A stretch of DNA of 40,130 nt from a virus, in IMG/VR virus record IMGVR_UViG_3300022542_000812, positions 1 through 40,130 of that record. One strand, given 5' to 3'. Position numbers and translations under genes: made by a program. Below are positions 1 through 40,130 of this stretch, piece after piece (the stretch's first letter is position 1; each line of letters opens with the position of its first letter). The notes beneath the pieces are model-generated. The model made no database searches and was not told the DNA's origin. It saw nothing but the letters and a program-made list of their open reading frames with translations.

Positions 1-308
1 GGTGATATAGATACTGCCAGTTATTTAGGCAAGAGTTTTGATATAGGTGCTCAGAACGATGGCCCAATTAGCATAACATTCAACTCTGATTTGTCAGTAA
101 TGTATATATTAGATACACTTAGTGATACTGTTTATCAATATGAATTATCAACACCAGGTGATATTGAAACTGCCAGTTATTTAGGCAAGAGTTTTTATGT
201 AGGTGCTCAGTCTACAGAATCAATTAGCATAATATTCAACTCTGATTTGTCAGTAATGTATATATTAGATACATTTGACCCAAAAGTATATCAATATGAC
301 CTATCAGG
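1..308 (+). repeat. 156-bp in-frame tandem repeats (52-aa propeller-like units)
   Basis: Unit 1 spans 1-156 and unit 2 begins at 157; a further partial unit is at 40014-40130. All three share an identical stretch of about 40 nt that encodes NSDLSVMYILDT. The 156-nt period keeps the frame. The copies differ in the middle (GAQNDGP, GAQSTES, SFQSIEP), so these are diverged blades rather than a fresh duplication. Confidence 0.9.
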
Positions 309-1446
309 ATATATTTGCTCTGACCCTCAATTTGATACTGAGACTTCTTGCCTCTATAGTGGACCATCTTGGATAAATGGTTCATGTTCTGACCCTCAAT
401 TTAATAATGAAACAGCTTGTGAGGCAAATACTCTGCCCATAATTATTCCAGATAGCAAGCCAACATTATGTGAGTTCTTTGGTGGAAGGCTTTGGCTTTC
501 TGGTTTCACAGACCAAGAAAATAGAATAATTGCATCAGAAGTAGGGGATATACTTGACTTTACAATACCTGGCACTATAACTGATGAGTCACCTTTGGAT
601 TTCACTTTACCTGATATACATGTAATAAAATTCATATTAGGTGGGAAAAAATTACAAATAGGTCATGATAAAGGTATTAGTATTATTAGCTCATCAGGTG
701 TAATAACAACAGCTGACTCTTTCTTGGTGCATCAGTCTACAGTTTCTGTTGCCAAAATAAAACCAGTTAATTTTAAAAATGGATTTGTTTATGTTGCTTA
801 TGATAAGATTAACTTATATTACTCTGAATTCATAAGAGATGTATCATCTTGGAGAACTACACTTCTAACAAAAAACTTTAACAATACTTTGGAAATAAAA
901 GAAATTCACAGGTATCATGATAAGGGTGAAAGGATTTGTTGCTTGATGGCTGATGGAAGTCAAATTCATTATTCTGAAATGAACACCAATTCAAAAACTG
1001 GAGGATGGGTAAGTTATAATGGGAAACCTGTTCATTCAATTTGCTTTTTTAAGGATGTATCTGTGTCTTATGGACTGTATGTTAACTCTGGTGATGATAC
1101 AGTATTATTTAGTTCATCTGATGAAGTTATTGATATTGATGAAACTTATGAATCAAAATTAAAAACATTTAATATAGATGGATTGTGGCCAATTGGGATT
1201 AAAAGTAATTTCAAAATAATGTTAAAAATTTATGGAACATCTCAAACATTAACAATTAAATCAGGGACTGGAAAGGATGTTGATTATGTATTTGAAACTA
1301 AAGACCAAGGTGTTAGGGAATACATGTCTATGACAAAATCTTTTATTGGCTATGATGAGGATACAAATATTGAACTAACTAGTGAAAGTTCTGAACTTCT
1401 TGAAATAATTGGCATATCAGTCAGAGGAGTTATAAATGAACCATAA
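1..1446 (+). CDS. Tail nozzle protein (T7 gp12-like), 3' part
   Basis: This is the C-terminal part of the gene that starts at 39537 and runs off the right end of the window. The frame is open from base 1; an internal ATG at 91 is not a start. The first 105 or so residues are two 52-residue repeats with the core SVMYILDT followed by VYQY, resembling beta-propeller blades. Next come two Cys-rich CSDP modules (about nt 316-427), then about 340 residues without obvious motifs. By position and by its N-terminal FSGG motif (other fragment) it belongs to the gp12-like nozzle family that closes the podoviral tail. The propeller insert may bind the host surface. The stop overlaps the next gene. Family assignment is fairly sure; the role of the repeats is inferred. 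Confidence 0.8.
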   Translation, partial: GDIDTASYLGKSFDIGAQNDGPISITFNSDLSVMYILDTLSDTVYQYELSTPGDIETASYLGKSFYVGAQSTESISIIFNSDLSVMYILDTFDPKVYQYDLSGYICSDPQFDTETSCLYSGPSWINGSCSDPQFNNETACEANTLPIIIPDSKPTLCEFFGGRLWLSGFTDQENRIIASEVGDILDFTIPGTITDESPLDFTLPDIHVIKFILGGKKLQIGHDKGISIISSSGVITTADSFLVHQSTVSVAKIKPVNFKNGFVYVAYDKINLYYSEFIRDVSSWRTTLLTKNFNNTLEIKEIHRYHDKGERICCLMADGSQIHYSEMNTNSKTGGWVSYNGKPVHSICFFKDVSVSYGLYVNSGDDTVLFSSSDEVIDIDETYESKLKTFNIDGLWPIGIKSNFKIMLKIYGTSQTLTIKSGTGKDVDYVFETKDQGVREYMSMTKSFIGYDEDTNIELTSESSELLEIIGISVRGVINEP

Positions 1447-1846
1447 GGTGTATATTGATGAAAATCCTTTAGATGTAATTGACAAGAAATTATCATATTT
1501 ACACAAAAAAGAAATTGGAGATGATGGCAAGTCTATTGATTATGAAATTTATTCTAATTATAGTTGCATTATTTTTTTAGAAAATGGAAAGCAAATTGGG
1601 TATTATGTATTTGGCATATCAAGACATCACCATTATGATAAAATATTGTTTCAAGACGCTTTATATTATATTAAGAAAGAATACAGATTACAATATGCTA
1701 GGGAAGTCTTTAGAATAGTTGAGGAAGTAGCAAAATCATTTGATTGTGATTTGTTGGCAGTTCATTGCAAGACAAAATCTCAATTGAATTTTTTTAATAA
1801 AATGAATTTTATATTGAATGACTATTTATTAGTTAAGGAGTTATAA
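1436..1846 (+). CDS. GNAT-like protein in the T7 gp13 position
   Basis: A 136-residue protein that looks like a small GNAT acetyltransferase fold. The end pattern KSQLNFFNKMNF followed by LVKEL is typical of the last strands of GNAT proteins, where a residue similar to N-N-F sits before the terminal beta-strand. T7 gp13, which occupies the same place between the nozzle and gp14, has an acetyltransferase-like fold and is needed for virion assembly. It starts inside the 3' end of the nozzle gene, after AGAGGAG, and its stop shares bases with the next start (TAATG). Catalytic activity cannot be judged; a structural or assembly role is likely. Confidence 0.65.
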   Translation: MNHKVYIDENPLDVIDKKLSYLHKKEIGDDGKSIDYEIYSNYSCIIFLENGKQIGYYVFGISRHHHYDKILFQDALYYIKKEYRLQYAREVFRIVEEVAKSFDCDLLAVHCKTKSQLNFFNKMNFILNDYLLVKEL

Positions 1847-2316
1847 TGTTTGGATGGGCAATAGCAGGTTTAATGGTAGCAAGTGGAGCATCTCAAAGAA
1901 GATCAGCCAGAAAAAGTGCCAAGGAAATGAGGAGACTTGGTCAACAGAATGCTAGAAATATTAGAGCTGAAGGTGCTGAGGAGTACACCCGAAGCAGTAG
2001 GTCATTTGAGCAAATAATTGGGAAATCAAAGGCTATTGTTGCAGGAGCTGGAATAAGTGGAGTATCAAAGCGTAGATATATATCAGGACTAGAGACTGAA
2101 GCATCATCACAACTTGATTGGATAAATAGTTCAACAACATCAAGAGCCAATCTTGCTATTTCAGGAGCCATAGTACAATCCAATCAATTAAAAAGAGCTG
2201 GAGATGCGGCTTTGATGAATTCTCTAGTAAGTGCATTTAGTGCATACACAATGCTTAGTAGTGGCACTAATGTATCAAAACCTTCTGGAAAGGGTCCAAG
2301 TAGGAGTTTATCATGA
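1846..2316 (+). CDS. Internal virion / ejection protein (T7 gp14-like)
   Basis: A 156-residue protein with a glycine/alanine-rich hydrophobic N-terminus (FGWAIAGLMVASGAS), a long charged helix rich in R, K, A and E, and a central AGAGISGVS segment followed by Ala/Ser helices. This is the usual look of gp14-type ejection proteins, which leave the virion first and insert in the outer membrane. The gene sits directly before two larger ejection proteins, as in T7-like phages. It overlaps upstream by TAATG with an AAGGAG site, and its last codons overlap the next ATG (ATGAG). Confidence 0.75.
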   Translation: MFGWAIAGLMVASGASQRRSARKSAKEMRRLGQQNARNIRAEGAEEYTRSSRSFEQIIGKSKAIVAGAGISGVSKRRYISGLETEASSQLDWINSSTTSRANLAISGAIVQSNQLKRAGDAALMNSLVSAFSAYTMLSSGTNVSKPSGKGPSRSLS

Positions 2317-4391
2317 GTAGGTTGCCTACAATAGGAAAAGGTTCAGTCCAATCTCTTGGTAGAGAAAGTTTGTCAAGTGTTGATACTTCATTAAGTTCAG
2401 CATTTACTGAACTTGTTGATGGACTTGTACCTATTTATAGTCAATATGTTAAGGATAAAGATGATAGCAATAATAAAAACTTAGGTGTTGAGCTGTCCAG
2501 AAGATTATCATCAGCAAAAGTTAAAATGTCAGAATCAGAAACTGTAAGCAAAGAAATGCTTGCATCAATTGGAGTTCATGATTTTGATTCTGATTCAAGA
2601 ATTGATATCCCAACTTATGAAGTTACACCTTTTGTTAATAAGTCAATAATTGATAATTTTGTAAGGGACAATAAAGGTTCATTTGAGAAGGAAGCCACAG
2701 GGAGTTTATGGGCTAAAGACCTTACTATTAAATCATTACAGCAATTTAGTACTGACCTTTACAAAGTGAATGAAATAAAAAAGAAAACTCAAATTGCATC
2801 TTTGAATACTGAAATAGGTATAGCAAAAGATAATGGAGATTTTCCTCTTGCAGCCTCTCTTATAAAACTACTTCCAAAAACACTACAAGCACAGCACAAT
2901 CATGATAATAACATAGAGCGTGAAATCTCTGAATTAAACAATCAAATGAGAAGTGGTACCAATGAACAGTTACAAGTTTCTCTTGATCATTTGCAACAGA
3001 AGGACTATGGTGGTGATTTGCCAGCAGATAAAGCAATGTCTATGGTAAAACAGATAAGGTCAGAGTTATCAAAACGTTCATCTATTTTAAAAGCAGGTAA
3101 AAAATCTGTTGATATGGTTATTAGCAGGACTATTAAAGGATTTTCAACAGATGTAGGTAAAGGTGATCAGAATTCATTTGCAGCACTTGACAAGTTTTCC
3201 TCTAGTGTAGATTTTGAGTCGCTTAGTGAAAAGCAACAACTGGACTTGCGTAAAGTTCAAGCACTTCGGCATAATATAGAGGATTTGAGAGCCTTGTCAA
3301 GTAGCACTGATAGAGCTGATTACATATCAAAGATGTGCAAATCTGGTGATAAGAATTGCAATAGTATAAAATCCATACAGGATAAAGATTTAGCAATGAT
3401 GAAATCAGACCCAATGCAATACGCAGTTAATATTGGGATACCAGGTGTAGAAACAATTGATTTTGAAAACAGTAGTGATGCTGAAATAGCGAATGGCATT
3501 ATAAAAAGAATTGTCTCAAAAGAGCAAATAACACAATACACTGGGCATGAATCATCAATACTTACAAATAATGAATCATATCAGTTTAATGAAAGACTGC
3601 TTGATGAAACTCCAGAGAAAAGAGTGCAGGATATATCATCTATGTTAAGTCTGGTTGGTGATGAAGCATTCTTAATGCTTTCAGAGCAGGTTTCTGATAA
3701 AATAAATTCTAATTATCACATTGCATACAGCGTGAGTATGGGTGAGCCTAAGAATGCAGTTAAGATAGCGGAAGGCTCAAAACTTCACAAATTTGTTTCA
3801 TCCGCATTGAAAACTGATATTAGAAATAATATTACAGCAAGATTATTTGGTAAGCATGAATTTATAGATAGTGCAGTTAATGCTGTTACAAGTCTTATCG
3901 CTTATGAAATAAATAAAGATGGTGATTGGAAAGATGATTCAATTGAAAAGAAAGATGGGTTTGGTATACTTTATGACTCAAATGTTGACACTATAGAGGA
4001 ATATGGAACTCAGATTATAGGTAGAGCCGCAGACATATCTGGCTCAATGATAACATTACCAAATCTAACAATTACAAATTTGGAAATGCAAACAACTTTA
4101 AATAACATAGACCCTGAAAGTATTACTAATCCATTCAACAAAGATATATCAAGTAAGGATGTAGTAGATGGTCTTTGGTCATCTCCTCTTACACCTGATA
4201 TGTTATCTGATTCAAAATACATACTCAAAGATTCAAGCATACCTGCTGTTTATTTTGTAGTAGAGAGAATAACAGGTGTCCCAATAATGGGGGATAATAA
4301 TAAAGCATATAGACTTAAATTTAATGATATAGTAGAATTTGCCGCTTCTGATAAATACAGAAAAGATTATGAATCAGCAGGGGAGGAATAG
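2313..4391 (+). CDS. Internal virion / ejection protein (T7 gp15-like position)
   Basis: A 692-residue, mostly helical, charged protein with no signal peptide and no catalytic motif that I recognise. The N-terminus (residues 1-60) is rich in Ser and Gly and hydroxylated residues; the rest alternates Lys/Glu/Asp helices. Its order, between a gp14-like protein and two further large ejection proteins, matches the T7 gp15 slot, a core protein that forms the periplasmic conduit during DNA ejection. A TAGGAGTTATC site precedes the ATG, which overlaps the upstream stop. The function is inferred from position only. Confidence 0.6.
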   Translation: MSRLPTIGKGSVQSLGRESLSSVDTSLSSAFTELVDGLVPIYSQYVKDKDDSNNKNLGVELSRRLSSAKVKMSESETVSKEMLASIGVHDFDSDSRIDIPTYEVTPFVNKSIIDNFVRDNKGSFEKEATGSLWAKDLTIKSLQQFSTDLYKVNEIKKKTQIASLNTEIGIAKDNGDFPLAASLIKLLPKTLQAQHNHDNNIEREISELNNQMRSGTNEQLQVSLDHLQQKDYGGDLPADKAMSMVKQIRSELSKRSSILKAGKKSVDMVISRTIKGFSTDVGKGDQNSFAALDKFSSSVDFESLSEKQQLDLRKVQALRHNIEDLRALSSSTDRADYISKMCKSGDKNCNSIKSIQDKDLAMMKSDPMQYAVNIGIPGVETIDFENSSDAEIANGIIKRIVSKEQITQYTGHESSILTNNESYQFNERLLDETPEKRVQDISSMLSLVGDEAFLMLSEQVSDKINSNYHIAYSVSMGEPKNAVKIAEGSKLHKFVSSALKTDIRNNITARLFGKHEFIDSAVNAVTSLIAYEINKDGDWKDDSIEKKDGFGILYDSNVDTIEEYGTQIIGRAADISGSMITLPNLTITNLEMQTTLNNIDPESITNPFNKDISSKDVVDGLWSSPLTPDMLSDSKYILKDSSIPAVYFVVERITGVPIMGDNNKAYRLKFNDIVEFAASDKYRKDYESAGEE

Positions 4392-4393
4392 TT

Positions 4394-6103
4394 ATGCTGG
4401 ATAATTATTATGACAAATTAGCTCAAGAAGGCACTGAGATTACAACTGAAACATCTTTTGGCAAAACATTTGACTTATACTACAAACTTGACAAAGATGA
4501 GGAGCAATTACTTTCCAAACTAAGGTCAGAAGGTAATGCCCAAAGAAAGGTAAGAAATAATAAGGTTCATGATTTGATATTTTCAATGAGTGACAAAGAG
4601 AAGGAAAAATATACTTATCATATAGACCCTTATACACGCAAAGTGATAAGTGAAAGTAGCAATGCCACAAAAAGAAACAACATGATGTTTTTTGATTATA
4701 ATAAAATATCAATTGACAATGGGCTAATAACAAATGAGGAACTTGATTCAATAGATATTAACAACTCTATGGCTTTAAGAAAATTGATGGAACAAGACGC
4801 AAAAGAGGGTGGTGGTAAATTAGCCGCTTTCGCTGGCTCAATTGTATCCCAGGCGAACCCTCTTAATGCACCTGAAAACTATATCCCATTCTTTGGATGG
4901 GCTAAGAAGGGATTGACAGTACTTTCCAAGGCTGGAAAAATAGCGAAAGAGTCAATGGCAATACAGACTGCACTTGAACCTCAAATACATGAATGGAAAG
5001 ACAAAATTAATTCACCATATGCTGTGCAAGATAGTGTTGCGAATGTTGGATTGGCAGGGCTGTTTGGCGGAGGATTAAGTTTAGGATTAAGCGGAATTGA
5101 ACACATATTAAAGAATGTAAAGCTGAATAAGAAAGAAAAGAAAGTGTTCCAAGACGCTTATGACACTGTAAAAGAAAGCCCTTTCAGAGATGAGGTTGTT
5201 GAACCTATAACAGATTTAAAGGTTGTTGATAATTCTATTCCTGAGACAATGAAGCCAACTGAGCATGATATTGATTTAAGAGTTGCGAAAGAGATTGAAG
5301 AGTTTCAAGCAAAGGTTAATTCATTAAAAGAGCCTGAGGTTCCACACACCCCTGAAGTCAAAAAAATAACTGCCAAAGAAAGGGTTGATGCTATTGAAAA
5401 GGATTTTGCAGATGAACTTAAACAGAATAAAGAAATTGATGGCAAGCAGTTAGATTTACCTGTAGAAAAAAGTGCAGATGAATCAAGTGATTTTGGAATA
5501 GAATTTAAGAAAAATATTGATGCTTTTGTCATTAAAAATAAAAAAGGGATAATGATTGATGAAAGGTTGATAAAAGAAAAATCAGATAAATTTAATACTA
5601 TTGTTGTTAAAAAAAGTTACAGAGTAAAAGAGAAAGGTAAATGGAAAAGTTCTAAAACCATTGGTGATTTCATAAAAGAAAACCAGAAAGGGGAATATAT
5701 ACTTGCCACTAAGGAACATGCTTTATTTTACAAAAATGGTGACATTCATGGCACTTTGCATAATCCAAAAGATGAGATGTATAGTTCTTATTATATCAAA
5801 GACATCAGTAGGAAAGGGAAGTCTATTTTAGCCCCTAAGGATAAAAAGGCTGTACTTGCTGAACTTGAAGATGCTAAAAAATCTTATATAGCCCCTAAAA
5901 AAGAAAAGGCATGGGTTAGTAAAGGGGTAGATAAAAAAGTCTCTAAAATAGATAAATTAACCTTTACGGAACGAAAAAATAGGGCTAAAATAGAAAAACT
6001 TGAGACAATATCTGATGGGAAACCTGTTTCACTAAGTAGGATACTTGATGAAGCAGATATTGAGATTGAAACATATAAAGGTTTAAAGGATTGTATACTA
6101 TGA
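4394..6103 (+). CDS. Internal virion / ejection protein with membrane-active segment
   Basis: A 569-residue protein. Residues of about 135-240 are Gly/Ala-rich and hydrophobic (GGGKLAAFAGS, then VGLAGLFGGGLSLGLSG), the type of segment seen in ejection proteins that insert in membranes. The part from about 275 to the end is highly charged (Lys/Glu) and probably coiled-coil and beta. The N-terminus is acidic. GGGGAGGAATAG supplies the binding site. The stop overlaps the ATG of the following large gene (ATGA), and the last residues GLKDCIL run into MNCADAD of the next protein. The two genes may therefore be a split version of one larger ejection protein. No lysozyme motif was seen. Confidence 0.6.
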   Translation: MLDNYYDKLAQEGTEITTETSFGKTFDLYYKLDKDEEQLLSKLRSEGNAQRKVRNNKVHDLIFSMSDKEKEKYTYHIDPYTRKVISESSNATKRNNMMFFDYNKISIDNGLITNEELDSIDINNSMALRKLMEQDAKEGGGKLAAFAGSIVSQANPLNAPENYIPFFGWAKKGLTVLSKAGKIAKESMAIQTALEPQIHEWKDKINSPYAVQDSVANVGLAGLFGGGLSLGLSGIEHILKNVKLNKKEKKVFQDAYDTVKESPFRDEVVEPITDLKVVDNSIPETMKPTEHDIDLRVAKEIEEFQAKVNSLKEPEVPHTPEVKKITAKERVDAIEKDFADELKQNKEIDGKQLDLPVEKSADESSDFGIEFKKNIDAFVIKNKKGIMIDERLIKEKSDKFNTIVVKKSYRVKEKGKWKSSKTIGDFIKENQKGEYILATKEHALFYKNGDIHGTLHNPKDEMYSSYYIKDISRKGKSILAPKDKKAVLAELEDAKKSYIAPKKEKAWVSKGVDKKVSKIDKLTFTERKNRAKIEKLETISDGKPVSLSRILDEADIEIETYKGLKDCIL

Positions 6104-8346
6104 ATTGTGCTGATGCAGACATACTTCTTGAAAAGGCTGGAATTGATAAAGACCTAGATGGCTATCAAATTATAGACCGTATTAACAGGCACATTGAAAA
6201 TAAACAGCTTTACAAAGATGAGCACATGATTAAGGCATTGCATTATAAGAAGTTCAGTGAACAAATAAAGGCAATGGCAAATGATGAAGCCATAAATTAT
6301 GGCAAGCATCTGATATCACAAGACCCAGGTGTTGATTTCAATGTAAGAGGTATTGAGACTGACTTCTTGGCATTCTATGTGAGAGCTCATGAAAAACTTA
6401 ATTTTTTCATGGAGAGGGCAAGACCAACAATGTTTGGATTCAAGAACATGAATGATGTTCATGATGACTTCATAAGAGCCTTTGATGCTACCAACAAAGA
6501 CCCAAAAATGAAAGAGTTCTTTGAACTCTATATGGATATAAAAGATGAATTTAGAACACGGTATTACAATGCTGTTGGTGAAGATTTGGGAATAAGAAAA
6601 GGAGTTGACCACCCTCAGATGAATGACCCTGTTAAGATATCAAAAGTAGAGCCAGAGACATGGTATAAAGATTTGCTAGATTGGCTTGACCTAGATGAAA
6701 TGCGTATTACTTCTGATAAACTTAGAGAGTTCTTAGTTATAGATGGTGAGAGGAAGTCTAGGCATAGAATTATATCAAGGAATTTTGAGCAAGCAATCCA
6801 AGGAGCACATGATTCTGATTCAATTGGCAGATACAGGAATAAAAGATTTTTCATATTCAAAGATTCAGACTCTTGGTTGAAGTATCAAAAGAAGTATGGA
6901 AGTGAAAGCATATATGCCTCTCTCAATGATGACATATTGCAGATGTCAAAAGAGATAGCACTTGTTGAAAGATTTGGTCCAAATCCAAGTGAAATGTTTA
7001 AAACAGTTTTAAATATGATAGCAGATAAGACTGATGAAAAAAATTGGATACGCCTTCCAACTCTTGATTATGGATATTTCACAGGCTCTTTGCACATTCC
7101 ACATAGTGAAAAATTAGCATTGTATGGCTCTAATTTTAGGAATGCCACTAGTGCAATACTTTTGGGCAGTGCAAATATCATCTCTGTAGGTGATATTGCT
7201 GTATCAGCTATAAATCTAAAGAGCAATGGATTTAGTGTTAATAGAGCGTTAGCAATATCCACAAAAAACTTATTCAGGAATTTCATAGACAGGAAAAGAA
7301 GCTCAATTGAAAGTGGAGCAGTTTTTGCAGGAATGAATCACGCACTGGATACAATGCACGCTACAAGTAGAGTTGTTGAAATAGAGGGTTCTGGTTTTCT
7401 TGCCAAGTTAGCTCATTCAGTTCCTTCCATATCAGGATTAGGGGTGATGACAACAGCGTCTAAAGTTGGAGGCAATGCTATAATGCACACACAACTAGCG
7501 GAAGGAAATTGGAACGCTCTGAATAAAAAAATGTTGGATAGGTATGGAATTACAGATAAAGACATAAAAGTATTCAAAGAAGCTGGAACTCATGTTGATA
7601 ATTATGGAAGGCTTATGCCTAACTATGAAAAGATGGAGCCAAATATTGCCGAGGCTTTTATAGGTGCTGTAAAGTTTGAAGGACTAAAAGGTACACTAGA
7701 AACAACAGTAAGAAACAAATCACTGATGAAACAAGGAGTGCAGACAGGAACAGTTATTGGTGAATTGCTACCTGTTGTGGCACAGTTTGCACAGTTTACA
7801 ACTCAAATGTTTATTGGCCCACTTAAATATGGTTTCTCAAAAAAGGGATTAGATAGAATTAATCATCTAGGAAGTTTAATTGGTGCCACTACAATAATCG
7901 CTTCATTCGCAATACAAGTAAAAGAATTGAACGCTGGTAGAGAACTTTATGAATGGGATGATGGAGAATTATGGTTAAAAGCATTGATACAAGGTGGTTC
8001 ATTATCTTTTATGGGGGATATACTATTTGCTGATAGAGATTTTGGCAGAAGTGTGTGGGATATTCTACCAGCACCTGGAATATCTCTTTTAGAGAAGTAT
8101 TTATGGACAGGTATCATGGGGGATATGTCTGCTTTTAAAGACAAAGGTTATGAACAAGGGTTCAAAGACTTACTAAAGACTTCTGGAATTATAATTGAAG
8201 ACATCAATCCTTTAAAGAGATTGTGGTGGACAAGACTTATAGTAAGAAAGTATCTTGGTGAAACAATATTAAGAGCAACAAATCCTAATTTTGATATTGA
8301 AAAATCAATAAGAGATAGGAAAAAACAGAATGAGAATAATAAATAA
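6100..8346 (+). CDS. Large internal virion / ejection protein (gp16-like)
   Basis: A 748-residue protein starting at ATG 6100. A TTG at 6091 in the same frame is less likely because AAAGGA lies 9 nt before the ATG. The first 340 residues are charged helices. From about 345 the pattern LGSANIISVGDIAVS occurs, followed by hydrophobic helices (about 430-560, including a VVAQFAQFTTQMFIGPL segment) and another at about 590. Such a large soluble-then-amphipathic layout fits the last ejection protein that spans the inner membrane. No transglycosylase catalytic signature was recognised. The end is Lys/Arg-rich. Confidence 0.6.
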   Translation: MNCADADILLEKAGIDKDLDGYQIIDRINRHIENKQLYKDEHMIKALHYKKFSEQIKAMANDEAINYGKHLISQDPGVDFNVRGIETDFLAFYVRAHEKLNFFMERARPTMFGFKNMNDVHDDFIRAFDATNKDPKMKEFFELYMDIKDEFRTRYYNAVGEDLGIRKGVDHPQMNDPVKISKVEPETWYKDLLDWLDLDEMRITSDKLREFLVIDGERKSRHRIISRNFEQAIQGAHDSDSIGRYRNKRFFIFKDSDSWLKYQKKYGSESIYASLNDDILQMSKEIALVERFGPNPSEMFKTVLNMIADKTDEKNWIRLPTLDYGYFTGSLHIPHSEKLALYGSNFRNATSAILLGSANIISVGDIAVSAINLKSNGFSVNRALAISTKNLFRNFIDRKRSSIESGAVFAGMNHALDTMHATSRVVEIEGSGFLAKLAHSVPSISGLGVMTTASKVGGNAIMHTQLAEGNWNALNKKMLDRYGITDKDIKVFKEAGTHVDNYGRLMPNYEKMEPNIAEAFIGAVKFEGLKGTLETTVRNKSLMKQGVQTGTVIGELLPVVAQFAQFTTQMFIGPLKYGFSKKGLDRINHLGSLIGATTIIASFAIQVKELNAGRELYEWDDGELWLKALIQGGSLSFMGDILFADRDFGRSVWDILPAPGISLLEKYLWTGIMGDMSAFKDKGYEQGFKDLLKTSGIIIEDINPLKRLWWTRLIVRKYLGETILRATNPNFDIEKSIRDRKKQNENNK

Positions 8347-8360
8347 AAATAGGAGTTAAA

Positions 8361-8615
8361 ATGAGCATAACAAAAGATAAAATACACATAAGTAAAATTG
8401 ATGGATGGACTAAGGTTCTGGATGTTGCTGGATTTGCAGTAGTTTTAGAGAAGGTTGATTATGAATTTGCATATGTTAATAAAGGTGAATCAGCACCATT
8501 GCCAGATATGATTGGCAATTTGGTTTCCAATAGGTTTGTTACAAATAATGATAATTCAGACCTTTATTTTAAAACAATATGGTATGATTTAACTGTCATA
8601 CCAAATGAGGAGTAG
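8361..8615 (+). CDS. Small protein of unknown function in tail region
   Basis: An 84-residue protein not recognised. It has a beta-rich look with alternating hydrophobic residues and Gly/Asp turns and no membrane segment. TAGGAGTTAAA precedes the ATG, and the stop is 3 nt before the next gene's ATG, so it is probably co-translated with the following receptor-binding candidate. It could be a small tail-spike cofactor or chaperone, but nothing in the sequence proves this. Confidence 0.7.
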   Translation: MSITKDKIHISKIDGWTKVLDVAGFAVVLEKVDYEFAYVNKGESAPLPDMIGNLVSNRFVTNNDNSDLYFKTIWYDLTVIPNEE

Positions 8616-8618
8616 AAT

Positions 8619-10145
8619 ATGTTAGATTATCCAATTGGTTTTCCTTTAAGGGGCACAGACCCACAAACTGAAATTAACAGACTAGCCATTATTGACAATG
8701 CTGATGATATTTTAGATGTTAAAACTAAAACCTTGTTTTTTGATAATTTTGATGTTAGATTTTTTGCAGAATTAGGACTGCCTGACATACAAGGCTGGAC
8801 TTCATCAGGTACCACTATCTTTTCTGATAATATCTTTGGTGTTGCAAAAGACAGTATCAAGTTTGAAGGAATTAATGCTACAACAAGTAGCCCATTAGAT
8901 GGTGATTTCTGGGATAATGTATTGACTAATGGTGCTTCATACTCTGGTGTTATGCGTATTGAGGAAACCATAGTTGGTTCTATATTATCAGGTATGGGTT
9001 TCTCAGTGACTAATGACCCTAGACCAACATCTGAAAGAGGTCGCTTTCTTGTGCAATTTTGGGAAGATGGAGCACATGTAAATGTTCGAGCAAATGGTTC
9101 AGGTACAACATATGTACTAGATGGTACTGGAGGTTTCCCATTGGTTGAAACTAATGACTTCTTTACCTTTGAAACTATAATTAAACCTACACCTGATGCA
9201 GGTGTATCTTTTGGTGAAGTTAGTTTAGAAATTAATGGAATTAACATTTTTATTAGTAATTTCATTGAACCTTCTAATGACTCTGTAAGTGATAAAATTA
9301 TTCTTCGCAAGTGGGCTAGCTCTGACAATACTACTTATGCTCTGGGTAATTTTGGTATTACAGCCTACAAAGAGTCATCAACTAAGACCTTAACAGCTGC
9401 TGAAATGTCTGCTGATGCAAGAAAACTCATAATACCGGGCGGAAAGCGTGATTATAAGACCATTATACCTGATGGATATCCTCGTAATATAGGTGATACT
9501 TTTACTGTATTGGCTAATAATGTTGGTGGCACTGTAACTCTTGAAACAGAGGATGTTAATGTTCCTCAAACTCTATTCAATGGGGAAAACTCTTATACAA
9601 TAGATGTTCCTTCTGTAAAAGAAGTTATTTTTGTTAATACTGTTGACCAAGGAAATGTATATTTAGCACCAGAACACGCACATGATGAAAGAAATTTTGC
9701 TAGAATAGATGTTTATTTACCATCTGCTGATATATTCACGCATACAGGGTTAGTTGCAGATGTGCCAACTAAACTATTAAACTTTTTTCCTGTAATAAAA
9801 ACATCTAATGACTTTACACTTGATGCAACTAATCTAAGGTATTACTTTGATAGAGTAGGGGCTACGGATGTTTGGTTTCATATCACAGGAGGTACATCAT
9901 TTACTACATCAGCACTTAATCTTAACATAGTAGCAGAGATGTATAAGAATGGTGTTCCTGAGGATGGTTTAAGTGTGAGTACATTCATAGCCACAGGTTC
10001 TGATACAAGGTATATAGGTATTACAGGTGTAGTGAAAATTAATCATCTTGACTACTTAGAACTAATGGTAACAGTATCAAAGGATAGTGATATAACAATT
10101 AGTAGGTATGTAGTAAATGTTCATGAAATGGTAGGAGCAGTATAA
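8619..10145 (+). CDS. Putative receptor-binding protein / tail fibre
   Basis: A 508-residue beta-rich protein with many Gly, Thr, Asn and Val residues. Residues of about 40-260 resemble a lectin-like jelly roll (hydrophobic strands separated by GT/GS/ND turns). There follows a collar (AGGKRDYKTIIPDG style) and a C-terminal beta-sandwich of about 150 residues. It is the last large gene of the structural unit, just before the lysis genes, which is the usual place for a tail fibre or spike. GAGGAGTAGAAT is the binding site. A 233-residue open frame lies antisense within it and is treated as a shadow. Confidence 0.6.
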   Translation: MLDYPIGFPLRGTDPQTEINRLAIIDNADDILDVKTKTLFFDNFDVRFFAELGLPDIQGWTSSGTTIFSDNIFGVAKDSIKFEGINATTSSPLDGDFWDNVLTNGASYSGVMRIEETIVGSILSGMGFSVTNDPRPTSERGRFLVQFWEDGAHVNVRANGSGTTYVLDGTGGFPLVETNDFFTFETIIKPTPDAGVSFGEVSLEINGINIFISNFIEPSNDSVSDKIILRKWASSDNTTYALGNFGITAYKESSTKTLTAAEMSADARKLIIPGGKRDYKTIIPDGYPRNIGDTFTVLANNVGGTVTLETEDVNVPQTLFNGENSYTIDVPSVKEVIFVNTVDQGNVYLAPEHAHDERNFARIDVYLPSADIFTHTGLVADVPTKLLNFFPVIKTSNDFTLDATNLRYYFDRVGATDVWFHITGGTSFTTSALNLNIVAEMYKNGVPEDGLSVSTFIATGSDTRYIGITGVVKINHLDYLELMVTVSKDSDITISRYVVNVHEMVGAV

Positions 10146-10172
10146 TAATTTAACAGCAACAAAGGAATAAAA

Positions 10173-10322
10173 ATGATTGATTTTAAAGGGTTAGGAAGCA
10201 GAGACAAGACTATTGAAAAGGTAAAGACTTATTTTAGAACACATGGCATGCAACGAGCACAGCGTATAGAGTGCATATTTTGGGTTGCTATTACTTGTTC
10301 TATTTATAGATTTTTTGGTTAG
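10173..10322 (+). CDS. Small single-span membrane protein, holin candidate
   Basis: A 49-residue protein starting at ATG 10173 after AAAGGAATAAAA. The first 28 residues are basic and hydrophilic; residues of about 29-45 (IECIFWVAITCSIYRFF) form one short membrane segment. It sits directly before a coiled-coil protein and the spanin candidate, so a role in lysis (holin or pinholin) is plausible. One-TM proteins of this size are too generic to be sure. Confidence 0.55.
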   Translation: MIDFKGLGSRDKTIEKVKTYFRTHGMQRAQRIECIFWVAITCSIYRFFG

Positions 10323-10328
10323 ACTAAT

Positions 10329-10481
10329 ATGAGCGATGAAGTCATTAAGAATTTAAAAGAAGAGTTAAGGAATGTCAACACACGAGCTGAGACAATCCTT
10401 AGAGTACTTAGAAGTACAAATAAAACCCTAGATGAGTTAATGGCTAGAGTATATGAATTAGAAAACAAGGAGGGATTGTGA
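10329..10481 (+). CDS. Small coiled-coil protein in lysis cassette
   Basis: A 50-residue, wholly helical, charged protein with heptad-like Leu/Ile/Val spacing (LKEELRNVNTR, then LMARVYELEN). No membrane segment. Its stop TGA overlaps the GTG start of the spanin candidate, which uses the AAGGAGGG site lying within this gene. The function is unknown; translational coupling to the spanin candidate suggests a lysis or regulatory role. Confidence 0.6.
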   Translation: MSDEVIKNLKEELRNVNTRAETILRVLRSTNKTLDELMARVYELENKEGL

Positions 10482-10867
10482 ATAACAGAACTAAACATTT
10501 AATATTTGTAGGCTGTTGGGTTGCAATGTTCATAATCGCTGTAGTGATTTCTGGCTGTGTATCTGAGGGCATGATTAAAGAGGGCTCAAAGGGTGTTCGT
10601 GATGGGATAATCGCTGGAGGCATTGCCATGACTGCCCTATCAGTAGCGGATAAAAGCAAGATAAATGCTGAAACTGTATCAAGCATAAAAGATGATACTA
10701 TTAAGAGTAAAACTTTAATAGCAAGGGCAGAAAACACTTGGTTTTCAGGATTACAAACTGGAATGATGATTGGCTCTATTTTCTGGTTATTGCTTATTAT
10801 AGGTAAATATGTATTTGACAGGCTAAGACCTAAAACAATAAAGATAACAGAGTCAACCAAAGATTGA
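10478..10867 (+). CDS. Unimolecular spanin candidate (u-spanin)
   Basis: A 129-residue protein with a GTG start after AAGGAGGGATT. Residues 1-26 form a lipoprotein signal ending in the lipobox VISGC (Cys27). A second hydrophobic helix runs from about 92 to 113 (LQTGMMIGSIFWLLLIIGKYVF), followed by a basic tail. This combination, an outer-membrane lipid anchor plus a C-terminal inner-membrane helix in about 130 residues, is the hallmark of u-spanins such as T1 gp11, which join the two membranes for the last step of Gram-negative lysis. A terminator follows at once. No endolysin is recognisable nearby. Confidence 0.65.
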   Translation: MNNRTKHLIFVGCWVAMFIIAVVISGCVSEGMIKEGSKGVRDGIIAGGIAMTALSVADKSKINAETVSSIKDDTIKSKTLIARAENTWFSGLQTGMMIGSIFWLLLIIGKYVFDRLRPKTIKITESTKD

Positions 10868-10883
10868 CTCTGCCAATACTTTT
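10848..10883 (+). terminator. Rho-independent terminator closing the late unit
   Basis: A perfect 9-bp stem, CAGAGTCAA paired with TTGACTCTG (10848-10856 / 10864-10872), spans the stop region of the spanin candidate. It is followed by a short T run at 10879-10883. It lies between convergent genes (spanin and ligase), so it may act in both directions. Confidence 0.75.
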
Positions 10884-10890
10884 TAACACT

Positions 10891-11973
10891 TCAAACCTCC
10901 TTGTGCTCAACCATACACTTAGCAATAGGGTGGAAAGGTATTCCATCTTTTGTTAAGTTTGCATATTCAACTGTTACAAACTTACCTATGAAGTCCCTTG
11001 GGCTATTCGCTACATAATAGCGGAAATCAAAATTCCCTGGTGGATTACATTTGAACCCATTACCTGTATCCATTTGACAAACAAATACTCCAAAACCATC
11101 TTTTGTCACTCTAACATCAACTATTTTAAATTCCCCATCTTTCCAGTGTTTTACTTTAAGAAGTGAGGTTGAACGCTTACCATCTTCATAGCCTTTAACA
11201 CCATATCTTATAATTGCACCTTCATAGCCTTGTTCCCTGTGCTCCATCATAATAGTTTTAGCAACTTCTGAATCAATATAGTTATGCTCCATAGTCTTTA
11301 CTAATTCCATAGTTGAAAAGTTTCTTGAGAAAAATTCCTTGAGAGTTTTATACCTAATACTATATTGTTCATCCATAATAACATCATAACACATAAACTT
11401 TATTTTTTTAGTATTTTCTTGTTCTCTTTTAATCCAAGATACAATAGTCTGTAATGATTCACCATGGCAGTACAATTCCCCGTCAAGGAATATGTCATCT
11501 ACAGGTGGAACAAATTGCTCAATATCTTCAACTATATGCTCCATATTATATAGATGCTTACCATTTCTTGTATATGGTTCAATAAGACCTTCTGGTGTTA
11601 TTCTTATAATACATCTATTGCCATCTAACTTAGGCTGTGTAAACATTGTACCAGGTCCAGTATCAATAGTCTGACCTTTATACTTCTGGGCAAGCATAGG
11701 CTTTGGAAGCCCAAGTGCATTTGTTATCTTTGAACCTGCTTCTGGAATATCCTCTGTATATCCTTGCTGTTTTTTTCTTGAAATTCGTTGATTCATTTCA
11801 AGTTCGCATTGGTCATATAAATCTCTGCCACTTTGATTTTCCTCCACAATAATAGTTTTTGTCTGAACAGAACCATTAAGTTGACCCCATTCAATCTCAA
11901 GGTCAAGTAAATCAGTCATATCAATTCCCCAAACTAAAACTTCACCATTCCCACTTCTACTATATAAAATCAT
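10891..11973 (-). CDS. ATP-dependent DNA ligase
   Basis: A 360-residue DNA ligase that seals nicks with ATP. The nucleotidyl-transfer lysine is in KLDG (K115), followed by FLDGELYC (motif III), EGAIIRY (motif IV) and LLKVKHW (motif V). The N-terminal 80 or so residues with WGIDM and EWGQLNGS patterns resemble the WGR-like domain that precedes many phage ligases. It is the last gene of the leftward replication operon, and its ATG overlaps the stop of the upstream lipoprotein (ATGA). It would join Okazaki fragments made with the phage DnaE-type polymerase. Confidence 0.92.
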   Translation of the reverse strand: MILYSRSGNGEVLVWGIDMTDLLDLEIEWGQLNGSVQTKTIIVEENQSGRDLYDQCELEMNQRISRKKQQGYTEDIPEAGSKITNALGLPKPMLAQKYKGQTIDTGPGTMFTQPKLDGNRCIIRITPEGLIEPYTRNGKHLYNMEHIVEDIEQFVPPVDDIFLDGELYCHGESLQTIVSWIKREQENTKKIKFMCYDVIMDEQYSIRYKTLKEFFSRNFSTMELVKTMEHNYIDSEVAKTIMMEHREQGYEGAIIRYGVKGYEDGKRSTSLLKVKHWKDGEFKIVDVRVTKDGFGVFVCQMDTGNGFKCNPPGNFDFRYYVANSPRDFIGKFVTVEYANLTKDGIPFHPIAKCMVEHKEV

Positions 11974-12323
11974 TTCATTTCCCCTTTTTGTAGTTGAATA
12001 CTAAGTGGTATTACTGCACGACCCAACCATGAATTGTCAAACTCTTTAGCACCTTTTATTGGATTATTTTTCACTACATTTGATTTATATTTGCTATCAT
12101 TAACGCAATCATTAATGAACCTATTACTATTATCATTAATGAATGCAAACTCTTTTTTTCTTGTATTCGCATAGTAGTTTTTAAATAATCTTATAGTGTC
12201 ATCAACATCACATCCATTATTGATATACTCATTACTAATTTGCTTGTCATTCCCAATTGATATGCAACCAGATAGCATTGTTGCCACTACTGCCATTACT
12301 ACTGCTGTTATTACTTTTTTCAT
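11970..12323 (-). CDS. Lipoprotein of unknown function
   Basis: A 117-residue protein with a clear lipoprotein signal: MKKVITAVVMAVVATMLSGC, lipobox LSGC with Cys20. The mature part is hydrophilic with several Asn/Asp/Lys, two further Cys residues and no known domain. The first 36 coding bases are identical to those of the signal peptide gene at 29140. It lies between the polymerase and ligase genes. A surface lipoprotein made early could act in superinfection exclusion, but this is inference. AAGGGGAACAAC is the binding site. Confidence 0.8.
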   Translation of the reverse strand: MKKVITAVVMAVVATMLSGCISIGNDKQISNEYINNGCDVDDTIRLFKNYYANTRKKEFAFINDNSNRFINDCVNDSKYKSNVVKNNPIKGAKEFDNSWLGRAVIPLSIQLQKGEMK

Positions 12324-12337
12324 GTTGTTCCCCTTTA

Positions 12338-15118
12338 TTAAAATGGGATATCATCATTGATAACCCTGTTTTTCCAACTATTTATACATACTATCTCTTT
12401 GATATGAACCTTTCTCCAGCCCTTGTCAACTCTACCTGCAATCAGATACCAATCCTCACCTATTACACCTTTCTCAACAATATCAATAGCATTTATACTG
12501 TCAAATAACATTCTGCCAATAGAGCATATGATTGAGTCTGTATCATCTTCAAATGCAAGGTTTAGAAACTGGGTATTACTTTCTATCTTTTCTCCACCCC
12601 TTTTCTCAACTAATTCATATTCATTCAAATCTCTAAGGTTTACCTTTTCCAATCTGCCTATGAATACAATATTCTTTTTCATTCCTGTTTCAATAGTTTT
12701 TATTTCAATAGGCTTACTTTTAAAGCCATACTCTTTATAATTGTTTATTATATGCCCAAAAAAGGTTTTGCAAGGGAATATATCATCATAAGGGGTTGCA
12801 GGATTAGAAAGCATTTTATATACGCTAGGGGTAAAGCCTTTACCCTTTAATCGTGCGTTTATTATCCCCTTAGCCTTTTTATAGGCTATCCCTTTTATAT
12901 TCGTTAAACCGCCTAATAATTTACCATCTTTTATAGACCAGTTTACACCAGACTTATCAGCATCAACAGGTGTATATTCTATGCCCTCATTAAGTACCAA
13001 ATCCCTTAATAGCCTTATGGCACTTGTTTCATCTTTTGAGTTATTGAGAGATGCTGTATAAAATTCTAACGGATAGTGAGCCTTCATGTATGCGGTCCAA
13101 TAACTTATAAGCCCATAGGATACCGCATGAGATTTATTAAATCCCCAAGAGCCAAAAGTAATCATGTTTTCCCATACATACTCTGCCTCAATATCATCAA
13201 TACCTTTCTCTCTTGTTCCTTCCATAAAGTTGTTTTTAAACTTATTGAAAAACTCTTCACCTAATGATTTACTAGCAGCACGCCTAAGTGATGAAACATC
13301 TTGCCAAGATAGTCCACCATACTCTCTGCCAATAGTCATCAACTGCTCTTGATATACAATAATACCTAATGTCTCTTTTGTATTCTTTATTATAGCAGGG
13401 TGTTCTGATAAATATTTGACAGGTTCTTTACCTGAGTGTATCTTTGTGTATGCTAATGCACCACCTGAGTTCAATGGTCCTGGTCTACCAAGTGCAGTTA
13501 CAACAGTTATATCATTAAAATGAGATATTGTCATCTCTTTGACAAGTCCTTGTAAAGAATACCCTTCAAATTGAAATATGCCAGAAAACCTATAATCATT
13601 AAATATTTTAAAAGTCTCTTTGTCATTAAGTGGCATTTTATAAAAATCTTTATAACTAAAGCCTGCCAATTCAGATGATTGCTGCAATATGGTTAATGTT
13701 CTTAACCCTAGGCAATCAATTTTTAATAAATCAAGTTCTATGGCATCTGTCTTATCTAATTGAATTATATCATCTCTTGAGTTCACAGAGCCATAATTCC
13801 ACAAAGGAAGTGTTGAAACAATAACACCAGCCGCATGCTTTCCGCTATGAGAAGCATGTCCCTCTATCTCTGCTGTTAGAGATATATCAGGGTATTTTTC
13901 TACTATCTCTTTCCCTGGTTGTGTTGTATCAAATGTATCAGCTACACACATTGCGGCTCGTGCATCACCACCTGACCTTTCAAGTATAGCACCTTTGATA
14001 TCTTCAAGTTCATACTTTGGTATTCCAATAGCCTTGCCCATTAAGTCTATAGCGGATTTTGGCTTTAGTCTTGATATATTCGCAAGCGTTCTAACCTTTT
14101 CGCTTCCATATTTATTAGATAAATATTCAACAACTAAATGCCTTTTATCATCAGGAAAATCTATATCAATATCTGGCAAGTCAAATCTATTGACATCAAT
14201 AAATCTTTCAAATATTAAGCCATAAGGTATTGGGTCAATTTCTGTTATAGATAGTAAATAGCAAACTAGAGAGCCAGCAGATGAACCCCTACTTGGACCA
14301 ACCATCATAATATCCTTCGCATACCTAATCATATCAGCAGTTATTAAAAAATAATCAACATAATCCTTTTCCTTAATCAAGTCCAACTCTCTGTTAAGTC
14401 TTTTTCTATAGATAGGGTCATCTAAATCAATCTCTTTGCTCAATGCACCTAATACACATAGCATATCAATATCATGGTCACCTTCAAACTTAACCATTCC
14501 TGCTATTGGCAATTTTATTTCATGGTCAGGAGGTGTAAAATAACATATTATTGACCCCTCATATAACTCATATGATTCAGGATAATACTTAATCAATTCA
14601 TCAGTTGTAAGAATATGTCTAGGTTCTGTGCTATCCTCAAACATATAATTGTAATCATCACCCCTTTTTACTGAGCCTGCTATTGCTTGATATAGGGGAT
14701 AGTCTTCAGAGTTGATGTATCTGTTTAAAGGTATTTTATCACTTTCATAACTATTGCAATTCTCTAATTTTTTAATATCTGATTCAAAAACTCTTGGGAT
14801 ATAGTAGAACATATCATAAGACATCTCAACAAGTTTATTTAATTCAATTAACCCTTCCTGATTTAGTGCTACAATAACCATAGGTGTGTCACATCTTCTT
14901 TGCTTTGAGCCATCAGGGACTACATTCAAGCGGACACCAAATAAAGGCTTTATGTCTCTTTTTTTGCATTCCCTTTCCCATGTAACATGTCCAAAAGTAT
15001 TGCCATAATCAGCTATTCCTGCATAGGTATGACCCATACTTTTAATATTATCAAGTATGTCAGGTACTTTACCATAACATTTTTTAAAACTATACTCTGT
15101 CTGTAGTCCTATGTGCAT
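12338..15118 (-). CDS. DNA polymerase III alpha-type (C-family) replicative polymerase
   Basis: A 926-residue replicative polymerase, shorter than bacterial DnaE (about 1160). An N-terminal PHP domain (residues 1-80) precedes the palm. GPSRGSSAGSL (about 273) and PDIDIDF (about 313) carry the first two catalytic Asp residues, and LKIDCLGLRTL (about 466) carries the third. A helix-hairpin-helix region and an OB fold (about 790-880) follow. The HxH metal site of the PHP domain is replaced (GLQTEYS), so PHP exonuclease or pyrophosphatase activity is probably lost. The separate DnaQ protein encoded upstream presumably proofreads. GGAGGTAAAAGT precedes the ATG. T7-type phages usually carry an A-family polymerase, so this is unusual. 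Confidence 0.95.
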   Translation of the reverse strand: MHIGLQTEYSFKKCYGKVPDILDNIKSMGHTYAGIADYGNTFGHVTWERECKKRDIKPLFGVRLNVVPDGSKQRRCDTPMVIVALNQEGLIELNKLVEMSYDMFYYIPRVFESDIKKLENCNSYESDKIPLNRYINSEDYPLYQAIAGSVKRGDDYNYMFEDSTEPRHILTTDELIKYYPESYELYEGSIICYFTPPDHEIKLPIAGMVKFEGDHDIDMLCVLGALSKEIDLDDPIYRKRLNRELDLIKEKDYVDYFLITADMIRYAKDIMMVGPSRGSSAGSLVCYLLSITEIDPIPYGLIFERFIDVNRFDLPDIDIDFPDDKRHLVVEYLSNKYGSEKVRTLANISRLKPKSAIDLMGKAIGIPKYELEDIKGAILERSGGDARAAMCVADTFDTTQPGKEIVEKYPDISLTAEIEGHASHSGKHAAGVIVSTLPLWNYGSVNSRDDIIQLDKTDAIELDLLKIDCLGLRTLTILQQSSELAGFSYKDFYKMPLNDKETFKIFNDYRFSGIFQFEGYSLQGLVKEMTISHFNDITVVTALGRPGPLNSGGALAYTKIHSGKEPVKYLSEHPAIIKNTKETLGIIVYQEQLMTIGREYGGLSWQDVSSLRRAASKSLGEEFFNKFKNNFMEGTREKGIDDIEAEYVWENMITFGSWGFNKSHAVSYGLISYWTAYMKAHYPLEFYTASLNNSKDETSAIRLLRDLVLNEGIEYTPVDADKSGVNWSIKDGKLLGGLTNIKGIAYKKAKGIINARLKGKGFTPSVYKMLSNPATPYDDIFPCKTFFGHIINNYKEYGFKSKPIEIKTIETGMKKNIVFIGRLEKVNLRDLNEYELVEKRGGEKIESNTQFLNLAFEDDTDSIICSIGRMLFDSINAIDIVEKGVIGEDWYLIAGRVDKGWRKVHIKEIVCINSWKNRVINDDIPF

Positions 15119-15122
15119 ACTT

Positions 15123-15314
15123 TTACCTCCATATGTAATGATGAAAAGTCAAGTAGTGAAGATTAAATGGATTATATATTCCCCACTCATATGCTAACAC
15201 AATAATCATTGATGATATCACAAAAATACACATTAGCCAGCATAAAATACTAATAATTGCTCCAATTTTGTCACTTATAACAGTTGGGCTTGTTGTCATT
15301 CTATATTTACTCAT
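15123..15314 (-). CDS. Small membrane protein
   Basis: A 63-residue protein. I chose the start at 15314 (MSKYRM) because AAGGAGTAAAATT lies directly before it. A longer frame reaching 15395 would have to be translated through a strong hairpin. One hydrophobic helix of about 22 residues (IISILCWLMCIFVISSMIIV) spans the membrane, followed by a Tyr/His-rich tail. It lies between dnaQ and the polymerase genes. The function is unknown. Confidence 0.7.
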   Translation of the reverse strand: MSKYRMTTSPTVISDKIGAIISILCWLMCIFVISSMIIVLAYEWGIYNPFNLHYLTFHHYIWR

Positions 15315-15345
15315 AATTTTACTCCTTATTTTAACCTTAAAATTT

Positions 15346-15401
15346 TCTAGGTTGCTATTGCTATTGCTAAAGGATAAAGTCCTTAAATATAGCAACCTAG
15401 A
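15346..15401 (-). promoter_or_regulatory. Branched RNA hairpin between dnaQ and membrane-protein gene
   Basis: A perfect 13-bp stem (15346-15358 / 15389-15401) encloses an inner 5-bp hairpin AAGGA/TCCTT (15370-15374 / 15380-15384). No T run follows on the minus strand, so it is more likely an mRNA processing or stability element, or an attenuator, than a simple terminator. It sits between the stop of dnaQ and the AAGGAG site of the next gene. Confidence 0.6.
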
Positions 15402-15403
15402 GC

Positions 15404-15958
15404 CTATATTTTAATAATCCCTTTCTTGCATAACTCTATAAAGCACTTAGAGAGTGCATCAACATCTTGTTCAGCCCTATGTGCATCAAAGTCCTCCCCA
15501 AATAAATGATTATATAATTTTGTGAGACTAAGTCTATAGCCCTTTATTTTTAGTGTTTCTTGGACTGTGCATATATGCCTAGGTGGCCAAGGGAAATTCA
15601 AAACTTTATCAAGTCTTAGCAATTCATTTGCTAGCATAGACCTATCAAAAGGTAGATTGTGAGTAACCATAACATCAACCCCTAGAAAGAAATCAGTAAT
15701 TTCATCAACCTTATCTATGAACTTAGGTGCATCAACTAAATCCTTATCTGTTATTCCAGTTATCTTTGTTATAACTCTTGGCAAAGTCATAGGTGGCTTT
15801 AGAAAACCAGAAATAGTTTTAGCATCTTTGTTCCAAAAAGGGCTATTGTATTCAAATTTCCTAAAGCAATACTCAATAATATGAGGCTGTGAAGAAAGAC
15901 TTCTTATTTTTGGCTTTAAAAGACCTGTTGTTTCTGTATCAAATATTATTATTTTCAT
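15404..15958 (-). CDS. DnaQ-like 3'-5' exonuclease (polymerase epsilon-type)
   Basis: A 184-residue DEDDh exonuclease. ExoI is DTETTG (D7, E9), ExoII contains H100-N101 and D105 in THNLPFD, and ExoIII is H160-RAEQ-D165. This is the fold that proofreads for Pol III; the gene lies upstream of the phage alpha-type polymerase in the same operon, so the two probably work together. GGAGAAAAGAA precedes the ATG, which overlaps the stop of the carbamoyltransferase. It is also close in size to other phage DnaQ proteins that trim nucleic acids, but the pairing argues for proofreading. Confidence 0.93.
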   Translation of the reverse strand: MKIIIFDTETTGLLKPKIRSLSSQPHIIEYCFRKFEYNSPFWNKDAKTISGFLKPPMTLPRVITKITGITDKDLVDAPKFIDKVDEITDFFLGVDVMVTHNLPFDRSMLANELLRLDKVLNFPWPPRHICTVQETLKIKGYRLSLTKLYNHLFGEDFDAHRAEQDVDALSKCFIELCKKGIIKI

Positions 15959-17691
15959 TTCTTTTCTCCATACAAATCAAACATATACAATTCAATAGAA
16001 TGAATTGCCTTTCTCAAGTCTTCAACGCCATTCTTTTCTTTATGACGCATTAAATATTTCATGCTATGGGTAACAGCAACATCAAGATTATTCTCTCTTG
16101 TGAAAACGCTTAATGGAATTTTTTGATTATAATGTTTTCCACCTACTTGCCTGCTGTACGGGTCAAATGTTGGTATCTTATAAACTTTTATCCCATCAAA
16201 TAGATACTCAACACCATTCATGGAAGCCCATTCAATAGCAAGTTTATAGTCATTGAAAAACCCTTTCCCTAAATCATTAGCGGAAGTATTAAGTAAGCAC
16301 CCCCCTACACTATCAACAATTTCACCTACTATCTTGTCAGTAGAAACCATTGCCCTAACAGAACCATCTATGTGAACATATTCACCAGTACCTTTCGCAT
16401 AATTTTCAATAACCATGTCTTTATCATGAATCTCAATAGCAAAATTATCAGCAATGAATTTTTCATTAACAATAGGGGATACAGGTCTGTAATCCTCTCT
16501 TTTCTTGATTTTGTTCAATCTATCTTTAGCACCTTTGAATGGCTTGCAAATCAAAGAACGTTTCCCCAACGCCCTTGGCCCAATTTCACTTTTGCCAAAC
16601 AATGACATTACAATTTCATCATTTTTATTTAAGAAACTAGATATGTCACTAGATACACATTCCAAGCCATCAAGGGCAACTTCATTTTTCATCTGAAGAC
16701 CACAGAAACGATTATAAGTTATTCTATCATAAAGGTTATTTGCTTTAAAATGTGCACAAACCGCATTTATAGATGAACCACTATCGTTCATTACTACTGT
16801 TGTTTTAATTGAATATTTTCTATATATCATCGCATTCAATTTTATATTAAGAAAGCAACCACCAGAAACTGCTATTCTTGAACCACTTGGTATGATGTCT
16901 TCAATTGAATCTAGCATCAAATTGTTAATAACATAATGAATAGTTCGTATCGCACTCGCATCATTGGTGAAATCTAATAAAGTGCAAAATTTAAGAAAAT
17001 CATGTTCGTTGAATCCATAACCATTGTATTTAGTATAACCTCTTATTTTAGACTTAATTCTTACAACTTGCCTGTGGTCAACTTCCCCTAAAGCCGCATA
17101 TGACATGTAATTCCCTGGTATGTTATATTGACCCCATAATAGGTTATGCAAAGAGTGGCAATTCTTACCTGATATAACATCAGCATTCTTGAATTTCCCA
17201 AAATAATAACCCATTATACTATACACAAGACCTGTCAATTGAAATATTTCTTTTTTGAAAATATATTTACTCTCAAAGTATCTATTTTCATATATTATGG
17301 GAACAACACCCCCATCAAAAACAATAGAATAATCTGTTTCCCCGCTCATGAGATTAGTGCCTGCCATATGAGAATAAACATGACCATAACATACATATGG
17401 TATTTCAACACCATCTATGTTCAAAAACCCTTTCTTTGGGGAACTATCATTTTCACCAATATGATAATAATCAACATCTAAGTTGAATATTTTTTTAACA
17501 GAACCTGATATAATTATTAAGTCAATTTTGCTTACTGGATAATAAAGATACTTTACAAAGAAGTCAATTGATTTTGCCTTAGCATATCGCTCATTATTAT
17601 CTTTTTCCAATTCAACATGCTTAATCAAATGATTATCTTTAAATATAGATACGCTTGCATCATGTGTAAAATTTAATCCTATTATATTCAT
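15955..17691 (-). CDS. Carbamoyltransferase fused to a DUF3310 domain
   Basis: A 578-residue protein from ATG 17691 (TAATG overlap with the methyltransferase stop, GGAGAAAATATA before it; an in-frame ATG at 17727 is less likely). The NodU/CmcH/TobZ carbamoyltransferase family is shown by THDASV (9-14), VSGGCFLNIKLN, GPRALGKRS and KIKKREDYRPVSP (about 367-400). These enzymes make carbamoyl-adenylate and transfer the carbamoyl group to a hydroxyl. Residues of about 513-578 (GGKHYN, then KYLMRHKEKNG.EDLRKAI) match DUF3310, the domain I associate with T7 gp1.7-type nucleotide kinases. The fusion suggests action on a nucleotide. The likely substrate is a hydroxymethyl pyrimidine; this is inference. 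Confidence 0.88.
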   Translation of the reverse strand: MNIIGLNFTHDASVSIFKDNHLIKHVELEKDNNERYAKAKSIDFFVKYLYYPVSKIDLIIISGSVKKIFNLDVDYYHIGENDSSPKKGFLNIDGVEIPYVCYGHVYSHMAGTNLMSGETDYSIVFDGGVVPIIYENRYFESKYIFKKEIFQLTGLVYSIMGYYFGKFKNADVISGKNCHSLHNLLWGQYNIPGNYMSYAALGEVDHRQVVRIKSKIRGYTKYNGYGFNEHDFLKFCTLLDFTNDASAIRTIHYVINNLMLDSIEDIIPSGSRIAVSGGCFLNIKLNAMIYRKYSIKTTVVMNDSGSSINAVCAHFKANNLYDRITYNRFCGLQMKNEVALDGLECVSSDISSFLNKNDEIVMSLFGKSEIGPRALGKRSLICKPFKGAKDRLNKIKKREDYRPVSPIVNEKFIADNFAIEIHDKDMVIENYAKGTGEYVHIDGSVRAMVSTDKIVGEIVDSVGGCLLNTSANDLGKGFFNDYKLAIEWASMNGVEYLFDGIKVYKIPTFDPYSRQVGGKHYNQKIPLSVFTRENNLDVAVTHSMKYLMRHKEKNGVEDLRKAIHSIELYMFDLYGEKK

Positions 17692-18206
17692 TATATTTTC
17701 TCCAATTGAACCAATAATGCCAGACATCTTTCTTCAATGCCAATAATCAAACTCATGTTTATCTTAAATTCCCAGTCAATTCTATTCTTATTATAGTATT
17801 TGGTATTAAAAAGATTTTTAAAAGTATTTTCTGTGAATACATGCTTATGGTCTAAATCACTTCCATACAGATTACTTGTATAATAAGGAACACATATATT
17901 CATTATACCCCCTACTTCTAAAACTCTTTGTGCTTCTTGCAAAAAATAAATTGGTTTTTCTAAGTGTTCTATAAAGTGATAAGCATGTATCACCGCAACT
18001 GATTTATCATCATATGGGATTGCCTCAGCATCAGCATCAGCATCATAATCTGGATAATCTAGTCCTATTGCACCTTCAATTTCATGCTCACCACAACCAA
18101 TGTTTAGTTTTATTGCGTTGCATTCCCAATTTAAACATGTAGGGTCTTTTAATTCACCAACATCTCTTTTCATTCCTAGTTTAAAAAATTGTTCTATATT
18201 TCTCAT
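17691..18206 (-). CDS. SAM-dependent methyltransferase-like protein
   Basis: A 171-residue class I methyltransferase. Motif I is LNIGCGE (34-40), followed by GLDYPDYDADADAEAIPYDD with an acidic ribose-binding region, and AYHFIEHLEKP (motif IV-like). It lacks a large C-terminal target domain, and no DNA-methyltransferase PPY motif was seen, so the substrate is probably small or unknown. Start chosen at 18206 (AAGGAGAAATC before it) rather than 18236. It overlaps by a few bases the upstream 47-aa gene and by TAATG the carbamoyltransferase gene, so it is co-translated with them. Confidence 0.85.
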   Translation of the reverse strand: MRNIEQFFKLGMKRDVGELKDPTCLNWECNAIKLNIGCGEHEIEGAIGLDYPDYDADADAEAIPYDDKSVAVIHAYHFIEHLEKPIYFLQEAQRVLEVGGIMNICVPYYTSNLYGSDLDHKHVFTENTFKNLFNTKYYNKNRIDWEFKINMSLIIGIEERCLALLVQLEKI

Positions 18207-18346
18207 GATTTCTCCTTTTTGTGTTTTGGCCAACAAACATTATTTTCATCAATTAAGTACATTGCGTTAATATCTCTTACATACTTTTGAGATGATATGT
18301 ATCCTTCCTCATGTGCTCTGATTGCGGTTATTGTTCTTTGTTTCAT
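18203..18346 (-). CDS. Small protein between phosphatase and methyltransferase genes
   Basis: A 47-residue protein beginning MKQRTITAIRAHEEGYISS and ending PKHKKEKS. AAAAGGGGAATACT precedes the ATG at 18346, which overlaps the TAA of the phosphatase (TAATG); its own TGA overlaps the ATG of the methyltransferase. The tight coupling on both sides strongly supports translation. No domain recognised; the C-terminus is basic, so nucleic acid binding is possible. Confidence 0.75.
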   Translation of the reverse strand: MKQRTITAIRAHEEGYISSQKYVRDINAMYLIDENNVCWPKHKKEKS

Positions 18347-18798
18347 TAGTATTCCCCTTTTCTTATTTGTAATGCTGTAACACCTTGAGACCTGTACATT
18401 TTAATAATCTTACTTCTATCATCAAATGCAATAACAGGTATTCCTTTCTTGTGCAAATGCCTTATTGATTGAAGATTTTCTAATTTTATCACCTTATCAG
18501 ACCTATTATCAAGATGGTCTCTCATAAAGACCTGATGGCCTTCAATAGGTATGCAATTTTCTTGTAGCCATTTTTGAGTACTTATCCAAAAATTAAAAGG
18601 TCTTGCTGTGCTTATATACATTGCAGTATTTTCATCAGCTTTAATATTGTGAAACAATTGCTTTGCATCATTATAAACAGTATCTCCCATCAATAATGAA
18701 TTATACTTATCATGATTACCTTTTAGTATATGCTTAATTCTGTGTTGAGTATTGCATAAAGTTTCATCAAGGTCAAATATTGCTATTCTAGTTATCAC
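18346..18798 (-). CDS. HAD phosphatase, PNK 3'-phosphatase-like
   Basis: A 150-residue HAD phosphatase with a GTG start (GGAGGACAATGTG), overlapping the ThyX stop. Motif I is FDLDETLCNT with nucleophile D9 and D11, motif II is STARP, and MRDHLDNRSDKVIK is the typical PseT/Pnk phosphatase signature before motif IV (FDDRSK). These domains remove 3' phosphates from nucleic acid ends or act on nucleotides. It is a stand-alone phosphatase without a kinase domain. Inside the ThyX-carbamoyltransferase cluster it may instead act on a nucleotide; the choice between repair and metabolism cannot be made here. Confidence 0.85.
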   Translation of the reverse strand: MITRIAIFDLDETLCNTQHRIKHILKGNHDKYNSLLMGDTVYNDAKQLFHNIKADENTAMYISTARPFNFWISTQKWLQENCIPIEGHQVFMRDHLDNRSDKVIKLENLQSIRHLHKKGIPVIAFDDRSKIIKMYRSQGVTALQIRKGEY

Positions 18799-19535
18799 AT
18801 TGTCCTCCCATCTTTAGCAACAGGATTAGCAACATGATTGCATTCCCCCCATTCATTTGCAATCCTTCGTTTTGTTTCAACTGATGAAACATGAGTATAT
18901 TTCTGAATAGGGCATTCTTTATATCTAGGGAATGCACATGCACCAGTTTGCACACAATTAACTTCTATGAAATCAGCGAAGTAAGGGTGAACAGCAACAA
19001 CTTCTGCTTTCATTGCTTTGAATACAGATTGATATTCCCCCTGTGTTCTTACACATAAGCGGACTAATGCTGTTTGATTCAGTGTTCTTAAATCTGTTCC
19101 TACTATGATATTAGTTTTTACATTAGTTGGCAAAATAGCCCTGCAATCTTGAATATCACATCTTGAATCTTTAGCAATATCAGTATAAACCCTCATTTGG
19201 TCATGTAGCGTTTGATCAACAGGAGTGCAACCTGTTGGAACAAAGCCATTATTACTTGCGTCAATAGTTCTTTGGCTTTCTTGTGCATAAGACTGGGTTC
19301 TAGTCCTAACAAGCTGATGGGTAAATGCTCTTGATACACCTTTTATTTCAAAAGTATATTTTACAAATTCCCAAGATGACTTTATAGTATCTCTCATATA
19401 TGCTAGATGTTCCAGTTTTTCATCTAATGGTGTATCTTTTAACTCTTTAAGTGTTTTTCCACCAATTCTAGTGCTTTTTGTATAAAGCAATAAATCAAGA
19501 GCGTTCTTTTGATAGTCAATCAATTTAACTTCCAT
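18795..19535 (-). CDS. thyX: ThyX-family flavin-dependent thymidylate synthase (variant motif)
   Basis: A 246-residue ThyX-family protein. The signature RHRxxSxNxxSxRY appears as R77-T-R-T-Q-S-Y-A-Q-E-S-Q-R89-T90; the conserved His, Asn and Tyr are replaced by Thr, Ala and Thr. The usual reaction is FAD-dependent transfer of a methylene group from methylene-tetrahydrofolate to dUMP. The Cys-rich tail (VNCVQTGACAFPRYKECPI) is also unusual. It lies between the FAD oxidoreductase and the PNK-like phosphatase, upstream of the carbamoyltransferase, so it may be a variant that hydroxymethylates a pyrimidine nucleotide. Thymidylate synthase remains the default call. AAAAGGAGAATGAT precedes the ATG. 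Confidence 0.85.
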   Translation of the reverse strand: MEVKLIDYQKNALDLLLYTKSTRIGGKTLKELKDTPLDEKLEHLAYMRDTIKSSWEFVKYTFEIKGVSRAFTHQLVRTRTQSYAQESQRTIDASNNGFVPTGCTPVDQTLHDQMRVYTDIAKDSRCDIQDCRAILPTNVKTNIIVGTDLRTLNQTALVRLCVRTQGEYQSVFKAMKAEVVAVHPYFADFIEVNCVQTGACAFPRYKECPIQKYTHVSSVETKRRIANEWGECNHVANPVAKDGRTM

Positions 19536-19586
19536 ATCATTCTCCTTTTGATCTCACTATTTAGGCTAGTGGTAAGCCTTCTGTAA

Positions 19587-20477
19587 TTATAAAAAATATC
19601 CTTTGTTCTCTATCACTTTTTTTATAATCTTTGCGTCTTTCACCACATCATCTAATTGTATATTCCTCCAAGTTGCAAATCTACCTATTGAATATATATT
19701 AAATTCTTTGGTTGCCCATCCAATAAATTCTTTTCTTTCCCTATCATCCAAAGGAACTAACTTTCCATATTTTTGATATGAACTAGAAATAATGGACGAA
19801 ACATCATTTAAATTAAGACCAAATGACCTTAGAACAAAATCAATTACATTCTCACTTTCTTCAACACACTCAATTATGAGAACATCTTTTGTTATTGACG
19901 CTCTGTATAAATTAGTTTGTCTTTTAGTATAATATATAGTCTGATAAACATTGCAATTTTTAATACAGTATGTTGAAACATGTATTTTTTTATATATAAA
20001 TTCTGATTCATTATTATATCCTAGTGTATCCATAAGAATAGGCATTGGCATAGTTGTAATTAGTGGAATGCCTTTATCAAATGTTTTTCTAATTTTAAAA
20101 TCATTATCAAATTTGATGTTTAAATTTTTTGAAAGATATTTTTGTAGATTGAAATCACATATAAATCTTTTCTGTTTAGTTGTATTACTTATAGACCTAG
20201 TTGTTATTCCACCTGTAACTTTTTTACTATATTTATTATTTTGCTTTATGCTATTCACAACTAATTTGTCGTCAATAATATCCTTATAGACAGTTACTAA
20301 TTTAAAATCTTTATTGGTTAAAACACCAACTGAATTGGTTTTAAATCTTAATACTGCATTGTGGTTTTCAGGCATTGTTTTTCTTCTTTCATATACTGTT
20401 ACATCACTATGCTCAAAGACTTTAGCGGTAATAAGACCTGCTAAACCAGCTCCAATTATATCAATTTTTTGTTTCAT
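19587..20477 (-). CDS. FAD-dependent oxidoreductase
   Basis: A 296-residue flavoprotein. The Rossmann motif IIGAGLAGLI (G9-x-G11-x-x-G14) followed by VTVYERR is the classic FAD/NAD(P) binding start of amine-oxidase and UGM-like enzymes. The C-terminal YSIGRFATWRNIQLDDVVKDA is the second FAD-contact segment. The substrate is unknown; it is too short for a monoamine oxidase but long enough for a small oxidoreductase or dehydrogenase. In the same operon as ThyX and carbamoyltransferase it could supply reduced flavin or oxidise a base side chain; this is inference. AAAGGATTTTT precedes the ATG. Confidence 0.85.
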   Translation of the reverse strand: MKQKIDIIGAGLAGLITAKVFEHSDVTVYERRKTMPENHNAVLRFKTNSVGVLTNKDFKLVTVYKDIIDDKLVVNSIKQNNKYSKKVTGGITTRSISNTTKQKRFICDFNLQKYLSKNLNIKFDNDFKIRKTFDKGIPLITTMPMPILMDTLGYNNESEFIYKKIHVSTYCIKNCNVYQTIYYTKRQTNLYRASITKDVLIIECVEESENVIDFVLRSFGLNLNDVSSIISSSYQKYGKLVPLDDRERKEFIGWATKEFNIYSIGRFATWRNIQLDDVVKDAKIIKKVIENKGYFL

Positions 20478-20562
20478 AAAAATCCTTTTAATTTGGAAGG
20501 GCTTCTCACCCTATTGTTAGATTATTTTTGGCAAAATTCCATCTACTAGAAAACCATAGGTA

Positions 20563-20596
20563 CCAATACTTAGTCAATCATAAGTCTAAGTATTGG
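20563..20596 (-). terminator. Hairpin between 193-aa gene and FAD oxidoreductase gene
   Basis: A perfect 11-bp stem (CCAATACTTAG / CTAAGTATTGG, 20563-20573 and 20586-20596) with a 12-nt loop lies just after the stop of the 193-aa gene. No long T run follows on the minus strand, so it may attenuate or protect the mRNA 3' end rather than stop all transcription. This would let the upstream gene be made in excess of the downstream ones. Confidence 0.6.
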
Positions 20597-20604
20597 AACT
20601 GCCT

Positions 20605-21186
20605 TTAACCCATTGCGTTCTTATAAACTGCATTCACAAGTTTCGCAATACCACGATACAATGATGCGTTTTTAACAACATTAGCAGAAACTTCACTACC
20701 TTCAGTACGGTCAGGTTGAGTATTTATATACTCATCAACCTCTTGGTCATCCATATTAGGCTTTGCAGCAAGTGCTTTCTGGAATTTTGCCATAAACCCT
20801 GATTGCCCCTGGCCATTACCACCACGCGGTTTAGTGAAGCACTCAACGCCGTTTGACTTAGCCCATGCACGTACTGAACCTGATGCTGAAGCACTACTTA
20901 CTTTTGCTATTTTAACAATAGCATCAACTGCCAAATTGAAATTACTTTCAAGGGTTAAATCTAAATCTTTACAAGAACTTCCAATGGCGTTTAACTTGTC
21001 AGCACGATTTAGGCGTAATCCACCATCAATCATCAATTTGTTAAAAATTGAATTAACAGTAGAAAACTTTGCACCAGCCTTTAGCAATAGCATTTTGATA
21101 TCATCATCACTTTTTTGATTCTCAACAGCCTTTGTAAACACTTCTACAAATTTTACATCAACTACATCATTTTTTTCATCTTTCAT
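20605..21186 (-). CDS. Unknown protein, abundant early-gene candidate
   Basis: A 193-residue protein that I do not recognise. It is helical with a Gly-rich linker (KPRGGNGQGQSG, about 120-131) between an N-terminal Ala/Lys-rich helical domain with SSASASGSVRAWAKSNG, and an acidic then Ala/Lys C-terminus. No signal or membrane segment. It has its own near-perfect sigma70 promoter (21246-21274) and a strong hairpin after it, so it is probably made at high level. A DNA-binding or recombination-mediator role would fit the neighbours (nuclease, RecA-like, helicase), but no motif proves it. AAGGGGATAAA precedes the ATG. Confidence 0.8.
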   Translation of the reverse strand: MKDEKNDVVDVKFVEVFTKAVENQKSDDDIKMLLLKAGAKFSTVNSIFNKLMIDGGLRLNRADKLNAIGSSCKDLDLTLESNFNLAVDAIVKIAKVSSASASGSVRAWAKSNGVECFTKPRGGNGQGQSGFMAKFQKALAAKPNMDDQEVDEYINTQPDRTEGSEVSANVVKNASLYRGIAKLVNAVYKNAMG

Positions 21187-21245
21187 TTTATCCCCTTTTG
21201 TTATTATTATTATTATTACATAGTATTTTTATTTACTATAATAGT

Positions 21246-21274
21246 ATTATACGCCTAAAATAAGAAAAGTGCAA
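21246..21274 (-). promoter_or_regulatory. Sigma70-like promoter (leftward)
   Basis: Reading leftward: -35 TTGCAC (21269-21274), 17-nt spacer, -10 TATAAT (21246-21251), then about 60 nt of leader with an ATT/AAT triplet run before the ATG at 21186. It is one of the clearest promoters in the window. It shares the GCGTATA context with the promoter at 26086. Confidence 0.75.
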
Positions 21275-21281
21275 GTAATTT

Positions 21282-22826
21282 TTAAAAATTAATTTTTATT
21301 ATCTCTGGATACAATCCATCTTTTTTTATAATTATGCTTTTAGGTATATAAAAAGATTTTGTTTTACTAAGAAATTCATCAACAGTGTTGATAGGATACA
21401 CAACACCTCTTTTCCTTAACCACACAGTTGCCATTCTCTTTGCATATCCTTGATGTTCTACACACACCCATTCTCTAAAACTTAATCCTATTTTCTTTGT
21501 ATTATATGTTACAAGAACTGAATTTATTCTCATTATAGGTGCGTGCCTTGAATATGATACACTTTTAACATCATAACAAATGGGAATACTAGAATTACTT
21601 TTCATTATTGTAGTTCCGCTATTACCTGTGCTTAACTCTGTTTTAAACTGGAATACATGCCCACAAATATCACAAACTTTAACAGATGGGTGAAACATAG
21701 CAGAACACTTAGGGCAAGTCTTAACTATTGGCTCACCCTTGCCACCTTTCTTTGCAACATAAGGAACAATATCATTAATTGGACCAAGTCTCTTTGTATT
21801 ACCTGCAAAATCCATAACAAGGCAATGTTTTTTCCCAGGTGAAACCCTAAGTCCTCTTCCAATAGTCTGAACATGTACAACAGGTGATTTGGTTGGTCTT
21901 AATAATACTATTAAGTCAATTTCAGGGTCATCAAACCCAGTAGTCAAAACATCAACATTTGTTATAGCCTTAATTTTTCCTGTTCTTAGTTCATCAATAA
22001 CTAAATCCCTACCTTTCATTTTTGAATGAACAGCCTTGCAACTAATTCCCATTTCTATAAGCATATCAGAAACATCTTCAGAATGCTTTATGTCTATGCA
22101 AAATAATAACATTTTCTTGTAATCATTTTTAACAGTAAGGATTTCAGTAAGACATTTTTTTGTAATAGATTTTCTGTTAAACTTGCTAGACATTTCGCTC
22201 AAAGAGAAATCACCTGCAACTGTATGTATACCCTTTACATTAAGTTTGCTCTTTGGCTCATAGGCATATATCTTTGATAGGTATCCATCAGACACAAGTT
22301 TGTTAAAATTATCTTTCTGAGTTAAATTATAGCACATATTTTTAAATATCTTATCCTCCCCATATATATATCCTTTACCTAATCTGTATGGGGTTGCAGT
22401 TAATCCAATAACAACACCCTTAAAATCTTCAACCAATTGCCTATACATTCCATCACCACTAAGAGGGATTAAATGAGCCTCATCTACAAGTATATAATCA
22501 TAGTCTGTGAACAAACCTTTGCTGTATATTGATTGCACACCTGCTACTGTTATTTGCTCAACATTCCTATACCCTATGCCAGCGGAATATATACCAAGAA
22601 TGTCAGGGTTCACAAACTGCACAAGTGCCTCAAAATCCTGCTTGATTATTTCTTGCACATGAGAAACAATAAGTATTTTTGTACTACTGTTTTTCAACAA
22701 TAACTCTTTGCAAATTCCACCTAATATAGCAGTTTTTCCTGACCCTGTAGGGCAGGCTATAAGAGTGTTAACCTTTTGGGATAATGCTTTACTTACAGCC
22801 TTTTTTTGATAGTCTCTTAGTATCAT
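21282..22826 (-). CDS. SF2 DEAH-type helicase with zinc ribbon
   Basis: A 514-residue SF2 helicase. Walker A is PTGSGKT (26-32), DEAH is at about 112-117, GLTATPYR (motif III) and QTIGRGLRVSPGK (motif VI) follow. A C-terminal CPKC...CDIC zinc ribbon (about 385-410) is followed by a domain of about 100 residues without a known motif. This type of phage helicase (SSL2/UvsW-like) unwinds DNA during replication, repair or recombination. It belongs to the early operon with nuclease and Sak4-like protein. The AAGGA site is weak; the 5' end overlaps the 66-aa gene. Confidence 0.92.
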   Translation of the reverse strand: MILRDYQKKAVSKALSQKVNTLIACPTGSGKTAILGGICKELLLKNSSTKILIVSHVQEIIKQDFEALVQFVNPDILGIYSAGIGYRNVEQITVAGVQSIYSKGLFTDYDYILVDEAHLIPLSGDGMYRQLVEDFKGVVIGLTATPYRLGKGYIYGEDKIFKNMCYNLTQKDNFNKLVSDGYLSKIYAYEPKSKLNVKGIHTVAGDFSLSEMSSKFNRKSITKKCLTEILTVKNDYKKMLLFCIDIKHSEDVSDMLIEMGISCKAVHSKMKGRDLVIDELRTGKIKAITNVDVLTTGFDDPEIDLIVLLRPTKSPVVHVQTIGRGLRVSPGKKHCLVMDFAGNTKRLGPINDIVPYVAKKGGKGEPIVKTCPKCSAMFHPSVKVCDICGHVFQFKTELSTGNSGTTIMKSNSSIPICYDVKSVSYSRHAPIMRINSVLVTYNTKKIGLSFREWVCVEHQGYAKRMATVWLRKRGVVYPINTVDEFLSKTKSFYIPKSIIIKKDGLYPEIIKINF

Positions 22827-22989
22827 AAAAATTATCCTTGTTGTTATTGCCTTTTGTTATGGTTATTGTATCACCTTTTTTCATGATTTTAAAACTCTTT
22901 TTCACAGCATGCAAAACATCCATTTGCACCTTTATGTCAAATTCTGAATTTACATTTTTTGTTTTTATTGCAACTGACCATCTATACAT
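22789..22989 (-). CDS. Small unknown protein between nuclease and helicase genes
   Basis: A 66-residue protein with charged beta-like segments and a basic C-terminus (DTKRLSKKGCK). It has a strong GGAGGTG site 5 nt before the ATG. Its end overlaps the start of the helicase by about 38 nt in another frame, and its start overlaps the nuclease stop. No known domain. Strong initiation and gene overlap support it as real. Confidence 0.7.
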   Translation of the reverse strand: MYRWSVAIKTKNVNSEFDIKVQMDVLHAVKKSFKIMKKGDTITITKGNNNKDNFYDTKRLSKKGCK

Positions 22990-23803
22990 TTAACACCTCC
23001 AATTCTTTATATTTAGAACACTTAGTGCCATCATAATCAGAATTATCACTGCATAAGTCACAAATAACACCTTCCTCAGAATCACATGTTAATATTCCCA
23101 AACTGCAATTCCTGCAATTCTTAAAGATTTCATCACCACCATGGCATATTTTATAAGCGTCACAAAATTTGCATTCCCACCAAATTGAACTGCCTATTTG
23201 CACAGGTAATGTCTTATTATCAAGAACATCTTGTATAATGTATGGAATATCAGTAACAAAACTTGGCTCAAAAGAATAAATATTATATAGTCTTTCATCA
23301 TTATTTTTATTTGAAATAATGTAAAGACATTTTGTTAGATTCAATTCATACATATATCCTTGAATTTGCATCCAATATGAACTATCAAATGCTTTCACCC
23401 CTATTTTCTTTATTTTTTCAAAACGTGCATGATTAGCAGTTTTCATTTCAAGAAGCATTTCTACTTTGGAATTATACCCAGGTACATTTGAAACCATACC
23501 ATCAATATGACCTTTTAGTTGAGGAAAGCATTTATTCACAACTTCAACTTGTGTATTAAACACATTTACTCCAGCACTTCGCAAATCCGCAATTATGATT
23601 ACTTCCTCAGTTTTCCCCCTGTTAAGTAATCTTTTAACTCTTGGTGTAATTGTTGATTCATAAGTGTGCCTAAGGTCATACCATAATTTTCTATTGCACT
23701 TATGACCTATACCACTATAGCCAACATAATTTCTAAATTCTCTTTTTATCACAATTCCTTCAATAGCATTGTGTATTTCATTATTTTTAATAATTTTTGA
23801 CAT
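22982..23803 (-). CDS. PD-(D/E)XK nuclease, Cas4/RecB-like
   Basis: A 273-residue nuclease. The catalytic set is D101 (GHIDG), E119-x-K121 (LEMK) and Q146/Q148 (MQIQGY), the order expected for RecB/Cas4/YqaJ-like exonucleases. An N-terminal Cys (GHKC) and a C-terminal group of about ten Cys (WECKFCDAYKIC, NCRNCSLGILTC, CDLC, KCSKY) suggest an Fe-S or Zn cluster, as in Cas4-type enzymes. It probably resects ends for recombination with the Sak4-like ATPase and DUF669 protein in the same operon. The binding site is weak. Confidence 0.85.
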   Translation of the reverse strand: MSKIIKNNEIHNAIEGIVIKREFRNYVGYSGIGHKCNRKLWYDLRHTYESTITPRVKRLLNRGKTEEVIIIADLRSAGVNVFNTQVEVVNKCFPQLKGHIDGMVSNVPGYNSKVEMLLEMKTANHARFEKIKKIGVKAFDSSYWMQIQGYMYELNLTKCLYIISNKNNDERLYNIYSFEPSFVTDIPYIIQDVLDNKTLPVQIGSSIWWECKFCDAYKICHGGDEIFKNCRNCSLGILTCDSEEGVICDLCSDNSDYDGTKCSKYKELEVLNV

Positions 23804-23826
23804 ATTTAACCATTTTAAATTAAAGT

Positions 23827-23850
23827 GCCAGTTTTTGATTTACCACTGGC
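23827..23850 (-). promoter_or_regulatory. Short hairpin upstream of nuclease gene
   Basis: GCCAGT/ACTGGC stem of 6 bp (23827-23832 / 23845-23850) in the 63-nt gap between the DUF669 gene and the nuclease gene. No T run, so termination would be weak at best; it may set an expression step between the two genes. Confidence 0.4.
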
Positions 23851-23866
23851 TAGGTATTTTGACTAA

Positions 23867-24307
23867 CTATCCAACATCTTCCCCTTCAAGTGCATCATCA
23901 AATTCAGACTCAGGCATGTATTTTTTAATACAATTTGAATCTGGATAATCTTCACCACCAGAGCAAGTAGCAATTTGTGCACAGAATGGAATACCGTGAA
24001 TTTCATCACTATCTTCAATTTCATCTTCTACCCCAACTGCTTCACAAAGTTGTTTGAACTCCCTTTCCGCGATTGAAACTGCCATTGGATTGGGATTGAC
24101 AAGATTAAGATTTACAAAAATATAAAATCCTAAATCAGCTTCATCAACAGCCCTTGTAACTTTCATGCTCAATGAAAGATATTTTCCTTTTTTGTTTTTT
24201 GTATCTTTCATGCTAGATTTTGTAATTTCTAGCACATATAATCCATCATCAAGCAACATATCACCCTTGATATCATTTGGTTTAAATACATCTGGTAATA
24301 ACGCCAT
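23867..24307 (-). CDS. DUF669 protein, putative single-stranded DNA binding
   Basis: A 146-residue protein of the DUF669 type: an N-terminal beta-domain (LLDDGLYVLEITKS, then KKGKYLSLSMKV, FVNLNLVNPNP), a small helix and an acidic C-terminus (ESEFDDALEGEDVG). In other phages this family lies next to Sak4-type ATPases and acts like a single-stranded DNA binding or mediator protein; the acidic tail resembles the SSB tip that recruits partners. It directly follows the RecA-like gene here. AAGGAGTATAAGT precedes the ATG. Confidence 0.75.
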   Translation of the reverse strand: MALLPDVFKPNDIKGDMLLDDGLYVLEITKSSMKDTKNKKGKYLSLSMKVTRAVDEADLGFYIFVNLNLVNPNPMAVSIAEREFKQLCEAVGVEDEIEDSDEIHGIPFCAQIATCSGGEDYPDSNCIKKYMPESEFDDALEGEDVG

Positions 24308-24309
24308 AC

Positions 24310-24975
24310 TTATACTCCTTTTATTTTATTAAAAATGAAAGACAAATCTGCTTTCTCAATTTTATTAAGTCTGCCAGACCTATCTTTCGCTGGGATTTTG
24401 TAATCAGCAGATGTCTGCAAAAAACGCTGTCCCTTCCTATCCACTTGCATGCAGAGTAATTCATCCATTAGATATGGAACATTGAATGGTAATATTCTGC
24501 CTGGTACACCAGGCTCATACCCAATAACATTCCCCTCATCATCAAAAAGAATTTTCCTTTTACAAGTGAAAACCACATTATATCTTTTTAAATCCCTAAA
24601 TCTCTTAATCATGGCAACAGTCACCATAGCCATTGAAGAATAAGCCTTTCTTGGGTCTTTTTGGTCTTTCATATACCCATTAAGTGATACTTCTGCTATC
24701 TCAGAAAGTGAATCAATAAATATTGTATTATATTGCTTTGCCTCATCACTCTTTAATAAAAAACTATATGCACTGTCAATGGACTTTAAAGATATTGTTT
24801 CAATGAATGGGATATTATAGTCTTGTAAAGATAATAAACCATTTTCACTAGATAAAATTACAACATCACCAAGAGTTCTTGCCAGCATTGTCTTCCCAAC
24901 ACCAGCGTCCCCATAAATAACTGCCTTGATGCCCTTTCCCTCTTGCTCATTTGTGCTTCTAATTAGATTTGCCAT
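24310..24975 (-). CDS. Sak4-like RecA-family ATPase (AAA_24)
   Basis: A 221-residue RecA-type ATPase. Walker A is GDAGVGKT (22-29) and Walker B IFIDSLSE (85-92). The length and the short N-terminus fit the Sak4/AAA_24 group of phage single-strand annealing proteins that work with an SSB-like partner. It belongs to the operon with DUF669 and Cas4-like nuclease, so it probably promotes recombination-linked replication. The ATG follows the stop of a 59-aa gene by one base. Confidence 0.9.
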   Translation of the reverse strand: MANLIRSTNEQEGKGIKAVIYGDAGVGKTMLARTLGDVVILSSENGLLSLQDYNIPFIETISLKSIDSAYSFLLKSDEAKQYNTIFIDSLSEIAEVSLNGYMKDQKDPRKAYSSMAMVTVAMIKRFRDLKRYNVVFTCKRKILFDDEGNVIGYEPGVPGRILPFNVPYLMDELLCMQVDRKGQRFLQTSADYKIPAKDRSGRLNKIEKADLSFIFNKIKGV

Positions 24976-24976
24976 C

Positions 24977-25156
24977 TCAATACCTCAAATCATCAAAAAA
25001 TTTATTAAAATTAGGCTTTGACCAAATATGTGTTAATATCTCATCAAGCCTTTCCCCTTTTTCAATGCACTGAATTGTTCCCAAATGCCTAAATCTTTGC
25101 CAAGCAAATTCAGATAAATGAGCACAATCATCTACATGTTTATCATATTCCTCCAT
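24977..25156 (-). CDS. Small unknown protein
   Basis: A 59-residue protein beginning MEEYDKHVDD and ending NKFFDDLRY, helical and amphipathic. The binding site is weak (GCAGGTTAATA). Its TGA is one base before the ATG of the Sak4-like gene, and its ATG is two bases after the stop of a membrane-protein gene. The coupling supports it, though the function is unknown. Confidence 0.65.
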   Translation of the reverse strand: MEEYDKHVDDCAHLSEFAWQRFRHLGTIQCIEKGERLDEILTHIWSKPNFNKFFDDLRY

Positions 25157-25158
25157 TA

Positions 25159-25311
25159 TTAACCTGCCCAGTGCAATATTAAAAAAGAAAATAACATCAA
25201 TAGTATTACAAGTAGCATGAACAATGCTGGATGAATATCACTATCCATTTTGCCATCTTTTGTTCTGTTAATTTTAATCCACCATTTTTTGATTGCTTTA
25301 ATTGTTTTCAT
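25159..25311 (-). CDS. Small single-span membrane protein
   Basis: A 50-residue protein with a basic N-terminus (MKTIKAIKKWWIKINRTK) and one membrane helix (residues of about 29-46, ALFMLLVILLMLFSFLIL). AAGGGGC lies 6 nt before the ATG, which overlaps the stop of the previous gene (TAATG). The function is unknown; membrane localisation of early phage proteins often relates to superinfection exclusion, but this is inference. Confidence 0.65.
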   Translation of the reverse strand: MKTIKAIKKWWIKINRTKDGKMDSDIHPALFMLLVILLMLFSFLILHWAG

Positions 25312-25505
25312 TATTCTTGCCCCTTGTATTGTTGTTTTAATTTTTTATATACCTTTCTGGTACAGTTTTTTAATTCTTTAGTAGAACAGTATCTAGTACC
25401 CTCTCTAATAAAGACACTTTTCATGTGATGCTGGTATTCTCGCTTAGAACCGATGTTTTGTGATTCAGCTTCTTTTCTAAGCATTTTTGCCATTCCGTTA
25501 TTCAT
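25311..25505 (-). CDS. Small basic unknown protein
   Basis: A 64-residue, very basic protein (many Lys/Arg, KVYKKLKQQYKGQE tail) that may bind nucleic acid. ATG at 25505 overlaps the stop of the 121-aa gene; its own stop overlaps the next ATG. A shorter start at the fifth residue is possible. No known domain. Confidence 0.65.
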   Translation of the reverse strand: MNNGMAKMLRKEAESQNIGSKREYQHHMKSVFIREGTRYCSTKELKNCTRKVYKKLKQQYKGQE

Positions 25506-25863
25506 TTCTTGACTCCTTGATCACTGATATGGTTGGTGCGGCTGGGGTAGATATAAGAATTGAGTTGATGATATCACTTTCAATTTCATTGTATTTTGAT
25601 ACTATTAAAGATGGCTTTATCTTAAAGCACTTCTGTTCAGATTGGTCCATCTCAGCATAAGCATCATCAAATTCACTTTCAATTATTTTGATGTTTTGCT
25701 TTCTTACTATTTTAATTCCAAATTCATGAAAATAATTAGTGCCAAATTCCAAATCATCAAATTCAGAAACAATATCAACTCTTAATTCCATTTCTTGTTT
25801 CTTAATTGTTCTTAATTGAGCAGATACTCGTTCCCACTCTATGATTTTCTTATTGGTGTTCAT
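25498..25863 (-). CDS. Unknown phage protein, DUF7173-like
   Basis: A 121-residue protein. The N-terminus (WERVSAQL, KKQEMELRVDI) and the following GTNYFHEFGIKIV segment resemble the phage proteins often seen beside DUF669 and Sak4 genes. The C-terminal part contains an acidic helix (FDDAYAEMDQSEQ) and is otherwise featureless. The function is unknown; conserved proximity to recombination genes suggests a replication link. Confidence 0.65.
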   Translation of the reverse strand: MNTNKKIIEWERVSAQLRTIKKQEMELRVDIVSEFDDLEFGTNYFHEFGIKIVRKQNIKIIESEFDDAYAEMDQSEQKCFKIKPSLIVSKYNEIESDIINSILISTPAAPTISVIKESRNE

Positions 25864-26008
25864 CTTTTACCCCAACTGCTAAAACATGAATAAGCCCTAT
25901 TTTTTTGAGTTTCTTTTCTGCTTCAATCGCTTTGTAAAAACTATTAACTTTAAAAATTAAATTATAACTTCCATTTTCCACATCTTTACCATATATATTA
26001 TATGACAT
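25850..26008 (-). CDS. Small unknown protein, first gene of leftward operon
   Basis: A 52-residue protein. I chose ATG 26008 (MSYNIYG) because GGAGTTGATT precedes it. A longer version from 26035 has no site. The fold looks alpha/beta (NGSYNLIFKVNSFYKAIEAEKKLKKIG). It overlaps the 121-aa gene by 14 nt. Its position just after the leftward promoter makes it an early product. Confidence 0.65.
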   Translation of the reverse strand: MSYNIYGKDVENGSYNLIFKVNSFYKAIEAEKKLKKIGLIHVLAVGVKDEHQ

Positions 26009-26049
26009 AATCAACTCCATTTTATAACTCGTCAATTCAATGAGGGGAC

Positions 26050-26115
26050 GGTATCCCTCTATTGCGTTATTTTTGCAATAACTATAGTATACGCTTAAAA
26101 AAAAATAATAGTCTC
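26050..26115 (-). promoter_or_regulatory. Leftward early promoter and leader
   Basis: Reading leftward: -10 TATACT at 26086-26091 in a GCGTATACTATAG context, with a weak GAGACT at 26110-26115 (18 nt away) as -35. The downstream leader contains an inverted repeat ATTGC/GCAAT and a GAGGGA/TCCCCTC hairpin, which may be an operator or 5' structure. It drives the leftward replication operon starting at 26008. Confidence 0.5.
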
Positions 26116-26158
26116 TAATTTAATAAATAATTACCCCTCTAGGATAATCTTATTCGTA

Positions 26159-26164
26159 TATAAT
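26159..26164 (+). promoter_or_regulatory. Rightward -10 element for primase-helicase unit
   Basis: TATAAT at 26159-26164, with no good -35. It lies immediately before an ATG at 26165, so that ATG cannot be used if this is the promoter; the ATG at 26201 is then the start. The region 26009-26200 is the divergent control region between the two units. Confidence 0.45.
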
Positions 26165-26200
26165 ATGCAATACGTTATATATTATTTTTTTGTAGAGGAT

Positions 26201-28531
26201 ATGATAAAAATTACTCTTGGTTCAAGCATTACAATTCCATCTCTCAGAGTATGGGAAGGTACTTTCTCAAATCTATGTGACAGCCTGTCAAATATAGATA
26301 ACAAATATTCTAAAAATAAAACAAACCAACCATTCTTTTGTGCAACAGCAGATTATGAGCCATTATATAAACATGGTGATAATTTAAAAGATAAAATTAA
26401 CTATGATATAATAGTAATCGATGGTGATTCAGGTATTGGTGATGTAAAAATTTCAACTGAAAAAGAAATTCACATATTCCTAAAAAACAAAGGTCTAAAT
26501 CACATAGTGTTAAGTAGCTGGAGCAAGGGCTATGACAAAAAGAAAGATATTGATGATAAAACTATTGGTGCATGGAGGGCAATAATTCAAGCATCAGGTG
26601 TTACATCTAATACACTTGAGAATACATCTAGGTTTATTGTTGCGGAAATGCAAGAAGCAGGATTAAGCATATCATATGCCTATGAGAATCACACAGAGAC
26701 AAGAGCATGGTTCTTTGGTGGAATGAGAAACAAAGACTTATTTGAATGCTATAAGTATACAAATGGACACCCTTTAAAATATGTATTAAAAAGACACAAA
26801 GTAAAAGAATGCGAAGTAGAGGATTCACCAGAGGCATTTAAAAGTCAAAAATTAGATGAAATAATTAACATATTAAAAACTGGAGGGGAAGGATATCACC
26901 CAGCACAAAATAAGTTTAGTTGGATGATGGCATCTGATGGTGTAGATGCTTCTATGATAAAATCTCTATTGCAGTCATTCATGAATGATTGGAAAAATGA
27001 TAGTAATAGGTGGACAGAAAGATATTATAATATTGAAAAATCTGTTGAAACTGCATATCAAAAGATAAAAATAAAGAAAACAGAATTTGAGAAAGGGTTA
27101 GAGAAAGAGCAAAGGAAAGATGGCTCATTTGTAGCAATTGATGGCTGTGATTTTGATACTCCACCTGGTATGATGGGCAAGATTACAGAAGAGGTATTAG
27201 AGAAAATGAGATATCCTCTGAAACAAATCGCTATAATTGGTGCTTTGCATAGTGTTGGAACTTTTGCAGGTAATATATACAGATGTAGAGATATATGCTT
27301 GACCCAAAAGAGGGTATTATTAGCCAAATCAGGTGTAGGTAAAAATAGTATACTAGCATGGATGAATTATATGGTTGTAAATGCTAATGTTGGTCTAACC
27401 TATACAAGTGAAAAGATTAAATTGGTAGGCAATACTGATTACACTAGCAGTAGAGTATTGCACCTAGAACTACAAAATTTTCCTGTAAAGAGTATTATCA
27501 CTAGTGAGGCAGGAAAAGTTGGCAAGTCAACAGCGGGAGATTTGGCCAGATTATCTAGGCATTATTTGATGATACTAGGAAACAATTTTAGCGATGTTCT
27601 AATACCTACTGGTATGGCAAGTAGTAAAGAAAATGATGCAATGAAGCCATTATACAATCTAAACCTGCAAATGTTATCAGAAAGCGTACCTGATAGTTAT
27701 ATTGAGAATATGATTGAACAGGGTGATATAAGTGATGGAAATTTATCCCGCTCTGAGTTAATATTCATAGATGTTGCAAAGATTAAACCTGTGGTCAATT
27801 ATAATAGTGGTGATCACAAAGTAAAAGAGGAAGTCAAAGAAATATATGGCAGACTATTCAAGAGGTTTCAAAGGTTAGGAAACAAAGATGCAACTGTTTT
27901 TCAATCTAAGTGCATTGAGATAGGATTAGATGAGTATGTATTAGACGCTTATAATGAACTAGAGTTATTTGGTTTAACAAAATCACGTCAATGTGAAAGC
28001 GATTTTGAAAGTGCATTGTGGAACAGAAGGCATGTTAAAACTTTAAAAACTGCTATGTTGTTAGCAATAGCGGAAAGTGCAAGAACAGATAGAGGCACAG
28101 CGGATGAATTAGTCAAACCTGTAATTACTATGGAGGAGTGGAAATGGGCTTCTCACTATCAAGATGTAATAGCAGAAGTCCTTGAATATAAGAATGTGCA
28201 AGGGACATTTGATAATATGTTTGTTATGATAGCAAGTTCACTTAGAGCAAAATTGATTATATTGTCAGATGGTAAAAATACTACATATGAAAGAGTATAT
28301 ACTGCTAATCAAAAGAAAATGAAAATCATTACTGGGCATATGTTAGACAAGTTAATCTATAGATACAAAGATTTTAAAACTTTAGTTGGTACTATATATA
28401 AGGGTAGAAAGACTGATGCAATAAGAGCATTTATCGGGTATTGCGAACAAATAGAATTATTGCAATCACTAGACAAAGAGGAAGTGAAGCGTATGGGCAT
28501 GAGAGGAAACGCATACAAATTCAATATTTAA
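26201..28531 (+). CDS. Primase-helicase (AEP primase plus DUF3987-like helicase)
   Basis: A 776-residue protein. I use ATG 26201 (GAGGAT before it); an ATG at 26165 overlaps the -10. Residues of about 65-210 resemble an archaeo-eukaryotic-type primase (YDIIVIDGDSG with paired Asp, then HIVLSSWSK). A middle domain carries KTGGEGYHPAQNKF. Residues of about 350-620 are a helicase of the DUF3987 kind with LAKSGVGKNS as the Walker A (residues of about 373-384) and SIITSEAG. It deviates from GxxxxGK[ST]: the first Gly is Ala and the last residue Asn. The role is synthesis of primers and unwinding for the phage DnaE polymerase. The C-terminal 150 residues look winged-helix-like. Confidence 0.75.
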   Translation: MIKITLGSSITIPSLRVWEGTFSNLCDSLSNIDNKYSKNKTNQPFFCATADYEPLYKHGDNLKDKINYDIIVIDGDSGIGDVKISTEKEIHIFLKNKGLNHIVLSSWSKGYDKKKDIDDKTIGAWRAIIQASGVTSNTLENTSRFIVAEMQEAGLSISYAYENHTETRAWFFGGMRNKDLFECYKYTNGHPLKYVLKRHKVKECEVEDSPEAFKSQKLDEIINILKTGGEGYHPAQNKFSWMMASDGVDASMIKSLLQSFMNDWKNDSNRWTERYYNIEKSVETAYQKIKIKKTEFEKGLEKEQRKDGSFVAIDGCDFDTPPGMMGKITEEVLEKMRYPLKQIAIIGALHSVGTFAGNIYRCRDICLTQKRVLLAKSGVGKNSILAWMNYMVVNANVGLTYTSEKIKLVGNTDYTSSRVLHLELQNFPVKSIITSEAGKVGKSTAGDLARLSRHYLMILGNNFSDVLIPTGMASSKENDAMKPLYNLNLQMLSESVPDSYIENMIEQGDISDGNLSRSELIFIDVAKIKPVVNYNSGDHKVKEEVKEIYGRLFKRFQRLGNKDATVFQSKCIEIGLDEYVLDAYNELELFGLTKSRQCESDFESALWNRRHVKTLKTAMLLAIAESARTDRGTADELVKPVITMEEWKWASHYQDVIAEVLEYKNVQGTFDNMFVMIASSLRAKLIILSDGKNTTYERVYTANQKKMKIITGHMLDKLIYRYKDFKTLVGTIYKGRKTDAIRAFIGYCEQIELLQSLDKEEVKRMGMRGNAYKFNI

Positions 28532-28722
28532 AGGCAATTATCGCTTTTGAGTATTAAAATGCAAAATAACTCTAAAAACGGGTTGCAAGGTATAGGCTAA
28601 TTTAAGAGATTATTAGGTAAGCAATACTAGAGGCAGGCAAGAAAATAATCGTTGCTTAAATCTAAAAAGCCTTTAGTAGATAGGGCTGCAGGGCTACAAA
28701 AGGGATAACAAGGAGGTAAAAT
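28532..28722 (+). other. Noncoding spacer upstream of the 40-aa basic gene
   Basis: I see no gene here and no tRNA fold. It begins with ATTATCGCTTTTGAG, close to a motif also present at 31599. The rest has a GCAA/TTGC-rich stretch, and ends in AGGATAACAAGGAGGT, the site of the next gene. It may hold a small RNA or leader. Confidence 0.4.
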
Positions 28723-28845
28723 ATGAATAGCAAGAGAAAGCAAAAACAAAGAAAGAGACAAAAAGCAAAGAGACAAGAAAGAGTTAGGCAAACTAAAGAC
28801 CAATCTAATCCTAATAATAGATACTTACCTATTTATTATAAATAG
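28723..28845 (+). CDS. Very small, highly basic protein
   Basis: A 40-residue protein with about 15 Arg/Lys, mostly in the first 26 residues (MNSKRKQKQRKRQKAKRQER), then a Tyr-rich tail (YLPIYYK). It has a near-perfect AAGGAGGT site 6 nt before the ATG. The composition suggests a nucleic acid or RNA polymerase binder; no known domain. The strong site argues that it is real. Confidence 0.7.
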   Translation: MNSKRKQKQRKRQKAKRQERVRQTKDQSNPNNRYLPIYYK

Positions 28846-28905
28846 GTATACTATAGGTAATTAAGTAATTATACTTAATTTAATAAAAACAAAAGGAGAA
28901 TTAAG

Positions 28906-29082
28906 ATGACAGAAGATGAATTATATGACCACTTAATTGATTATGATAACAGTCCATTTACGATAGCTGATTTAATAGAATTATCTGGTCTATCATTTAA
29001 GGTAGTTGGTGAAATATCTCTTGAGGTAGAGAATGATGTTGGCTCAAACAACTATGATGCAATGGAGGGATATTATATGTGA
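28906..29082 (+). CDS. Small acidic unknown protein
   Basis: A 58-residue, strongly acidic protein (MTEDELYDHLIDYDNS start). AAGGAGAATTAAG precedes the ATG. No domain recognised. The acidic composition recalls DNA-mimic inhibitors of host enzymes, but many small early phage proteins are acidic, so this is only a possibility. Confidence 0.65.
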   Translation: MTEDELYDHLIDYDNSPFTIADLIELSGLSFKVVGEISLEVENDVGSNNYDAMEGYYM

Positions 29083-29099
29083 GACATTATATGTGAGAC
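29072..29099 (+). repeat. 14-bp tandem direct repeat
   Basis: ATTATATGTGAGAC occurs twice in a row (29072-29085 and 29086-29099), the first copy including the stop of the 58-aa gene. Probably a small local duplication. Confidence 0.9.
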
Positions 29100-29139
29100 A
29101 ATTGAAATACTTAATAAAAATAACAAAAGGAGTAATAAA

Positions 29140-29352
29140 ATGAAAAAAGTAATAACAGCAGTAGTAATGGCAGTAACATTAAGCCCATCAATAGCTGAAA
29201 TAAATTTTGATGATTCTGAGTATCAAAGTTATATAATCAAAAGTTTATCTGATATGGGATTTGAAGATGAAGGTGAGCAGAACAGCCAATTACTCGCATA
29301 TTATAATGATGGTGCGACTCAAGCAAGACTTGACAATGACAATGACGATTGA
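29140..29352 (+). CDS. Small secreted (periplasmic) protein
   Basis: A 70-residue protein with a signal peptide MKKVITAVVMAVTLSPSIA and a likely cleavage after Ala19, then an acidic mature part (INFDDSEYQSY, QARLDNDNDD). AAAAGGAGTAATAAA precedes the ATG. The first 36 coding bases equal those of the lipoprotein gene at 12323. The mature part is short; function unknown, possibly acting on the envelope early in infection. Confidence 0.7.
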   Translation: MKKVITAVVMAVTLSPSIAEINFDDSEYQSYIIKSLSDMGFEDEGEQNSQLLAYYNDGATQARLDNDNDD

Positions 29353-29521
29353 AATACTTAATATTGATGAGCTCATCAATATAGATGAGGAGTTGTGCTA
29401 TTATTGTGATAATATTACTTATGATGGTATTCATCTCACTTGCAAGAAAGATAAATATATACCACATGAATGGGTTCTATTTTGCACAGGATTTAAAAGA
29501 AAACAAGAGGATATTCAATGA
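29342..29521 (+). CDS. Small Cys-containing protein upstream of RusA
   Basis: A 59-residue protein from ATG 29342 (MTIEILNIDELIN). The in-frame ATG two codons upstream is an alternative. A CYYC-x(10)-C pattern (CYYCDNITYDGIHLTC) looks like a small zinc-binding site. It overlaps the previous gene and its TGA overlaps the RusA ATG. No clear ribosome site, so translation probably depends on coupling. Confidence 0.55.
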   Translation: MTIEILNIDELINIDEELCYYCDNITYDGIHLTCKKDKYIPHEWVLFCTGFKRKQEDIQ

Positions 29522-29928
29522 TGGATTTAAGTTATGGAATAAATTTAACAACAGGCTTCCCTCCTACTATCAATAATTACTATGCACATACTAAGCGTGG
29601 TGTATACATTAGGTCTAAGGGGAAGGAATACAGAGAGGAAGTAGCATGTGATGTTAGAGTGCAAATACCTCAACTAGTCAGCATTGGATATAGCATATTT
29701 TTATCTGTTGTATTATATCCGCCTGATAGGCGGGTTAGGGATTTGGATAATTATATGAAGTCATTACTAGATGCACTTACTAAAGCAGGAGTGTGGGATG
29801 ATGATAGTTGCATTGACCAACTGCATATATACAGAGGTGAGAGAGTAAGAGGTGGACTGGTTAAGTTACGAATAGCAGAATGTATGCCTATTGTACATAG
29901 TTCACTTGATTTAACAGATTTGATTTGA
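29518..29928 (+). CDS. rusA: RusA-family Holliday junction resolvase
   Basis: A 136-residue protein. The RusA signature is clear: PDRRVRDLDNYMKSLLDAL with D70, D75, D77 and D85 and WDDDSCIDQL after it. RusA dimers cut Holliday junctions and other branches symmetrically. In this phage it would resolve replication intermediates before packaging. It ends the rightward primase unit, and a hairpin follows. Confidence 0.92.
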   Translation: MMDLSYGINLTTGFPPTINNYYAHTKRGVYIRSKGKEYREEVACDVRVQIPQLVSIGYSIFLSVVLYPPDRRVRDLDNYMKSLLDALTKAGVWDDDSCIDQLHIYRGERVRGGLVKLRIAECMPIVHSSLDLTDLI

Positions 29929-29952
29929 TTAGTCAGCATTATCTAAAATATA

Positions 29953-30011
29953 ACAAGTGTTAGAATAGGGCTATAAGTACAACCCCTCTATGAGGGTTGT
30001 ACCCTACTTGT
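29953..30011 (+). terminator. Bidirectional terminator between convergent genes
   Basis: GTACAACCC/GGGTTGTAC stem extended by CTC/GAG with one bulged C (29977-30002), inside an outer ACAAGT/ACTTGT pair (29953-29958 / 30006-30011), followed by a T-rich stretch. It stands between the rightward RusA gene and the leftward 67-aa gene, so it can stop both. Confidence 0.75.
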
Positions 30012-30017
30012 TTCTGT

Positions 30018-30221
30018 TTAAATTACTTCTAAAAACTCACACCTTACTGTTCTGTTATTTAACCCAAAAATAGGGATTTCTGAGTTAATTATACATCTAA
30101 TATATATTTTATTGTTTTCTAATTCCAACCCTGTTACTTCATATGGGGTGTTTCCTACTTTTGTATGAATAATTTCCCCAACCCTCAAATCTTGAAACCT
30201 TATTTTCTTTTGTGTGTTCAT
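30018..30221 (-). CDS. Small unknown protein (early region)
   Basis: A 67-residue beta-rich protein (RVGEIIHTKVGNTPYEVTGLEL). No membrane segment or known domain. The AAAGGAG leader is followed by the ATG. It shares the MNTQK start with the 77-aa protein encoded at 30585-30818, as leaders and starts in this region are related. Confidence 0.65.
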   Translation of the reverse strand: MNTQKKIRFQDLRVGEIIHTKVGNTPYEVTGLELENNKIYIRCIINSEIPIFGLNNRTVRCEFLEVI

Positions 30222-30231
30222 TTGTATTCTC

Positions 30232-30268
30232 CTTTAATTAAGGGTATTAAAATAGGGTATCCCTTATT
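30232..30268 (-). repeat. Intergenic repeat copy 1 (hairpin-prone)
   Basis: About 37 bp, TTTAATTAAGGG then TATTAAAATAGGGTATCCCTTATT, upstream of the 30018-30221 gene, with an imperfect AAGGG/CCCTT hairpin. A nearly identical copy is at 30518-30555, differing by one inserted base. It separates small leftward genes and may be a terminator or processing site. Confidence 0.8.
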
Positions 30269-30302
30269 ACCTTTTGTTTGCTTTAACCCTTAGTGTAATA
30301 GA

Positions 30303-30506
30303 TTATTCATAAATACTTGGGTCCCCATTCCTTACACATATGTCATCAACAATCTGGCTTGCTAGGCATTGCCCTAAGACTATAGAATTGTGAGTGAGTT
30401 CTAAATAGTCTTCCAAACTTATATATGTATCATTATTTACTAACAAAGTAGTGCAATCTAATAATTCTTGTGATTGTTCTAATAATTGTTTATCTTTCTT
30501 GTTCAT
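30303..30506 (-). CDS. Small unknown protein (early region)
   Basis: A 67-residue helical protein with several Leu and acidic residues (LLEQSQELLDC, LEDYLELTHNS). No known domain. AAAAGAGGTAACAAG precedes the ATG, an almost identical leader to that of the gene at 30818. Confidence 0.65.
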   Translation of the reverse strand: MNKKDKQLLEQSQELLDCTTLLVNNDTYISLEDYLELTHNSIVLGQCLASQIVDDICVRNGDPSIYE

Positions 30507-30517
30507 CTTGTTACCTC

Positions 30518-30555
30518 TTTTAATTAAGGGATATTAAAATAGGGTATCCCTTATT
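30518..30555 (-). repeat. Intergenic repeat copy 2 (hairpin-prone)
   Basis: Second copy of the repeat at 30232-30268. Here the stem AAGGGATA/TATCCCTT is perfect over 8 bp. It lies between the two leftward genes ending at 30303 and 30585. Confidence 0.8.
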
Positions 30556-30584
30556 CCCTTGTTACTTACTTTACAATCCAGCAA

Positions 30585-30818
30585 TCAATCTGTATTGAAC
30601 CAATCAACTTGTATTGAACTAATACCATCAAGACGCAAATCCACAATTTCCTCCCCATCTTGGTCTTTCATTGTGTATACCTCTTTATTGCAATGTGTAA
30701 TCTTACCTCTAATAGGTATGGGGCAATCCTCTCCATCAACTTTCTCCACAATGTCTACGTTAAATTTTGTTTTGCATAATGTCTTAACTAATTCGCTTAT
30801 TTCCTTTTGTGTATTCAT
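30585..30818 (-). CDS. Small unknown protein (early region)
   Basis: A 77-residue protein with a helical start (MNTQKEISELVKTL) and a beta-rich rest (IRGKITHCNKEVYTMKDQDG). No known domain. AAAAGAGGTAACAAA precedes the ATG, the same leader as the gene at 30506. First gene of the leftward mini-operon that converges on RusA. Confidence 0.65.
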   Translation of the reverse strand: MNTQKEISELVKTLCKTKFNVDIVEKVDGEDCPIPIRGKITHCNKEVYTMKDQDGEEIVDLRLDGISSIQVDWFNTD

Positions 30819-30869
30819 TTTGTTACCTCTTTTAGTTTAAGCATTGCAGTATTGCACTACTTAATATAT

Positions 30870-30875
30870 ATTATA
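30870..30875 (-). promoter_or_regulatory. Leftward -10 element
   Basis: On the minus strand, TATAAT occurs in a TAGGGTATAAT context upstream of the gene at 30818. No convincing -35 was found. The same AGGGTATA context recurs in the rightward direction at 30952. Confidence 0.4.
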
Positions 30876-30932
30876 CCCTAGTTATACTTATATATATACT
30901 TAAATAGGCACTACCTATAAAAGACTTATCCC

Positions 30933-30962
30933 TATTTATACCCTATTTATAGGGTATAAATA
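30933..30962. promoter_or_regulatory. Perfect 13-bp inverted repeat between divergent genes
   Basis: A 13-bp perfect inverted repeat (30933-30945 / 30950-30962) with a TTTA loop, in the divergent spacer between the leftward gene at 30818 and the rightward gene at 31008. It can be an operator dimer site or an RNA hairpin. Confidence 0.6.
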
Positions 30963-30966
30963 TATT

Positions 30967-30988
30967 AGGTAGGGAATTTCCCCTACCT
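30967..30988 (+). promoter_or_regulatory. Leader hairpin of the 163-aa gene
   Basis: AGGTAGGG/CCCTACCT stem (30967-30974 / 30981-30988) in the 5' leader just before AGAGGTAAACAAA and the ATG at 31008. It is placed to influence translation or transcription of that gene. Confidence 0.55.
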
Positions 30989-31007
30989 TTAACTAGAGGT
31001 AAACAAA

Positions 31008-31499
31008 ATGAGTAAACTAAACACAAGTAAAGAGGGCAAGTTAAGGGTTAGCGTAAAGGAGTTAATGAAATTCAATCAACAGGTTGTAGCAGAGACTGTA
31101 CATGGAGAGAGTACTGTTGCAATGCAAAGCGGTTGCTTAACCTATATAAAAGGTGCTAACGCAAATTCGCAATTAGGTATTGTTATAGATAATGACATGT
31201 TTCAAGAAGGAGATTATGAGCATGTTACTAGGTGCATTAACGTAGAGGATATAAAGCACATAGAGGTAATGCAATGGTTTGGAGGAAGCGGCACACAAAC
31301 TCTATTCGCTCAATATGAGTTAAATCTAGGGAGAGGTGTAAAGGCTAAAATTCCCGCTTGCATTAGTGAGGATGATATGAAGGAACAACCTCTTATTGCG
31401 AAGGCTTTAGATAATCTAAGTGAAGATTTAGACATTGCAAATATTAAATATCTAAATGATACAACTGCATACACAATAGAAGTAGAGGTCTATGAATAG
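31008..31499 (+). CDS. Unknown 163-aa protein
   Basis: A 163-residue protein, mostly beta and alpha mixed, with no domain I recognise. It starts after AGAGGTAAACAAA and a leader with two hairpins. Composition is like the rest of the genome up to about residue 150. It is the first gene of a rightward early block next to a divergent control region; a strong terminator follows. It may be an early regulatory or host-takeover protein. Confidence 0.7.
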   Translation: MSKLNTSKEGKLRVSVKELMKFNQQVVAETVHGESTVAMQSGCLTYIKGANANSQLGIVIDNDMFQEGDYEHVTRCINVEDIKHIEVMQWFGGSGTQTLFAQYELNLGRGVKAKIPACISEDDMKEQPLIAKALDNLSEDLDIANIKYLNDTTAYTIEVEVYE

Positions 31500-31529
31500 G
31501 CTTTTGTAGTATTTAAACGCTAGTAGTAT

Positions 31530-31557
31530 TTTAGCCCTCTAGGATTAGAGGGCTAAA
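31530..31557 (+). terminator. Strong terminator after 163-aa gene
   Basis: A perfect 12-bp stem TTTAGCCCTCTA / TAGAGGGCTAAA (31530-31541 / 31546-31557) with a GGAT loop, followed by a short T-rich stretch (CCCTTTTCTT). Confidence 0.75.
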
Positions 31558-32085
31558 TACCCTTTTCTTAAATGCTTTAGGTAAAGCATTTTACGAGCGA
31601 TTATCGCTTTAAATGCTTTAGGTAGCGTATCTCGTTTTAGATAAGGGGATTAAGGGTTCTATTCCCTTAAAATTAGGGTGCTTAAATGCTTTAGTAGCGG
31701 GGGTTATAGGCTTAATCCCCTAATGCACTTAAAAAATAGTGCGTGCGTCTAAAAGTCCCTGTTTTGTAGCCATTTGAACTGTTTATTGCACCCAGATAAT
31801 TTAGCAGTTAGCAAAGATATATAAGTATATATATAGTATATAATTACCTTAAACCCTCTCTAAACCCCTACTGCTAAAGCATTTGCTTAATCCCCTTTTT
31901 TATCCCCTTTTTACCGCTATAATTCTATCGCATGAAGTTAAGAATGCAATCGGTCTCTTTTTGGTTATTTAATGTGTATTTAGGGGTGTGAGTTGGCTAG
32001 CCAGCATTGTCGTTGGTTAGGCTAAAGGGTAATAGAAGGGTATTAAACCCTTATTATAAAGGGGGGTATTATTAACCGTTATTGC
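31558..32085 (+). other. Noncoding region with repeats and palindromes
   Basis: No gene of significant length was found here. It contains the iteron-like repeats, an AT-rich tract, two ATCCCCTTTT elements, the TGGCTAGCCA palindrome (31994-32003) and several GGG/CCC hairpins. It is more GC-rich than the surrounding coding DNA, so it is not simple spacer. Confidence 0.6.
31568..31884. repeat. Iteron-like repeats, possible replication origin
   Basis: TTAAATGCTTTAG(G)TA occurs at 31568-31583, 31609-31624 and 31682-31696, with an inverted partial copy at 31874-31884. The first copy also pairs with a nearby TAAAGCATT to make a 9-bp hairpin. An AT-rich stretch (about 31816-31850, GATATATAAGTATATATATAG) lies between copies. 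The combination of short direct repeats, hairpin and AT-rich tract is what an origin looks like. Not proven. Confidence 0.45.
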
Positions 32086-32113
32086 TTGCTTTTCTTAACC
32101 TTTAGGGTATACT
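32086..32113 (+). promoter_or_regulatory. Sigma70-like promoter (rightward)
   Basis: -35 TTGCTT (32086-32091), 16-nt spacer, -10 TATACT (32108-32113), followed by an about 59-nt leader and AAAGAGGTTATATA before the ATG at 32172. The promoter context TTTAGGGTATACTAGGTAG resembles others in this region. Confidence 0.6.
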
Positions 32114-32171
32114 AGGTAGTAAGGCAATCGGGTAAGCCTTTTTAATTACCCTACTATAAAGAGGTTATATA

Positions 32172-32537
32172 ATGCAAAAGTTAAACGAAGCAAGCACTAA
32201 AGAGATAAAGGCGTTAATAGGCAGTAAAAAAAGCGTTGCGGTAATTAAAGGGTCGGTCGCTTATTTAGCGAGCAAGCAGGGTATCGCAACTACCGATAAA
32301 GAGGTAGTTGCGTTGCTCGCAACGTTAGGGTATATCGCACCTAAGAGAAGCACGGGCTTTAGAGCCGAACTTTACGAAGCATTAGAGGAGGGCAACGTTA
32401 GCGATAAAGTCTTTGCTAATATGCTAGTAGATGCAAGCGATAATACGCTAAAAAACGAAAAGCACTATAACGCTATTCGCACGCTTTGCAATACCGTAAG
32501 GGCTAACGTTAATACTAAAGGGGTAAATAATGCTTAA
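32172..32537 (+). CDS. Unknown 121-aa protein with distinct codon use
   Basis: A 121-residue helical protein not recognised. The codon choice is unlike the structural genes: many GCG, AGC, ACG, AAC and CGC codons. This suggests recent acquisition or strong selection. The start has an AAAGAGGTTATATA site; its stop overlaps the ATG of the next gene. No membrane segment. The Lys/Ala/Thr pattern could bind DNA, but there is no clear helix-turn-helix. Confidence 0.7.
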   Translation: MQKLNEASTKEIKALIGSKKSVAVIKGSVAYLASKQGIATTDKEVVALLATLGYIAPKRSTGFRAELYEALEEGNVSDKVFANMLVDASDNTLKNEKHYNAIRTLCNTVRANVNTKGVNNA

Positions 32538-32745
32538 GCCGACCCCGCATACTAACGAAGTAGAAGACGCTATTAAAATACTAAATGAAGCGATTGTTAA
32601 AGAGGGTGGTGATATTTATATGGCTGCCGAGACTGTAATCTCTTTAACTCTTAATATAAGCGAAGTTATATCTATACGCAAAGTGCTTGGCAAGTGCTTT
32701 AATATGCTAGCGTTTGGTGAACGATACGATGAAGGAGGGACGTAA
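32530..32745 (+). CDS. Unknown 71-aa protein
   Basis: A 71-residue, helical, acidic-N protein (MLKPTPHTNEVEDAIKIL). It overlaps the upstream stop by 8 nt and shares its GC-richer codon use. No domain recognised. Probably forms a unit with the 121-aa protein. Confidence 0.65.
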   Translation: MLKPTPHTNEVEDAIKILNEAIVKEGGDIYMAAETVISLTLNISEVISIRKVLGKCFNMLAFGERYDEGGT

Positions 32746-33008
32746 GCATTAACTAGGGGCTAGAGATAGCCCCTATTTTTCGCCCTCGCTTCGCTCGGGA
32801 AGGTAAGGTAAGGGTACTCGCTAAGACGCTCGTACGGTATAGCAAGGTCTCGCTTCGCTCGGTTTCTTTTAGGGGGTATACCCCCTAAGACCCCCCCTCC
32901 CCCACCTCACGTTTTAATCAGGGTCTGGCATTTTCACAAAAATCATTTTCCCTAAAATATGTCTGGTTATATAAAAAAATAAATATTATTTATTTCGGAT
33001 TTGGGGTA
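32746..33008. other. Noncoding spacer with palindrome and C-tract before terminase genes
   Basis: No gene is supported. The first half is GC-rich and holds two copies of CTCGCTTCGCTCGG (32785-32798, 32849-32862), a perfect 20-bp palindrome (32869-32888) and a C-rich run (32881-32908). The second half is AT-rich. Upstream of the terminase, this is a good place for a pac or cos site. Confidence 0.6.
32869..32888. promoter_or_regulatory. Perfect 20-bp palindrome
   Basis: TTAGGGGGTATACCCCCTAA reads the same on both strands. A long C-rich stretch follows directly. It could be a terminator for the small rightward unit, a protein binding site, or part of the packaging start. Confidence 0.9.
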
Positions 33009-33037
33009 TTGCATTATATAAAAAAATAATATATAAT
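33009..33037 (+). promoter_or_regulatory. Sigma70-like late promoter
   Basis: -35 TTGCAT (33009-33014), 17-nt spacer, -10 TATAAT (33032-33037). It lies inside an inverted repeat GCATTATATA / TATATAATGC (33011-33020 / 33030-33039). The late unit probably starts here, and because the -10 overlaps the ATG at 33036, the ATG at 33063 is the true start of the first gene. Confidence 0.75.
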
Positions 33038-33062
33038 GCTCTCAACTATTAAAGGTTTTGAA

Positions 33063-33437
33063 ATGAACATAGATGTACTAGAAGGACTTGAAAAGATAAT
33101 CAACAAAAAAAAGTTGTCTAAGTTGGATATTGATTACGCCACTGATATCTCATACATCGCCAAAGGTCAGAATAGGGATGAAATCTTGGAATACTATGGT
33201 CTTGAGGAAAAAGACCTTAGTGATGAGGATAAAAAGTTTCTTAAAATTGTTATAGCAAGGACAAAGACTTCAGCAAGAGCGGAAGCAACCAAAGCACTTT
33301 TTGACTCCATGGGTGATCCTAGGTCAGCGGCTTCATCCGCTTTGAGTTATCTTGTAAGATTTTCTCCTGATTGGAATGTTGTCAGTGCTAGTGATGGTAA
33401 TGAGAAATTTACTTTTATTATGAAGATGGATAAATGA
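33063..33437 (+). CDS. Putative small terminase subunit
   Basis: A 124-residue helical, charged protein from ATG 33063 (AAAGG before it; an in-frame ATG at 33036 overlaps the promoter). Its position, ending 4 nt into the large terminase gene, and its size fit a small subunit that recognises the packaging site. The N-terminal region (about 10-60) could contain a helix-turn-helix-like DNA binding element (RDEILEYYG). No proven family match. Confidence 0.6.
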   Translation: MNIDVLEGLEKIINKKKLSKLDIDYATDISYIAKGQNRDEILEYYGLEEKDLSDEDKKFLKIVIARTKTSARAEATKALFDSMGDPRSAASSALSYLVRFSPDWNVVSASDGNEKFTFIMKMDK

Positions 33438-34822
33438 ATACAATAATTTACAACGCATACCCAACAACTAAGCTGTTTCATGCCTCTGACAAATTTGTAC
33501 GTGGGTTGATGGGGCCAATTGGCTCTGGCAAGTCTGTTGCATGTTGCTGGGAGTTGTTTAAACTTGCACAACAACAAGAACCTGATAAGCAAGGTCGCAG
33601 ACGCACACGTTGGGCAATTATTCGTAATACATATAGAGAGTTGGTTGATACAACTATGAGGACTTGGTTTGATTGGTTCCCTGAAGAATCAGGGGTTTTG
33701 ATGAAGACAGAATCAAAGTTTACAATGAATACTCTTTTGCCAGATGGAACTACTTTAGAATTTGAGATATTGTTTAGGGCATTGGACAAACCAAAGGATG
33801 TCAAGAAATTGCTATCACTTGAACTTACTGGTGCTTGGGTTAATGAAGCAAGAGAGATACCAAAGCAAATTATTGATATGTTGCAAGGACGTGCTGGACG
33901 TTTCCCATCAAAGAAAGATGGTGGACCAACTTGGCATGGTGTTATTATGGATACTAATCCCCCTGATGATGACCACTGGTGGTATAAGATATTTGAAGAG
34001 CATTTACCTAGCAACTGGGAATTGTTTAGACAACCATCTGCACTATCAGATAAAGCGGAAAATAAAGGAAACCTTGTTGATGGTTATTATGAAAACATGA
34101 TGCAAGGTAAAGATTCAGAATGGATAAAAGTTTATGTAGAGGGTGAATATGGATTCATAGCAGATAGCCGTCCTGTTTACCCTCAGTATAATGATGCAAT
34201 TCATTATGATAAAAATATCAAGCACATAGAAAGACTTCCTGTTCATATGGGCATTGATTTTGGACTTACTCCAGCTGTTGTATTTGTTCAGAAACTTTCT
34301 CAAGGCAGATTCATCTTTATTGATGAAATAGTAACAACTTATGCTGACGCATATATGCTTGGTGATATGATTAAAGAAAAATGTAGAATTAAAGGATATA
34401 AAATTTCATTGGAGTCATTCGCTGACCCAGCAGGCAACCAACGTTCTCAAGCGGATAGTAGAACTCCATTTGAAACACTTGCATCTCAAAAGATTTTTGT
34501 TGAACCTACTCATACAAATGACCCTTATATAAGAATAGGTGCTGTTAACAAAGGGCTGACAACTATCGCTATGGATGGAAAACCAAGAATTACAATTGGT
34601 CCATTGTGTATTGTATTGAGAAAAGGTTTTAGGGGTGGATATTCATATAAAAGAATGCAGGTGGCCAATAGTGAGATTTTTAAAGATGAACCTGAAAAGA
34701 ATAGGTTTTCTCATATTCATGATGGAGCTCAATATATTATGGTAGGTTTAGGATTAGGTGATGAGCAAGTTTATGGTAGTACAAAGCCAAGAATACCAAA
34801 AGTTAATAAGGGGATAAATTGA
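33434..34822 (+). CDS. terL: Terminase large subunit
   Basis: A 462-residue packaging motor. The ATPase has Walker A GPIGSGKS (27-34), an IIRNTYREL adenine-region and Walker B in LTGAWVNEARE (about 130-140). The nuclease domain carries GIDFG (about 272-275) and DPAG (about 330). It pumps DNA into proheads and cuts it. It overlaps the putative small subunit by 4 nt, and its stop overlaps a TTG start of the portal gene. The binding site is weak, so translation is probably coupled. Confidence 0.95.
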   Translation: MNTIIYNAYPTTKLFHASDKFVRGLMGPIGSGKSVACCWELFKLAQQQEPDKQGRRRTRWAIIRNTYRELVDTTMRTWFDWFPEESGVLMKTESKFTMNTLLPDGTTLEFEILFRALDKPKDVKKLLSLELTGAWVNEAREIPKQIIDMLQGRAGRFPSKKDGGPTWHGVIMDTNPPDDDHWWYKIFEEHLPSNWELFRQPSALSDKAENKGNLVDGYYENMMQGKDSEWIKVYVEGEYGFIADSRPVYPQYNDAIHYDKNIKHIERLPVHMGIDFGLTPAVVFVQKLSQGRFIFIDEIVTTYADAYMLGDMIKEKCRIKGYKISLESFADPAGNQRSQADSRTPFETLASQKIFVEPTHTNDPYIRIGAVNKGLTTIAMDGKPRITIGPLCIVLRKGFRGGYSYKRMQVANSEIFKDEPEKNRFSHIHDGAQYIMVGLGLGDEQVYGSTKPRIPKVNKGIN

Positions 34823-36438
34823 AACCTCAAGATATACTAAAAAGACACGCTCTACTTGTTAATGACAGGAGTAATGTTGAAGGGATTTGGGATTTAATTG
34901 AGCAGTTTGTACTGCCATTTAGAGGTGATTTTTATTCATCAGGGGAAAGTGAAGCTGGTGTCAATTGGAGGAAAAGAGGCATTTATGATTCAACTGCGGT
35001 TGATTCATCTGAGTTGTTAGCGGCATCTATCCATTCAAATCTAACGTCTCTTGCCAATAGATGGTTTGACCTTACATATGATGATTTTGAATTAAACAAT
35101 AATAATGAATCAGCGGCTTGGTTAAACAATTCGCAAGATAAACTTTGGAAGTCAGTTGTCTCATCTAATTTTGATTTAAAAGTTGGAGAATTTTATCTTG
35201 ATTTAGTTGGGTTTGGAAATGGCTTTATGCAACTGGATATAGATGAAGAAAGTAGTGCTTTGATATTTGATTCAATCCCTATATCAGAGTGTGTGTTTGA
35301 GCAAGACATGCAAGGCAAGTTGTTAAAATTTTATCGTTCTGTAAGTTATACGCCATCTCAGATATTAGATAAATTTGGAAAGGATGTATCTGAAGTTGTA
35401 ACACAAAAAGAACAGTCTGCTCCATCTGAAAAATTGGAAATTATATTCTGTGTTTATAATAAAGTTTTTGATGCAGATGAGTCAAAGCCAGATTTATCAA
35501 TTAAATTATCAGAAAAGAAAATGCCTTTTGGATACAAGTGGATATTGAAACTTAATAATAGTGTCCTTAAAGAGGGTTCTTATTATGATATGCCATTCTA
35601 TTTTGTTCCATGGAGGAGGACTTCTAGTTCTGTATGGGGCAATGGCCCAGCTACAAGGTGTCTATCTAACATATTAACAATTAATGAAATTGTAGAACAA
35701 ATGCTAGAAGGGGCAGGGAAAGCAATTGACCCACCTATATTTACTACTGAACGTGGCGTTGTTGGTGATGTGAATCTAGGTCGTGGTGGTTTGACTGTTG
35801 TCAAACATATTGAAGATATTCGTGAATTTGTAACCAATGCAAGGCTTGATGTTGGGACTAAGCAGATTGATGATTTAAGGAAAAGTATACAAAGTTCTTT
35901 TCATATTGATAATCTACAATTAAAAGAAAGTCCTCAGATGACCGCAACAGAGGTTAACACAAGATATGAAATAATGCAAAAACTACTTGGTCCAACTCTT
36001 GGTAGAATTCAAATACATCTTCTTGACCCTGTAATTGAAAGAATTTTTTATCACATGCTAAGGAATAATAAACTTGATGATATGCCTGAGCTGATAAGTG
36101 GAAAGGATTGGCATGTTCAGTATATTGGACCACTGCCAAGAGCACAGCAATTTAAAGAAGCACAAGGAATACAAGAATTTTTAGCAATTACAAATGAATT
36201 ATCAGCTATTTATCCTGATGCAAAATATGTTCCTAAAATAACAGATATCCTCAATAAATTAGCAGAATTAAAAGGTGTTAACAAATCACTTCTTAATGAC
36301 CATGAAGAAATTGATGATATGGTAGCAAGTGAACAGCAACAACAACAGAGAGCCGCTGAAGCTGAAATCGCTAAAACGCAAGGTCAGGCTCAACAGAGTT
36401 TTGCTAATGCTGGTCAACTTGAACAGGAGGGATTATGA
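34819..36438 (+). CDS. Portal / head-tail connector protein
   Basis: A 539-residue portal (head-tail connecting protein family) with a TTG start overlapping the terLarge stop. The N-terminus MKPQDILKRHALLVNDRSNVEGIWDLIEQFVLP-like region, then SSELLAASIHSNLTSLANRW and a C-terminal Gln-rich coiled tail (about 505-525) match podoviral connectors. It forms the dodecameric ring for DNA entry and exit. AAGGGGATAAAT lies just before the start. Confidence 0.9.
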   Translation: MKPQDILKRHALLVNDRSNVEGIWDLIEQFVLPFRGDFYSSGESEAGVNWRKRGIYDSTAVDSSELLAASIHSNLTSLANRWFDLTYDDFELNNNNESAAWLNNSQDKLWKSVVSSNFDLKVGEFYLDLVGFGNGFMQLDIDEESSALIFDSIPISECVFEQDMQGKLLKFYRSVSYTPSQILDKFGKDVSEVVTQKEQSAPSEKLEIIFCVYNKVFDADESKPDLSIKLSEKKMPFGYKWILKLNNSVLKEGSYYDMPFYFVPWRRTSSSVWGNGPATRCLSNILTINEIVEQMLEGAGKAIDPPIFTTERGVVGDVNLGRGGLTVVKHIEDIREFVTNARLDVGTKQIDDLRKSIQSSFHIDNLQLKESPQMTATEVNTRYEIMQKLLGPTLGRIQIHLLDPVIERIFYHMLRNNKLDDMPELISGKDWHVQYIGPLPRAQQFKEAQGIQEFLAITNELSAIYPDAKYVPKITDILNKLAELKGVNKSLLNDHEEIDDMVASEQQQQQRAAEAEIAKTQGQAQQSFANAGQLEQEGL

Positions 36439-36671
36439 CATATAGGTTAATTAAAGATTCAAAATACTTGACACAAGAACAGTTGAATGGAATTATCAGT
36501 CGTACTTTCAATACACCTGATGGTAAAAAAGTACTTGAGTTCTTTGATAGAGAGTATAGTGAAAGGAGTAGTGTAGTAAAAGGTGACCCACATATGACTT
36601 ATTATAATGAAGGTCAACGTAGTGTGGTTAATTTAATTAAATATTGTATAAATGGAGAATCAGATGAGTGA
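36435..36671 (+). CDS. Bbp19-like small structural protein
   Basis: A 78-residue protein with the pattern TPDGKKVLEFF and EGQRSVVNLI typical of Bbp19-family proteins found between portal and scaffold genes in podoviruses. It starts within the portal stop (ATGA overlap) after AGGAGGGATT. The function is unknown; probably a minor head component. Confidence 0.75.
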   Translation: MTYRLIKDSKYLTQEQLNGIISRTFNTPDGKKVLEFFDREYSERSSVVKGDPHMTYYNEGQRSVVNLIKYCINGESDE

Positions 36672-37467
36672 AGAAAATAAAGCATGGTATGGTGATTATG
36701 ATGAGGGAATGCACCCAACACTTGAGAAGTTTACAACACCACAAGACTTGGCAAAGTCATATGTGGAAATTAAGTCAAAAATGGGTAATAGTATTGGAAT
36801 ACCTGGAAAAGACGCTGGGGAAGTTGATATTAAAAAATTTCATGACACCCTGCTTGAAAAAGCCCCTGGTGTTATGCTTAAACCTGATTTTGATAACAAA
36901 GAACAATCTGAAGCATTCTATAAAATGTCAGGCAGACCAGAGGAAGCAGGTAAATATGAGGCTAGTGTCCCAGAAGGATATACACCTAATGAAGACAGGA
37001 TGAAGTTTTTGAAAGAAGCCGCATTTGAAGAAGGGTTGAGCGGAAAGCAATTTAAAAATATTATGGAAAAGGTTCATTCTGAAGATTTCAAATTACAACA
37101 ACTTCAGCAAGGTGAAATGGATAAAGAAAGTGATGCGTTGAAAGTTGAGTGGGGTTCTGCTTATGATGAAAAAATTGATACTGTTGTTAGTTTGTCAAAT
37201 AAATTCTTTGGGGAAATATTTACAAAAGAAACAGTTCCACCTGGTTTTGCACGTGGACTTGACAAAATATCTGCTCAGTTTAGCAAAGAGGATTTGAATG
37301 AAATCCAACCTGCAATTAAAACTATTTTAACACCAATTGAGGCACAAGCGAAAATAGGTGAAATTTATGGTAATTCAAAACATCCATTTTTAAATGAACT
37401 TGACCCATTACATGAATCTGCAATTAAAAGAATGGTTGAATTGCAAAAATTGGCAAACCCTGAGTGA
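36664..37467 (+). CDS. Capsid scaffolding protein
   Basis: A 267-residue, acidic, helical protein with a Lys/Gln-rich tail. I use ATG 36664 (GGAGAATCAG before it) rather than 36652. It lies directly before the major capsid gene, where scaffold proteins sit in T7- and P22-like phages. It has repeated Lys/Glu helices (EEAGKYEASVPEGY, then FKNIMEKVH) and no enzyme motif. Its stop TGA is the first three bases of the 85-bp repeat. Confidence 0.85.
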   Translation: MSEENKAWYGDYDEGMHPTLEKFTTPQDLAKSYVEIKSKMGNSIGIPGKDAGEVDIKKFHDTLLEKAPGVMLKPDFDNKEQSEAFYKMSGRPEEAGKYEASVPEGYTPNEDRMKFLKEAAFEEGLSGKQFKNIMEKVHSEDFKLQQLQQGEMDKESDALKVEWGSAYDEKIDTVVSLSNKFFGEIFTKETVPPGFARGLDKISAQFSKEDLNEIQPAIKTILTPIEAQAKIGEIYGNSKHPFLNELDPLHESAIKRMVELQKLANPE

Positions 37468-37549
37468 AGATGAACAAATAATCAAATTAACTATGTTAAA
37501 ATAGTTATAACTACGCACCTGAATTATTCAGGTGCTATAACCAAAGGAG
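37465..37549 (+). repeat. 85-bp perfect direct repeat, copy 1 (before capsid gene)
   Basis: Identical over 85 bp to 38386-38470, offset 921 bp. It starts at the scaffold stop and ends in the AAAGGAG ribosome site of the capsid gene. Because copy 2 covers the last codons of the capsid gene, copy 1 carries a noncoding relic of the capsid C-terminus. It includes hairpin 37515-37535. Confidence 0.95.
37515..37535 (+). promoter_or_regulatory. Hairpin before the capsid gene
   Basis: Perfect 9-bp stem GCACCTGAA/TTCAGGTGC with a TTA loop, 5' to AAAGGAG and the capsid ATG. No T run, so it is not a canonical terminator; more likely an mRNA stabiliser or processing site. The same element lies after the capsid gene at 38436-38456. 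Confidence 0.75.
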
Positions 37550-37555
37550 ATACAC

Positions 37556-38425
37556 ATGAGTACAATAGATAGAGCGTTTGTGAAGACATACGAAGGTAAT
37601 GTTCGTCATCTTGTTCAGCAAATGGGAACAAAGTTGATGGATACTGTTCAAATAAATACACAAGGTGGTAAAGACCATTCATGGGAAAGATTAGGAACAA
37701 TGGAAGCACATTTGTCTGGTGATGGTTCAGGTTCAGGTGAGCGTCAGGATACAGTCCTTTCTGATGCAGTATGGTCTCGTAGAGTTTCAATGCCTCTCAA
37801 GTATGATTTAGGAACAACAACTGAGCAAGAAGACCCAACAAAAATGCTTGTTAATCCAAATTCAAATCTTGCTTTAGCTGTTTCATCAGCAATGAAGCGT
37901 GGACAAGATGATGTGATTATCAATGCCGCAACTAGTGATGCGCTGGATGGTCTTGGGGTTTCACATGCTTTCCCTGCCTCTCAAACAGTTAATGAAGCTG
38001 GCAACCCAATTAGTTTAAATATTGTAGCAGATATTCAAACTATGTTTATGGACAATCATATTGACACTGAAGTTCAAAAGTATGCTGTTGTACCTCCAAG
38101 TGCTGTAGCAACTTTTATGAAAACTACTCAGGCTACATCAAGTGATTATGTCCAAGCACAGGCATTGCAGCAATATGGTATTGTTAAGAATTGGATGGGA
38201 TTTGATTGGAGAACAACAACTCGCTTACTTGGCCCTGATGCTAATAATGTTGACGCATTGTTCTATACAAAACGTGCAATTGGATGCCAAATGAACAAAG
38301 ACATATCAGCAAGAGTGGATGAAATACCATTGAAGCAATATATGTGGCTTATTTATTCATTCATGGTCTTAGGAGCGGTTCGCATTGAAGATGAACAAAT
38401 AATCAAATTAACTATGTTAAAATAG
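37556..38425 (+). CDS. Major capsid protein
   Basis: A 289-residue coat protein. Position after scaffold and the sequence pattern (a helical N-terminus, RRVSMPLKYDLGTTTEQED, a central Ala/Gly-rich stretch with MKRGQDDVIINAATSD, and a C-terminal Ile/Val/Leu region) suit an HK97-fold podoviral capsid protein of the PF19821-like type. It is preceded by AAAGGAGATACAC and flanked by an 85-bp direct repeat, the second copy of which contains its final codons. Confidence 0.88.
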   Translation: MSTIDRAFVKTYEGNVRHLVQQMGTKLMDTVQINTQGGKDHSWERLGTMEAHLSGDGSGSGERQDTVLSDAVWSRRVSMPLKYDLGTTTEQEDPTKMLVNPNSNLALAVSSAMKRGQDDVIINAATSDALDGLGVSHAFPASQTVNEAGNPISLNIVADIQTMFMDNHIDTEVQKYAVVPPSAVATFMKTTQATSSDYVQAQALQQYGIVKNWMGFDWRTTTRLLGPDANNVDALFYTKRAIGCQMNKDISARVDEIPLKQYMWLIYSFMVLGAVRIEDEQIIKLTMLK

Positions 38426-38470
38426 TTATAACTACGCACCTGAATTATTCAGGTGCTATAACCAAAGGAG
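38386..38470 (+). repeat. 85-bp perfect direct repeat, copy 2 (after capsid gene)
   Basis: Identical to 37465-37549. It includes the final codons and stop of the capsid gene (stop at 38423-38425), the hairpin at 38436-38456 and AAAGGAG of the next gene. Confidence 0.95.
38436..38456 (+). promoter_or_regulatory. Hairpin after the capsid gene
   Basis: Second copy of the GCACCTGAA/TTCAGGTGC hairpin. It stands between the capsid stop and the next ribosome site and could set the mRNA 3' end of capsid transcripts or simply stabilise both genes. Confidence 0.75.
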
Positions 38471-38476
38471 TAAAAT

Positions 38477-38884
38477 ATGTTAACACATGGATTAAACGCA
38501 ATGCAACAAGTTAAACTTAATGAACTTGTGAAAGATATCAAAGGTAAAGCCAGTACAAGGGACATTGCTATGATTTCTAAAAAGTTACAATGTACTGTCA
38601 ATACTGTTGAAGGTTTTTTGAACAGCAAGCCCAAAGAGCCTAAAGCAATTTCATCAGAAGCCTTAGTAATTGAATTGAAAACTGCAAATGAGAAAATTGC
38701 AGTGTTACAAAAGGAATATGATGAGTTGCCTGAATGCGAAAGTTATACAGGTAAGCAGTTATATGATGTTTATGTCAAAGCGGTTGGTGGAAAAACCTTT
38801 GATGACAAACCTTTGCCTACTTTTGATAAGTTAGGGACGCAACAGAAAGGTTGGATTGAAATATCTACTCTTGTAAGTAAATAA
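38477..38884 (+). CDS. Unknown head-region protein, 135 aa
   Basis: A 135-residue protein between the capsid and tail adaptor genes. The N-terminus (GLNAMQQVKLNELVKDIKGKAS, then DIAMISKKLQCTVNTVEGFL) looks helix-turn-helix-like, and a central helix is charged. The C-terminus GKQLYDVYVKAVGGKTF.DKPLPTFDKL...GWIEI resembles a small domain common in phage proteins. AAAGGAGTAAAAT precedes the ATG. Possibly a head decoration or head-completion protein. Confidence 0.65.
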   Translation: MLTHGLNAMQQVKLNELVKDIKGKASTRDIAMISKKLQCTVNTVEGFLNSKPKEPKAISSEALVIELKTANEKIAVLQKEYDELPECESYTGKQLYDVYVKAVGGKTFDDKPLPTFDKLGTQQKGWIEISTLVSK

Positions 38885-38898
38885 AGGATTAGCTGATA

Positions 38899-39537
38899 AT
38901 GAGTTATACAAAACTACAAATATGTAATAAAGCATTAGGCTTGTTGTCAGCTGAATCAATACCAAGTAATTGTTCTGACCCTATACATCTTAATCAAACA
39001 GATTGTGAGAATGCAGGTAAAACTTGGACAGACCCATTTCTTGTTAATCCAACTAATGAAGCCATATTGTGTCATAATCAATATGATATATTATATGATG
39101 CACTTTTAATAGAGCATATGTGGACATTCGCTACAACAAGTGTTGAACAGACACCAATTGCCAGCACTACTCCATTTGAAGGGTATACATTTAATACACC
39201 AAAGCCAGCAACTTCAATTAGAATTATATCAGTGACAGATATTAACAAAGTTTCTGTTCCATGGGCTTTGTCTGGAGGTTATATTTATACTAATAGTGCT
39301 GATAAAATTATAATTACATATATTAGTAAAAGTGAAGCAGTTGATGTGGATTCAGCTTTATTTGCTGATGTTCTTTCTTTGAGAATTGCGGCTGAACTAT
39401 GTTATACTTTGACATCCTCAAGCAAATTATATGATTTTCTCACTAAGCAATATGAGAGTAAACTTTACAATGCAACAAATATTGATTCAATGCAAGGCAC
39501 TAATGTTAATATTACCTATAGGGGTTTTGCAAGATAA
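38899..39537 (+). CDS. Tail adaptor protein (T7 gp11-like)
   Basis: A 212-residue tail tubular A-type adaptor. The start KLQICNKALGLLSAESIPS, the helical HNQYDILYDALLIEHMWTFAT pattern, the RIISVTDINKVSV strand and the helical RIAAELCYTLTSSSKLYDFL match the gp11/gp4-type adaptors that join portal to nozzle. Inserted after residue 22 is a Cys-rich module CSDP...NQTDCENAGKTW (C25-W43), also found in the nozzle protein. AAAGGA lies 11 nt before the ATG. Its stop overlaps the nozzle ATG (TAATG). Confidence 0.85.
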   Translation: MSYTKLQICNKALGLLSAESIPSNCSDPIHLNQTDCENAGKTWTDPFLVNPTNEAILCHNQYDILYDALLIEHMWTFATTSVEQTPIASTTPFEGYTFNTPKPATSIRIISVTDINKVSVPWALSGGYIYTNSADKIIITYISKSEAVDVDSALFADVLSLRIAAELCYTLTSSSKLYDFLTKQYESKLYNATNIDSMQGTNVNITYRGFAR

Positions 39538-40130
39538 TGGCTATTTTTAATAAAACATTATCTAATTTTAGTGGTGGAGCAGTATCAGAAAGAATGCAAA
39601 TGCAAATTGAATCTGATGACTTACAGAACAATGCACCAGTTATTGAAAATTTTAAAATTACAAGTCAAGGAATTTTAATAAAAAGAAATGGAATAACTGA
39701 TTTGAGACAATTGGACTATGATGCTGAATTTTATGAAAATATTAAAATTCTTGAATATAAAAAGTTTCTATTCATTGTTTCTTTTGCAGGTGATATATTA
39801 AGGGTTTCTCTATATAATGTTGAGCCAGATGAATTTGAAACAAGAGATATTGATTATCCAGGTATTGGAGATTTAGATATAGACAATTTTGATTTTGCTA
39901 TAGGAAATATTGGGGATGATTTTGAAAAAACATATGTTGTTGTTGCAACAGGTTTATCCCAAACTATAGTTAATTTTGAAAAGAATGAAACAGAATGGAT
40001 ATTTTTAATACCTGGTGATATTGAAACTGCCCGTTATTCAGGCAAGAGTTTTGATACAAGTTTTCAGTCTATAGAACCAATTAGCATGACATTCAACTCT
40101 GATTTGTCAGTAATGTATATATTAGATACA
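39537..40130 (+). CDS. Tail nozzle protein (T7 gp12-like), 5' part
   Basis: The first 198 residues of a gp12-like nozzle protein; it runs off the window. MAIFNKTLSNFSGGAVSERM and ENFKITSQGILIKRNGI match the nozzle N-terminal signature (FSGG..SPR, then NF..TPQGG..RRPG). At 40014 begins the first 52-residue VYQY-type repeat, and the window ends in frame inside it. The rest of the gene is at 1-1446. Starts at TAATG overlap with the adaptor. Confidence 0.88.
   Translation, partial: MAIFNKTLSNFSGGAVSERMQMQIESDDLQNNAPVIENFKITSQGILIKRNGITDLRQLDYDAEFYENIKILEYKKFLFIVSFAGDILRVSLYNVEPDEFETRDIDYPGIGDLDIDNFDFAIGNIGDDFEKTYVVVATGLSQTIVNFEKNETEWIFLIPGDIETARYSGKSFDTSFQSIEPISMTFNSDLSVMYILDT

What the first reader, a model, noticed from the sequence alone, without database searches (positions are those of the whole stretch)
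15955..20477. Candidate pathway for a carbamoylated or otherwise hypermodified pyrimidine
Five genes lie together with overlaps or short gaps: FAD oxidoreductase, variant ThyX, PNK-type phosphatase, SAM methyltransferase and carbamoyltransferase-DUF3310, plus a 47-aa protein. A route in which ThyX makes a hydroxymethyl pyrimidine and the carbamoyltransferase decorates its hydroxyl would be chemically sensible. Carbamoyltransferases of this family act on hydroxyls. I recall reports of phage carbamoyltransferases linked to modified cytosine, but cannot verify them here. The phage might thus protect its DNA from host nucleases.
Basis: inference. Interest (0 to 1): 0.75.

Follow-up and report, generated by a model that had tools for sequence, protein, structure and literature searches.

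The report
Phage pyrimidine hypermodification operon with carbamoyltransferase
This phage carries a cassette of enzymes that most likely makes a disguised DNA letter (probably a thymine replacement capped with a carbamoyl group) to dodge bacterial DNA-cutting defences, and the same core enzymes, with different capping enzymes, turn up in well over a hundred phage sequences examined here.

Summary
In detail: six closely packed minus-strand genes at 15955-20477 encode a flavoprotein, a variant ThyX, a PNK-type HAD phosphatase, a 47-aa protein, a SAM methyltransferase and a carbamoyltransferase-DUF3310 fusion. The operon continues into DnaQ and DnaE. Comparison with about 180 phage loci shows a conserved core (UDP-galactopyranose-mutase-like flavoprotein, ThyX-like enzyme, HAD, DUF6378 or DUF3310, DnaQ, DnaE; order kept in 127 of 128 loci) with exchangeable caps: SDR/glyoxalase-like, methyltransferase, sulfotransferase, radical SAM or carbamoyltransferase. 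A search with the carbamoyltransferase alone found 12 loci, all in this setting. The ThyX-like enzymes have lost four conserved active-site histidines, so they are probably not plain thymidylate synthases. Published data on core-bearing relatives fit DNA modification: JG024 DNA resists ScaI, NdeI and BsaI; Wifceviruses resist most restriction systems. JG024's pattern (NdeI-resistant, SacII-cut) points to thymine rather than cytosine. Best guess: the ThyX-like enzyme makes 5-hydroxymethyl-dUMP and the carbamoyltransferase makes 5-carbamoyloxymethyl-dU; known 5-carbamoyloxymethyl-dC (eLife 2021) is the rival product. No nucleoside has been measured; chemistry and acceptor are inferred. New variant of a known kind.

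The parts
19587..20477 (-). Flavoprotein (phrog_4828), UDP-galactopyranose-mutase-like fold; core gene
   Evidence: phrog_4828 2e-63; AlphaFold2 pLDDT 93.8; Foldseek best hits UDP-galactopyranose mutases, E 5e-11, TMq about 0.6; found near ThyX-like genes in well over 100 loci
18795..19535 (-). ThyX-like enzyme; proposed dUMP (or dCMP) hydroxymethylase; core gene
   Evidence: Thy1 5e-26; misses the TIGR02170 ThyX equivalog cut-off, 72.3 vs 87.9 bits; family-wide loss of four active-site His positions
18346..18798 (-). PNK-type HAD phosphatase; core gene, proposed nucleotide phosphatase
   Evidence: HAD_PNKP 2e-15, phrog_415 1e-29; HAD gene in 98 of 128 core loci
18203..18346 (-). 47-aa protein of unknown function
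   Evidence: Open frame with ribosome-binding-site-like stretch and 1- and 4-bp overlaps with neighbours; no convincing family match
17691..18206 (-). SAM-dependent class I methyltransferase (171 aa from the ATG; listed ORF begins at a TTG at 18236); tailoring gene
   Evidence: Methyltransf_11 9e-8, phrog_6636 3e-45; homologues in 28 of 128 core loci with at least 22 changes on the tree; start
15955..17691 (-). O-carbamoyltransferase with C-terminal DUF3310 domain (first ATG at 17727, likely start 17691); tailoring gene
   Evidence: Carbam_trans_N and _C; Foldseek TobZ 1.5e-20; module-specific NTSANxxGxGFF-type motif
15964..16158 (-). DUF3310 domain of the carbamoyltransferase fusion (residues 524-588 of the 590-aa reading)
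   Evidence: phrog_5839 4.5e-10, phrog_236 5e-8; family HMM 90 bits; same domain in T7 gp1.7 nucleotide kinase, 4.5e-23
15404..15958 (-). DnaQ-like 3'-5' exonuclease, same operon (context)
   Evidence: RNase_T 5e-16, phrog_192 2e-37; overlaps the carbamoyltransferase by 4 bp
12338..15118 (-). DnaE-like DNA polymerase III alpha, same transcription direction (context)
   Evidence: Same position as annotated DNA polymerase III alpha genes in related phages; homologous to them

Best explanation
The operon is a DNA-base hypermodification cassette on a phage-specific platform. Proposed working: the ThyX-like enzyme, helped by the UGM-like flavoprotein, puts a one-carbon unit from methylene-tetrahydrofolate on C5 of dUMP but lets water rather than hydride finish the reaction, giving 5-hydroxymethyl-dUMP. 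The HAD phosphatase (with a DUF6378 partner in most relatives, DUF3310 here) adjusts the nucleotide pool. DUF3310, shared with T7's nucleotide kinase gp1.7, handles or activates the modified nucleotide. The fused carbamoyltransferase, using carbamoyl phosphate and ATP, caps the hydroxyl as 5-carbamoyloxymethyl-dU, before or after incorporation by the phage's own DnaE/DnaQ polymerase. The methyltransferase is a second, optional cap. The result would protect virion DNA from restriction. Shown: gene content, family membership, conserved order, cap exchange, restriction of this carbamoyltransferase subfamily to the cassette, altered ThyX active site. Inferred: every chemical step, the pyrimidine (T over C) and the protective role in this phage.
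For: Families; core order in 127 of 128 loci; exchangeable caps, with minimum changes on the flavoprotein+ThyX tree of MTase 22 for 28 loci, SDR 22 for 36, sulfotransferase 4 for 4, carbamoyltransferase 4 for 6; radical SAM and sulfotransferase in the same slot; carbamoyltransferase-only search returned 12 loci, all in module context and all with the NTSANxxGxGFF motif; window enzyme groups with them, 99% SH-aLRT, apart from the 5hmC enzyme (long-branch warning); ThyX-like family lost H53, H59, H79 and H178 (T. maritima numbering) but kept R78, R80 and R174; DUF3310 in T7 gp1.7 and fused to HAD in Cronobacter phage Ss1. Published: JG024 DNA cut by SacII and XbaI but not ScaI, NdeI, BsaI (sites present); yeast-made JG024 DNA rebooted only in restriction-deleted hosts; Wifceviruses resistant to nearly all tested RM systems without known mechanism (EcoRI and EcoRV sites present); carbamoylation of a hydroxymethyl pyrimidine is proven chemistry.
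Against: No nucleoside analysis of any core-bearing phage was found. The JG024 and Wifcevirus data are from relatives with other caps; NdeI and BsaI resistance is 'data not shown', and the authors suggest methylation. XbaI (TCTAGA) cuts JG024, so not every T-containing site is blocked. Wifceviruses remain sensitive to EcoP1_I. The reboot result is also expected for any yeast-made DNA, and DMS3 showed a similar effect. No dTTP-removing enzyme was identified in the window. The only tested phage carbamoyltransferase of this type acts on 5hmdC and ignores 5hmdUTP. Roles of the HAD, MTase and flavoprotein are guesses.
Confidence: 0.5

Rival explanations
1. Same kind of pathway but on cytosine: the ThyX-like enzyme hydroxymethylates dCMP and the carbamoyltransferase makes 5-carbamoyloxymethyl-dC, as already described for another phage enzyme.
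For: The only proven enzyme of this type makes 5cmdC and does not act on 5hmdUTP (PMC8670742); altered ThyX residues could change base preference.
Against: ThyX enzymes act on dUMP (established knowledge). The window's carbamoyltransferase is in another subfamily. Core-bearing JG024 DNA is cut by SacII (CCGCGG) but not NdeI (CATATG, 10 sites); NdeI fully cuts T4 glucosyl-5hmC DNA but fails on ViI T-modified DNA and on phosphorylated 5hmdU DNA.
Confidence: 0.22
2. Ordinary nucleotide supply and repair: ThyX makes dTMP, the PNK-type phosphatase mends DNA ends, and the carbamoyltransferase and methyltransferase are unrelated cargo such as sugar or metabolite modifiers.
For: The ThyX fold and its key arginines are retained; ligase, exonuclease and polymerase lie nearby; many phage carbamoyltransferases are annotated as Nol-like accessory genes.
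Against: Four active-site His positions lost across 167 ThyX-like proteins; the carbamoyltransferase subfamily was found only in this module, 12 of 12 loci; several unrelated cap enzymes swap in the same region.
Confidence: 0.15
3. The cassette modifies something other than DNA, such as tRNA, a free nucleotide signal or a host metabolite used in counter-defence.
For: The 5hmC carbamoyltransferase also acts on RNA and free nucleotides (PMC8670742); MnmG and TrmFO show that flavin/folate enzymes can act on tRNA uridines (established knowledge).
Against: Fixed linkage to the replicative polymerase and its exonuclease; restriction resistance of core-bearing relatives.
Confidence: 0.08

Closest known systems
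5-hydroxymethylcytosine carbamoyltransferase from a phage metagenome (MetaGPA, eLife 2021, PMC8670742)
   Same: Same O-carbamoyltransferase superfamily (Carbam_trans_N/C), in a phage, next to a C5-modifying thymidylate-synthase-type gene.
   Different: That one sits with ThyA (PF00303), makes 5cmdC and is inactive on 5hmdUTP. This one sits with a ThyX-like enzyme and a flavoprotein, carries DUF3310, has a different C-terminal motif (NTSAN..G.GFF against NTSFN..G.PI), and is only distantly related (phmmer E about 2e-6).
T4 hydroxymethylcytosine/glucosyltransferase and SPO1-type hydroxymethyluracil pathways
   Same: Logic of a thymidylate-synthase-type hydroxymethylase followed by an optional cap on the hydroxyl (established knowledge).
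   Different: Those use ThyA-fold hydroxymethylases; here the candidate has the unrelated FAD-dependent ThyX fold with a partner flavoprotein, and the caps differ.
Canonical ThyX (FAD-dependent thymidylate synthase, TIGR02170)
   Same: Same Pfam family; R78, R80 and R174 kept.
   Different: H53, H59, H79 and H178 replaced; below the equivalog cut-off.
UDP-galactopyranose mutase
   Same: Overall fold of the flavoprotein; best Foldseek hits.
   Different: TM about 0.6, 12-15% identity, shorter protein; function not transferable.
T7 gp1.7 nucleotide kinase
   Same: Shares the DUF3310 domain with the C-terminus of the window's carbamoyltransferase and with standalone or HAD-fused DUF3310 in sister phages.
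   Different: The window has only the ~65-aa domain; kinase activity untested.

Membership tests
O-carbamoyltransferase (NodU/TobZ/CmcH type) | Carbam_trans_N and Carbam_trans_C domains above curated cut-off | tested here: met
   60.4 vs 24 bits and 72.9 vs 27 bits; Foldseek TobZ 1.5e-20
O-carbamoyltransferase (NodU/TobZ/CmcH type) | HxxxH metal site, DG and ExGPRALGxRS motifs | tested here: met
   H116 and H120, D138-G139 and the GPRALG region conserved in alignments A6 and A8
5hmC carbamoyltransferase subfamily (MetaGPA) | Clusters with the tested enzyme rather than with others | tested here: not met
   Groups with module enzymes, 99% SH-aLRT, away from the 5hmC enzyme (long branches); different C-terminal motif
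5hmC carbamoyltransferase subfamily (MetaGPA) | Activity on 5hmdC | not testable with these tools
   Needs enzyme assay
Canonical ThyX (TIGR02170 equivalog) | Score above curated cut-off | tested here: not met
   72.3 vs 87.9 bits
Canonical ThyX (TIGR02170 equivalog) | RHR(x7)S motif | tested here: not met
   RTR(x7)S in the window; middle residue T/N/S in 156 of 167 relatives, H in 10
ThyX superfamily (PF02511) | Pfam Thy1 match above cut-off | tested here: met
   92.2 vs 24.8 bits
ThyA-type dCMP/dUMP hydroxymethylase | PF00303 thymidylate synthase fold | tested here: not met
   Only Thy1 matched
DUF3310 (T7 gp1.7 type) | Pfam match above cut-off of 24 bits | tested here: inconclusive
   17.1-20.8 bits in the window, but the homologous domain in L106 passes at 31.4 and a family HMM gives 90 bits
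HAD/PNKP phosphatase | HAD_PNKP domain above cut-off and DxDxT motif | tested here: met
   57.8 vs 27.6 bits; FDLDET at residues 8-13; substrate untested
DNA methyltransferase | Match to a DNA methyltransferase family | tested here: not met
   Only Methyltransf_11/23/25-type families and phrog_6636

The most novel reading that the evidence does not exclude
A widespread, apparently undescribed DNA-hypermodification platform built on a ThyX-derived hydroxymethylase and a UGM-like flavoprotein rather than ThyA, found in Pbunavirus/Wifcevirus-type phages and Ss1-like podophages, with interchangeable caps (carbamoyl, methyl, possibly sulfate, SDR and radical-SAM products). In this phage it would make 5-carbamoyloxymethyl-deoxyuridine, a base not reported in the literature I could search.
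Probability: 0.42. Interest if true: 0.87.

Novelty: new variant of a known kind. Interest (0 to 1): 0.72.

Why it matters
[quoted passage not shown] It would add a second enzyme fold (ThyX) to the known routes to hydroxymethyl pyrimidines, and a set of exchangeable caps, some of which (the sulfotransferase) would be of a kind I know of no example of on phage DNA bases. The key experiment, nucleoside mass spectrometry on DNA of phages already in collections, is simple.

Tried and rejected
A close search of IMG/VR with the carbamoyltransferase alone found no relative; the alignment-based search succeeded. Tested whether DUF3310 and DUF6378 are the same family by profile comparison: no support. 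My first labels treated the ~100-aa genes as phosphatase pieces; separate profiles showed they are DUF6378-like. Compared the two truncated window ends with the tail protein of VA-RY-3 and Ss1 to see whether they are one gene: no significant match. Searching relatives by genome kinship is not possible for a virus record. A sister carbamoyltransferase in a fecal contig (MT837218) has no core genes beside it on its short contig. Papers on base hypermodification by Iyer and by Lee/Weigele are not held, so prior mention there was not checked. Considered that the MTase is a restriction-type DNA methylase: no DNA methylase family matched.
Full report
Observation. The minus strand of 15955-20477 carries a 296-aa flavoprotein, a 246-aa ThyX-family protein, a 150-aa PNK-type HAD phosphatase, a 47-aa ORF, a SAM methyltransferase and a carbamoyltransferase with a C-terminal DUF3310 domain. 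Junctions are tight: a 51-bp gap, then 4-, 1-, 4-, 1- and 4-bp overlaps if the methyltransferase starts at 18206 and the carbamoyltransferase at 17691, both of which fit the sequence better than the first possible starts. The operon continues into a DnaQ-type exonuclease, and a DnaE-type polymerase follows. The window is a virus record and resembles the podophages Vibrio VA-RY-3 and Cronobacter Ss1 in gene order, with primase, terminase, connector and head genes.

A conserved core. tblastn against annotated phages found the flavoprotein and the ThyX-like gene as near neighbours in Pbunavirus, Wifcevirus, Carpasinavirus, Myosmarvirus, Kylevirus and podophages, followed by a PNK/HAD gene, variable genes, DnaQ and DnaE. 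Profile searches of IMG/VR returned several hundred matches, of which the best 80 of each were kept. In 128 loci with all three anchors, the order flavoprotein, ThyX-like, DnaE holds in 127, always on one strand; HAD is found in 98, DUF6378 or DUF3310 in 109, DnaQ in 119.

Exchangeable caps. Among the core genes lie SDR and glyoxalase-like genes, methyltransferases of the window's family, sulfotransferases (Sulfotransfer_3 5.8e-7 in VA-RY-3), radical SAM-SPASM and FkbM methyltransferases, and carbamoyltransferases. On a flavoprotein+ThyX tree the smallest number of changes is 22 for 28 methyltransferase loci, 22 for 36 SDR, 14 for 28 glyoxalase-like, 4 for 4 sulfotransferase and 4 for 6 carbamoyltransferase. 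A fixed core with rapidly swapped group-transfer enzymes is what a hypermodification pathway under immune pressure would look like (inference).

The carbamoyltransferase belongs here. Searching IMG/VR with the carbamoyltransferase alignment alone returned 12 loci, six of them on contigs not seen before. All carry DnaE and the exonuclease and/or other core genes; in two (L190, L194) the flavoprotein was not seen, L190 being a short contig that begins just before the gene. The query alignment came from module loci, which biases the search toward them, but no instance outside the module appeared. All share NTSANxxGxGFF where the tested 5hmC enzyme and a cyanophage enzyme have NTSFNxxGxPI. A tree groups the window's enzyme with them, 99% SH-aLRT, apart from the 5hmC enzyme, with a long-branch warning. 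The predicted fold matches TobZ at 1.5e-20 (model mean pLDDT 76.9, DUF3310 part poorly modelled).

The ThyX-like enzyme is altered. Against T. maritima ThyX (1kq4 and relatives), the position of H53 is I in 163 of 167 module proteins, H59 is F in 161, H79 (RHR) is T/N/S in 156, and H178 is R in 158, while R78, R80 and R174 are kept in 166 or 167 (T. maritima numbering partly from my own knowledge). The window protein misses the ThyX equivalog cut-off. From established knowledge, ThyX passes through a state that can be trapped as 5-hydroxymethyl-dUMP, so a hydroxymethylase is a short step; whether these changes cause it is not shown.

Other proteins. The flavoprotein model is confident (pLDDT 93.8); the closest solved folds are UDP-galactopyranose mutases, which bind uridine nucleotides, but the similarity is at fold level only. 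DUF3310 also ends T7 gp1.7, annotated a nucleotide kinase, and in Ss1 is fused to HAD, so it moves within the cassette. DUF6378 and DUF3310 are not detectably related. The methyltransferase matches only small-molecule-type families.

Published behaviour of relatives. JG024 carries the core genes. Its DNA is cut by SacII and XbaI but not ScaI, NdeI or BsaI, though 2, 10 and 5 sites exist. A PB1-like phage was only partly cut by EcoRI and HindIII while five other phages were cut. Yeast-made JG024 DNA gave phage only in restriction-deleted hosts. Wifceviruses resist all tested RM systems except EcoP1_I with no known mechanism; Bas100 has 19 EcoRI and 5 EcoRV sites. NdeI cuts T4 glucosyl-5hmC DNA fully but not T-modified ViI DNA or phosphorylated 5hmdU DNA, so JG024's pattern favours modified T. 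These data concern relatives, and part is 'data not shown'.

Comparison. Carbamoylation of a hydroxymethyl pyrimidine is known: MetaGPA showed 5hmC to 5-carbamoyloxymethyl-C beside a ThyA homologue, inactive on 5hmdUTP. I found no paper joining ThyX, phage and hydroxymethylation or hypermodification in this sense in the searched library; subscription papers were not covered. Verdict: real; most likely a base-hypermodification operon; new variant of a known kind; the exact base is open, with T favoured over C.

Noticed in passing
L003:21766-22521 (Vibrio phage VA-RY-3); also L119, L130: A sulfotransferase-family gene sits in the cap region of the same cassette, suggesting a sulfated base.
   Followed up: partly
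L118:6662-7648 and 14 other loci: Radical SAM-SPASM proteins in the cap region, sometimes with an FkbM methyltransferase (L113, L152, L165, L173).
   Followed up: partly
L073:2448-2951 and 17 other loci: Proteins resembling the pyrimidine dimer DNA glycosylase family (PF03013, 3.9e-5) inside the cassette, usually between the ThyX-like and HAD genes.
   Followed up: no
L004:14395-15075 (Cronobacter phage Ss1): HAD-DUF3310 fusion; the corresponding gene in Vibrio phage PVA7 is annotated phosphoheptose isomerase, probably wrongly.
   Followed up: partly
window 20605-21186: Gene just upstream of the flavoprotein, conserved in podophage relatives (VA-RY-3), with a weak Lsr2 DNA-binding-domain match (0.011).
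   Followed up: no
GU815091 6792-7292 (JG024): Pbunaviruses carry a homologue of the window's methyltransferase far from the core cassette, so core-only loci may still have a distant cap gene.
   Followed up: no
L151: Two ThyX-family genes in one locus, flanking a DUF932-type protein and others.
   Followed up: no
PMC11990801 (Wifcevirus section): Wifceviruses are sensitive to EcoP1_I but resistant to EcoCFT_II despite similar site numbers; a base-specific modification might explain it.
   Followed up: no
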